Below, one piece after another: positions 1 to 64,000 of a DNA stretch of 64,000 nucleotides; positions within the stretch are counted from its first letter, which is position 1, and every line of letters begins with the position of its first letter. The stretch is from Daucus carota subsp. sativus. Its lineage: Eukaryota; Streptophyta; Magnoliopsida; Apiales; Apiaceae. The notes beneath the pieces were generated by a model that saw only the letters and a program-made list of their open reading frames with translations, made no database searches and was not told where the DNA came from. Made by a program: the position numbers and the translations under genes. The stretch is taken from positions 57,278,949 to 57,342,948 of the forward strand of contig NC_030383.2 of assembly GCF_001625215.2 (NCBI RefSeq), in the 5' to 3' direction.

Positions 1-77
1 AATCAAACATTCAAACCCAAGTAACCTTCAGACACCCCCAACTCCCAAGCCCACCTCCTCTGCATCTTCTTACAGTG

Positions 78-3000
78 ATGAGGCACCAGAGATTAGAATC
101 TCCACTTCTGGGAAGTGACCAAGATTCATTCACAAGGAGATGGTGGGCCAGAGCTCTGGGCTTGCTTGTGGGCCTCATGATTGTTGCATGTATGTTTCTT
201 GACTTGTAGTTTCTTGAAAGTTGAGTTTTCTTAGTATGCTTCTGTTTTGATGATCATGTTTGTGATAATATGATTCTTGATTATCTTGTGTTTATGTGTG
301 TGTGTGTGACTGGGGGTGTGGTAGTTTTTTGAAGTTCCACAATAGTCAACAAGAGCTCACGTTAGATTCATAGATTGTTAATCTGTAATTTGACCTTAGC
401 ATGATTAATGTCCGTCTTCTCTCGGTAACAAAAAATTCAGGCGGAGTGCATGAGTATTTAAATTTACGTAATTGACTGCTGGTTTACTGGTTCTTTTGGA
501 CAATTCTTATAGTTTTAAGTCATTGGAATAGTTCTTACTTCTTACCTGGAAAAGGCCTGATCTTAGGGTGTATAATGCGATAAAATTATGGATATAGCTA
601 TAAAATTTAAGCGGATTTATACTTTTAACACGATTCTAGCTTTGCTCAAATAACCTAATTTAGCTGATTTTAATTAAATTTTAGTTTTTTTTTTCAGTTG
701 TTGGCCTCACATTTATTAGTCATTTGAACTATGGGGTCATAGTTAATTAAAGCAAGAACAATCATGAGAATTCCAAATGCTAATCTATAATTTGACAGTA
801 GCATGATTAATGTCCCTCTTCTCTCGGTAACAAGAAATTCAGGCAGAGTGCATGAGTATTTAAATTTATGTAATTGACTGCTGGTTTACTGGTTTTTTTT
901 GGACAATTTCCTCAATTGGAATGATCTTATAGCCTTGTCCCTGGAATAGTTCTTACCAGAATAGTCCTGATCTTATGGTGTATAATGTGATACAATTATG
1001 AATATAGCTATAAAATTTTAGCGGATTTATACTTTTAACACGATTTTAGCATATGCTCAAATAACCTAATTTAGCTGATTTTAATCAAATTTTTAATTAT
1101 TATTTCAGTTGTTGGCCTCACATTTACTGGTCATTTAAACTATGGGGTGGTAATTAATTTAAGCAAGAACAATCATGAGAAATTTCCGAATGCTGAAGTT
1201 GTGGAATCAGACCAAGCAGTTGTTGCAGCAGATGATACTAGGTGCTCTGAAATTGGTGTATCGATTCTCAGACAAGGTGGACATGCTGTTGATTCTGCTG
1301 TAGCGACTGCTCTATGCCTCGGTGTGGTTAATTCGATGGCTAGTGGAATTGGTGGGGGAGGTTTCATGGTGGTTAGATCTTCAGAGACTTCTCAAACCCT
1401 AGCATTTGACATGAGGGAAACTGCTCCATTGGCTTCTTCACAGGTTCTTAACTATAACTAAATATCTAAATTCAATTTGATTGCAGTTTTCCAATTTCAA
1501 CATAAATGTAAGCACTGAAGTGTAGCTGACTAAGTTTGTCTAACAGAATATGTATGCGAACAACCCGGATACTAAGTCGATTGGAGCACTGTCATTGGGC
1601 GTACCTGGGGAACTAGCCGGCCTTTATGAAGCTTGGTTAAAATATGGACGCTTGCCTTGGAAGCCATTATTTCATCCTGCAATAAAACTTGCTAGAGAAG
1701 GTTTTATTATAGCTCCATATCTTGCTAATGCAATTGACAGTCATGCTGATTCAATCACAAGTGATCCTGGTTTGCGAAAAGTTTATGCACCAAATGGCAA
1801 AGTGTTAAAAGCTGGGGATAGATGTTATAACAAGGAACTTGCCACCAGCTTAGAAACAATAGCAGAACAAGGGCCACAAGCTTTTTATAGCGGCGTGGTT
1901 GGAGAAAAGTTTGTTGAGGATGTGAAAAATGCAGGTGGAATTTTGACGATGGAAGATTTGAGGAGTTACAAAGTGGAAGTTACAGAGGCTATGGCCGTAA
2001 ACGCCATGGGCTATACTATCTTAGGAATGCCTCCTCCATCAAGTGGAACACTTGGCATTTCTCTGGTAAGTATATTACCATTCTCTTTGTTTATTTATTC
2101 AGCAAAATATTTTCTATTGTCCTCATCTTCTAATTAAACTTAGCCTGAGGTTGATTTAATTTGCTATTGTGTGTTGCAATTTACAACATTTAACTGCTTT
2201 ATATATGTAATGGTGTCTTTGTGAAACAGGTGCTGAATATATTAAGTAACTATGCAAGTTCCAATGCTGCAAAGGGAGTTCTGGGCTTGCATCGTCTAAT
2301 TGAAGCACTAAAACACATGTTTGCTGTTCGAATGAACTTGGGCGATCCTGACTTTGTGCACATCAGTAAAACCGTGTCTGACATGCTTTCCCCATCATTT
2401 GCCAAAAGCATTCAACAAAGAATATTTGACAACACGACCTTCCCTCCGGAATATTATATGCACAGGTTCAACTTGTTATCTGAACGTTTGTATAAATTCT
2501 AGATTTTTGTCATGTTTGCTCAGTATGATCAACCAAACTTATCAAATCTCTAATTGCTACCAGGTGGAGTCAGTTGAGAGATCATGGTACCAGCCACTTC
2601 TGTATTGTGGATGCAGAACGAAATGCTGTATCAATGACAACCACCATAAATTTCAGTTTTGGAGCTAAGGTGCTCTCACCTGCCACCGGTATTGTGCTCA
2701 ACAATGAAATGGACGACTTCTCCACACCCACTGAGATATCCAACGATCATCTTCCTCCAGCTCCTGCTAATTTCATCGAGCCAAATAAGAGACCATTGTC
2801 TTCAATGACTCCGATTATAGTTCTTAAGGTCTGGAATAGCTGCATAATAACTGATCAACGTATAAATAACAGAACTTTCAGGCATATATGCACAGGTAAA
2901 ATTTTAGAAAGTTTTTGAAGTACTATAATATTGTTTGTTTGATGGTTTCAGGATAATCAGCTGGCTGGAGTGATTGGTGGCAGTGGAGGCTTATACATAA

Positions 3001-3457
3001 TTCCAGCTGTACTCCAAGTTTTTCTTAATCACTTTATCTTAGGGATGGAACCATTGGCAGCTGTTCAGAGTCCGAGAGTCTACCACAAGGTCTTATCATT
3101 CTCTACGACATAAACCTTGTTTCAGCTGCTTTTATATTTGACAGGCAAGAATTTTCATATTTGGAATAAACAAATGAAATGCAGTTGATACCAAATGTGG
3201 TTTTGTACGAAGACTGGAAGTGTATCGATGGTGAGCATATCCAGCTAGCATATGAGAAACGGAAGTTCTTGGAAGAGAGAGGTCATGAATTGGAGGCTAA
3301 ATCAGGGGGAGCCATTTGCCAGCTTGTTGTTCAAGACTTTCAGAACACGATTGCCATGGGCCGAAAAAATGGGAAAGCAGCAAAAGATCAAGTACTGCAC
3401 GGGATTCTTACTGCAGTTAGTGATCCCAGAAAAGATGGGAAGCCTGCAGCTCTCTGA
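78..3457 (+). CDS. GGT4: Gamma-glutamyl transpeptidase / glutathione hydrolase, vacuolar type, 7 exons
   Basis: Removes the gamma-glutamyl group from glutathione and its conjugates; the plant clade with an N-terminal membrane anchor acts in the vacuole on glutathione S-conjugates. Exons: 78-189, 1109-1443, 1547-2065, 2230-2465, 2564-2828, 2952-3089, 3185-3457. All have GT-AG borders and keep one open frame (625 aa, close to the family length). A basic N-terminus is followed by a hydrophobic anchor at about residues 28-47. Exon 5 carries RDHGTSHFC, whose Thr410 (codon 2589-2591) is the expected autocatalytic and nucleophilic threonine; exon 6 has the GGSGG glycine loop. The start was chosen because it gives the charged leader plus anchor. 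Intron 1 (about 0.9 kb) contains a tandem duplication with a dead copy of the start of exon 2. The gene converges on PFK. The family is certain; vacuolar location is inferred from the anchor and from synteny with At4g29210. Confidence 0.93.
383..1192 (+). repeat. Tandem duplication in GGT intron 1 carrying a decayed exon-2 copy
   Basis: Two units of about 400 bp lie head to tail, roughly 383-780 and 783-1192, with an offset of 402 bp at the left and 411 bp at the right. Both contain the same intron text (for example 401-410 and 803-812) and end with a polypyrimidine tract, an AG acceptor and the first part of exon 2 (698-780 and 1109 onward). The upstream copy of the exon keeps its AG acceptor at 696-697 but meets an in-frame TAA after 17 codons, so only the downstream copy can code. 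Confidence 0.9.
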
Positions 3458-3615
3458 TGATTTGCATTATAACAGTTAGCAATCTTGTACATATCATTGC
3501 TTCAAACAGTGGATACAGAGGTAGATTTCCTGTTCCCTGATAGTAGTCAGATACATAATAAATCCACGGTAGAATCTCATGAGAGAATGAATTCATAACA
3601 AATCTTTATAGAACA

Positions 3616-3849
3616 TCATTCTTGCACCACATCTTCATACTCATTCTTGCTGCTTTTATACAACATTAGCATAAAAGTCCTGACAATCACAACATCAGGG
3701 TTAACATGTGCCTCAGTGACATGTATCTTCCGTAAACACCTGGGGGGACTCGTAAACAGGTCTCCTGAAACTAACGGATAAAGCAATGCAAGATATGCTA
3801 AAGAAACATCTGAATCGGAGACTACTCCATGTCTCAACAACAAAGCGAC
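3616..3849 (-). pseudogene. Unidentified exon-like ORF in the GGT-PFK intergenic gap
   Basis: A 78-codon open frame begins directly after an AG that follows a T-rich stretch (minus strand, near 3850) and ends at TGA 3616-3618. Its composition looks coding and non-repetitive, including the segments DVSLAYLALLYPLVSG and HVNPDVVIVRTFML. I do not recognise the family. It lies 150 bp beyond the PFK stop on the same strand, so it could be an alternative terminal exon of PFK, a captured exon from another gene, or chance. Confidence 0.3.
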
Positions 3850-4003
3850 CTAAATGCCATTTTTTATTCAGTAATTAATTTAGTTTACAACATATCTTGT
3901 CATACAAACTTTCACTTATGATCAGATCTAATCTTGTTAAAAGTTAAAAAAACAAGTTACAAAAAACAATTTAAATCATTCACATTGCAGCCAAAAGGCA
4001 CTC

Positions 4004-7000
4004 TTACTTGCTTCCTGATGCAGAGCCATCTACCCGCCTGTCACCCTCTTCTTCCTCTTTGCTAATTTTGGAGGAGTCTTTGACAACCGGAAAACTTGGC
4101 TGATTTGTCGATGACAGAAGCCTAGCCCACATCCTATCTGTAATCACAACCTTGTTCCGTTTTTCAGTAATTCTCTGCCAATAAAAGAGAGTCCTCCGTT
4201 AGCAATCACTGCAGATCAAGATCATATATGTTACCAGAAGAGATAATAAGAAACTAACATAAAAGGGTATATATGCGTTTCTGCCATTAACAGGGGCAAC
4301 AGTAAAGCCTGTGTAACCGGCCATAGCTCCATGAACAGCACATTGAGCAAGAAGTGTGCAATACACATTGTCAGATGCATTGCTAGGAACAGCTCGAATC
4401 ATGTAAGTAGGATCTGCCAGAAACCAAGATAACGTCGCTTGGTTAGACAACCCACCTCAAGTGTCCATGAGTATAGACAAACCTATGCGCAAGGCTTATT
4501 GTAAACTGTTAAGGTAAAATGTATCGACCTATATATTTGAGGGTAACCGCCATAAGCTTTTCTCCAGTCTCGTCAGTTCTTGAGAAGTATTCCTGCATTT
4601 CAAGTTGAATAGTGCTCAACCAACTACAATGATAAATGCCTAATACAAAATTCAATATTCTTAAATGCAAATTAGCATCAGATTCCAAATGCATACCTTG
4701 ATCTTCTGAGACATCCAAATTCCAATATCCTGCAGAACATGGTTTCCTGAAGCATCTTGCTGGCCAGTAGCTTGAGACTCTTCAGCGACGAGCTCCTGTC
4801 CTGCACCTTCAGCTATGACAATAACCATATGGCCATTTTCTTTGAGACGTTTCTCTATAAAGTGAAAAAGACCACCCGGTCCTTCAAGATAAAAGGGTGA
4901 CTCTGGAATCAAGCAACAGTCAACATCACGGCTGGCAAGAGTAGCAAACATCGCAATAAACCCTGCACAAATTCAGTTAATCTAAAGATATTATACAGAA
5001 TTATATTAGTCAATTTCTTTGTCAACTGTAAGCTGAGATATTAGCTCAGCTACATAATTGAGAACTAAAGAGATAGAAACCTAAAAACATTACGACTAAA
5101 TATATATAATGTAGTACAATTAATGTACAAATTAAGATAGAGTCAAGAAATAAAGAAGAAATCTTCAAAGATAAAGCATAAAACTGGCAAATTCTCTTAA
5201 GTTAGAATGCCATGAGCAATGTCCAAAGTTTCCTAGCTTCTGACATAGTTCGTAGGAAACTTAATTTAGCCAAGTTAATGGTAGAGAACTAAAGACTACA
5301 CTCTAAGTGTTCATGTGTGTGAATATTACCACTATGACGGCCCATTAACTTCACCAGACCGATTCCATTTTCCATACTTTCAGCTTCAACATGAGCTGCA
5401 TTAATAGCACGTTGAGCTTCCTCAACAGCAGTATCAAACCCGAATGACTTATCTATTACCTGTCAAGGCATAATAAAAGTGTGTTTCAGATCTATCAAAT
5501 CACGTCCTCTAGCGACTGAATGTCTGAAGAAGCAATCCTTCGAATGCACAGATTGACAAGTTTATTACCGGGATGTCATTATCAATTGTCTTGGGGATTC
5601 CAGCAACGGCTACTTTAAGACCACGCCTTCTAATTTCCTACAAGATGGAGGAACAATTGAAATTACTATTTTCATTTTAAAATACAGAAGAAGTGAATTG
5701 CATCTCATTATATACCAATGTACCTCAAAAATAAAAGAGGCCCCTTTCTGTGTACCATCTCCTCCAATTATATAAACCTTATAAACAAAAGGCCATATAA
5801 TGATTGTTTAGCAGTTGCAGAACTAAGTTGGAAGTTAACGTATCAAAACGACTCATAAAATCAGTACTCAGTGCTATATTTTTCTGGCTACCTGATTGAT
5901 ACCTCTGTCCTGAATGGAGTCGACTATCTTCTTAGTATCATGGCCACCTCGCGATGTCCCAAGTACAGTTCCACCGCGTTTATGGATATTGTTAACAACC
6001 TTTGGTGTCAAAGGGACTGTGTTTCGAGAATAGAAGCCTTTGTATCCTCCCTGCAGATGCCACCACATATATACATCACGGTAAACTATTTACAAAGGAA
6101 GCAACCTTTGTATTCTTGTAATGCAATATGATGTCAGAAATAGGCTTACATCTATTCCGACCACTTTCTTGACGCCATACATATTGTACAAACCACAGAC
6201 GATCTCCCTGATCACGGTGTTGAGACCAGGGCACAAGCCTCCACATGTCACGATGCACGCGTGAACCTCATCAGATTCAAAGTATACCTGAAGCATAAAT
6301 TCAGCTGCATAAGTATTACCTCATCCTTTCAATTGCATCAAACTCCGAAGAGCTTACCTGTTGAGTAGCTCCAGCCCTTCGAAAATGAGTTCCTCTTGCA
6401 CTATCCTTGTGAACAACAATCTACAGAAGCACCAAGGCCATTGCATAAGATAGAAAAAAATGAAACATTGTGATATAAGCATATTTGAGGCCGCGAGAGC
6501 AAAGAAAATCACGGAACAACAGAAGAAGAGCCCTTACCTTCTGCGCAATAGTGTCATCACAATCGACACACACTTTCCTAAACAAAAATTTAATCAATTA
6601 GTTCCTCTTTCCAGCATAAAATGACACAAGTGAAGTTACTACTAGACAAAATGCTAGAAACCCCAACCGAAACATAAGATGAAGTTGAAACAGAACAAAA
6701 GTAAACTTACCTTGCAATAGAGTATGCAGAATTGGCTTGCAATGGATTCGTAAATGTCTGTTATGAAGAACAAAGAACAAATATTATCGATAAATTCTAA
6801 AAATCGGATCTTTCCAGAAACGATGCACAAAATATCACAATTTGAACATACGCAGAATTAAAGATGTAAACAAAGCTCAAATCTTTCATTCCCCACCCCT
6901 CTAAAAGAACAAAAAACCACAAGACTGTGATCATGAATAAATGAATAAAAATAACTGAAGCATGTGACGGGACCAAGACAAGGCTGGCAAGTCTCTAGCT

Positions 7001-7528
7001 CCGGCTGAATTCCAAAATTCAATTTTTTTTTCAAATCCCAACTTTTGATTTCACCGGTATCTGAAGCTCCCCCTCGCATACCCATATTGACAAGCACACA
7101 TTTGTTAAATATTATTTTCCTATATCATCAATATCATTATAAACACCATATGCACAAGTAGTTCATATAACTACTAAGATAACATCTCCGTGAGAATAGT
7201 GAGAGAAGAATTTGGAGAACCAAACTTGTAAACCACAAAACATTGGGTTTTCACGATTATGGTCTCATCCGAACGTTACCCTTTCAAGTAAATATTTAAA
7301 GACAGGAGGGGAGCATACAGGTAAATTCGGAATGTAATCGGTAAAATGCGGAACATCTTCGAGAACATAACCATCTTCACCCTTGACAATCTTAGGTTCC
7401 ATATTTCCGGCAGCCGAAAAGCTCACCGAACCATTTTTTAATTTGGACACGGAACTTGTACTATTTTCTGTTCCTTTTCCATGCATGTTCATACTAGGAA
7501 CCGCAGAACTCAACATCGATGCTTCCAT
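4004..7528 (-). CDS. PFK: ATP-dependent 6-phosphofructokinase, cytosolic plant type, 13 exons
   Basis: Phosphorylates fructose 6-phosphate to fructose 1,6-bisphosphate in glycolysis. Exons, 5' to 3': 7528-7319, 6757-6711, 6577-6538, 6420-6358, 6287-6150, 6050-5892, 5777-5724, 5637-5569, 5459-5330, 4962-4697, 4592-4529, 4413-4259, 4174-4004. They join in frame to give 521 aa. Key motifs: the nucleotide loop GGLCPGLN (about 136-143); GGDGTQ (224-229), where glycine after GGD indicates ATP rather than pyrophosphate use; the catalytic PKTIDNDIP (252-260); and [17 protein letters not shown]. The Ser-rich N-terminus is short and lacks an evident plastid transit peptide. The C-terminal tail is acidic. 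Synteny points to the At4g29220 (PFK1) position; the isoform number is inferred. Confidence 0.93.
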
Positions 7529-10500
7529 CTTTCACAACAAATGATCATCAACCTTATTAACTAACTAAATTCAATATTATATTTCTACATGCACGTCACC
7601 ATGAGCTTCAACGTGTTGTCGCTAAAAATATGTACGTAAATTATTTGTATGTATTTTTTTATATACAGAAGATATAAAATGTTGAGTCTCGCCCAAGTCT
7701 TTTACATTCTGGAAAGTATTCAACGGTATCTGTATAAGGAAATATGTACAGAGGGATAAAGGGAAGTGAAGTTAGAATAAATTTAAATTTAAAAATAGTA
7801 ATAAGAAAAAGATTGTGTGAATATGTATAAATTGTGATTTTCCAGAAAGTTTGGACGCTGAGATTAATGGGAGGAGGTAAGCAAATGGAGGGAATTTAAG
7901 TTGGGCGGCTTGCAGTAGTTTCCTTATATAGAGGAAAAGGATTTTTGGAATAAACTCCAATTATAATCAAGATTTAATAGTTGAATGCCAATAGAAAATA
8001 CTTAATGGTAGCAAAATAATGATAATATACGAATTTTAAATTAAATGATAACTAATTAAATATAATCAAGTCTGCAGAACATCTTTAGAGTATTTGAGAC
8101 AATAATAAATAAAATGGTTGGCTATCATGATTATTTAAAATCTCAGTCATAAAATTTGATAATATCAATAATTTTGATTATGCGTAAAATTATATTTATT
8201 TTTGTGTTTGGTTGAGGAGAATGGAATGGAATGAAATAAAAGGAGTATAAATTAATTAATAAAGATAGGAGGAAAGTGTTGGAAAACAAAACTGGGTGGG
8301 TGTGGCCAAATTGTTATGATGAGATTTGACATGAAATTAGAGATAGGAGAGAATGGAGCATTTCATCTCAAATTGATGGTGTGATTTTTAGCCCCCATAA
8401 TATAAGGAATGAATTGGGAAAGAATGAAATTTCTTAACACTGCTAGACCATAACCCGCTTCATTTTCATTTTATTCTTTCAGGATCAATCAACCTGATTC
8501 AATAAATATAAGATTTAATATAAGGTCTTTTAAGGGTGCAGTTGAAAATTGCTGTGTTGTTGCGAAAAGCAATTTGTTGTGTATCTATTAATAATAATTA
8601 TCATATCTTATTTATCATTTTTCATAAACCATTTTTATAATAATATAAACTCAACATAGTAAATATGGATCTAAATAAAAAAATAATTAATTATTTAATA
8701 TTTATTAATATGTCAGATTTGCAAAAAAAAAAAAATCATCTCTGATAGGAGGGAGCATTATATAAGAGATTTCTATCTTGAAGATCCTCTTGCACGGTGG
8801 AAAACTTTTATGCGACTTATATCACATTATCACCCAGGTTACCATTTACCATGCTTACCAGTTACCAATGCTCTTACTAAACAAAAGTCAGAACTCAATA
8901 GTCAGAGTCCTTTTCAAGCAACATAAAGCGGAGAGGTTTAGATGGAGAGGCACGGGGATTATATGACATGCTACGTTAAACACATAGTTTACATTTGTCT
9001 GAATCATCGCATTGCATCAGAAATCGGACCAATCTAATCAGGCCCAAGTCTGATCATAAGCCCAATCTAAGGTAACAAACTGTCACGAGGCCCAAGTCCC
9101 AAGTTTTTATTGTCTTCAGCCTACAGCAGGTCTGGAGTCTAATTGCTGATACCACCTTTCAAATCGCATACTGATTTTCGGTTTTAGAATGAGTATCCGA
9201 TGACCAAACTTATAATATTTTTTTAACAACTTCAACATTTTTTAATCGTTGAACGGAATCGTTAGTCATTTTATCTGTTAAATATTTTTTAATCCCTAGA
9301 TGTGTTAAACAATATTTATCTAACGGCCGGAAAATAGTATATTTCATTTAAAAGATCAGATACCCATTTTTAAGATGCAAGTGTCATTATTTGTGACGGG
9401 AATATGGGATGCGTTATCCTAAAAAATTCTTGCACTACGTTGAGCAATTCAGCTTGCCTAGATATATTATCCTAATCAGCCGTTATTATTCTCGCAAATC
9501 CGTTAAAGTAAACTCCACCAGATTTTATACACAACAAAACCGTGTAAACTCAACAGATTGAGGTGCGAAACGAGTCGAAGAACGCGACAATATCGAAACA
9601 GTTAACGCGCATAACATAACGTGAATGACATAGACGAAAACCAGGTCTCCTGGATTTCTGTTAAAGTTTGTGGTTGAACAGTGATTCGCAGCAAACGACA
9701 AAGACGAAGAAGAAGAAATGAATATTTAAGAAGACGTCAAAGAAATGGATGGAGTGAGGGAGAAGTGAAGGGCCATATTAGATGAACCTAACTTTTAGTA
9801 CCTTGTTATCGAACCATGTCTTTGTTGAGCAAATGTTGTTTAATAGTCCTACCCAACTTACAGAATTCCCAACCGCTGGAAATGTACCAGATTTTTTGCT
9901 AATTGTGTTGATAAATGTTTTGGGTCTTGTTGTATGTTTTTGGAAAGCTTTTTGTATCATGTTGTCGTGTTTGGTTCATGGACATTTTGTTATAACATTT
10001 ATCCTTTTTCAGCTCATGTTATGTGTAAGGATAAATCCAACACAATGCTGGTAATTTTGATCGGCACCTACCATTTCAATAAAGGAAGACCGTCATGTTA
10101 TATCATGTCATTTTGACACTCTTTCTGACATCTTTATCAGATTATTATTTAAAAAAATAATAAAAAATCATATAACATTTAAAATATAATTGAGTTGAAC
10201 AATTATATATATTATAGATTATATTACCGACTAATCTAGTTTTTATGAAGAGACGATCAATCAATTTATTAAAATTGATATATGTATATGATTCACCGCA
10301 TCCTGTTTGAGCTATGGACTATAATTGCAATTCCATACAAAATTTTATCACCGAATCAAAACTTTGAAAATCCAGTCATTTAACATCCTCGACAATGAAT
10401 TAGACCTGTCAAGCTCTTACAAGTAGAAAATAAACAAAATCTAAATAAATCTGGAACAATGTTCATAAAGAACATATCCTAAATCGTAAGAAAACATGAG

Positions 10501-11755
10501 TGAAACAATTATATTTATTGATTTATTTAGTTAATCTTTGAAAGTTTGTTAGTAGTATTTTTGTGCTTATTATGTTGCATGTCGCATGCTCATTATGCTG
10601 CCTAAATATATACTGCATAGACATGACAACAAAATTTATAAAGCTTATAGTAACTTCACCCTTTTTCTTAGTAAATTTATAAATTCTCCAAAATTTATTA
10701 ATTGTTTTTAAAAGGCCTATCCACGTAATTCTGTTTCATACTCTTTACTCCCAAGTCCAATACTCCGATACACATAATCTAAACTAATCAGAAAATAAAA
10801 GTTTCCAGCAAGACAATCTTCATACTAATCCACCACTAGCATTAGTTAACTAATTAGAGATAATCAGGTCACAAGTAGCTAGCTAGCGAATCAGACAAAG
10901 GAGTCAAGAACATAAAAACACACACTGTTTAGATATGTGGGGCGCAGCAAAATATGTCAGTGGTCAACTCAAACAGATTGTCTGATGCAGACAATTTCAA
11001 CTAATCACTCTACTTTAAGCTAAAAAGGAAATATATCTAATCTCGCACAACCACGAAAAGCCGAATGTTTTGCCTGCGAGGGTAGAAACAAATTTTCCCC
11101 GGATTTGCTTCTTTCTTAATCACTGATTTACATCTTTCATAACCAAAAAGAAGGCCCAGACACATGAGAAATGCACAATGATGGCCACAGCTCTTTACAA
11201 ACATTTATCATCATGCATTACTTTGACTATATCATCGACATCAATGCTTAATTACCCATCATCTGATTGGTGGAAATAAGATCTTGGGAAAGAAAAGGGA
11301 CCGAACATATTTAAGTACACCTGGACTCATCATTGTGGATGCTACAGGGTTTGTGACATGCCCAACCAAACCTACTTAACTAATTATTTAGTAAACCTTC
11401 CAAAAGCGATTATATATTTATATATGATAATCGGTTTTGCTGAAATTCAGATAATTTTTGAAATTTTGAGTATTGGGTTCGTATACCCTTTTAATTAACT
11501 AATGATGAAGACAATTAAGTATAGGAGTATTTAACTGCAGTACATTGTGCTTGATACAGTAGTAAAAATCAAAGTAAACAGTGAATACGGCATCTCATGT
11601 CCCCGACAATGATAAAGTGGAAACTGTTAAACATGAAACACAACATCGATGAAAACCCAAAGATGAATTCGATTCTCTCTGTCTTAAAATAATAATCTTA
11701 ATTGATTATTAAGAAAATATTAGTAATTATGTAAGTAGGAAATCTAATCTACTCT

Positions 11756-11757
<2 letters not shown>
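7529..11757. other. Gene-free AT-rich spacer, left part
   Basis: The stretch from the PFK start towards the long (AT)n tract has no supportable gene. The first several hundred bases should hold the PFK promoter and 5' leader. Short ORFs at 8778-8966 and 9782-10116 have no family signature and overlap in both strands. At 10307-10352 there is a short segment resembling 41206-41260, probably a dispersed repeat. The rest is low-complexity AT-rich DNA. Confidence 0.6.

Positions 11758-11829
<72 letters not shown>
11758..11829. repeat. (AT)n microsatellite, about 70 bp
   Basis: An uninterrupted alternation of A and T covers about 70 bases. The exact length may be unreliable in assembly. Confidence 0.97.
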
Positions 11830-11830
<1 letters not shown>

Positions 11831-12727
11831 CAGATTTTAAATATTATAAAAGAATAACTTTTTATTTACAGTCAAATTGTTTGATGTCTATTTTATTCAT
11901 GGTTATAGAAATAAAAAATTGTACATAATTGGTTGATCTATCTATTCGAAATTTATAGGGGCATATTGTAAATTTTTTGGATAATTCGGTGATTTTTAGT
12001 CAAATCAAAATGCAATTGGCAAATAAGTGAATATTTTTTTGATATTCTGGAAGTTTTAGAACACTACTTGAAAAAATTATTACCATGCATAAACACACAA
12101 GACTACAAGAGTCTGCTCTCTGGCTTATAACATTTTGAACAAGAAATTCAATTTTTTTTAACTCACCGTACTTATTAAGCACGACAAGAATGTCCGAAAA
12201 AACCAAGAACCAGAACCTCAACAAAAACATACATCCTCGGTGCTTGAAGTTTAAGTTTGGTGTACATAGACTTGTAAACGTATAATATACAGAAACATAC
12301 GAGTATAATTACAAGGAGATGGTGGTGGTCCTGGTCCATCAAGCAGGACTGCTCATTTGCCTTCCATATCAAGCAACCTTGTACCCTCGTCTCTGCAACA
12401 TTCATCAAAATTCACTGCACTCCCGCTCCACAAACCATGTGATTTCTTATCGCTTTCTGTATATCTTATTTATTTCTTTTTTGCGATTAGTTAATTGATT
12501 GCACAATCTTTATACGTGACTATGATTTGCTTCATTAAACTACTTGTGTAAATAAGCTCGCTCTTTGGTAATTTACTATGCTGTATTTGAGTATTACTCA
12601 TGGTGAAGTGTCGCGTACGCATACCAAAGTTATTCATTTTGTCTTGGAAAAAACTTATCCACGTTATACTAATCAAACTGAAAAGAGTTACACATAACAT
12701 TCGTAATGTTTTGACCGATTTTCAAAA

Positions 12728-12936
12728 ATTAAATAATATTAATTTTTAAAATATCATGTAATTGCGACAGTTTCAAATTCTGCTCACGAGGATCTGCACA
12801 ACTTATAATTGCCCATCACACAGTCCATTATAATTAATTTTAATTTTTAAAATATTATGAAATTTCGACTGTTTTGAAATTCTGCTTACAAGGATCTTGC
12901 ACAACTTATAACTGACCATCACACAGTCGGTTATAG
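12728..12936. repeat. Tandem duplication of about 103 bp
   Basis: Two diverged copies in a row share the landmarks GATCTGCACAACTTATAA near 12791 and GATCTTGCACAACTTATAA near 12893, plus CATCACACAGTC after each. The offset is 103 bp. Function unknown; it lies in the spacer upstream of the NAC gene. Confidence 0.75.
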
Positions 12937-14102
12937 CACTCTATCTTTATGTGGCAATATTGAACTCATTAGTTGGGAGTTTTTGTGTGAAACAAAAACA
13001 ACCGTAACGTCAGTCGGTTTTGTCACTTAAACACAACGTTTCACTGACCAGTCTAAACTGACCATCTAACTTGGTCAGTTTAGCCTGTAGAACCGACCAT
13101 TTCAAACCGTAACCGATCATATATGTCGAATCGGTTTTGTAAATATTTTTCCAACGTATAGAAGTATTTGAATACGAATAAATTATAATGATACATACAG
13201 CTGGGGAGGCCGTTTCATAGCTTTTGCTTTACTAGTCAAGAGACTGAAAACAAAGCTTGATGAGCTTTAGAAAGAAAGAAACCAGCTGATGATAGGTTTT
13301 CGTCTTTTCTTTTTTATTATTTTAAAATGTGCCATGTTACCATCCTACATATACAAGTATTCTACATGTACAAACTATGTATACAAAACCGCCAAAAAAA
13401 TAAAATAAAAAATTAGAAATAAGCAAAGAGCTAAAGCTCAGCAGTATGTATATAGAGGAACCTTTTTCTTTATCTCTCTGGCTTCAGTTAAAGTAGAGGA
13501 ATTTCTGGTGTTTTACGTTTGTTAAAGTAGGTTTTATAGCTCAAACCCCTCTACTCTCCGTTTCTTCTTTTCTCTCTCGCTCTCATTTTTTTCTCTCCAT
13601 ATTTTCCTCTCTCTATTAATCTCTTTCTTCTTGTTCTTACTTTCATTCTCTCTTTGAGCTTACATAGCTAGCTATAGCTCCCCACTTTCGTTTGTGGCCG
13701 GCCAGGATACCCTCCCTTTCTGGTATTTATATACTTATTTGGATCATCTCACCGGAATTTATTCCTTTTTTTATAGATTTTATTCACTAGCCTGAATATA
13801 GTTCCATGCCTTATACTTTTCCTCCTCCGGATTTTGTATTTGTTTAATTAATTTCTACGTTTTCGTATTTTTTTTGTTTCTTTATCCTTGATCCTTAGTT
13901 ATCTATACAGCAAGTGATCTAATTAATTCATCTTTTCTTGTTAGTAATTAGGCGGAGTTATAAATTATTAGTACTGAAGAACATCAGATCCGGGTCAAGG
14001 CACGCGGTATATGTGATAAAAGATTTATAATTAGTGGCGGAGAATGTTATGCAGAAGTGAAGTTGATCATTGAAGGAGATAGGGAGTGAAGAAGGTGCAC
14101 GA
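12937..14102 (+). promoter_or_regulatory. NAC gene promoter and 5' leader region
   Basis: Upstream of the NAC start lies a pyrimidine-rich tract at about 13555-13660 with repeated CTCTCT blocks, typical of a plant 5' leader or a GA/CT regulatory element. A 9-codon upstream ORF starts at ATG 14044 and ends before the chosen start, so it could dampen translation. The transcription start cannot be fixed from sequence alone. Confidence 0.45.
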
Positions 14103-17100
14103 ATGGCGGAGAAATATTTAGAGAAAGGCATGAAAAAGAGTAATATTAATCAGATGGGGTCGTCTATGGGAAGCTCTCATGATCTTATTGATGCAAAACT
14201 TGAGGAACATCAGCTCTGTGGATCGAAACACTGCCCTAGCTGTGGACACAAGCTTGAAGGAAAGCCGGTACGTGTATTTGTGTGAAGTTTGTATATATAA
14301 GTACAGATAATATTCTTGGCTTCACCAGAAAGATTTAATTTGATTTAAAGAAGAATCAAAACAAGAATAAAGTTGTGCGAGCAATTGCCGGTTGCTTGGT
14401 TTCTGCCTTTTTTCTCACACTACCATAAACAATTTATTAATAAAGAAAAATGATCAGTACTGTTTTGTTCAATACTAATTTGAAATCTGCAGCTAGTTAA
14501 TTTCTTAATTGCCCTTCTTTGAATTCTTTGGATTTTCATCTTCTTGCTTATTTCATTCGGAATTCAATTCAATTTGCAGGACTGGGTGGGATTACCAGCA
14601 GGAGTGAAGTTTGATCCCACAGACCAAGAACTCATGGAGCACCTCGACGCAAAAGTTGAGGCTAAGGAATTAAAGTCTCACCCTCTTATCGACGAATTCA
14701 TCCCAACTATTGAAGGAGATGATGGAATTTGTTACACCCATCCGGAAAAACTCCCAGGTGATCATATTCTATAGTAGATATGTTTTGTTATCCATGCATA
14801 TGCACAAAAGCCTTTAGTTGCTTCAACCATAAATCAAAAGTTAGGTTTTACTTATGCACATCTCTCACTTTCAAAAATCTGCATGGAATAGGGTTATTTC
14901 TTTTCTTCACCACCTTGTTGTAATTAATAATTATTAAGGACTAAGCAAGTTTGTTATACCTACTCACTCTCTTTCCCTTTTTTTTCTTTGGTGATTAGTT
15001 TGTAATTTAATATTAACTTGAATCTGCAGGAGTGACCAGAGATGGACTAAGTAGGCATTTCTTCCACAGACCATCCAAAGCTTACACAACCGGGACAAGA
15101 AAGCGAAGGAAAATTCAAACTGAATGTGATCTCCAAGGCGGCGAAACAAGGTGGCATAAAACTGGCAAGACGAGGCCTGTCATGGTGAACGGCAAGCAAA
15201 AGGGGTGCAAGAAGATTCTAGTCCTCTACACAAATTTTGGTAAGAATAGAAAACCCGAAAAGACTAATTGGGTGATGCATCAGTATCACCTGGGGCAACA
15301 TGAAGAAGAGAGGGAAGGCGAGCTTGTCGTTTCCAAGATATTTTATCAGACTCAACCAAGACAATGCAATTGGAGTGATAGGATTAACAGTACCGGAACT
15401 CTTGCTGCTGGAGAAGGAAATAGTAGTGAGCCGACTAGTAGGCGTGACAGTGGAAGTGGAAGCTGTTCTTCGTCGAAAGAGATGGTTATCAGTAGCCATA
15501 GAATCGATGATCATCACTTGTCGGTGGTTGGTGGTGTTCCATTAGCAAGTTATAATCCCATGGATATCCAACAACTCAAAGATCATTACAGCTTTGTTCC
15601 ATTTAGGAAAAGCTTCGATGACCAGGTATACTAAATTTTAGTTTTTAATAAATTATAATCTTGTGTGGTCTATAATATAATCAATTTATTTCGATTTATG
15701 TTTTGTCAATGAAACATACTACAACAAAAACAAGATCAGACAACACTAATCAGACAACGGTCGCAGAAAGAAGTATTGGCCGAAAAAAAGACACACAATT
15801 TATTTTCATCATCGAAAAACTATTGGTAATCTTTCTTATAATGAAGTGCATGATTGTTACTGGACAGTTGGGGAGCACAGGATTAGAAGCTTCAACTGCA
15901 ATGGAGACTCCGGTGAGCATGGGCTTGTCGCAAGACCATGACCTACAAATGTCGCATCATCATCAGCAAATGCATCATCATCATCAATCTCATACACATG
16001 ATCATCCGCATCATCAGCAGCTTGCCACATCAACGGCGGCTTTCCACATCAGCAGGCCATGTCACTCCATCTCCACCATCATCTCTCCTCCTTCCCTCCA
16101 TCAAGCTTCCATTGATATTTTAGACGAAGGCTCTTTCCATGTTTCCAGAATGATGCTTCAAAATGAAAACTTTCAGGTATTATAATACATTAATTAATTA
16201 TAATGAACCTATAGCTTTTAATTTGCTTCTGGTGATTTATATGATATATGTCTAGTTGGTAACAAGCATAAAATGTAGAGTACTTTTTACCTTTAAAACT
16301 CCCTGGTTTTGGAGACAATACATGATCAATTTGATGATTATGTTTTGTATCCTTCTAATTACTAAATTTGTATAAATATATGCATCGATCTTTCGGCCGC
16401 AGCAGCAACAACAACAACAACAACAGCAACAGCATCAGCAGCAGCAGCAACAACATCATAAACTAGAAGGAAGGTCTGCATCTGGATTAGAGGAACTCAT
16501 TATGGGTTGCACTTCAACAGATATCAAAGAGGTAATTAATTAATATATACTTGTTACAGAACTTTTGATATAATTTAATGCATACATTCTAGCTAGCACC
16601 TTAATTAATTATATCTTATTGGGATAAAATTAGAGCAATAAAGAGACTTGCCAAGATATTATTAGGACAACTTTTCTTTAGCTTTTTTTCTTTTCACACC
16701 AGTTGGTAGAAGTTTTAAGAGTAAAGATACCAATAGTTTTATTCTTTAAGTTCCTTTTTTTACCAATTACATGTTGATATATTCTCTGCTGCTTTTTTTT
16801 TTTCACTCCCTTTCCCTCTACTGATATAAGTGTATCTTTTGCTTGTCATTTTATTTAATTACAACAAGAAACATAAATATATTACTTTATTAATCATATT
16901 GATTTTTCTTTGTTTTAAATGCAAACAATTTTAAATTAGAATCGAGATTTGTCATGTGAGGTCCTTATATAATGCATGCATGTCTGTTTCTGCTATTAAT
17001 TATTTAAACCTCACCTGTGATAAGTTACCAGTTCTCCAGAAAACTCGAGATGTTGAGCGTTTGATTTACTGTATTAATGCAGGAGTCGGCCATGTCAAAC

Positions 17101-17181
17101 CCACAAGAGGCGGAATGGTTAAAGTACTCAAACTTCTGGCCTGACCCGCATGACCCTGACAACCCGAATCATCATGGATAA
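14103..17181 (+). CDS. NAC075: NAC-domain transcription factor, NAC075-like, 6 exons
   Basis: DNA-binding regulator; the NAC073/NAC075 clade is linked to secondary wall and vascular development and to flowering. Exons: 14103-14267, 14580-14757, 15030-15625, 15868-16176, 16403-16531, 17083-17181 (491 aa). Exon 1 encodes [20 protein letters not shown], the cysteine-rich N-terminus of this clade. The NAC domain follows from about residue 56 ([56 protein letters not shown]). The C-terminal half has a His/Gln-rich run (about 15950-16020) and a Gln run (16403-16460), and ends in [18 protein letters not shown]. The first in-frame ATG was taken as start, after a stretch open only from non-ATG codons. 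The acceptor of exon 4 (15868) is the least certain border; no other choice tried kept the frame. Confidence 0.92.
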
Positions 17182-20100
17182 GGTGAAAAGCATAAACATG
17201 AAGGAGAAGGAGTAGCAGCAACAATAAAGATAAGAAGCTATTCAAATAAGCAAGAAATCACGTGGAGTACATAACATATATATACATAGAGGGAACTGCA
17301 GAAGAAAGACAACATGATTATGTTATCATCATTATACTATATACTACTTGAAGCCTCCTTGAGTATATATAATATTAAATATATATTGGTAAATTTCTGG
17401 TTTCTTTTTCAACTGCCATTTGGTTCCATGATGCTGTTGGACTTGGATAGATTAAGGAAAAGAAATTCAAAAGGGGAAAAGGAGAGGAAAATGAAAGAAA
17501 GAAAGAAACCTCCATTCAAAAGGCTGCTCTCTCTACTGACAAAACAAGCGGGGAAGAAAGAAAACAAGGAAGACCTAAAGCAAATTCAAGATAGCCCCCC
17601 TTCCTCTTTGCATGAAAATCATCACCATTATCATTACACTCTCCTCTTTTTCTATACAAATATATTTATTTGTTTGTTTGTTTGTTTATTTTTGCTTTGC
17701 CGCCTTCTATACTTTCCTTAACTTCTTTCCGTTTAATATTTGTATTCAGAAAGCACCGCACCATATATGTGTGCAAAATTGCAACAATATACAGTTTTCC
17801 TTGGTAATTAAATGCCAGAGGTTTTTTCGAGAAATTACTTCTTCCGTTTTCAGAGTAGATAAAGTCTGAGTATATCTTGTCGTCTTTACTTGGAAACATA
17901 CATGCCTCTGAATACATGCATTTGATCTGGTTTGATTTACTAACCTGTAAAGTCTAGCTAGTTGCTGGTTTTTTTCTTGGAGAGCGAGGAATTGAAGTCT
18001 TTTGAAGTCGGGATCTACGTTGTTGTATCACGTATGCCTTTCAACTTTGTCCTCTTTCCAGTTCTCCGATAAGCAGTATATTGCAACTTGTGAAAATAGT
18101 TATATTGTTTAACATTGATCATCAATAAAATTTAGGTTTTTTTTTATTATTCAAAAAATTATCTCCAACAATATTATAGTATTCATTGAAAAAGATAGAG
18201 TAAATGATTATAGTTTTCCAAATTTTAGAAGATGTTGGATGGACTTAAAAATTATGACCGGAGTTTACTTCCTCTTTTAATAACATGGCGCAAAACGGTG
18301 GAAATCCAGCGTACAATTTAGAAAAATACAACCAGCATTTGTCTTGTTTACTTTTTTTATTTTTTTAAGTTAACGGAGGAAAATTAACGGATGTTCACCG
18401 CCGTCACCTTATTAAAAGGCGGAAGTAAATTTCGACCATCATTATATAGTTTTTAAAATCTAACCAACATTTTGTAAATTTTGAAAACCTATCGCCACCA
18501 CTTTTTGTCGTTACTCAAAACTAATAAAAATTTAACTTACAGTAAGTTTTTTTTTTCATAAACTTACAGTAAGTTTAGTTACGATACTATATCGAATGAA
18601 TGTCGAAGTGAATATTTTATGAGAATCGGTTAATCATTATTTAAAAATAAGGAATTAAGTGTTTATCTTAATTTTATAAAAGAGATTAAGATTTTTATAT
18701 ATCCTAAAATTATATTTTAGAAAATCATATAAATAATCTCTTGAAAGGTCTTAAATTGTATTCTCTTTATTCCAAATTCAAAGAACTTATTAGTTTTTAA
18801 CACACAATTTAAAATGTGATGATCGTATAATTATATAATTTATTAATCTAACAAATTTTATAAAAACAAATTTAAATATAAAATTTCTATTTATAAAACA
18901 AACTAAAAAACTTGACAATTATTATAACTTAAATCATGTGTCCAAAATCAGCTATACCATGGGAATGTAATGTAAAACGTAAAAAGAATCTTTTTAGTTT
19001 TGTTTTTGATAATTATGTTGAAAATATATATAACTAAAGAGTAAATTTTAAAACAGAATCAATCATAGTTTTTCTAATAACAATATTTTTCTAGAATATT
19101 CAAAAAATGTAAAAAGTTGGTGATGAATAATCACTTACATTATTATAATTAAATTAATGTATAATTTAACATATTTAAACCGGTTCTATATAAAAAACAA
19201 GCTTTATATAGCTAGTCTTCTCTGAAATTCATTTTCCAATTTACACATTATCTCCCACGAGTAGTTGAAAGATTAAAAAAGAGAAATGCTACATGGATAA
19301 ATTGTATATAAAATAATCGAATAATTGAGGTGATATATTTTAATCGATATTGTTTATGTAAATGTGAAGAATTTATTGAATGAAAACTTAACACATGCAT
19401 ATTTTATATTGTAGATGCCCCAATTTCGTTGATCCATATCTGCCCCAATTCCGTGATACAACATTTCCCCTGAAGAAATGTGATAGCCACAGACCACAGT
19501 TCTTTGCTTTTCTGCATGAGCAATGTTTTATTGGTAAGCAACTCAAATGTAAGTTACACTTTTTCCCTTTAGAGCGATAGATCTCTTCTGATTAATAGTA
19601 TTTGCTCAAATATTTCTACAAACTCAACTAATTACGTGAAGTTGAAATCTTTGGATAGAGAGTACGAACTAACGTGTGCAAGAAATCTATATATGATCAC
19701 GGGACGTGTGCATGAAATTTAAATCACCAAACATAAAGCTCCAAAAGGGGCGACAGAATATATATGTTCTGTGTTTCCGAATGGAATAAAGGCCGAGAAC
19801 AAACATTAATTTTTAATTTCTTGTGAAATGAGAAATGACCGCCCTCTCCCCTTGTACGTCTGTTATCTAGTTTAACTGAGTTATATGACACCGTTTCAAT
19901 CACGTGATTTTATTTGATTAATGAAAAATTGAAAATGAAAATGAGTTTCTAACATGTTTATAGAATTAATTCAGTAATCGGAATTAGTTGGTTGACCTAT
20001 CAATTCATAATTTATCAGATATTTTTTTGATAAATCGAGAATTTTTATTCAACTCGAAGTGAAATCGGTAATTTGGTAAAATATTGTTTAAGGATTAATC

Positions 20101-22049
20101 AGAATTTAATGACTTTTTTTGAATAAATCGAAAAATTTTAAAAGTATTAATATAGAGTGTGTATATAGATCGATGATAATATGATTCTTGACGCAGAGAT
20201 GCCACTACTTTTAGTTGTTCCTTAAAATAATGAGAATATTTTTGAAATATCTGCATGGAATAGCAATAATAATGTATAAATAAAATATCAAAAATATAAA
20301 AAGGGAAGTGATGTCTCTTTCCACATGCAATTGGGAAAAAAGTATGACATGTCTTATATGTTCTCCAACCTAAAAAGCTGATATTCATCTCTATCGCTTT
20401 ATAAACTTTTGTATCTTTATCTGTTTTGATGCCTCCTTAATATACGGGGGGAGTGTCTCTGTGTGTCTTAGTTAGGACTTAGGAGTATATAGCCGGTTCT
20501 TCCTTAGTGTGTGCATAGATTCGGTCCCGTGAAGATGTTGCAGGATGAATAGAATTTGTACAATGCGGAATATTATCGAAAATTGCAACTTGCAACTTTG
20601 TAAGGCCGCCTTCAGGTCAGATATTTCGAATTTGAGAGAGTTTTGTTCTCTTTTAAAATTAATGTCAACTCGATTTATATGCATGCAATTAAACTTGCAT
20701 ATATTACTTTATGCACGATACAAGTGCTGTAAGAATTTGGTAGGGACGGGCATCGGTTCATTTCGGGGTGGCATAGTTTTATTTATTGGTGAGGGGTAAA
20801 AAATTTCATGATCTACATTCTAAATTTGTTATGAAATGTTCTCTTATCTATATCCTTTACTCGAAAAAATTCATAATCGAGATCGATTGAGAATCTGAAA
20901 TAGGAAAAGTTTTCATTTTCAAAAAAAAAAAAAAAAAAGAAATAGGAAAAATTTCCATACATGAAGTTCACTTGAATATCAAGTATAAACGGTGTTGTAT
21001 AAATTTTCTATTTATTAAATATTTCAGTTTTTTATTTATTAAAAATTTCTGAAATTAAACGTTTATCAAATTACTATGACTAAAAGTTCATGATTTCTTA
21101 AAAAATCTTCAATAAATTATGATGCGATAGTTTAATTGATGAATTATGATTTTCAGTTTCTGTTTTTTATCACTATGATTATGAGTATAATAAAGAAAAA
21201 TTCTGATTTAAATTATTTTTGAGTTAAACATATAATATAATTATTTTTCCACTGTTATCTCAATAAATTTCTAGAAAAAATTTATATCGTCACAAGTAGA
21301 TGGGTACACTTTTGGTGTTAGATTGACCAATATGTGATCCTATATCAAAAAAATATGTAGATAAATTATACTTTCTTCATGCCACAACTGATTGGAGTAT
21401 TTTTGTAAGAGCAACTCCAATCATATTCTCTATATAAATTATCTAAAATAATTTATCACAATGATTCTTTAAATTATAGATAATCAAAATAGTTTGTGTT
21501 TCCAACGGTATTCTTCATATTCGTCGTCTATAAGTCAAAATCAATATTCTATCAATTTTATATTATATTCGAATTTCAACGACTATATATCCAACGGCAA
21601 TATTTTTAACAGTTATATGCAGCAAACAAGAAAACACCACACAAACATCCAAAATCTAATATATTTGACACAAAATTAAACTTATCTCAATCTATTTTAA
21701 TCATCTCTAAATCAACAAATAAAATACCTAAAGTAAAATTCAACATTTTTTTTTTGAAGTTAAATTAAAATTCAACATTTATAAATAATAGTTGAACTTA
21801 AACGTACTTTAAATTTTGATTTCTGAACCTAAAGAATATATGGAGGAGATGTGTGGAACACCGAAAGTACATTGCGGAATAAAAAGGGGCGGGAGAGATA
21901 TTGAGGGAGAGGCAGAGAGGACGAGAGTCTAGCTGGACTCTTTTTATCAAATAGACTTTTATAGCGAATATACAAAACTCACATACAGAATTCTAAAATT
22001 ATAGATAATGAGAAGTTAGAGCCAGTAAATCTGAACTTACATGTCTGGT
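17182..22049. other. Gene-free spacer after the NAC gene
   Basis: The first several hundred bases probably hold the NAC 3' untranslated region. A 135-codon ORF at 17314-17721 is low-complexity (Lys/Glu-rich then aromatic) and has no family match I can name. The remainder is AT-rich with short homopolymers. No gene, RNA gene or well-bounded transposon could be supported. Confidence 0.6.
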
Positions 22050-22530
22050 AGGGATGTTTGCTGTGCGGTCGTTGCGGTTTTTTCCTAAAACCGCGAATCA
22101 ACCCACACATGCAGTTTGGGAAAATTCATAAACCGCAACCGCACCGTGTAATATACAAAACTGCGTAAACCACGCTACGAAATTGCAGTGCAGTGTGGTG
22201 CAGTTCTTGCGGTTTGTGTGCTTTATACATTAAATAAATTATATTTTTGAATGATAATATTAATATCAATTTTAAAATATATGTATTTACAAATCTAGAG
22301 TTACGATACTCATCAAAAGAAATATAAACTAGAATATAAGTATGATAATGACGAAGATGAAAAGATTTCAACACTAACAAATTATATTATAGAAAACACA
22401 TATAATTATAATATTTAATTTGTCGTATGTCTTAGAACTAACCTTAATTTATATTGTAAGATTATTAAAATTTAGTTGAATAACTTGAACATATACACAC
22501 ACACATAGGAGATAATATCATACTAAATAA

Positions 22531-22580
<50 letters not shown>

Positions 22581-22815
22581 TAATTATATGTGATATATTT
22601 TTATATATTAGAAAATAGCGGTGCCGTAAAAAATAGCGGCGCGGTGCGGTTTGAACCGCGCTTGTATAATGTTAAACCGCAACCCGCACCGCACCGTGCG
22701 TTTGTTTAAATTTCAACCCGCAACCACAACACGGAAAACAAAAACCGCATTTTGCGGTGTGGTGCGGAGCGGTGCGGGCGGTTTATACGATTTGTGCGGT
22801 TTGATGAACACATAA
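22050..22815. mobile_element. Non-autonomous hAT-type element, 766 bp, with 8-bp target duplication
   Basis: The flanks carry the same 8 bases, TGTCTGGT, at 22042-22049 and 22816-22823. Both ends are packed with GCGGTGCGGTTT-like subterminal motifs in both orientations (22060-22210 and 22615-22805), a hallmark of hAT elements. The outermost termini match only loosely. The centre is AT-rich and holds a (TA)n tract at about 22532-22578. No transposase is present, so it would need one in trans. Confidence 0.8.
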
Positions 22816-22856
22816 TGTCTGGTATATAGATTCAATTCAATATTAATCGGTGAGTG

Positions 22857-24022
22857 ATTGACACTTTGCACCCCTTATGTTTAGGCGCTTTTTCGATTTG
22901 GTCTCAAACAATTTTTTTGGCAGTATGCACCCTAACATTTGAAAAGCGTTTCGCTTTGCACCCCTTTGACCACTCTCCGTTAATTGACTGTTAAAATTAA
23001 CAGATTTCAAGTTTTCACTTTGCACCCCACAATTTTAATTTTTTTCATGAGTATTTTAAAATATATTTTTTTCATGAATCATACGGTTGGCCATGCGGAT
23101 CATTCTTTCGTCAATGACTCTTGCCTATGCGATAGCCACCTCCCTAATGAAGACTAGTTTTGATCAGATTTCCAATGCACTAAGAGCGTTCATAATTGGA
23201 GTAATAGCATGGATGAGACTGATTTTCCTATCCTTGTTTGTTCTTGTTTTTCGCTTCATCCGCTACTTGGTGAGGATGATCACAAAGAAGAGTACAAGTG
23301 AAGGGGAAGTCAAAGTCACAGCGCCATAATGATATTGTCTAATGTAATTTGTAATGCTCGATCACTCTCCGTTTTTAAGCTGGGCCAAACACCCCATTTA
23401 TATAATTCCTAACCGTATTTTATTGTTCTGTACGTTTATGATGTTATTTTGTGCGTGTTTCGTACTTTTACCTAATTAAAATAGTACTTCAAATGTGACA
23501 TGAGCACTTTTAATTGGTAGTAATAGCATGGAAGGGACTGATTTTCTATTTTTTTCGTTTGTTCTTGTTTTTCAAAATTAATCTCACAAATAATATCCAA
23601 TAAAATAAACAGTACAACAGAAACTTCTGTATCTCCCTGACCTTATGGATATAGACATTTAAACAGGGAGTTAATCCTAATAAAATTTATGGAACAGGAA
23701 ACTGAAAAAGTTGAAATGTAAGTGGAAATTAGTCTAAAGTTATAAAATCGACAGCCATCAAGTTCCATAAATAACTTCACCCATATGAAAATTTTCTGAT
23801 TCATAAAAAGAAATTTCAAAATACTCATGAAAAAAAATTAAAATTATGGGGTGTAAAGTGAAAACCTGAAATCTGTTAACTTTAACGATCAATTAAACGG
23901 AGAGTGGACAAAGGGGTGCAAAGCGAAGCGCTTTTCAAACTTTAGGGTGCATACTGTCAAAAAAAATTGTTTGGGACCAAATCAAAAAAACGTCTAAACA
24001 TAAGGGGTGCAAGCAAATTAGT
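22857..24022. mobile_element. Fold-back DNA element with about 200-bp terminal inverted repeats
   Basis: The left arm (about 22857-23080) and the reverse complement of the right arm (about 23795-24022) match closely over some 200 bp, with shared landmarks such as GCACCCCTTATGTTTAG and TTCGCTTTGCACCCCTTTG. The arms enclose about 710 bp containing a 78-codon ORF and an internal direct repeat (23199-23265 and 23516-23574). Long inverted repeats suggest a Mutator-like or fold-back element, but no clear target duplication was found, so the superfamily is open. Confidence 0.8.
23093..23328 (+). CDS. Small hydrophobic ORF inside the fold-back element
   Basis: From ATG 23093 to the TAA at 23326-23328 this frame encodes about 78 aa: an amphipathic first half, a strongly hydrophobic segment (IAWMRLIFLSLFVLVFRFI) that could span a membrane, and a charged tail. 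No family is recognised. Part of its sequence recurs downstream at 23516-23574 without an ORF. It may be a captured gene fragment or a chance ORF; there is no evidence of expression. Confidence 0.3.
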
Positions 24023-24342
24023 ATTTTGGATCTCTTCTGTTTCTTAGAATGATACGATGGGTTTAATCATTTCCCATTAATGTTTCTCTTCTGTGATTCC
24101 ACAATTTTTTCGTTTCCTTTTGTCTTCTTTAACATAGGTGCATATTTCTATTCTTGCCAAAAAAAAAAAAATGCACCTCGAAAAGGAGGAGATAATTGAT
24201 GCAAAACCTGTACAATTGCTTAGAAAATCATCTTCGACAATGTTTCACATACTGAAGGTCTCTTCAACATTTCCCTCCTGATTTTCTCAAGTCACCTTCT
24301 TACAGACAGAATACCAGAAGGATCATGCCTCTAAACTAAACA

Positions 24343-27300
24343 TTAACAGGCATGTGCTTCATTCAGCTGTCTGGAAATGGTTGTGTCGCCACCAGAAACT
24401 TTTAAGGATGCGAAAAGGCATGATAATCTTGCAATCACAGGACTCGTTCTTGTCGCTCTGGTCACAATTGCCAGCTTCTTTTGAGCATCAGCAGCGCAAA
24501 AGCTATGATAGCCTTCCAGGTCTTCTTTTGTGATCATTACAGCATCCCTTGAAGGAGACTGCGCCTTGGAAGCTAACCGATGCTGCTTGAATTCTTTAAC
24601 TGCCTGTTAGTTGTTAAAGAAACAATGTCAAGTGACAAGTAAGCGAGCCAGATGGTGAAGAGAATCTAGCGTAATCATCTTACTTTCCATTGAGAGGGGG
24701 CCAAGAGCACTCTAGGTCTTCTGGAACGCACATATTCGAGTGCAGTGGCAGGAGTCATATGCTTATACTCCACCTGCAAATTGCAAAAGTATCGGTTTAC
24801 TCTGACATTTCATATGGCAAAGACAAATTGATTCTTAAGAGCATCAATGCTAAAGCCGCCTTAAGAGGCAATACTTAGCGGAAAGGTAATTCTTTCATGT
24901 CAAGGCAGTAATTTTACCAAATAGCAAAGAACTACGGTTGTGCTCCTTCCCCTGCCAGCTTTGCAGTGGACATAAGTAGTCTTACCGCACGATGCATTTC
25001 CTGACGCCAAAGAGGCAGTATGCATTATGTTAAGGCCAGACATGCCCAGATACTATAAGTTTGGCTGTAGATTACTTACTGTGAATAAAATCCACTGCAC
25101 GGTTGATGTCAGCAAATGAAGGGGCAAAGAGGTAGTCTCTGGTCGGGATCACCAGGTGGTCTATTCCACAAGCCTGAAAAGAAATACAAGACGAGGATAT
25201 ATACTATGAATCCACAATTAAGAACAGGACAAGTGAGGATGACATAAGATGAATCCAAGCAAATAAAAGATTAGAAGAGACATCTACATGACAATTTCTC
25301 AAAATGCACAATGTTACACACTATGTTTCTCCAAAAAAATGCAATTTAAGTCAGTTCAAGTGTAGCGTTTCCTGAAAACTACATTTTTTTAGTTCAAAAG
25401 GTAACATCAACTCCTAGACAAACGTAGAACACATTTGAACCCGTTAGATAAGTGTTGTGACAAAAAGTGTTTACTTGTTCTTTGCTAGTCAGCAAAAAAT
25501 TTGCAGATCAAAAGGTAACGATTTAAACAGAGTTTCAATTTGCAATATAGTACGCCTGCACAAAATTGTATATAGAAAGTGCAGAAAGTCAAAACAAGAA
25601 CCCTTACAGCCAGTGGCGGATCCAGGATTATATTTCAGTGGGTTCCTTAAATAATATATGATACTCCTCAAATCACGGAAAGTCAAAACGACTATTATAA
25701 AAGAAGGAAGTAACACTAACAACCACTTTTTGACGAAGTAGTGGATTCTTATAGGCTCTAATCACATTAATAATAATGGCCCCTCTGCATGCACAATCTT
25801 CGACATTTAAAATTTCTCATCTAAACAAAAAGTAGTTGTTAGTGTGAGTCCGTAAAAACATACTAGAAAAACCATTTTTCCATTTAGGAGAAAACATCGT
25901 TTGTTTGTTTAATTATTTCTAAGTTAACATTAGTTTTGAGTCTAGGCTTAAAAAGGGGTTCAAGTCCAAGCTGAGTGGGGTCCTGTGCACCCACTCAAGC
26001 TAATGTGCATCCGCCCCTGCTTACAGCCTTCATCTCAATTTTACCTAATAGGTTAATTAAATCTTCTATACAACTTCCTATCGCCTCCCTCAGCTCCGAT
26101 GGACAAGGTATATATTGATTCCAGAGTAAAAGAACTGTTTTTTCTAACCAGGCGCCTTGACAAACAGCATTATAAACTTTGAACACAGTTTATAAATTTG
26201 CTTCTTCAGGTGTCGTAGACATAGACAGATGATAAAGAGGGAGAGGGATAATTAGAAGGCATCGAAATCTGCCTAAATGAAATATTTGAACTTGGTTGAC
26301 ACGAGTCGATTGATGTCTAGTAAGCTAATCTACAAGTTCTTGAGACTATTTGATGAATTATTTTATTCTTGAGTTGGAACTTGCGACAAATTGTTTTAGC
26401 GAGTAAATATAAAGAATTTTGTATAGCCGGGATCTTTTCCAAGGATTTTTTTTAGTGTGTATTTCCTGACCTCTCACAACATTCGTGAGATTGAAATTAT
26501 CAACTAGCCTCAATCCATGGCAAACCAATACTTTTAAACAGAGAAATTACTATCAAACAACCAAAGAGCCATTATTATAACTCAACTTCAAAAGATAATT
26601 TTCAGAAAAATGTCTATACAAATGATCAAATTACCACCTCATTAAGCAAAGAATCAAGAAAAACAAAGGGGCCATTTGGATCTTTCATGTGAATGGAAAT
26701 GAAGGGGGAATGATATAAAATCCCAAGTTGCAGTCAGGAAATGATATTTACCCATCTCAGAGTAGATTCCAAACAACTAAATTTTTAATCCAAACACTAA
26801 CACATGAATAAGGGTTCCGCATTAAGCAAAGAACGACGAAAACAAAAATATGTATGCGCCTAATGAAAAGATACACAAAATTTACATACCTTGAACAATT
26901 CGGTGGGAACCAAAGTTTCATAAGCTTCATTAAGTGTTATGACTCCCCCAACACCAAGTAGCTTCAGCTTCGGAACATCTCCAGGAAATGGAACAGCTCC
27001 CAATAGAAGAAACTATATATATATTAAAAAAAAATCATCATTAACACAATTTAGAACACACAAACCGAAAAGCGATTATCTCCATAAAATCATGTATTTT
27101 CAACTTAGATAAATTAATAAAAATTCTTCGTTCATGAACCACTCTGGATGAAAGTTTTTTTTTTTAACACTACGATCACGCTCGTATGCATGACCCGAGA
27201 AGAGTAAGATGTACGCAAACATTCGGGAAAATATGAACCTGGTCAATCTCATCCCACCATCTGAACTCAGGTTCAACCCTGTTTCGAAAAACATTGTAAA

Positions 27301-27415
27301 GCAGAGTAGGGTAAAACAGGATCCGAGCGCCAGCTCCAACTAAAACTCGCTTTGCATCAACCACAGCTTTCACATTTGTGTCTGCAGTAACATCATGTAA
27401 ATCCTGGATCTTCAT
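24343..27415 (-). CDS. PTPMT1: PTPMT1-type dual-specificity phosphatase (phosphatidylglycerophosphate phosphatase), 6 exons
   Basis: Member of the plant PTPMT1 family, which removes phosphate from phosphatidylglycerophosphate in phospholipid (PG, cardiolipin) synthesis. Exons, 5' to 3': 27415-27239, 27012-26890, 25173-25080, 25000-24918, 24773-24684, 24603-24343 (275 aa). It has the family N-terminus VGAGARILFYPTLLYN, the loop PTRDYLFAPS with the likely general acid Asp113, and the signature HCKAGRGRS with nucleophile Cys144 and Arg150. The last exon is a poorly conserved tail of about 87 aa. Intron 2 is 1.7 kb and contains a hAT MITE. In Arabidopsis the relatives are, as I recall, not on this part of chromosome 4, so it breaks the colinear order. 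Confident family call. Confidence 0.92.
25611..26019. mobile_element. hAT MITE in PTPMT1 intron 2, perfect 8-bp target duplication
   Basis: The element begins CAGTGGCGGAT and ends with the reverse complement of CAGGGGCGGAT. It is flanked by CTTACAGC at 25603-25610 and 26020-26027. Length 409 bp, no coding capacity. It belongs to the same terminal-repeat family as the element at 55525-55705. Confidence 0.9.
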
Positions 27416-28899
27416 GTAAGAGAATAGTTCTGATGATTAATGAAGTAGACAGAGTTTTGCAAGTGAAAGTAAAAAAATATGAAGAGTAGAATGACAAGTA
27501 TGAAGTGTAGTATATAAAATAGAATCTGTAGTATAAGGAAATATTCGCATTAAAACGGTGGACGGATTCGAAACGAGGTTCTGTTTTAAGATAAATATAT
27601 ATGATCGAGATTCGAGGGACAACAGTAAAATTGTGGTCGACTAAATCACCTTTTGCATATTGCATTCTATGTAGTATTTAATTTGATAGCAAATCCGAAG
27701 GTGTGATAAAGAATTTTATTCGTTTTCTTAAAAAGAGGTTATTAGTTTGACTTTCGATTAAACTGATTCTTCATCATATTTAAAAATATATATAAATAAT
27801 TCTGACCCGGTTTCAACATAAATTGAATATTTTAAAAAGTAAAATAAAATAAAAATAAAAAATTCCAAGAGGCGACCCTTTTTTTTTGAGACTATTTGTC
27901 AGTAAACAAACACTTACCATTTGGGCTAGGATGGCCATACATGGAGTTTACTTATAAAAATTTTCCGTTACAATAAATAAATAATTAAAATAAAATATTT
28001 TCTTAAAATAGGAGTATTATCTACACATGACAATATTCATTTCTTAGCGGATAATGGAAATGTATCATGTCATTAAAGTGTGGGGAAGCTAAGCTGAGCC
28101 CACATATGGAATAATGAATAATCTTGACTTTCACTTTGCATGTCGAAAATTCGTGTGGCTAATATAAAAAGAAACTTGTGGTCACTAAAATAGGAAATAA
28201 ATAAACATCAATTAAATAAAAATTTGATTGAACCTCATATTGGCATGTGTCAAACTATTCTATTCTGTTGTTCCACGGGAATATTCTGGGAATAAATAGG
28301 GAGCCTAAATATGGGCTGGACTCTGGACCAAGTGAAGCAAAAAGTTTACAAATTTTATGCAGATCCTGCTTTAATAATGGGCTTGGCCCCAACATTTTTA
28401 TGTCTAGCCTGGAAGCCCACTTGCCTGATCCAGGCCCGTTTTACTGGTAGTCATATTCGCTTCAGGCCACCGCATAAACGGGGAGAGGGAAAATAATAAA
28501 GCAAGTGAAGATGCCATGGAAAAGTTAAAGGCCGACAAAATGTAATGCAAGATGATGAAAATGTTGAATGATGATGAGAAATTCTTTGATGTTTCGATGG
28601 TGGCGATACATTTTTTCAATTCGACAATCCGGCCTAAATCAAAGCTTTTATCGGAACGGTGAATTGATTTTGAAATATTAAAAATTGAAAATAACAATCA
28701 TTTTACTAGTCGCTTGACATGTCAAAATAGGATCGTAAATGAGCTGATGTAGATCAAATTTTGGTTCGAATTTGTTAAAATTTTACAAATGTTAGAGGGG
28801 TGCATGATGGTAACGATATTTTGGGCATTTATACGGATTTCTCACATAAAATTGACTCAACTACATTCAGCCACAAGTAAGGAGTCAACTACATGTCAC
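27416..28899. other. Spacer upstream of PTPMT1
   Basis: It should contain the PTPMT1 promoter. ORFs at 27393-27665, 28247-28496 and 28404-28697 overlap on both strands and show no family features. Otherwise AT-rich, with nothing else supportable. Confidence 0.55.
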
Positions 28900-29080
28900 A
28901 GATTGAAACTTTGAAAGTCTATCCACCAGCGCCATTGACTCATAGGTAGTGAACCAAGGTAAACCGCGCTTAACAGACTCTGATCCAGGAGGCATAATCA
29001 CAAATTCTGCTCCCTTCGGGAGTCGAACCTGTGACCAAGAGGATATTTGTCCTCTCTTTAACCAGCTGAACCAACTTTTG
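28900..29080 (-). mobile_element. Probable tRNA-derived SINE
   Basis: Read on the minus strand, the head near 29075 has an A-box-like TGGTTCAGCTGGTTAA followed by a B-box-like AGGTTCGACTCCC about 30 bases on, the spacing of an internal RNA polymerase III promoter. The rest runs towards 28900 as unique-looking sequence. It does not fold as a complete tRNA. The 3' end and target duplication could not be set. Confidence 0.55.
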
Positions 29081-29318
29081 ACTTTTGGTTATTTGATGTT
29101 TTGAATTTTGGCACCCATATTTAGGTGAGTTGTTCGGATAGTAAAAGTTATTATTTTTGATTGATTTTTTTGTGAACTAAAATTTTGATTATATATTTTT
29201 TATTCAAAAAAAAATTTGAAAAATAATATTTTTACCTACTCGGTCAAAGCACTTAAAAATACGTGTCCAAAATCAAAAGTGTCAAATATTAAAAAACAGA
29301 GAGAGTACTTTTTTTATA

Positions 29319-29566
29319 CTCCCTCTGTTTCTTAATACTTTTCTCATTTGATATGTCGGTACTGTTAATAACCTTAGATAAATTACTAATTTACGTCTAA
29401 TCTATAAGATTAAATATATTCATATCTTGTTGGATTCTTATTTACAAGTACTTTAATACGGTGAAGTTTTTAATTATTATACAAAATTAAAGATATTAAC
29501 GATCAAAAATGTGTGTTGACAAGCGTGATAAAGAAAAACATGAAAAGTATTATGAGACGGAGATAG
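29319..29566. mobile_element. Stowaway MITE
   Basis: The ends are CTCCCTCTGTTTCTTAATAC and the reverse complement of CTATCTCCGTCTCATAATAC, flanked by TA on each side. Length 248 bp. The right end of a second, truncated Stowaway-like element lies just upstream (GAGAGAGTA near 29300). Confidence 0.7.
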
Positions 29567-30259
29567 TATTATACTTGTATCGTATTAATAATTATTTATA
29601 AATGAAAATTAATTCTAATTTGTATTTTTAAATAATTTCTCGATATTTACGATTCATCAAGTATAAAAATTATTAATATAATACTATATGATGAACTATT
29701 GTTTAAAATGTTTCTTTACACATTTGTGAAAGTAAAATTCTAAAAAATAAAAATAAGTCGCCAAAATAACTAGGATTTTCAACTTCATTTTACCCAAATT
29801 CGGAATCATCTTCTAAAATCATATAAATCAGAAGTATAAATTTGTTATACAAAACACGAATAAACTATTTTAACTTATAATCTCATAAGTCGGTTTTTAA
29901 GCTTGACCAAACATCACCTCCAACGTTTTATAATCTTTAAAGTTTCGGTAAGCTTACCCTACTATGCCTGCTTTGTTGACTTGCTCGCACAGAACACGTT
30001 CCAACCCTCATCATCTCAAGCGGTTATATACAAAGATCTGAGTGACTAAAAAATAGATAGAAACCCACAAAAACATAACAACAGAAACAAATTTAAAACA
30101 AATGCAAAGTCATCTAGAACCTTAAAAAAAAATGTAAAGTCGTCTAGAACATTCTTCATTTTCTAATTCTTAAGTAAGCAAGACCGGATTAATATGCTTG
30201 TCCAGAACTCCGGAGGATATTCGAAGCTTTAAATATCAAGTGTGGCAGAAAAAAATTAA

Positions 30260-30385
30260 AATAAATAAATAATTATAAATTTGCACGCGCTTGCTTTTGA
30301 AATCGGAGTCATGGAAAACAGAAGGATGCCATGTTACTTCACCAGTACTCAAGAATTGTTTTAGTGCCTCCCACATGACATCCTC
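30260..30385 (-). pseudogene. Possible orphan exon fragment
   Basis: Directly after a good AG acceptor (GATTACAG, minus strand) an open frame reads EDVMWEALKQFLSTGEVTWH and continues for about 20 more codons into AT-rich sequence. It looks coding, but no neighbouring exon could be found and the family is unknown. Confidence 0.25.
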
Positions 30386-30957
30386 CTGTAATCAAATCAA
30401 ATTCTAAATATAACATAATTTTCAACATAGTGCAACTAATTCCGGGATTCATATCAGATAAGATGTGTTTGCCTATTATAAAATTTTCCGCTGATACGAG
30501 AGTTTTCTGCACTGGTACGTGGACTAGTCGAGTAGGTATGACCGACGTAACATAAGTCTCAAGAATTCCACTCTGAATTTCAATCGCACTGTGGGTTTGT
30601 TGAATTTATCGCTTTTATCTTTATATGATTAGAAATTTTTGTTTGTGTTGGCGTGGCTTAAAGTATGAGAAAGTCTTCTAGTATGATATTTTGATCATCG
30701 TGAGAAAGCATAAAAAGACTTAGAAGGGACTTAAACTAATGGGATTTCGAGGTCTCCGATTTATATGGTCCCTTTAGGTATCTTTAAGCAACCCATGGGA
30801 GACATAGAATCTTCATTTCAGTGCTCTTGATCATTGCCGATTGCACCTTGTATATTAGATAGATTAAGAGAGTGTTACAGTTCTTTAGTTATGGTTGGAT
30901 AAAAACTAGGCCGCGTGTCGAAAATAAAATAAGCCGTGCAATTAATAGTTCTCTTCA

Positions 30958-31080
30958 GACTCGACATATTTACAAGTGATCGAGAGATCAAACTTTGTCA
31001 AAAACAAGATTTTATGTGAAAGTATAGACTCGATATGTTTACAAGAGATCGAGAGATCAGACTTTGTGTAAAACAAGACT
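30958..31080. repeat. Short tandem duplication, period about 69 bp
   Basis: GACTCGACATATTTACAAG at 30958 recurs as GACTCGATATGTTTACAAG at 31027, each followed by a GATCGAGAGATCA block and a CTTTGT block. Function unknown. Confidence 0.7.
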
Positions 31081-31529
31081 AATGTATGAGTGTACTCGTT
31101 CCATAAATCATTTTATGAAATATTCTTGAAAATTTATGTTGCAGTAAATTAATGCAAACATTCTTGAAAACATGAGTTGAAATATCTCTATGACCCAAAT
31201 ACAAATTTATAGGGGTAAAATAACCTTGATATGGCAAGACTCACATTCATGCTTGTGGTGTCAAACATGTGTAATTAAGACAGGATCACAAGTGAGTAAA
31301 ATTTAACAGAAATCTAGCAGCTGTAAAAAGGTTGAGTCCCTAGCTACCAAACAGTCACTGCCTCTGTAAAAAGCCTAAAAAGTCTAGCTTGTGTTCTTTT
31401 ATGGCACGAGAAATTACAACAAACTGAGATGTCAACTAACACAAGTAGCAATAACACAAATACTTCAGCAAAAAATGGTGGTAAAAATCTAAAAGTGTTA
31501 AATGAAGAAAGAGTAAATTGAAGTGACAC

Positions 31530-31538
31530 TTATAAATA
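31530..31538 (+). promoter_or_regulatory. TATA box of the LRR gene
   Basis: TATAAATAC lies about 135 bp before the ATG at 31671, leaving room for a 5' leader of roughly 100 bases. Confidence 0.5.
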
Positions 31539-31670
31539 CAGATAATTTCATCAAGACACACAGTCCCACACCATCTGCTCCCTCATCAATGCTGCAACCA
31601 CATTTCCACAACTTTATAATAAACCCCATCAAAACAAGCACCCCTAATCTCTCTCATTCTGTGCCTTAAA

Positions 31671-32900
31671 ATGTTCAAGATTTTGGCCATTCTTGTGGTG
31701 CTGCTGCAGATCATAGGAGCCACTGAAGCTGCATTTGGTGTGGGTGTGGGGGTGGGCATAGGGGGTAGGGGCGGGGGTGTGTGGGTTGGGAGTGGTGGAA
31801 CCAACAGCCCAAACCCATATGACTCTTCATCAGCCTCAAGGCTCAGTAATGCTTATACTGCACTTCAAGCATGGAAGTCTGCAATAAAAGATGACCCTTT
31901 GGGAATCTTGAAAACATGGGTGGGCTCAAATGTGTGTGACTATAAAGGTGTGTTTTGTGCAGATCTTCAAGATAACATGGGGAGTGGCTCAGTGGTAACT
32001 GTGGTTGCAGGCATAGATCTCAACCATGCTAATCTACAAGGCACACTTGTGAAAGAGCTTTCTTTGCTTACAGATATGTCTCTGCTGCACCTCAACACTA
32101 ACAGATTCAGTGGCTCAGTTCCTGACACTTTTAGGGACTTGACATCACTCACTGAACTAGACCTCAGTAACAACCATTTTGCTGGGCCTTTCCCAACTCA
32201 AACTATCTACATTCCAAATCTTCTTTATCTAGACCTCAGATTCAACAGCTTCCAAGGGCCTATTCCTGATGACATTTTCAACAAGAGGCTTGATGCAATT
32301 TTTCTGAATAATAACTTGTTTGATGGTGAAATTCCGCAGAATCTCGGAAACTCACCAGCCTCAGTTATCAATTTGGCCAACAATAAGCTCACTGGTGACA
32401 TTCCCTTTAGCTTTGGTTACATGAGTCCAAAACTAAAGGAGGTTCTGTTCTTGAACAATCAGCTCACAGGCTGCATTCCTGAAGGGGTTGGATTATGGTC
32501 AGATTTACAAGTTTTTGATGTGAGTTTCAATTCTTTGATGGGCCATTTACCGGACTCGATATCGTGCTTAAATGAGATTGAAGTTCTCAACTTAGGACAC
32601 AACATGATATCAGGGGTCTTGCCAGAAATGGTCTGTGAGCTCAGAAGTTTGATTAATTTGACAGTAGCTTACAATTTCTTATCAGGGTTTGATCAAGAAT
32701 GTAGCAAGCTTTTTTTCAGGAATGTGGGGTTTGATTTCACTTCAAATTGTATTCCAGGGAGGGAGATGCAGAGGCCTCAGCCAGAATGTTCTGCAATTCC
32801 TGGTGGGAGTTTAAGTTGCCTCAGAATTCCTGGAGCAAAGCCTCTTGTTTGTGGGCAATTATTTGAAGCCAAACAGGCCACTACTTCATCATCTCCATGA
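31671..32900 (+). CDS. Secreted leucine-rich repeat protein, LRX-like without extensin tail
   Basis: A single-exon gene of 409 aa. Residues 1-21 form a signal peptide, followed by a Gly/Val-rich patch (about 23-43), an N-terminal cap with the AWKSAIKDDPLGILKTW and NVCDYKGVFC motifs, about ten plant-type LRRs (for example LDLSNNHFAGPFP, FLNNNLFDGEIP) and a cysteine-containing C-terminal cap. This is the LRR half of leucine-rich repeat extensins; those continue into a long Ser-Hyp tail, absent here, where the protein ends in ATTSSSP. The expected place is the cell wall, where relatives bind RALF peptides. It sits in the At4g29240 position. Function is inferred from family. Confidence 0.92.
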   Translation: MFKILAILVVLLQIIGATEAAFGVGVGVGIGGRGGGVWVGSGGTNSPNPYDSSSASRLSNAYTALQAWKSAIKDDPLGILKTWVGSNVCDYKGVFCADLQDNMGSGSVVTVVAGIDLNHANLQGTLVKELSLLTDMSLLHLNTNRFSGSVPDTFRDLTSLTELDLSNNHFAGPFPTQTIYIPNLLYLDLRFNSFQGPIPDDIFNKRLDAIFLNNNLFDGEIPQNLGNSPASVINLANNKLTGDIPFSFGYMSPKLKEVLFLNNQLTGCIPEGVGLWSDLQVFDVSFNSLMGHLPDSISCLNEIEVLNLGHNMISGVLPEMVCELRSLINLTVAYNFLSGFDQECSKLFFRNVGFDFTSNCIPGREMQRPQPECSAIPGGSLSCLRIPGAKPLVCGQLFEAKQATTSSSP

Positions 32901-34019
32901 GAGTGATTGTGATCATTTAGAGCAGGCGGATAATGGGTGAAATTCATTAACTGATTATGATAGAAAGTAAAGAGGTGTTATGTCTTATAATTTATGTCTT
33001 CTTCAAAAGACACAAGAATTAATGTACATCTGTTTTTCTTTGTTGACAAGCTTAAATTTATTTATTTTTAGTTTTTTTTTAATTCAATTATCTGATAAAT
33101 TTCTTACACAATCACTACTCCCTCCCTCCCGGGAGGTTGTACACGTTTACTATTGCACACATTTCGAGACTTTTATAAACTATAGTTGCATAATGTTTTT
33201 TTAATGAAAATTTAAACATCAAATTTTTATTCAGAATTTTTATTAAAAAAATATTATAAAACTATACTTTAAAAGAATTTTAACAAGCATGCCAAAAAAT
33301 CATGTATATAATTCAATGGGACTGAGAGAATATCAAATAAACACGAGATCAAGAAAATCAAAGAACGAGATAAATATAACAATATAGATAAGCAAAACCA
33401 GTTTTAGCACGAAAACACGTAAATGTAGGTCTTCAACAAATGTTCTCTAATATATTGTGAGGGACTGACAGGCATGTGAAAAAATATCTTAAAATGAAAA
33501 GGGGAGTATATATTCTAATAATAAAAAATCCAAAGTAGCAAACAGTTGATGTTCCTTTGACACATGTGAATGGAGTCTATATGCAAGTACAAGAAGGAAA
33601 ACTGGCACCTACTATGCAATGTACCATGGAAAGAAATTATGAAGCATATGACCTACAAAGGTACAGTAAATTATAGAAATGTCTTTTTAGCTACCAAATG
33701 AAGGAGGATGATAATAGAATAGAGATATGCAGAATGTCACATGTGAACAATCCCACTTGCTTTACGAGTATGTTTATTCCCAAACAAAGATTTTGGTCCA
33801 CTCTAATGTAGTTTAGCCAGTTTAGGTTTCTTGGTTTCAATAATAAGTCTCGGGAGTCTTGTCAACTTCCTATATCAGCCAAAAGGGCGGGTTTCCTCAT
33901 GTCTCTTGTGATCATATTCTCAGTTTCTCCCTCTACTCTGTCAATAAAATCAAGTCCTTGCTGCCTTCTCTGCTTCTTAATCCAGTTTATTGATCAGTTA
34001 TTCAGGGAGATCTAAGAGC
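32901..34019. other. Spacer downstream of the LRR gene
   Basis: It includes the LRR 3' untranslated region. At about 33115-33332 degenerate Stowaway-like ends face each other (ACTCCCTCCCTCCCGGGAGG and, on the other strand, ATTCTCTCAGTCCC). No gene is supported. Confidence 0.5.
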
Positions 34020-34170
34020 CTGTGTTACTCATGATCGGCCAAAAGCGTCCAATATGGATATGTGTCGGAGTGTTGGATTAGACAATAATTTCAAAATTTT
34101 ACATGTTTTGGGTTAAAACATGTAAAATTTTACATGTTTCCGAGTGTCAAGTGTCCGACACGAGTATTCT
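34020..34170 (-). mobile_element. Copy 1 of an unclassified dispersed repeat
   Basis: Read on the minus strand it matches 61805-61960: a CGTGTCGGACA end, a central AAACATGTAAAATTTT segment and a second end with TTGGACRCTTTTRGCCGA. The ends are weakly inverted (GTGTCGGAC against GTGTCCAAC), suggesting a small DNA transposon. This copy also contains a short palindromic repeat of AAAACATGTAAAATTTTACA. Confidence 0.6.
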
Positions 34171-34979
34171 AGACAAAATGAAAAATCCAGATAACATAGC
34201 TGCATATGCACCGATGCACAAAAATAATTTATTTGTTAAGCGGATCGACATATTGCCGGAGCACTTTTTTCGATTCATTAAGAGCGAAGTCCCAAAGATA
34301 AGCTCATGAGAGCATCTGGTGGGCTCTTCAAACAAGCTATATTTCAAAATGGAGGAGTATTACTTTACTCCCTTTCAGTCACTCAAAGATTTATTCTGTA
34401 GCGATGGCTAATAATTGCAATCAAACATTGTTATCAAAATCCAACTAGCTGGATCAAGTTATCTTGTTTATTTGGCCTACCAAACTCAGACCTTTTTCTA
34501 GAAGACAAAGAAAATTAATTCAGTTCATGTGAGGGCGTTTTCAATTCAATATTCTTTCTGGATACTTTTTTTGTTATCAAGCTCTCTTTATTTCAGTGTT
34601 CAACTTTCACAACAGTATTCATCTCAACATAACCTCTGTGTCTTTTTGTCTCATGCCTGGATATACAAGATTACACAGATATGCAACATACAGAGAATTA
34701 AGTACCTGGATTTACCTTAAAGTGGCTCATTATAGTTGTATTTATATTATCTATTATTTCGATACAAATAATATCTAATGTATTCGGCTATGAAGCACGA
34801 CAAATATCCAATATTTAAGATTCTGCTTACAGCTTATTCAATAGATATACATTCAATGACAGTACCTGTCAGACATGGTTTATGACAAGTTACTGTGAAT
34901 TATGAATCATTTAAGCACAAGATAATAGCCCATCATTGCACTAGTTTGATCGAGAATTAGCCCAACATGGACTTACTGA

Positions 34980-37900
34980 TCAGGCAATGTAGTACATTGG
35001 GTTAGGGAGCTTGAAGGACCGTGTAGCCACTGCATAACCAGAGAGGTCGCTCCATTGATCTCCAGAGCAGCCATGGATAACATAACCTTCATCTACCAGT
35101 TCCATTCTCTTTTCAGACTTGTAAACGCTGGCTGCTTTGCCTTTATCCGAGGTTCCCCTGTTTTATTAACAACAAAGAAATAACTGTATTTTAAGCCACA
35201 CCTCAAAAAAATATAGAAACCGTAATCTAAGACATCATGAAAAAATATATGTTACATTTACATTCAAGCCATCATGAGACTCCTATATATTTATTTCTTC
35301 CTCATATCTCATGCATTGAGTGCTCATATTAAGAATTATCTAACAGATGATCATCATTCTCGTTAAGCCAACTATCAATCCAGTTTGCACATATATTTAA
35401 ACAAAAGGGGTAGCTTCCAATCCAACTCCAGCTAGATATCAAATCAAATATCTAGAGAAAAGGGTTTTTCTGTTAAACGCTGTGCATGATGTGTCTGATC
35501 AGCTTACCCAGTTCGGTAGATGTTTGGGACATTCAAGTGTTTCTGGTTTAACTCTGGTGATCAGATTAAAAGGAGGTCTTGAGAGTACGATACCTGAATC
35601 AAGTTTAGTATATACAAACATAACTCAAGGAAGGTTTTGAATTTTGTATAACTCAATAGTCCAATTACCTTAAGAAAAGTTTTTTCCAGTTGCTGAATCC
35701 CGCTTGTAGTAAATTTTTCTCAGTAACATTTCGTTGATATTCATCCCGTCCGGTTAATAAAAATACAGTAATTCCCATCTCTTCAAGCTCATTGTACAAT
35801 CTCAAACTTGCTGGCAGGCTGGGGGCCTCACTCATCTCCACCCAGTTATTGAAGGACTCTTCATCATAAATTTGTGAGCTGCGTCCAAGACAGAAAGCTT
35901 TTATTAACCCAATGTACAAGCTTAAAGCATCTGCCTTAGTGATTTAAGAGCAATATGTTATCACAGTCTATTAAATTTGCCTACTGATCATTTGCATCAG
36001 CAGAAGGTGGATGTAGTTCATGTGTACATAAGTACATTGTTGACAGTACAATTCATAGCTAACATTCCTTTCATTACTAAAATGTTGTCAGAACATCAAA
36101 GGGAATTGATGGCTAAAGCCGTTATAGAATACATCGATAAAAGAACAGAAAAAACACTGAGAATTTAAAATTAAGACTTCATATCAAAAGCAGTAACACA
36201 AAGGATGTGAAATACAATTATCCGACACCTACGAGAATTTTATTCTAACTATAGGTGTTAGTTCCATGCCTACTTCTATTCTTGTCCTATTTGGTGGAAC
36301 ATACCCAATTTCACGTAGATGTATACTGCTTGTAGTTACCATGACCGTAATTATCATAAATTATCTAAATCTCAAAACAATAAATTTTGTTGTTTCAAAC
36401 CTTTATAAGGCGCATATATATTCAGTGAAAAATCACAGAGGAATTTCAAACTATTAGAAAATATGACAAAATATAAAATTAACCAAGTGCAAGGAAATAA
36501 TTTACTTTAACTAATAAGACCCCTCAATCAGTTGGAAAGCATCTGCAAGAAAGTTGCTAGTAGGTCCTCTGTGCATGGTTATTAAGTTTGCTTGAGAAGC
36601 GGAGCACTCTTGTCAATTACTTGGTACAACATAAAGTTGAGAAAGCTGGATATGGAGAACAAAACTTAGTGACGTTTATGAATTAACAATGATGATATTA
36701 GTAATCAAAATTCAAAGGTGCTCAGTAAAACAATATATATGTAGACCTTGATTTTTACAACTTAAAACTCGACTACAAATTGAGTAAATACAGTAACCAT
36801 CCTATAGATGTACAGCATAACCTAACCATAAGATAACTGTCAATTTATGCTAGGTAATAAAACATAGATTATGTTTGTGCTCAGAATTTGAGGAAAACAA
36901 TATCATGATTACAAGCCTAATACATAATATTCCACAGAAAGCACAAGTCCGACTCAGTTATTGTCCCGGCAACGACAAGTGTGTAGGTGGAACTCACATT
37001 CGCACACATTGACTGCCAAAGCAGTTTTTGGTGATCAAACAAAAGATTTATTGAATACATGACTATTTAATCCTCCACAACTGTAATATGAAATATAACT
37101 TGTATGCATGAGCAACTTAAGAGTACAAAAATCTCAATCGAAAGTCTGAATTATTTACTAGAGGAATCATACAAGCACCTGAGACTCTAAATCATTTCTA
37201 TCTATTTTTGTATGATAGAAAGAGTAGCACCCACTCACAAGATCTCATATTGATCTGATTGCCTTAAATCTCAGGTTTATTTTTGTTCTTACTTGCTAAT
37301 CGCCTGACATTAGTAACAGATTAAATGACTGATAGTGGATTCATGAAAGCAGTTGTTTAATAAACTCTTATACTCCCTCCGTTCCATAAGGTTCTTTACG
37401 TTACTTTTTGGCACGCATTTTGAGGCTCCTATAAAGTATAGTTTCATTAAAAAAATTTTAAAAAAAATTCTTCCCTGAATAAAAGTTTTTGATGTTTAAA
37501 CTTTTATTCAAAAAATTAAAAATTTAAAAAACGTTATGGAACTATACTTTATAGGAGTCTCAGAATGCGTGCAAACAGTGAACGTAAACAACCTGGTGAG
37601 GCGGAGGGAGTACTCCTCCTTTGTTCTTAAGCCCAGTACAGATGTAGTTTACATGGATCAATTAGGAAAGGACACAACAGAAAACATATTACTTTATCTT
37701 AAAGAAATATTTCACTGAGATGTAACCGAAGTACAACTAATTTTTGGATTATTGTCGGGCATGAGATTCCAGTTTATGATGCCAGCAACAACAATAACAT
37801 TATGTTTAAAAGAAAAAAAATGAAATTCAAGATTGTGTGGTGAAAAATTGTATACATGCATCACTTTGTCAACAACACAAGGGAGAAAAAGAAGAAAAAA

Positions 37901-39667
37901 GACAACAAACATCTACGCAGTCATTTCTAGACTACCACTATTTCATTCAATATAAGTTCAATGCGAGAACACAAGATTAAAATTGTTACCATATAGCATG
38001 TTTCCACATCACTTTGTCTATTAAAGGACTTTATATTAGGACAAAGTTCAATGTTGTAAGAACTTTTAACATTCTTTCTGCGTGCTGATGTTAAGTTTTG
38101 TATATACAACATTTTTGAATGTTCTTTTACATGTGCAAAGTTGAATATATCATTACAAGAATAAGAACAACTAACGGCTTCCGATCTTGGCTAGTAAATG
38201 GAGCAAGTAGACACTTAATAATCAATATACAGGAAACACTAGCAGGGTTTCAATCGAGCAGTACCAAATGCTATTGCCTATCAGGCTCGAGTTTGTGCTC
38301 GACTACAAAATCTGGAATCAGGCTCGAGTTCGTGTTTTAATCGAGCCATTAATCCGGAAGCTTAAATGACTAAAGTTCGAAAAACTTATGTTCGGGTTAG
38401 AAGCACCAATTGATTGTACTAAATACATATAAGTCTCAATAATATGTCATATATAATCATATATAATTAAAATAAAAGCACGACTAGACTTGCGAGCCTC
38501 ACAAACCAAGTAACTTGGCCCTCAAGCGTGAAAACATACTCGAAAAGAACGAGCTCGACTCAATTCTTTTCGAATCAAATTAGAAAATCTTATGGATTGA
38601 GCTTGGAACAGGGGTAACAAACGAATTTGACCCCGTAAAGTACGAATTCGGATTGCAATTTTGAGTTTTGTTGACCTAAACTTACCCAAAAAAATATCGG
38701 GTCATTTTCAGGTTACCTTAAATTGACACAAATTTTTATATTATAATGTAATATTATAAAAAACACCTATATTTATATTATTTATATATTATCTATTATT
38801 TAAATTATTAAATATATTGCGGGAGGTCGGGAGTTCGACTCCCCGCGTGTACGTGTGTAATCAATTAGCAAAAAGAAAAAAATATTAAATATTTAATTTT
38901 AATTTACTATAAATTATTCAAAATATTATTATTTAGTTATTTATTATTTAAAAATATATATTAATAAATTATTATTGTGTCAGATAGGGCCGGGTCAAGC
39001 TTAGGTCGAGTATTTGGCCCATTGAAAGTTGGTTTCGGATAAATTTCTCACCAGAAACCTGAAATTGCCGGGCCCCACCTTGAGCATAACTCATATAAAC
39101 CCTTAAACACAAGTATTAGCTCACAATGACAAAACAAATTAGCTCACTAATCCTCATTTCAGTTCACATTACTGATTTCTTACAACAATCAACAATGTAT
39201 GTAAAGTAAAGACTAAAGACTAAATTAGCAAATAAAAACTTAAAAAAAATGTAAAGAGTGGTGAAAGACTCAACTCACTCAAATCCCTTATCAGCATAAT
39301 AAGGCAGATTAGACAAAAGGGTCTCATCAATATCAAAAACCCAAGCATCCTTCCCAGTGAGCTCCACAGTCTTAGCATACTCCAATGAATCATCAGCAAC
39401 CACCTCAGAATCAGATATATATCTGTCCCCAGTCATGTAATCCTTGACATAGTCAATACATTTCTCAGGAGTGAAGCTCCAGCTTCCAGCATCATTGGTT
39501 TCAACACTGAATCTCCAGCTATCACAGTAGAGAGTGTTGGCTAAGGTGAAAAGCAAGTGGGGTTTTGTGAATTGTTGGATTATTGAGTGGGAGAGAATGG
39601 GAGAGATTAGAGTGAAGAGGAAGAGAAGTGTGAGGTGGGTTTGGTCAGAGGCCATGGTTAGTATCAA
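34980..39667 (-). CDS. HAD subfamily IIIB acid phosphatase (VSP-like), 3 exons, proximal first exon
   Basis: Secreted or vacuolar acid phosphatase of the vegetative storage protein family. Exons, 5' to 3': 39667-39279, 35878-35669, 35157-34980 (258 aa, usual length). It has a signal peptide at about 1-27, the catalytic motif DIDETLLSN (Asp112 and Asp114, so unlike Arabidopsis VSP2 the nucleophile is kept), motif II FLLTGRDEYQR in exon 2, and VYKSEKR and GDQWSDLSGYA in exon 3, ending PMYYIA. ATGs at 39667 and 39655 are both possible starts. Intron 1 is 3.4 kb and contains a Stowaway MITE. A second, nearly identical first exon lies upstream at 40306-40694; the two share exons 2-3. The position matches At4g29260/29270. 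Confidence 0.85.
37373..37610. mobile_element. Stowaway MITE in HAD phosphatase intron 1
   Basis: Starts CTCCCTCCGTTCCATAAGGT and ends with the reverse complement of CTCCCTCCGCCTCACCAGGT, flanked by TA at 37371-37372 and 37611-37612. Length 238 bp; the arms form a long imperfect hairpin around 37430-37560. Confidence 0.85.
38250..38600. repeat. Subterminal-repeat-rich transposon-like segment
   Basis: Several copies of CTCGAG-type motifs (AGGCTCGAGTTTGTGCTCGA, AGGCTCGAGTTCGTG, CGAGCTCGACTC) occur within 350 bp in both orientations, as in ends of hAT-like elements. No boundaries or target duplication were found. Confidence 0.35.
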
Positions 39668-40749
39668 GAAGACAAGAACCTACGACCCCTTTTAGTGTGT
39701 TTGAGTTTGGGTATGAATCTGAATCTATTTGTTTCTTGTTATGAGAACTTAAACTTTCATGTTTGGATCTAAGACATTTTTCTAGTGTAATCTATAAATA
39801 AATTGAGTTGAAAAAACTAGCTTCAAATGGGTTATGTGGTTACTTGAATTGTAGCAACTTGAATCCTATATGGATTTGATAATGGGAGGTTAGTGAATTT
39901 ATATTACTCCCTTCATCCCATTTTAAGTGTCCTATTTGACTTTTGAATGGAAATTGACCAAAATTTTAAAATACATATATTAATAAATTATTATTATTAT
40001 TATTTTCATTTCAGGTTGTTTCGGGTCGAGCCTAGGTCCAGCATTATGGCTCATTAAAATTTCAGGTTTGTTTCGGATAAATTTCTCACCCGAAACAGCC
40101 CTAGCTCGGAATACCTTGAGCATAACTCATATAAACCCCTAAAGAGCCTAAACAGAAGTATCAGCTTACAAGGACAAAACAAATTACCTCACTAATCCTC
40201 ATTTCAATTCACGTCACTAATTTTCTACAACAATGTATATAAATTAAAGACTAAATTAGCAAAAATAAAATAAAAATGTAAAGAGTATTGAAAGACTAAG
40301 CTCACCCAAATCCATTATCAGCATAATAAGGCAGATTCGACAAAAGGGTCTCATCAACATCAAAAACCCAAGCATCCTTCCCAGTGAGCTCCACAGTCTT
40401 AGCATACTCCAATGAATCATCAGCAACCACCTCAGAATCAGATGTATATCTGTCCCCAGTCATGTAATCCTTGACATAGTCAATACATTTCTCGGGAATG
40501 GTGCTCCAGCTTCCAGCATCATTGGTTTCAACACTGAATCTCCAGCTATCACAGTAGAGAGTGTTGGCTGAGGTGAAATGCAAGAGGGGTTTTGTGAATT
40601 GTTGGATTATTGAGTGGGAGAGAATGGGAGAGATGAGAGTGAAGAGGAGGAGAAGTGTGAGGTGGGTTTGGTCGGAGGCCATGGTTAGTATCAAGAACCT
40701 GCGACCCTTGAAGTGTTTGAGGTTTGGGTATGAATCTGAATCTATTTAT
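38943..40749. repeat. Direct duplication of HAD phosphatase exon 1 and flanks, period about 1,027 bp
   Basis: Units of about 790 bp, roughly 38943-39730 and 39965-40749, share intron sequence, exon 1 and the first 60 bases upstream. Exon 1 is nearly identical in the two (a few changes such as DIDET/DVDET and DKGFE/DNGFG). The upstream border of the match falls inside the TATA box of the distal copy: identity ends after GAATCTATTT. A truncated Stowaway-like left end (about 39905-39960) abuts the second unit. Confidence 0.9.
40306..40694 (-). CDS. Duplicated distal first exon of the HAD acid phosphatase
   Basis: An intact copy of exon 1 encodes signal peptide, CDSWRFSVETNDAGSW and DVDETLLSN, and ends GG|GTGAGC. 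Spliced to the exon at 35878 it would give GFGSQIYDE, the family consensus, whereas the proximal copy gives GFDSQIYDE. It keeps a TATA box (TATAAATAG, 40742-40750) about 50 bp upstream. It has no exons 2-3 of its own before the proximal copy, so it is either an alternative first exon or a truncated duplicate. Confidence 0.8.
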
Positions 40750-40750
40750 A
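40742..40750 (-). promoter_or_regulatory. TATA box of the distal HAD phosphatase first exon
   Basis: TATAAATAG on the minus strand, about 50 bp from ATG 40694. The matching place before the proximal exon reads ACAAATAG, so only the distal copy has it. Confidence 0.6.
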
Positions 40751-41773
40751 CCCAGTAAACACAATATCACATGTGCGAAATTTGTCAGATGTGACCCTGC
40801 CTCGTGAAATAATTAATAATTGAATTCGATTTGATTTTTTGTCAAATTTGATTTGAATTTGAATAATTTTTGAGAAAAAGTAGAAATAATTTTTTTAGTA
40901 ATTGGTGTATTATAAATATTTAAATTTATTTAATTAAAATCTTTCATATGTCTACTACGTTATTTGAAAAAGAAATTTAAGATTGGGGCTATTTTTTATT
41001 CATTCATTATAATTTTTGGTATTTTTTTTATAAATGAGTTAATTCAATAATAAAAAGCCACGGTATCTACATAAACAGTCGCGTCGAACAAAAAAAAAAA
41101 CAGAAACAATCACTGATTAATCCATTCTTCTTGGAAATAAAATCACTTGATTTGTTAAAGATGATATGTACACATACTTCGCCACTTTCGCTTCCGCCAT
41201 AAATAGTTTGAGCTATCGACTGAGAATGCAATCCCCTGACAATTTTTATTACTAAATCAAGCACCATACTCACACAAACGGTGAGAAAATAATAAAAGTC
41301 ATACAAATAGTGAGACAACAAAAAAATCAATACCATACGTGACAACCTAACAACCAAATGCGTAAATGAAATATTAGATAAACAAGGAAATCCTAAGATC
41401 TGGAGAACAAACCCACAAAAATAAGATAACTCGAACCACTTTGAAGGATAGAAGCACTGTGAAAAATGAGAAGTTCGTAACTCCGTGAAATTGAGATCTA
41501 AGATAAGAAGGTTAAAACGGAAAAGGTTTTGAATCCTTAGATCCGAAAAACCAAACTAATGTTAAATAAGTTCTATTGAAAGAAGGAACAAAACCCAAAA
41601 AAAAAAAAAAAAAAATTTAGGAGCTTTCCATCGGTAGAGATCCGATGGAAGCCCCTTCCATTGCTAAACAAAAGTAAAAGATCGAGGGGGAGGAAACTAG
41701 GGCTTGCGCCTTTGCCGTATCGGATAAAATTATAATTTTTGGTACTTGTTCAAATAAATATGAGATTATCGGA
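40751..41773. other. Spacer upstream of the HAD phosphatase
   Basis: It has an A-homopolymer at about 41590-41615, then a perfect small hairpin CTTTCCATCGG/CCGATGGAAG at about 41624-41651. The segment 41206-41260 resembles 10307-10352, suggesting a dispersed repeat. No gene is supported. Confidence 0.5.
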
Positions 41774-42236
41774 TTGAGGGATCGTTTGGTTCGTGGAGCG
41801 GTATCGGGTTCGAATTAAGAATCGAGTTGGGGTGGTATGGGGTTAAGGTATCATTTATGATATCATGTGTTTTTTTGAGTGTTGGAATGAATCTATTTAA
41901 TTTAAATATTATCATGTTATTGATTAAATAAAATAATTTTATTAAATAAAAAATTATAAATATTTTTATTATTAACAATAACATTTATTTGTATATGTAA
42001 ATATTTTTTTTGTCATTATTAATATTTTTTCAAAAAATAAGAAAAAAACATTAATAATGATACCCATACCAGCATTTCATACCCACCTCTTCACTTGGGT
42101 TTCAAAAAGTCATATTCTGAGGGTTTGAGATATGGGTATGAAGATAAAAAAAATCCAACCAAACATTAGGTATGAGTTTGGCTGATTTGATACCCATACC
42201 TGATTCATCGTACTACCCAACCAAATGACCCCTCAA
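41774..42236. mobile_element. MITE with GTTTGGTT-type termini (Tourist/PIF-like or hAT)
   Basis: The left end TTGAGGGATCGTTTGGTT and the reverse complement of the right end TTGAGGGGTCATTTGGTT match at 16 of 18 positions. Length about 463 bp, AT-rich centre, no transposase. Target duplication not resolved. Confidence 0.65.
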
Positions 42237-42572
42237 ATAAATAATATAGTTCTGATTCAATTTCCTGCTGGAAATATAGCCTCTTTCTTAGCTGAGAGTG
42301 GTTGTGCAGAGAGTACAGCCTTCTGCCAAAGAAATTTAACCTCTTGTCTAAATTTGAAAAAAACGTGCTTAATAATGATCGAGTAAAATAGGTGAATTCA
42401 ATTGTCATCTCCTTTTCCAACCAAAAATTATGTGGCTCTGGCCTAGCAAAAAATTTTATGTGGCACAGTTTTTTTTGCTTTCTATACAGCATGTGGCTCA
42501 GGCTAGTGAGGTGTAATCAGCATCTCTACGAGTCATACAAAACAAGAAGAAAACTTCAGCTGTACTGGGAAG

Positions 42573-42779
42573 TAGAGGTGGCCATTCGGGCGCGCCGGGG
42601 CGGTTCGGGCCGGTTCAACCGCGGGCCGAACCGTCAGCGGTGAAACCGTAACCGGCACGTTTGAAGTGGCGGTCCGGTCCGTGCCGGACCGGGGCCAGAA
42701 GAACTGAAAACCGGAACCCAGTTCAGTTCCGATCCGTGTTTAGACGATTCAGTCGGTTCGGTCCGTTTGGCCACCTCTA
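42573..42779. mobile_element. hAT MITE with GC-rich body, perfect 8-bp target duplication
   Basis: Terminal repeats TAGAGGTGGCCA at both ends; flanks CTGGGAAG at 42565-42572 and 42780-42787. The 207-bp body is unusually GC-rich (many CCGGTCCG/CGGTTCGG motifs) against its AT-rich surroundings. Confidence 0.93.
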
Positions 42780-43271
42780 CTGGGAAGAAGATCCTTTTAC
42801 GTTAGTAATACTGCACTCATTAGTTATGCAGATTAAAATTCATGATTGTGCATATATGTTCATAACAATTTCATTACATTACTAACTCTGTAACTCATTT
42901 CACTTCACTATAATATTATCCGTCATTCTTTTCAATTTTGGTCGAAGCACCCTTTTGCAGCCAGTATATTAAAAAATACAGTAGTATAGTAAAAACAGCA
43001 ATCATTTAATTTGACAAAAATATCGTGTTGAAATTAAGCAGAAAACTAGAATAATTAATTAAATATATATTTAAATAATTAAACTTGATCGATTAGTTTT
43101 AGAAAATAATGTATTGATAAGTTGAATTTTAAAATGCTAAATCCATGTAAGCTTGTAAAGTTCTTCAATTTCCATAATCCTTGTACAAACTAACACACTC
43201 ACTTTTTTATACCAACTTCGTAAACAACATTAAAACAAGCTCCATTTGCCTAGGTCCGGATGAAAAACATA

Positions 43272-43528
43272 CTCCCTCCGTCTTATTTTAGTCGTCACAA
43301 TTCTATTTTTGTTGGTTAAATTGACTAAATTTTGACTAAAGATTATGAATCACTCTTTCATTATTTTAAAAAACTAAAAACTACATCTTAAAATAGATTA
43401 AAAGTTATTTCTGATGATATTTTTTTTTAATTATATCAAATAATAAGATATTAATAAAATTTAGTCAAATTTTAATCAATTTAACCGGCACAAAATTAAA
43501 TGTGACAACTAAAATGAGACGGAGGGAG
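43272..43528. mobile_element. Stowaway MITE
   Basis: CTCCCTCCGTCTTATTTTAG at the left; the reverse complement of the right end is CTCCCTCCGTCTCATTTTAG, flanked by TA at both sides. Length 257 bp. Confidence 0.93.
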
Positions 43529-44701
43529 TATTTCTCGATACATCTAATGGCCTCCTCGGACTAAGAGAAGATTTATTCAAGACAGTCCAGTGCAGACAGT
43601 GCCAGGCTATGAATTCCGGGCTCCCCTCTGGACTTTAGCCGGCTGATCCATAACAAACTCGTTGGTTGGGACGAATTTTTTCAATTTAAGTTAATTGATA
43701 TTATGTTTTAACTCAATTTAATCAATTTTTTATTGTTTTATTTAAAATAGATGGCAACCGTATAAATTTTATTAATTAAAAGAATATTTTACAGATAATT
43801 TGAGAGGAATTCCTTTCTAAAAAATCGGAACAAATCATATCAAAATACAGTCCGTCATTCATTACGGGCCGGTTCGAGCGGGAAGTCCTGACTCGTGCGG
43901 TTCGCGCGGACGGTCAGGTCCGATCCCAGTTACAAAATATATATGATCATATCGGGTCCGATCGCAGTTACAAAATATATATATAATCACGGGCTTCTAG
44001 AAACTAAATTAGCCTAAAAACTAGAAACTTCAAACTGGTATCTGACCAATTTTTTATCACTATTTTTAACTGCTACTATCACTCATTTGTACATCACAAA
44101 TCACTATTTCCTATACAAGAAATCTCAAAAATAAAGATATATAAATATACATATACAACATATATCATCATCATATTCACTTATATCACATTGATGAACC
44201 TCCAAGCATCATTATCAACCCATTCCACTGCTAACGCCGTCACCCATACCCACAATTGACCTACCACCGCTTGTCACCATAACTTGTCATTACTGGTGAT
44301 TATTTACCACCACCGCACACCTCATCTCATTATTTTTTTTTTTACCATCATAGACCTTTTACAACTATAATTGCTCATAAATAATCGATAACCAATAGCA
44401 AACATAAGTAAATTTTCTCAATTATCAATAACAAAAATTGCTAATATAACTGCATAAAATAGTGATAAATAGCGTATAAACGAGTGATATTAGTAGTTAT
44501 ATAACATTAGTTTCTATTTGATCGCTTGCCTATATATAATCATACTGGCTTATTTTTTGTACAGTCCGTTCCTGTTCGACTCGGGCCTGATTTGAGCCGA
44601 TTTCTATTGAATTTTTTCTGGGCCAAAACCGTTGGTTCGGCCGGCAACATATATAGAGCTGCAGTCTACTCACGATACAAAAGAAAGATTAGGGTTTGGA
44701 C
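43529..44701. other. Spacer before the F-box gene
   Basis: At 43860-43980 GC-rich CGGTTCG motifs and a short direct repeat (CGATCCCAGTTACAAAATAT and CGATCGCAGTTACAAAATAT) look like a transposon end; a possible other end with TCGGGCCTGA and GGTTCGGCC lies at 44575-44645. Boundaries are not resolved. The F-box promoter must lie here. Confidence 0.4.
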
Positions 44702-46703
44702 GAATACTCCAGGGTACATCTAATGGCAACCTCCGACTTAGAGAAGTATCTAACCCAATATTTATTGATAAACATCTTTTGCAGACTAGATGTAAAATCT
44801 ATTCTACGATGCACTTGTGTTCGCAAGTCATGGCATCACCTTATTATCAACACTTCTAATTTGGTTAAAGATCATCTAACCTTTCAGAAAACCTCCTCCC
44901 ATGCAAAAAAATATATACTACATCAACTTCCAAAGGCTGCAGATTACTAACAGATTGCACGCCTCTTTTCGACACTACGAAACATTCTAAACTATACTAC
45001 ACTCCAGAATTATTCGAGAAAGATTTTAAAACTGGTAATGGACGCAAACTGAGGATTCACGGGATGTTTGATGGGTTGTTTTGTATTTCTTTTTCCTCGA
45101 GAGAATTTGAGTATAGTGAACATGATTGTTATCGTATAGGAGATAATTTGTATCTATGGAACCCGATATGTAGAAAATCTAAAAGGCTTCCGGGACTTGA
45201 ACTCTCGACCTCTGGTGTGAGCTTTGGGCAATATGGTGGTGTGAGCTTTGGGTATTATGGTGGTGATTATAAAGTGATAGTAATTTCTTCGTGTACTGGT
45301 TGTAAATATTTTGTTTCCATTTACAGCTTAAGTAGTCATTGTTGGAACGTTATTCGTACTAATTGTTATTATCAAGAGGTTAGTGATTTTACTATTCACC
45401 ATCCTACCAGGTTTGTATATGGTACTGCATATATGATAACAGCTATGCGAAGGACAGCATTTTCATATCTACCGCTGATGGTATGGTTTGATTTACGCGA
45501 TGAGACTATCCAACAGTTGAAGTGTCCGGAAGAATTTGTTCATTATGGTTCTTGCTATACCATTGAAGCGTATGGAGAATCAATTGCTGTTTTCGGATGT
45601 GGTATTAGAGAGGATCATGAGCGGTATCTTGACATGTGGACATTTTTAAGAGACAAGGACTCATCCAAATCAAGCTGGGAAAAGAAGCTGGTTATTAAGA
45701 TGAAAAATGGGTTGTATACTAATTTTCCATTAGGCTTCAGGCTTCTTAGACAATGGTAAATATGTTATAAGTAGATTTTCTAGAAAAGATTATTCATTGA
45801 AAACCACGTTCCTTTTGTGCGATCTGGAGTCTCAAAAAGTTTCAAAGTGCCGATCTCAAAATAATACAGGTTGTGATATGAATCCTAATTGTGTGGAGAG
45901 CCTCCTCCTACTCGATGAAGATAGCATAGATCCTTTTGTGCACTCTGAGGCGGAGTCTTCTTGCGGTTCAATATTGTTTACTTTGCAGAAGGATATCGGA
46001 CATCCAAAAAAGTGTATGGAAACTGAACTGGGAAAATCAAGCAAAGATATTAGGAGGAAGAAAAGATCTAGAAGGTAGAGCAAAAGCTGAGTTGAGGAAA
46101 TTTTTTATGACAAAGGTGACTTGTTATCTAGTTTTCTTACAGAATTTTAATGCACTAATGTTTTGTAATCTTAATTTTGTTAATTCTAGATCTGCTTTGT
46201 TTTATCCAGTATTGATATCGCATATTTAGAGCATCTCCAACCCTCTTGCCCTGTTAGCTAAAATAATTTAAAAAGAAACTCAAACAATATAAAATTTATC
46301 TGAGGCCCCTGTATTTGAACTTGTTTGCGATTTTGAATCATTTATTGATAGTTTAGCCCCTGTTTTATTATGTTGTGATCTAGCGAGACAATTCTTACCG
46401 TACTTTGTGAGCTATGTAAAGGATATCTTTCTTGTTCATTATATCCGTGTTTATACCATTCTGATTGAGCTCTCAAATAGTTGTGTAAGTCTTGAGCATG
46501 TAAAACTTCGTAGGACTTTACTCATCGTTACTTAGTCTCTTTGACTGATCATGCTAATTAAAATCTTTTCCCACTATTTTTGTTACCCTGAAATTCAAGT
46601 TTCTAATCTTTATATCCGGCCTTTCTCATTTTGCAGGCGTGATAATTTGAATTTGAATAATCTAAAGGCTGATCCAACGTTGGGGAGGCCATTGTTGGAT
46701 TGA
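44702..46703 (+). pseudogene. F-box protein with F-box associated domain, two frameshifts
   Basis: Intact relatives act as substrate receptors of SCF ubiquitin ligases. The frame opens with MATSDLEKYLTQYLLINIFC, an F-box of about 40 residues, then hits TAA at 44948-44950. One base out of phase the protein continues (LTDCTPLFDTTKHSKLYY, then IHGMFDGLFCISF, NLYLWNPICRKSKRLP) to TAA at 45757-45759. A second shift restores FLDNGKYVISRFS and LLCDLESQKV up to 46078. A donor at 46077 (AGAAG|GTAGAG) and an acceptor at 46636 would add a 22-codon exon ending at 46703. A 24-bp in-frame tandem repeat (45217-45264) encodes VSFGQYGG/VSFGYYGG. Either a recent pseudogene or assembly errors. Confidence 0.8.
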
Positions 46704-47438
46704 TTGCTTTGCTCCCTCATTGCAGTCAGTAATGGTCTATGAGTTGTTTAAGATCATTTGAATTTCGTCGAATTACTCCTAATATGCACCATACTTATTT
46801 GTAATCAATTCGGAAATTGTTCCTGTGTGCCCCATACGCGTATGTTATCAGAAATTGTTGCTTCGCCTTTTCTTGTCTATGATATGAAATGGCAATTCTG
46901 TATTGTCAAAGTTGCAATTCTATATTACCAATGGAGTCTGGTAAAAAATATTTGTTGCTGTGAATGTTGCGCAATTCAAGTATAAGCACTCTTCTTATAT
47001 CTTCGATCTGTGTTGGAAAGAAACATGTCTTGATGCTCTTTCTTATGTATATATTTATGAATATAAGTAGTTGAATAGATGAACTAGTTCATGGAACAAT
47101 GATATAATGATAGAATAAACCAGCAACGTGCTGTTACATTTACAGTGTAAAAAAAATTAACGAATATAAGACCAGAACAACCTGATTATACTTCACACAG
47201 GTATATTAAACTACATCTACTCTCTTAAGGAACTTATAGGCCAAAAGTATGCGGAGACTAAAATACGTGTCAAGCAATATAAAAAAATGTAAAGAAATGA
47301 GAAGGACGGAGAGAGTATTGTCTAAAGCTATAGTGTACTGCGATGATTTCATCACTCTGAAGCAAAAGGGTAGAGAATGGAACGTTTTGTTTATGAACTT
47401 GACATGTTATTGTATATGTTAGGCACAAGATTGAAGGT
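46704..47438. other. Spacer between F-box and DUF1005 genes
   Basis: Holds the 3' regions of both convergent genes. The right half of a Stowaway-like element ends at about 47315 (GACGGAGAGAGTA) with no left partner. Nothing else supported. Confidence 0.5.
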
Positions 47439-49717
47439 TTAAGAAAATGTATCGTGATCATCGTGCATAAATTCCTTTCCGAGCTTATGAGAGAAAAGTC
47501 TACAAGCATCCATACTGAGATCGATAGCAGCAGAAAGAGCGATAAATAGAGCAGCATCAGACATACAAGTTACATGCTTCACTCCCACCATAACCGTCGG
47601 CTTACTCACCTTTCCTTCGCCTTCCACGGTTGAACCCATTACAAATCCCCTGCCTGGAAACAATGAAGCTATTCCAGAGTCTTTAACGGTGTTTTCAATG
47701 CTGAATTGCCCTCCGTTTTGTAAATTTATTGTACCTTGAGCAATGGGAATGCCGCTAGTTAGGCCAGTGTCATTGACAAGCTCAAACTTGTACCCCAACC
47801 CGTCGATTGATCCCCTTTCCCTCCAAGCCTGGAGACGTCCCCATGGCTTCATTGAGAGTCCATGGGGACGAAAAATGAGCCAAGCACCAGGATTTGATCG
47901 AGACACACAATCAGTCCCTGGTGATGGCACGAAAGGAGTGATCATTGAAGCGGATGCCACAGACGAGCCTAATATGTCGTGGATTGTAATCATCCACCCC
48001 TTCCTTTCCCTTCCCGGCTTCTCTCGTTCCCCTGAAAATGTCCTCATCCATACTCTCCTGTTCGTCGTGAAATCTGATGGAAGAGACCTGATAGTACACG
48101 ATTTCAAGGGCAAACAATCAGTAACATTTCACAAAAGCATTCTTTAATTAATTAGGTTAACTAAACTACATTAATACAAGTATATAAAAAGTCAGAGGGT
48201 TAGATATTAAAGATTTGAGCACAGATCTTTGCACATGGGAGAGGAATCAAGCTGGTAGAGGTAGTTGTCCAAGAGATTAAGACAGTTGGTGATAGGATTC
48301 CTTATACTCTTAATTTGACTGGTCTAACATACACAAGCTTGAGCATGAAACCAAACTCTCTAAATTAATAATCTGGTTCTGGTAGATGACAAACCACTAT
48401 CTAGGCAAATCATAAGTCAGTGCAAATGTAGATTTTCTCAAATGAACAGATCAAAGTTCCCTCTGTTTTCTTAAAACCTCACATGGTGATGCATACAACA
48501 TTTTATAAGTCATGCAAACATGTGGACTCGGAACTATTGACTAGTATGTATTGTATGTTGAGAATTAGTCCATCTAAAATCTTAAAGTGTCATAGAAAAG
48601 CCTATGATACTATATTGGAAACCGGTCCGTCTAAAACCTTAAGGTATCAGAGGAAGGTCCCAAATGGAACCTCTTGACGACTCTAATAGCATTACATATT
48701 CTATTACATATTATAGCTACATGTTAACCGTACGATGCATTGATAATTCCTAACTGTTCAAGACCCTTCAAATGGACTAACTGAATTGAATGATCATGAA
48801 TTCGCATTGAATCAAATTTATGTTCTGAGGCCCTAAAACAATTGAGTCATATCATTATCAAACTCAAGGCATACACCGGAGAATTTGAAGAAAATAGCAT
48901 GATATAAAATCCAGATATTTATGTCGATATTTACAAGCTGTTCGATAACAGGAACTTTCGTTATAACTAGGGACCATAAATTTATAATTGAGACAAGACA
49001 GCCAATCAGAAACAAGAAAACAAGAACAGGACATATAATAATGTTAATGTCAGCTCAGAGTAGCACCAAGATAACAAAGCTACTAAAATGCGCATGATCA
49101 ATCAAGAAAACTCAAACTCACCTTGATCTAGAGTTCCGATCAGCACTAAACTTGCAACTAAAAACAGGCTGTCGAATGTTCCCCTGTATCTGAAAAACCA
49201 CCGGACTACACTCCGGTTCACCCCCGAACTGAAAAACGTACCTCGGGTCCGGTTCAGACCGGACCACGACATGCAACTCAGCAGTACTAGTACTATTCGC
49301 ATGCTCATTCCCGAGCTTCAACCAGCCATCTTTAAACACGACAGGTCCTAAAACAACGCTGTCATCTAGTTTGACACCAACACTAACTTTGCCTAGTAGC
49401 TTTCCACTGCTCAGGCCGCATGTTCTTCCCATGCGGCCTGTGTAAACAAAGAGCGTGACGTGCACAGATTTTTCAGATAACCTACGAAGCGTTGCAGGGT
49501 CGAGATGGAAGCCCGGGAAGGAAGTTGCTGATGCCGAAGCCTCCGTGGATGACAGGGGAATGAGAGTGGTTTGTGAAGGGAAATTCTTGAGCCGAAGCTT
49601 GCAAAAACAAGGCGTTGTCGAAGGGTGCACCCCGGAGCCTGCAGCAGATTTAGTGGCTAGCGGGAGTTTCAGAGTTAGTGATTCTACTATCAGACGTACA
49701 AACGGACACGGATCCAT
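47439..49717 (-). CDS. DUF1005 family protein, 2 exons
   Basis: Plant-specific family of unknown biochemical function. Exons: 49717-49122 and 48087-47439, joined at an AG|G codon (414 aa). The start at MDPCPFVRLIVESLTLKLP fits the family's conserved N-terminus; the frame is open for 42 codons further upstream, but those residues look non-conserved. Conserved stretches include SEKSVHVTLFVYTGRMGRTC, PVFSCKFSADRNSRSRSLPS across the splice, GWMITIHDILGSSVASASM, NPGAWLIFRP and WGRLQAWRERG. No signal peptide or membrane segment is obvious. It occupies the At4g29310 position of the conserved block. Function not known. Confidence 0.92.
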
Positions 49718-50509
49718 CGCCGGAATTTGACACTGAGTGTTGCTTCTTGCTAAACCGAAAATCGATCTGAAAAAATTGATCGTGTGAGATGAGAGTGTCG
49801 TGAGAATGTGTGGAATTAGAGGGGGAGAGAGCCTGGGAAACATCTATCTTGCAATATATGGAGCGGAAATGTAATAATTTGGAGGGCTGTTACGTTTGTC
49901 GTTTTGTTCGTCTAACGTTTCTTTTTTGTTTATTTGTTTGTAGTTTAGTTGACGTAAATAATACATTCGCCGCGAGACTTGATGATTATAGGCCATGCAG
50001 AATGTACAAATGATTAGGAGATAATTTTGATGCTCAAATCCATTTTCATAAAAGATTTTCTACTTAAACAAATATGGTAATAATTACATGGGATTATTGA
50101 CGTGAAATTTTAAGTACTAATCCTAAAACACATTTTTTATTTGTAAAAAATGATACACATCACATATCATAGTATATTTGGCTTTGAATTTATTTGTTGA
50201 AACCGATTCCTCTATTATTGGTAAATCAAAACATATATATTCAGTTATATAGCGATTTAACAAATGGATTTAAAATATTGCTCTAATACTATCACGATGG
50301 TCATTCAATTTATTTTTATCTCGACTATTTCAAAATCCTCAGCTAATACATGACTCTGTGTGTATTTAATTTGAGGATCGAATATCACATATATTACTTG
50401 TTGGATTAAAATATATATAAAAAACCACTCATTACAAATGTGATTGAACATACTTTTGAAAATGGAATTTTGTTATATATTTGATATTTATTCCATTAAA
50501 ACCGTTTGA
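49718..50509. other. DUF1005 promoter and spacer
   Basis: Non-coding upstream region of the DUF1005 gene; AT-rich beyond about 50000. No distinct element recognised. Confidence 0.5.
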
Positions 50510-51580
50510 GTTAATTTTATAAAGTGCCTTCTTACTTAAAGTAAAGAAGTGGAGTAGAAGTGAGAAGTAAATTAATAATTATAAGTTATTAAAATTTTTG
50601 AAAAAGAAGTAGAAATTATAAAGGAAAGCTAGCATTTTATACTTCTAACTTCTTTCTCACTAACTTGTTATTAAAAATACTTTTAACATTTTTATACAAA
50701 CGACACACAAAAACATAAATAAAAAATAGCAGCAACTTCCGGGCATGTAAAAGAATCTAAGAGAAAAAGAAATTATGGGGGTGTTTGTTTAGACGAAATA
50801 AAAGCCGCTTCGGGCTTCTTGACCCGTTTGTGTAAAGAAGTAGGGGTCGTTTGGAGGAGCTTAAAATAAATGCTTCTTACTTGAAATAAATATGTGGAGT
50901 AGAAGTTGCAGGCAATATTTATGGGCCGTTTGAGTGAGCTTAAAATAAGTGCTTTTTGCTTAAAATAAAAAAGTGGAGTAGAAGTCAGAAGCAAGTTAAG
51001 ACTTATAAGTGATTAAACTGTTTGGGAAATAAGCAGAAGTCCTGAAACAAAAGCTAGTAATTTTAACTTCTTTTAAGCGCTTCCTGACTTTTTACACAAA
51101 CGGTACAAATAAGTGTTTATAATTTATAAACCCCGAAGTCGACTTATTTATGTGCTGCTAAACACCACCTAAAACTTATAAGTGATTAAAGTGTTTGGGG
51201 AATAAGTAGAAGCCCTCAGACAAAAGCTAGCATTCATAGTTTTTTATAAATGCTTCTTGACTTTTTACACAAACGGTATGAACAAGTGCTTTTAACTTAT
51301 AAACCGAAAAGCTCGGCTTAAAAGTGGCTGCCAAACACCCACGTAGAAGCACTTTTAAAAAACTGAGAATGCTAACTTATCTCTCACAGCTTCTACTTCT
51401 TTTCTAAACACTTTATTAACTTATTTATTTCTGTCTTCTATTCCACTTTTTTAAAGAAAAGCTAACATTTCCTTCTCCAACTTCTTTCTCACTAACTTAT
51501 TAAAGATACTTCTAATTTTTTATACAAACGACACTAGAAAAGCAGAAAAAAAAAAACAAGGAACTTCCGTTGGCCAAACA
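50510..51580. repeat. Cluster of related MITE ends
   Basis: The motif families AAGTGGAGTAGAAG, CTTATAAGTGATTAAA, GACTTTTTACACAAACGGTA and AGTGCTTTTAACTTATAAAC occur several times in both orientations (for example near 50550, 50890, 50975, 51090, 51180, 51265, 51465). The outer ends resemble GGTGTTTG and CAAACACC. This looks like nested or tandem insertions of one small DNA transposon family; a weaker relative lies at about 57300-57480. Confidence 0.65.
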
Positions 51581-53128
51581 GAGGCCATGTAAAAGAATCC
51601 AAGAGAAAAAAAATTAAAAGTACAAGGAAGACTTATTGGTGAAGAAGGGAAGGGAATGCACATATCAAGTTATGAACCAAGAAAAAAAAGCCCACATGGC
51701 CGCATATTGACCCGAACATCGCTGGCCTCTGGCTGTCACCACGTTGTGAGAGAGATACAATTTTGTTATCAGTCCCGTCGCCGGATATAAACTGTGGTGT
51801 GTCATTTTGTTTATATATATTTAGTATATTACAGATTGGTTCATTGAACCAGCTAAAATATAGTAAATCAATTATATATGTCTAATTTATTCCAGGTTAA
51901 AAACAGAGATATGAACAAGTGTCTGCTGTACTTTAATACAACAACAAAAAAGGGTCCTCGCCCGGACCAACTTTATCTGTTTTGGACACAAGCACAGTTG
52001 TATATAAGTTGATCAGCTTACTTTGTTTATTGTTAATTAATTTTGTTTAGTAGTTCAGTCATTAAACTTTAAAATTATGAGGTAATTTAGTGCTGACATG
52101 CTTTCTTAATTTTCATTTCTGGGACACCTTTTTTCTCCCGGAGGTTTTATTCCAAATTCCGATTTTACCTCGATTACAAGAAATAACGGAATCAGAATTG
52201 TGAAATCTGTTGGAGTTTATAATAAATTTTTTGAGATACAATGTTACTTGAGATGAGAAAAATTGTATCTTAGCTCATTCCGCCAGCACTTATTGTTCAA
52301 AGAATGAATTCAATCTTGAGATTTAAGATTCATACTAAGCTGGTTTCTTTGACAGGAAACAGGGGATAATTTGTCGTTAACGTACCATCTTTCAAATCTT
52401 TGGCCTTTAGCATATGTAAATTATATGACTATATATGTAATCAAAAGTGTGAGTTGAAAACAAAAGAATCCCCAAGAACTTATCAGCTACTAATTTAATA
52501 TTTGATTGCATGCTGTGCACAGCTTGGGTCATTTGAAGAAGAAAAAAAGACATTTGTCTGTGTTTTCTTTGCAGCAACGTTCGGGTACCTGACATACGTA
52601 TTTTAGTAGTATATATTCACTGAAAAAGAAAATGATGGACAGCTTAATTCTAAATTTTTGATATACATACAAGGGTGCTAGAGTATCATTAAGCAGGAGC
52701 CTCATCCTAGAATTTTCACGTTCGGCATTTTTTTCCGCTAAATATATACTAGTATTATCCGTATGTTTTGGATGAGTTGCCTTGTCCTAATGCATGTATG
52801 ACTGTATTGTCAATTTTTATGATACCTTCTACATATTCTACAGCCTTGCATATGTAAACTATGTACTTTTAAATTTAAGTTCCAAATGTAAGCCTGGACT
52901 AAAGTAGGATTATTTAGATTGGGGTAGATTTGAGATTGAATGTTTTGTCCTCTGTCCACCTCTAGTTCCCTGCAGATGCAGAAACAACTTTGCATTTACA
53001 GAACTCTCGGTTACTATCCAATGAATTGCAAAACATCAATAGACAATAGTACATAATTGTAATATTCATAACCCAAAAAACATATCATAATATCATGCCA
53101 AGTTTGTCATTTATCAAGCCTTCTCAGA
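51581..53128. other. Spacer before the cellulose synthase-like genes
   Basis: AT-rich non-coding sequence. ORFs at 52407-52595 and 52810-52995 are short and without family features. The last hundred bases should hold the 3' untranslated region of the first CSL gene. Confidence 0.55.
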
Positions 53129-56100
53129 CTATTTGCAGAAATGAATGAACAGTAATGCCAATACTCCAGACTTGACAATTGTAGATGATGGAATTCCGTA
53201 CTTCCCTTTAGCAAACAATCCCTTCAAGAACACCCAATAATATAACACTATCCATAAACTACATAGCAGCTCTCCTATCCCGGCTTCGTTGTTCTGTGGA
53301 GAGGTCGTTAGGAAACGCGACATTCCAATCCCCAGAGCAGTCAAGTTAACCAACAAAATAGTTGTCCCGGGTAGAAAGATTAGCGACTTGCTGAAAGTGA
53401 ATTTTCCAGGATCTTTATTCTTCATATCTTTGTCATAGGTAGGGGTTGGAACTTCAAATGCACTTGAAGATAAGCCTATGAGCTTTGGAAAAACGGATAA
53501 AGTTGCAAACAGCCATGACGAAGTGCTAGTTATCCTTGCCATTTGTTGGTGGTTCCACCATGCACGAGTAGATAAACCAATTGCAAGGTACTCAGACAAT
53601 GTGCATAAATTAAATACCAAGAAAACCTCGATAGGAATGAGAATAGCCAGCTCAGATACCTGCATGATCATAGCACGAATGAAATACTAAATTTTCTGAG
53701 ATTTTTCAGAGAAGCTACCTGTATATTTCAGATACAAGTACCACTAGGTATCAATTCAAAATGCTTTATTTTACCTCAGGCAAGAAACGTGAGCCGCTGA
53801 TAATACAATATGCAGGCAGAAGAGAGTAGACTAACTCAGGAATTGACCTTAAACTCCAAGTCAGAAGCCACATGTAGGCAAGGCATTGCCTTAATGAAAG
53901 GTTTCCGTTAAGGGTATCTGAAATTGGCCTCATGGAACTGAGGAAAATTTCAAGAGGCACAGTAGCCCATCTCTTCGATTGAATCATCGTGCCAGGTACT
54001 GTTGATGCAGCACATCTTAGGAAGGATGCTGGTTCAGTCGCACAATACATAGATTTCCATCCCTTTCTATGGATTCCAAGTCCGGTTAGAATATCCTCTG
54101 ACTGAGAACCATATTTCCATCCAACCTGATTATTTGATATCAAAACAAAAGGGATAGTACAGTAAATCTTGAAAAATTAAAGCTATGCTTATATGTTACA
54201 GAGTATTGGTCTTGGTGAAATCATGATGGAATTTTTTGTGAAGAAAGCTAAAAGTACCTCTGTGCCCCAGCAGGTACCATTTTCATAGTCACAAACTGCA
54301 ACATGGTGTGTACCTTTGACAAAGCTCGAAACTGTACATTTAAGCGACATGGATGCTGATGTGGATGCTGATAAAACACGTGCAACTGATTCCTTCAACA
54401 TACTTGATTGTCCAAACTTTCTTTGCAAATTCAAATCACTGAGTTCACCTTGAAAAGGAAAGATGGCATAATAGAGCAAGAACACAAGACCATATAATAA
54501 AATAATTTCAACAATTTAAACCTGTTTGACATACCAGTGGTAATTTTTTGATCTGGTGATAAACCATAAATAACTTTTCTTTTGAAAAAACAATTTGATC
54601 CAATGTACGGTGGTCCTTGGATTCCTGCTGTTCCATGCCCGAAAAACTGCACATTTTATACATAAGAACTTTATACTCTGCTAATTTAAGTTAAAATTTA
54701 TTGTCAATCTTATAAACAGGGCAACCTCAAGCCTGTGTGAGTTGAAATTTGCCAAAGCAAACTTAAACTAAATCAGAATTTAAAAAAAAAAAACTTATAA
54801 AATCGAACTAGTACTTACTTTGAACAAGACATCATAGTGATTTTCAAAAGGGTCATCTTTTATGTTGTGACAGAATCCTGGCTCGAATTGAACATATGCG
54901 CAATCTTCTTCATTCTCAACTCCAAGAAACAAGCACATAGCATGGAGAATAACTTGTGGATTGTTCACGTACATATCACAGTCTACGTGTAGTATAAATG
55001 GTGCATTTGTCATCAATCCTGATACTCTTGTCTGTGCGGCAAGAAAATGTTTCATGGATCACCACGTATCAAAAGTTACTACTATAACAAGAGTTTAATC
55101 TAGAATAACACCAGCATTATATATTTCTTGTTTGAATAATAGACAACATTTGCTGAACTCGTAAAGTTTTATGTACCAGAGCATTTAGAGCGCCAGATTT
55201 AAAATGATGTGGCTTCTCTCTTGAGATGTACACCATATGAGGTACACCTTTCGCGGTTATAATCTGCAAAATGCTTTATATGTAAGACGGTAAGAGTATA
55301 ATTGTATATGTTTTAGTAGTTTTGAATTGATATATAGTCTGTAATTACCTTCACTATCGAGCCATGATTCTTTTTGTTCAACTCTGGCAAATCACTGGAA
55401 GGAGCAAGCGCCGCATCTTCAATTTTCTTGCAAAACATTTCATAAATATCCTACAAAAACGCATACAAATAAATGATATTAAAGAACTTATACACATCAA
55501 CATTCACCTCTAGCACAATCCGTCCAGTGGCGGATCTAGGATTATTTTATTAGGGGACACCAAGCAAATTTTCAAAGAACACTAATACATTTTCAAATTT
55601 TGTGGGGACACTTTTATAATTTTGTAAAATTTAGAATGGAAAAAACATTCTAAAAAACAATTTAGGGGGAACGCGTCCTCGTGTCTCTTACTAGATCCGT
55701 CCCTGAATCCGCCTCTGTCGTAATAGTGAGAGTTAAAAATTAAGAAGATTATATAGATGATTGTAATATTACCTTAACCAATTTCCATTCATATTGAAAC
55801 TCCAAGGACTCTTCTCGAGATGGCCCTGAGGTAGTAGCAAAATATCGAAATGGAGCCCTGACACTGATATCATATTTCTTACAAAAAGGAAGCCAAACCC
55901 TGGCGAATTTTGAAGTTTCAACAAGAGCGTAATACAGTAAAGGCGAGGCGTTGTCATCAGATATATAGCATGCTAATTTCTCAACAGGATAATCGACTGC
56001 CATCGATGATAACACAGTGTTCATAGTTATTATTGGCGATTCAAGCTCATCATCTGCAGTTGTAACAAAAATATCCACAGCTGGTAGCTCATTTTTCCTG

Positions 56101-56619
56101 CAGCCAATGAGTAAAAAGCATTAACAAAAAGTATAAATCATCTAAAATTTTGGCAGAAATAATATACACTCTCTGTCCACCCAGATTCTTTAGCTTGGGG
56201 ACGGGACTTGCCATGACTTCTAAGTTTCACAAATTATTTCAATTTTTTTTAATAATAGCTAAATGTTTAAATATTTATACAAAAAATGATAACTTTAAAA
56301 ATAAGTTATGAAACTATGAAAACTGTAAAAAAATTAGAGGGACGGGGGAGTTTTGTACTAACTGTTCTAAGAGTCGATCAGGATATTGCACGTATTTGAT
56401 CGGATTCCATTTGATATTGAGAACGAGAATCCACACGTAAGTAAAGAAGGACTCGCACAGAAAGGCCAGGAGAACAGGAATTCCGTATTGCTTAATCGAG
56501 AAAAAGTGATAAGTGAGAAGCGAGAAGAGAAGGAAGAGGAGCAGAAGCTCTAGTGCTATAGATTTGTCGCTTCGGAGGCTAACTCTTTGAAAGAGTGGCA
56601 GAGAGCTCTGCTTTGCCAT
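53129..56619 (-). CDS. Cellulose synthase-like protein, CslB/CslH type, 9 exons, intact
   Basis: Membrane processive glycosyltransferase (GT2) expected in the Golgi, making a wall polysaccharide whose identity is not settled for this clade. Exons, 5' to 3': 56619-56363, 56097-55773, 55450-55349, 55263-55177, 55031-54819, 54646-54535, 54448-54258, 54125-53775, 53659-53129 (722 aa, about family length). Two N-terminal membrane segments (about 20-75) precede the catalytic part: SDDNASP (Asp133-134; relatives have DDG), [10 protein letters not shown] (Asp274/276), SEDILTG (Asp440) and QSKRW (478-482). About six C-terminal membrane segments follow. The paralogue at 57.7-61.0 kb has exons 3 and 4 fused. 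Intron 2 contains a hAT MITE, intron 1 a Stowaway-like one. Confidence 0.93.
55525..55705. mobile_element. hAT MITE in CSL intron 2
   Basis: Starts CAGTGGCGGATCTAG and ends with the reverse complement of CAGGGACGGATCTAG. Flanking 8 bp AATCCGTC (55517-55524) and AATCCGCC (55706-55713) differ at one base. The paralogous intron near 60105 shows the unoccupied site (AATCTGTT followed by TCTGTTGTAA), supporting the boundaries. Confidence 0.88.
56166..56350. mobile_element. Degenerate Stowaway-like MITE in CSL intron 1
   Basis: The left end CTCTCTGTCCACCCAGATTC and the reverse complement of the right end CTCCCCCGTCCCTCTAATTT are similar and face each other. The right end lies about 12 bp from the exon 1 donor, so the insertion is very close to a splice site. 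Confidence 0.5.
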
Positions 56620-57712
56620 TGTTCAACAAAGTTTTGGTCTCAGAGCGTTCAGAAAAGAAAACGAGAGAATGCGTTCTCGTTTCTAAGGCCGACTAGATTA
56701 TATAGGAGATTTTTGAATTTCAAATATGCAGGAATATTCAAATAATTCGACAAAGAAATAATAGATTACTTCTTAAAATGTTACCGAGACAAATTGTGTA
56801 ATCTTGATTTTCATTTTTGATATCGGTCATACCGTTATAATGTCTCGTCTAATTTTGATTTCCACTTCTGACACTTTTGATATCGGTCATACCGTTATAA
56901 TGTATCGTGTAATCTTGATGTACACTTCTTGTATCGGTCAGACCGTTATAATGTGATATTTGATTTGCTAATGATGAAGTAATCGATGACTATTCTAATA
57001 TATATGAAATTATTTCGATCTGCAGTACATTTGACATCACTATGACGTCTGAAATATAAATTTTTGTTCGGAGGTAATCATCGCACAAAGTTTTCAAAAC
57101 AGCTATATAAATGACGTTACTCAACTAAAGATGAATACTATAAGTCCGTGACCTGTTGAAAAAATTATGTATATAAATTTATACAAATTGCTAGAAAAAA
57201 AATATTTAAGAGAAAATTTAGTAAAGGGACAATTAACTTTCCAGTTTTCACACTTAAATAATTCATATTTATGGTACAAAAGCTTCAAATCAATAAAAAT
57301 AAGATTCTGTTTGGCTGGTTTATGACCCGGGTTTTAAGTAATTTTCAATTTTAAGCTAAAAAAATTTTATTTGCTAAAAAACGTCTATTTGTATAATAAG
57401 TCATAAGCTTATTTTGAGTTAAAAATAAGTTAAAATCGGACTTAAAATCAGAAGTTGGTAGAATATATTTTTCAAACAACTTATTTTTTTTACTAATTTT
57501 TCAATAAAAATAAATTTCATCACTTAGATAGCCTATAAAAACTATTTTTATTACTATATATTTTTATTAATCATACACCATCTATAATACAAATACCCAA
57601 ATAGATAATTTAAACTATACACTTATCACAATAAGTCAATATAAATCATACAAATATTGTGAATTTGTGATGCATGCATGCTCAGATCATGTCTGGAGAG
57701 TGGAGAGGCTTG
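56620..57712. other. Spacer between the two CSL genes
   Basis: Promoter of the first CSL gene and 3' region of the second. At 56815-56945 the phrase ATATCGGTCATACCGTTATAATGT recurs three times in diverged form at about 60-bp spacing. A relative of the 50.5-51.6 kb MITE family occurs at about 57300-57480. Confidence 0.5.
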
Positions 57713-60700
57713 TCATGCATTTGTAGACCATATGCAGAACTGAGTGAACAGTAATGCCAATACTCCAGACTTGACAATAGTAGATGATGGAATTCCATAC
57801 TTCCCTTTTCCAAACAATCCCTTCAAAAATATCCAAAAATATAACACTGCCCATAAACTACATAGCAGCTCTCCTATCCCAGCTTCATTGCTGTGTGGAG
57901 TGGTCACTAGCAACCGTACCATCCCAATTGTAAGAGCTGTCAAGTTAACTAACAAAATCGTCGTACCTGGTAAAAAGATCAGCGATTCGCTAAAAGTGAA
58001 TTTGCTGCAATCTTTATTTTTCATATCTTTGTCGTCGTTTATGGATGGGTTCTTTGCTGTTACATCAAATGCGCTTTGAGATAAACCTATGAACTTTAGA
58101 AATATAGTAAAAATTGCAAACAGCCAAGACGATGTGCAATTTATCCTTGTAATTCGCTGATTGTTCCACCATGCACGAGCAGATAGACCAATTTTAAGGT
58201 ACTCAGAGAGTGTGTGTATATTAAATATCAAGAAAACAGCAACAGGAATGAGAATAGCCGGTTCATACACCTGCATAATTATAATTCTCTGAGTTTTCCA
58301 CAGAAGCTACATTCAAATTTTGAATAGACGGATGATTCGATATCAGATATAATTTTACCTTGGGCAAGAAGTGTGAGCCGCTGATAATACAATATGCAGG
58401 CAGAAGAGAGTAGACTAACTCAGGAATTGACCTTAAACTCCAACTCATGATCCACAAATAGGCAAGGCATTGCCTGAATTGAAGCTTTCCATGAATGGTA
58501 GCTGAAATTGGGCTCATCGAGCTGAATAAAATTTCGAGAAACCCAGTGGCCCATCTCTTTGCTTGGATCATTGTGTCAGGTCCTGTTGTTGGAGCACATC
58601 CCTGGAAGGAGACCGGGTCAGTCGTACAATACATAGATTTCCATCCTTTTCTGTGGATTCCAAGTCCAGTTAGGACATCCTCTCATTGGGAACCATATTT
58701 CCATCCAACCTAAATATTTAATTTCAAAAGTAAAAATAGTAAGATAAATGTTGAGAAGAAGTTAAACCAGAAAATTACTTCTAAAAAAATGATTATATGT
58801 TGTGAATATTGAATAAATCAACATCAAATATAATTTCCTTGCTGCAGACTATAAAATGCAGGATCTCGCATGCATGTCCTTAACAGAGCATTGTTTTTAG
58901 CGAAATCAAGATAAAAAATTTCTTGAACAAGGCTAAAGTACCTCTGTGCCCCAGCAGGTACCATGTTCATAATCACAACCTGCAACACGGTGGGCAGCTT
59001 CTACAAAGCTTGAAGATCCACCTTTAGACGATATTGACGGTAATAAAATATGTGCAACTGATTCCTTTAACGGACTTGATTCTCCAAACTTTCTCTGCAA
59101 GTCCGGATCACTGAGTTCGCCTTGACAAAGAAATATGGCATAAAAGAGCAAGACTGTGTGGTAAAACATATAAGAACACTGTAAACAACCTACACCTATT
59201 TCACATACCAGTGGTGATTTTTTGATCTGGTGAAATCCCATAAATAACTTTTCGCCTAAGAAAACAATTTGTTCCGGTGTACATAGGTCCTTGAATACCT
59301 GCTAATCCATGCCCTACAAACTATACAGTTTATACATAAAAATTATACTCCGCCAGACTGCAGTTTATTTTATAATCAATTGTCAAGATTCTGAACATAA
59401 AAAATCAAGCTAATGTTATCACCAAAGCATACTACAAACTGAATCAGAATACAATTCATAAATAGAAACAAACTAGTACTCACTTTGACCAAGACGACGT
59501 ATTGGTTTCCAAGAGGGTCATCCTTTATGCCGTCATAAAATTCTTGCGGGAATTGAACATATGCGCAATCTCTTTCATTGCCGACGCCAAGAAACAAGCA
59601 CATAGCATGGAGAACAACTTGTGGATTGTTCACGTACATATCACAGTCCACGTTCAGTAAAAATGGTGCATTCGTGATTAATCCTGATACTCTTGTCTGT
59701 GCAGCAAGAATACAATTTAAGTTGATAAAATTTTGAGAAATACACAAACATTAATTTCATTTTCTTTCTTTTTTTAATGAAATATAGTCCAAAATATATT
59801 TTTGTTGCTTTAAGTTCTGGTTTTAATTGTACCAGAGCATTCATAGCACCAGCTTTGAAATGAGAAGGCTTCTTTGGACGCTTCTCTCTCGAGATATACA
59901 CCAGACAGGGTACACCTTCCTCCTCAGTAATTATCTTTACGATGGCGGGATGATTATTTTTATCCATCTCTGGGAAATCATTACAAGGAGCATGTGTTTT
60001 TGACGCATCTTCAATTTTTTGGCACAACATTTCATAGTTATCCTGTAAAACAATGAATAGATAAATTGATATCAGAAGGTATATGCAATCAACATTCTCT
60101 TCTAGCGCAAATCTGTTTCTGTTGTAAACTTAATAGTTGAAAAATAAGAGAAGCATATAGATGCTAAAATTATCCCAAACAAGAGATTTATGCTTCATGT
60201 GTGTGATATTACCTTAACCATTTTCTGCTCTTGTTGAAACTCCGGGGAATTTTCTTGAGATGGTTTGGAGGAGGTAATAGCAAAATATCGAAAAGGAGCT
60301 CTAGTACTGATATCATATTTCTTACAAAAAGGAAGCCAAATCTTGGCAAATTTTGAGGTTTCAACAAGAGCATAATATGTTAAAGGTGAGGCACTTTCGT
60401 CAGACAAGTAGCATGTCAATTTCCCAACTGGATAATCAACTGCTAGCAATGATAATACAGTGTTCATAGTCAGTATAGGTGGTTCTATTCCAGCATCTGC
60501 AGTTGTAACAAACATGTCTACCGCTGGTAGCTCAGTTTTCCTACAGCCAATAATCACAACGCATTAAGATGATATAAAAATCATGAATATGCAAAGTGGA
60601 AAAATTTTCAGCAAAATTGAGCCTGATCATTTTTGCAAATAGTATCAGCAGCTATAAGTACGCAATATAAATTGTTGCGAGTCTATCTCACTAAGGCTGA

Positions 60701-60994
60701 CTTGAAGGAGAGATAATTAATATACTATATACTTAACCGTTTCAAAAGTCGATCAGGGTATTCAACGTATTTGATTTGATTCCATTTGATATTGAGAACA
60801 AGAATCCATATAAAAGTAAAGAAGGATTCGCACAGAAAGGCTAATAGGGCAGGAATTCCGTATTGTTTCAAGGAGAGGAGGTGGTAGGTGAGGAGTGAAA
60901 AGAGAAAGAAGAGGAGCAGAAGCTCTACTGCTAGGTGTTTTCTGTTTCTAAGGTTAACTCTTTCATAGAGTGGCAGAGAGCTCTGGTTTGCCAT
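57713..60994 (-). pseudogene. Cellulose synthase-like protein, CslB/CslH type, interrupted by an in-frame stop
   Basis: Tandem paralogue of the gene at 53.1-56.6 kb. Exons: 60994-60738, 60540-60213, 60042-59833, 59696-59484, 59320-59209, 59120-58942, 58709-58359, 58270-57713; without the stop they would encode 735 aa. In exon 7 the codon before the catalytic ED is TGA (58683-58685) where the paralogue has TCA, ending the product after 441 residues, before the third catalytic Asp, the QAKRW motif and the C-terminal membrane segments. The first aspartate motif also reads SDESASP instead of SDD. All splice sites and the rest of the frame remain clean, so the lesion is recent, a sequencing error or an allele. 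Confidence 0.85.
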
Positions 60995-61804
60995 TTTTCA
61001 ACTATATTACTTATCCGTTTATACGCGGAGCACCCAAACCATTAGAGAAAAATGTGGTTACAGGAGTAAGGTTGGATCCTAGAGGTGCCGGAGCTTATAA
61101 GTCTTCATTTTTTAATTTGTAAAGCTTACAGTGCCCCCATCTAGAAGACTAGGACTGGCTTAGTGAAGTTGTGGGCAGTAATTTATAAGGACCGATAGTA
61201 AAATGAAAAATGGTCAAGAAGGATAGAAGAATGATAAGACATTCGAAACTAAGATAATGTAAGTGACATTGTCACCCTTACCAGAAAGGCACGTTATCAC
61301 AGGGTTTGGTTATATGCAGACTCCACTCGATGATGACAGGAACCGTAATTTGACAACATTTAAATGGCAAAATACTCTACCGGTAACATCTTAAACAAAA
61401 TTTCAGTGTCTGCTACGAAGAAATTAGACCTGGCTAGTGTTAAATTATCCTCCAGGTCAAATGTACTGTGAGCAGTTTTCAGCCAAACACTAGCTCGTGA
61501 GTCGTGACCATAATATACCTTGTGCCGGCCGTGCCGAACAGTACAAGTTGTTAGTGGAAACGATACGTATAAGTTGTTGAAAGAACAAATATGAAGTATA
61601 CTGATAATGCATTGCAAAATATGTAGCACGTAAGAGATCTACACTAGAAAATTGTTATACCGTGAAAAGTTTGTAGTACAGTTGAATTCAGGTGAGTTGA
61701 ATTTGGACATAGAACGAATACCTGGCATGCAGCAACACAGAACATATAAGCACGCACGCATTAATAACGGTTGGGGGCTATCTCAACCCTACTCTTCGTT
61801 TTAT
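60995..61804. other. CSL pseudogene promoter and spacer
   Basis: Upstream region of the second CSL copy. ORFs at 61360-61629 and 61652-61843 overlap on opposite strands and have no family features. Confidence 0.5.
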
Positions 61805-61960
61805 CGTGAGTACCCGTGTCGGACAGTCAGTACTTGGACATGATATGAACATTCGAACACTTATTTTAGGTCAAAAACATGTAAAAATTTTAAAATGTTG
61901 TGAAGTCCTACACCCGAAAACATATTCATGTTGGACACTTTTAGCCGAATACCGGTAATA
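61805..61960 (+). mobile_element. Copy 2 of the unclassified dispersed repeat
   Basis: Matches the reverse complement of 34020-34170: CCGTGTCGGACA at one end, AAACATGTAAAAATTTT in the centre, and TTGGACACTTTTAGCCGA at the other end. Confidence 0.6.
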
Positions 61961-63073
61961 TAGTTTAGTGGAAATGGCTGCAGTGATTTTCAGGAAGTAT
62001 ACAATGCAAGGAGCTGATCCCTCGCCAAAGTCCGTGATCTTATCTGGCATAAATTTTCATGTCATTGGATCATAAATGGTTTTAGTGTTGTTCTACTTTT
62101 ACCGGAGCTTAATGTTTTCTTTTTTCGGAATACAATAAAAATGAGATTGCTAAATAAGAATCGGATTAAAGTCACTGTTAGTCCCTCCCGTCTATTTTTC
62201 TTCTCTGTGTCTTCTTCTTCACTTCTGTGCATCAATTGTTTCAAGACTTTTCCACATTAATTCATTGATTTCTGAGGGAGACGTGCACAATCCTTATCGG
62301 GGAACATTCTCTCTTCTTTACGTACCTGGCTTAATTGATATTTTCCTCTCTGCTTAGAAATCATAAACTTCTTCTGGCACATGGGCGTTGATTTCCTTTA
62401 ACATCATATTCGAGACGGATTCAATTTTAAAGTTATCATCTTCTGAAAAACATTCAAATCATTCAATTGGTGGAGGACTTTACAACACACGTAAGTCCCA
62501 TGCAACAAAATCATGAGTGCAGGTAAGTCCCATTTGAAGAAACCGTGGACTAAGATTTTATATTTATATTGTATCAGGCACTATTTTATTATTGTGCACT
62601 AGGGGTCTCACGGATCTCACGGAAACAGACTATCTATTTTAATGGTAGAGATATAATCTGGGTACATTTTACTCTCTTCGGACCTTGCTTTAAGTAGTAT
62701 ATACTTAACACGTTTGGTTTAATAAAAAAATTTGGTGGCAGAGTTCACGTCCACAAAAATAAATCGTATGGAAATAGTAAAATAGAATTTATACAAAATT
62801 TAACATCTAATTAAAAAGCATTCGAAAATGTCTCTAAAAATTTATATGAAAATGGAACCAACTGATTCTGAGGAATTTATATCCTATAATAATTTAATAG
62901 GGTAGTATACTTGATCCGAATCCAACCTGCACCATCCACGGATAATATAAACACGAACGAGCCATTATAAATTTTAACTAATCAGAGCTAATAGATAATA
63001 CAAATATATATAATTTAAATATTTACGCATATCCAAAATTTAAAATTAAATATATATAATTTGGGTTAACCAG
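61961..63073. other. Right-hand spacer
   Basis: AT-rich sequence without a supportable gene. A 60-codon ORF at 62062-62244 (minus) is low-complexity. Confidence 0.5.
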
Positions 63074-63921
63074 AGGGGTAAGGTGAGCATAACCGGATAT
63101 CCAGTCCGGTTATGAAATATAAACTGGATATCTGGTTTTTCGAATCACTAAATTTTCATTTCGGTTCCGGTTTAAGCGGATATCCGGATATTCGGATATC
63201 CTCTTAAATCGGATCGGAAAACAGATTATCTGGACCCGGTTTCTTCTAAAAATTTTTTTGAATATTTTCTGATCTTACAAATTTGTGACGTTTGACTTTA
63301 TTTTTATTTCACAAGTATAAAACGAAAATCAAATAGTATAAGTATAAATCAATTTGAACAAAAAATAAGCGGTGACCAGATAATCTACCACCAAAAAAAT
63401 GTTGCAGTTGTACATTAAGTTTGCTTTTAAGCAAGTCAGCAATGTCCGAGAATTAACATTTAACAATCATTGCTGGTCTGCTCTTGCAAGAAAAACTAGT
63501 ATATAGGAGTAACAGGCAAGGAATAACATATACAATGTTGCCTATGTTCAAGAACATATCTAAAATGATCTGTATCATAAAATTTTATTTTTGATGGACT
63601 CAGAAAATAGTACTAACTCTTAATAGTCTATTTAAAAAAAATTTAAAAAGTATTATATATTATATATTAAACAATATTTTTTAATTAAAATTAATAAAAT
63701 CGGATCGGATCCGGATATCCGCTTTCTTATGTATATGTGATCCGTATCCGTATCCGAATTTATATAAAAAAAAACCGGATCGGATATCCGGTCCGATTTA
63801 TCTGGATCGTATATCCGGTCCGATTTATCCGGATCGGATATCCAAATTTCCGGATATTTTAAATCGGATATCGGACCGGAAAATCGGATAATCCGGATTT
63901 CGGATTTTCATGCTCACCCCT
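63074..63921. mobile_element. hAT-like non-autonomous element with GGATATCC subterminal repeats
   Basis: The left end AGGGGTAAGGTGAGCAT and the reverse complement of the right end AGGGGTGAGCATGAAAATCC match once a 5-base insertion in the left end is allowed. Both ends are crowded with CGGATATCC and GGATCGGAT motifs (63090-63240 and 63690-63900). Length about 848 bp, no transposase, no clear target duplication. Confidence 0.7.
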
Positions 63922-64000
63922 AGAATTACCCGATAATTGATCCGTTCTTTTCAGATTAATTGTATCAATCTGAATTTAACCTAAGCTCGAAATTTTCTGA

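Follow-up and report, generated by a model that had tools for sequence, protein, structure and literature searches.

Can a gene that carries two intact first exons make two proteins, or is one of the two exons a leftover of duplication? The question is raised by a gene on the minus strand of a 64,000-nucleotide stretch of the carrot genome (Daucus carota subsp. sativus, contig NC_030383.2), hereafter the window, in which two first exons, 1A and 1B, stand before one set of downstream exons. The answer that we consider probable, with real room for doubt, is that 1A is the first exon of the gene and 1B a largely unused relic lying inside intron 1. The features on which the argument turns are listed below in the order in which the gene is read.

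40750-40743, minus strand: TATA box (TATAAATA) before exon 1A, cut by the duplication boundary; read from the sequence, with a putative promoter function
40747-39965, minus strand: duplicated unit A (783 bp), comprising the leader, exon 1A and ~340 bp of intron 1; from BLASTN against unit B
40682-40306, minus strand: coding part of exon 1A (ATG to donor), 377 nt open, phase 2, with the DxDET motif and the split codon of G126
39907-39729, minus strand: LTR-related repeat, truncated, lying between units A and B; carries TATAAA (39903-39898) on the strand of the gene
39730-38947, minus strand: duplicated unit B, comprising a leader without TATA box, exon 1B and ~330 bp of intron; from BLASTN against unit A
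39655-39279, minus strand: coding part of exon 1B, a likely relic first exon, 377 nt open, phase 2
35878-35669, minus strand: exon 2, common to both forms; from its frame, GT/AG borders and six-frame match
35157-34980, minus strand: exon 3, common to both forms and containing the stop codon; from its frame, borders and six-frame match

Joined to the common exons 2 and 3, either first exon would give a protein of 254 aa, and both spliced frames are open, the sole stop being the terminal one. A donor GT directly follows 40306 as well as 39279, an acceptor AG directly precedes 35878, and the intron from the 1A donor to exon 2 measures 4.4 kb. The earlier note had claimed two open copies with donors compatible with exon 2 and a single set of downstream exons, and this was borne out by the two 377-nt exons, both ending in phase 2.

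Both predicted forms matched PF03767 (Acid_phosphat_B) over the whole domain, at 1.1e-80 and 270.9 bits for the 1A form and 1.4e-78 and 264 bits for the 1B form, the Pfam cut-off being 27 bits. The nearest solved structure was Arabidopsis VSP1 (PDB 4fyp, E 8.6e-44), the remaining seven of eight matches being far weaker. Residues D108, D110, D229 and D233 align with VSP1 Asp124, 126, 245 and 249, the four aspartates conserved in the DDDD superfamily of phosphatases, to which VSP1 belongs (PMC3498132). D108 and D110 are encoded by exon 1 and are available from either first exon. Residues 1 to ~22 form a putative signal peptide, judging from their hydrophobic run. By its predicted product, the gene is a VSP-like plant HAD IIIB acid phosphatase of family PF03767, with a predicted enzyme activity. 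Apart from the extra first exon, it has no unusual feature.

We evaluated how common this arrangement is in the family by a six-frame search of the genome (441,086,747 bases, 11 contigs), in which all 21 candidates were scored. There were 19 matches at E <= 0.01, namely seven to exon 1, six to exon 2 and six to exon 3. They sort into six genes (two C3 genes, one C8, two C6 and one C4), among which two first exons occur only in the window gene; there is thus one surplus exon 1. The two C6 genes are complete three-exon genes ~5 kb apart, that is, a whole-gene tandem pair within the family.

What, then, was duplicated? A BLASTN local alignment of the 1A unit with the 1B unit gave 690 identical columns of 814 (85%), with 61 gap columns, and a repeat search returned five direct-repeat pairs with a spacing of 1027-1045 nt. 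The repetition of a unit of ~790 bp at a distance of ~1 kb, as first described in the earlier note, was thereby confirmed, at 783 bp. The same note had included the promoter-proximal region in the repeated unit, and this part did not hold: only ~65 bp of 5' leader is repeated, and 1B lacks the TATA box of 1A. Homology between the units begins at 40747, inside that box (TAT|AAATAG), where 1B reads ACAAATAG; the boundary sequences are GGTATAAATAGA for 1A and GAAACAAATAGA for 1B, with AAATAGA common to both. Upstream of the boundary, BLASTN found no further homology between 1A and 1B. A duplicated promoter was rejected, as homology ends within the TATA box. As read from these limits, what was duplicated is the 65-bp leader, exon 1 and ~340 bp of intron 1, and the presumed promoter was not. 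The sequence upstream of the C8 gene has no visible counterpart of the TATAAATAG of 1A and is of no help in deciding which copy is older. Rfam gave no match at the gathering score within 34000-42500, the tRNA search of the window found none, and the tandem-repeat finder reported three short arrays, none of them within the duplicated units.

Chance could not plausibly produce 85% identity over 780 bp. That the second copy might come from an assembly artefact or from collapsed alleles is scarcely credible: divergence between the copies is 4.0% in the exon and 14.6-20.6% in the intron, their flanks differ and a repeat fragment separates them. Chance and assembly artefact were both rejected on the identity, the uneven divergence and the intervening repeat.

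This repeat fragment has at least 40 other matches in the genome, among the 40 of 461 candidates that were scored. We followed 29 loci besides the one in the window (L002, L003, L005-L008 and L011-L033). Only one clean direct-repeat pair was found, L033/L032, whose repeats of 985-1008 bp lie 5,648 bp apart, start with TGTTGG, end with TAACA and are flanked on both sides by the 5-bp AAGTA. They look like retrotransposon LTRs bordered by a target duplication, and this pair alone shows the LTR hallmarks; the resemblance within L023/L024 extends over 2.5 kb and that within L027/L028 over 1.8 kb, so that neither pair shows LTR borders. The L033/L032 LTRs (~1 kb) match the window fragment only in its last ~84-100 bp, through the 3' end of the LTR. 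The part of the fragment that contains TATAAA matches a second set, of 18 shorter copies, to which LTR nature is not assigned. The repeat alignment covered 17 loci; the TATA check covered 18, the other 11 sharing no more than roughly the last 100 bp, and TATAAA or TATATA was present at the corresponding place in 14 of these 18. In other copies, the repeat continues for ~75 bp beyond the point at which it is cut in the window, and this truncation falls exactly at the start of unit B.

The repeat fragment is a candidate promoter for 1B. A stronger version of this idea would be that the retrotransposon-related fragment at the junction became a new promoter for 1B, so that the gene would make two phosphatases differing in the DxDET exon and at a family-wide glycine; we hold this to be improbable.

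We then turned to the substitutions that separate the two exons. Exons 1A and 1B differ at 15 of 377 sites (4.0%) with no gaps; 11 of the changes are nonsynonymous, affecting 10 residues, and four are synonymous. The dN/dS ratio was 0.75-0.92 (NG86, dN 0.038 and dS 0.051; YN00, dN 0.040 and dS 0.044). When the two C6 genes and the second C3 gene were compared with one another (three comparisons), omega was 0.11-0.29; when either 1A or 1B was set against the C8 and C3 genes, which are more distant, it was 0.24-0.26 by NG86 only, YN00 values existing for four of the seven pairs. With 15 changes, an omega of 0.2 was rejected (P 0.002-0.010), 0.3 was borderline (0.018-0.063) and 0.5 was not rejected (P 0.14-0.29). 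We also asked whether both coding copies had been kept, and the 10 residue differences and this omega answer in the negative. The divergence fits the pattern expected from one constrained and one free copy, imprecisely measured as it is. If the junction fragment had indeed supplied a promoter, the same near-neutral dN/dS would point to functional divergence and not to decay, a reading that we likewise hold to be improbable.

The changes do not appear to be shared evenly. The FastTree branches were 0.000 for 1A and 0.042 for 1B, with a support of 0.935 for the pair. Changes unique to 1A and to 1B numbered 3:7 of 369 sites with C8 as outgroup, 2:7 of 321 with C3, 0:7 of 255 with C6a, 0:7 of 255 with C6b and 3:4 of 252 with C4; these five paralogue outgroups are not independent, C8 and C4 show only a weak asymmetry, and the paralogue N-terminal part is absent from the comparison wholly for C6a, C6b and C4 and partly for C3. 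Most of the 15 exon differences thus appear to have fallen on 1B. Eight of the 15 are C>T or G>A in the direction 1A to 1B, and one is the reverse transition. At codons 61, 62 and 126, 1A has T, I and G and 1B has F, T and D; the paralogues have Thr in four of five and Ser in one at codon 61, Ile in four of five and Val in one at codon 62, and Gly in all five at codon 126. The GFG/GFD difference is the loss in 1B of Gly126, a glycine kept in the other six of the seven exon-1 copies. The base responsible is also the donor -1 position, which is G in six of seven exon-1 donors and A in 1B alone. Pairing with U1 was calculated at -9.3 kcal/mol for the 1A donor and -5.4 kcal/mol for the 1B donor, two paralogues having -5.4 and -5.3; the 1B donor is predicted to be weaker, not dead.

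These results bear on the suggestion in the earlier note that the gene could make two proteins. Two differing predicted proteins, with 10 residue differences including G126D, do follow from the sequence; that both would be functional is not supported, in view of the omega, of changes that appear to fall mostly on 1B and of the lost Gly126 and -1 G, although some use of 1B is conceivable with a donor that pairs with U1 as well as those of two paralogues do.

How would the gene then work if 1B is a relic? Transcription would begin a short way past the TATA box (40750-40743), splicing would join the 1A donor at 40306 to exon 2 at 35878, and 1B would be skipped; having once been a first exon, it lacks an acceptor. 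Exon 1B would be a partial tandem duplicate within intron 1 of its own gene, brought up against the repeat fragment by the duplication itself or by a subsequent deletion, with the original core promoter missing from it. In an earlier phase, gene conversion from 1A, or some use, may have kept 1B similar; in a later phase, its coding sequence would have drifted with little sign of protein constraint. Today, exon 1B would probably be idle, or be used so little that it makes no difference. The structure, the boundaries and the substitution pattern are the demonstrated parts of this explanation. We lean towards it on the strength of the missing TATA box and upstream sequence in unit B, the omega, the 1B branch, the changes unique to 1B and the lost -1 G and Gly126. 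The lower Pfam score of the 1B form (264 vs 270.9 bits), the C>T/G>A excess and the failure of every AG ahead of the 1B coding start to link 1A with a complete 1B in an open frame incline us the same way. Counting against it, and keeping our preference a qualified one, are the intactness of 1B, the low divergence of the exon, the fact that an omega of 0.5 is allowed, the weak asymmetry with C8 and C4, a donor within the range of the paralogues, the TATAAA upstream and the precedent of PEP1.

Simple decay leaves some observations unexplained. The divergence was 4.0% in the exon vs 14.6% (25/171) in the first 180 nt of the intron (P 2.5e-5), and 20.6% (29/141) in the remaining intron. Gap events numbered none in the exon vs six in the leader and first 180 nt of the intron (P 0.003), and the 1B exon has neither stop nor indel. 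The open frame of 1B is weak evidence, since with 15 changes the chance of no stop under neutrality is 0.51-0.60. Nonetheless, the lower divergence of the exon and its lack of gaps indicate that 1B has not been drifting freely since the duplication. Synonymous sites are low too: four of ~80 vs 25/171 in the intron, P ~0.03, the number of synonymous sites being an estimate of 78 (P 0.033 with 80, P 0.022 with 82). Protein selection would be expected to reduce dN and leave dS as it is. Gene conversion from 1A across the exon, followed by drift, would be consistent with both observations; a constraint on 1B that was lost only recently would be an alternative. Gene conversion is a tentative reading, because divergence climbs close to the exon edge (7/60 in the first intron block), which is awkward for conversion.

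The low divergence of the exon may also speak for a gene with two promoters, in which 1A and 1B each have their own start and are spliced to exons 2-3 to give two phosphatases, as in PEP1. Exon 1B would then owe its transcription either to the TATAAA in the repeat or to a start site that has no TATA box. Consistent with this are the open frames and compatible donors, the exon that is less diverged than the intron and free of indels, the TATAAA on the right strand with TATAAA or TATATA retained in most of the repeat copies examined, and a 1B donor whose U1 pairing is like that of the paralogues. There is, moreover, a plant precedent, as PEP1 works despite differing upstream sequences (PMC3527215). 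It is mainly by virtue of this precedent that we keep two promoters as a doubtful but serious alternative; the omega, the concentration of changes on 1B and its loss of Gly126, of the donor -1 G and of the TATA box argue against it.

Another use of 1B would be as a decoy, if transcripts started at 1A were sometimes spliced upstream of 1B and the internal exon truncated the protein, so that the amount of enzyme would be tuned. Between 1A and the start of 1B there are four pyrimidine-rich AGs (40251, 40165, 40139 and 39792), and no AG upstream of the 1B coding start keeps the 1A frame open through 1B, so inclusion would truncate. These putative acceptors are consensus matches only, and we regard a decoy as very unlikely. 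Among the 50 AGs tested between 40290 and 39301, the frame stays open to the end of 1B with 12, and these all lie inside exon 1B itself, so that an mRNA with all of 1B as an internal exon would encode a truncated protein. A single open-frame transcript containing 1A and the whole of 1B was rejected, no AG upstream of the 1B coding start permitting it.

Separate from the question of use, and compatible with any of the answers, is that of origin. The locus may have held two full tandem genes before a deletion stripped the first of exons 2-3 and the second of its promoter. The family does form whole-gene tandem pairs, as in C6, and the repeat is cut exactly at the start of unit B, as it would be where a deletion or a repair event had rejoined the DNA. 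The same facts are accounted for by a direct tandem duplication of 783 bp that captured repeat DNA at its junction, and tblastn found no further remnant of a second gene in the window; we take a two-gene origin to be possible, though not the expected one.

Whatever the use of 1B, the locus shows cleanly a partial gene duplication that sits inside its own gene, and it bears on the fate of a promoterless first exon, that is, rescue by a transposon-derived promoter vs decay. A search of the open-access literature found no paper on this locus. Like Arabidopsis VSP1 (PDB 4fyp), the gene belongs to the same protein family with the four aspartates aligned, and unlike VSP1 it has an extra first exon. 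In the vertebrate UGT1 cluster, nine first exons were studied in people, each with its own promoter (PMC3325998). The window gene resembles that cluster in its tandem first exons before one common exon set, and differs from it in having two first exons, the second without the TATA box of the first. When we looked for a promoter per exon of the UGT1 type, 1B lacked that box and a TATAAA stood further upstream, in the repeat fragment.

The nearest parallel is PEP1, the FLC orthologue of Arabis alpina. In PMC3527215 and PMC7927791, exon 1 of PEP1 is described as duplicated with parts of the promoter and of intron 1, exons 1a and 1b lying 6.3 kb apart, with a duplicate of ~2 kb, two starts and one common exon 2. 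Set beside these accounts, the window gene likewise has a partial tandem duplication of exon 1 and part of intron 1, a single downstream exon set and two first exons whose upstream sequences have little in common. Its dimensions are smaller, with an offset of ~1.03 kb and a unit of 783 bp. The predicted PEP1 proteins are given as identical (accession Pajares), whereas the forms of the window gene differ at 10 residues. PEP1 is also reported there with two demonstrated transcripts from separate starts, whereas the use of 1B is putative. Judged by its structure, with tandem first exons before one downstream set, the gene belongs with PEP1. Should both starts be in use, it would join PEP1 as another case in plants, one with differing proteins; if 1B is unused, it would serve as a warning that two intact first exons need not mean two isoforms.

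Fifteen differences separate the two copies of the first coding exon (1B, 39279-39655). Going from 1A to 1B, eight of them replace C by T or G by A, as against one reverse transition (1/15), although for two of the eight, at codons 63 and 109, the direction is doubtful because the 1B base is also present in the paralogue C8. Such an excess toward 1B is what would be expected if this copy had been methylated.

The phosphatase family also includes a tandem pair found by a six-frame genome search:

G000:C6:37686429-37692979, two complete three-exon paralogues (L040, L041)

These lie ~5 kb apart and both are complete; whole-gene duplication also occurred in the family.

The truncated repeat between the 1A and 1B units is related to an LTR pair:

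G000:C3:5630181-5638926, LTR pair (L033, L032)

The LTRs, of 985-1008 bp each, stand 5,648 bp apart with the target duplication AAGTA, and their 3' end is common to many short copies elsewhere in the genome.

Two further features lie within the phosphatase gene:

38821-38844, minus strand, tRNA-end-like stretch GGGGAGTCGAACTCCCGACCTCCC in the intron
37371-37612, inverted repeat in intron 1, from a repeat search

The former is similar to the terminal part of a tRNA gene and may represent a tRNA-derived SINE; ARAGORN found no tRNA there when the window was searched, nor did Rfam give a match at gathering score (34000-42500). The inverted repeat has 77-nt arms, 82% complementary and spaced by 88 nt. 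Its termini are TACTCCCTCCG...CGGAGGGAGTA, and it looks like a miniature transposon of the Stowaway type.
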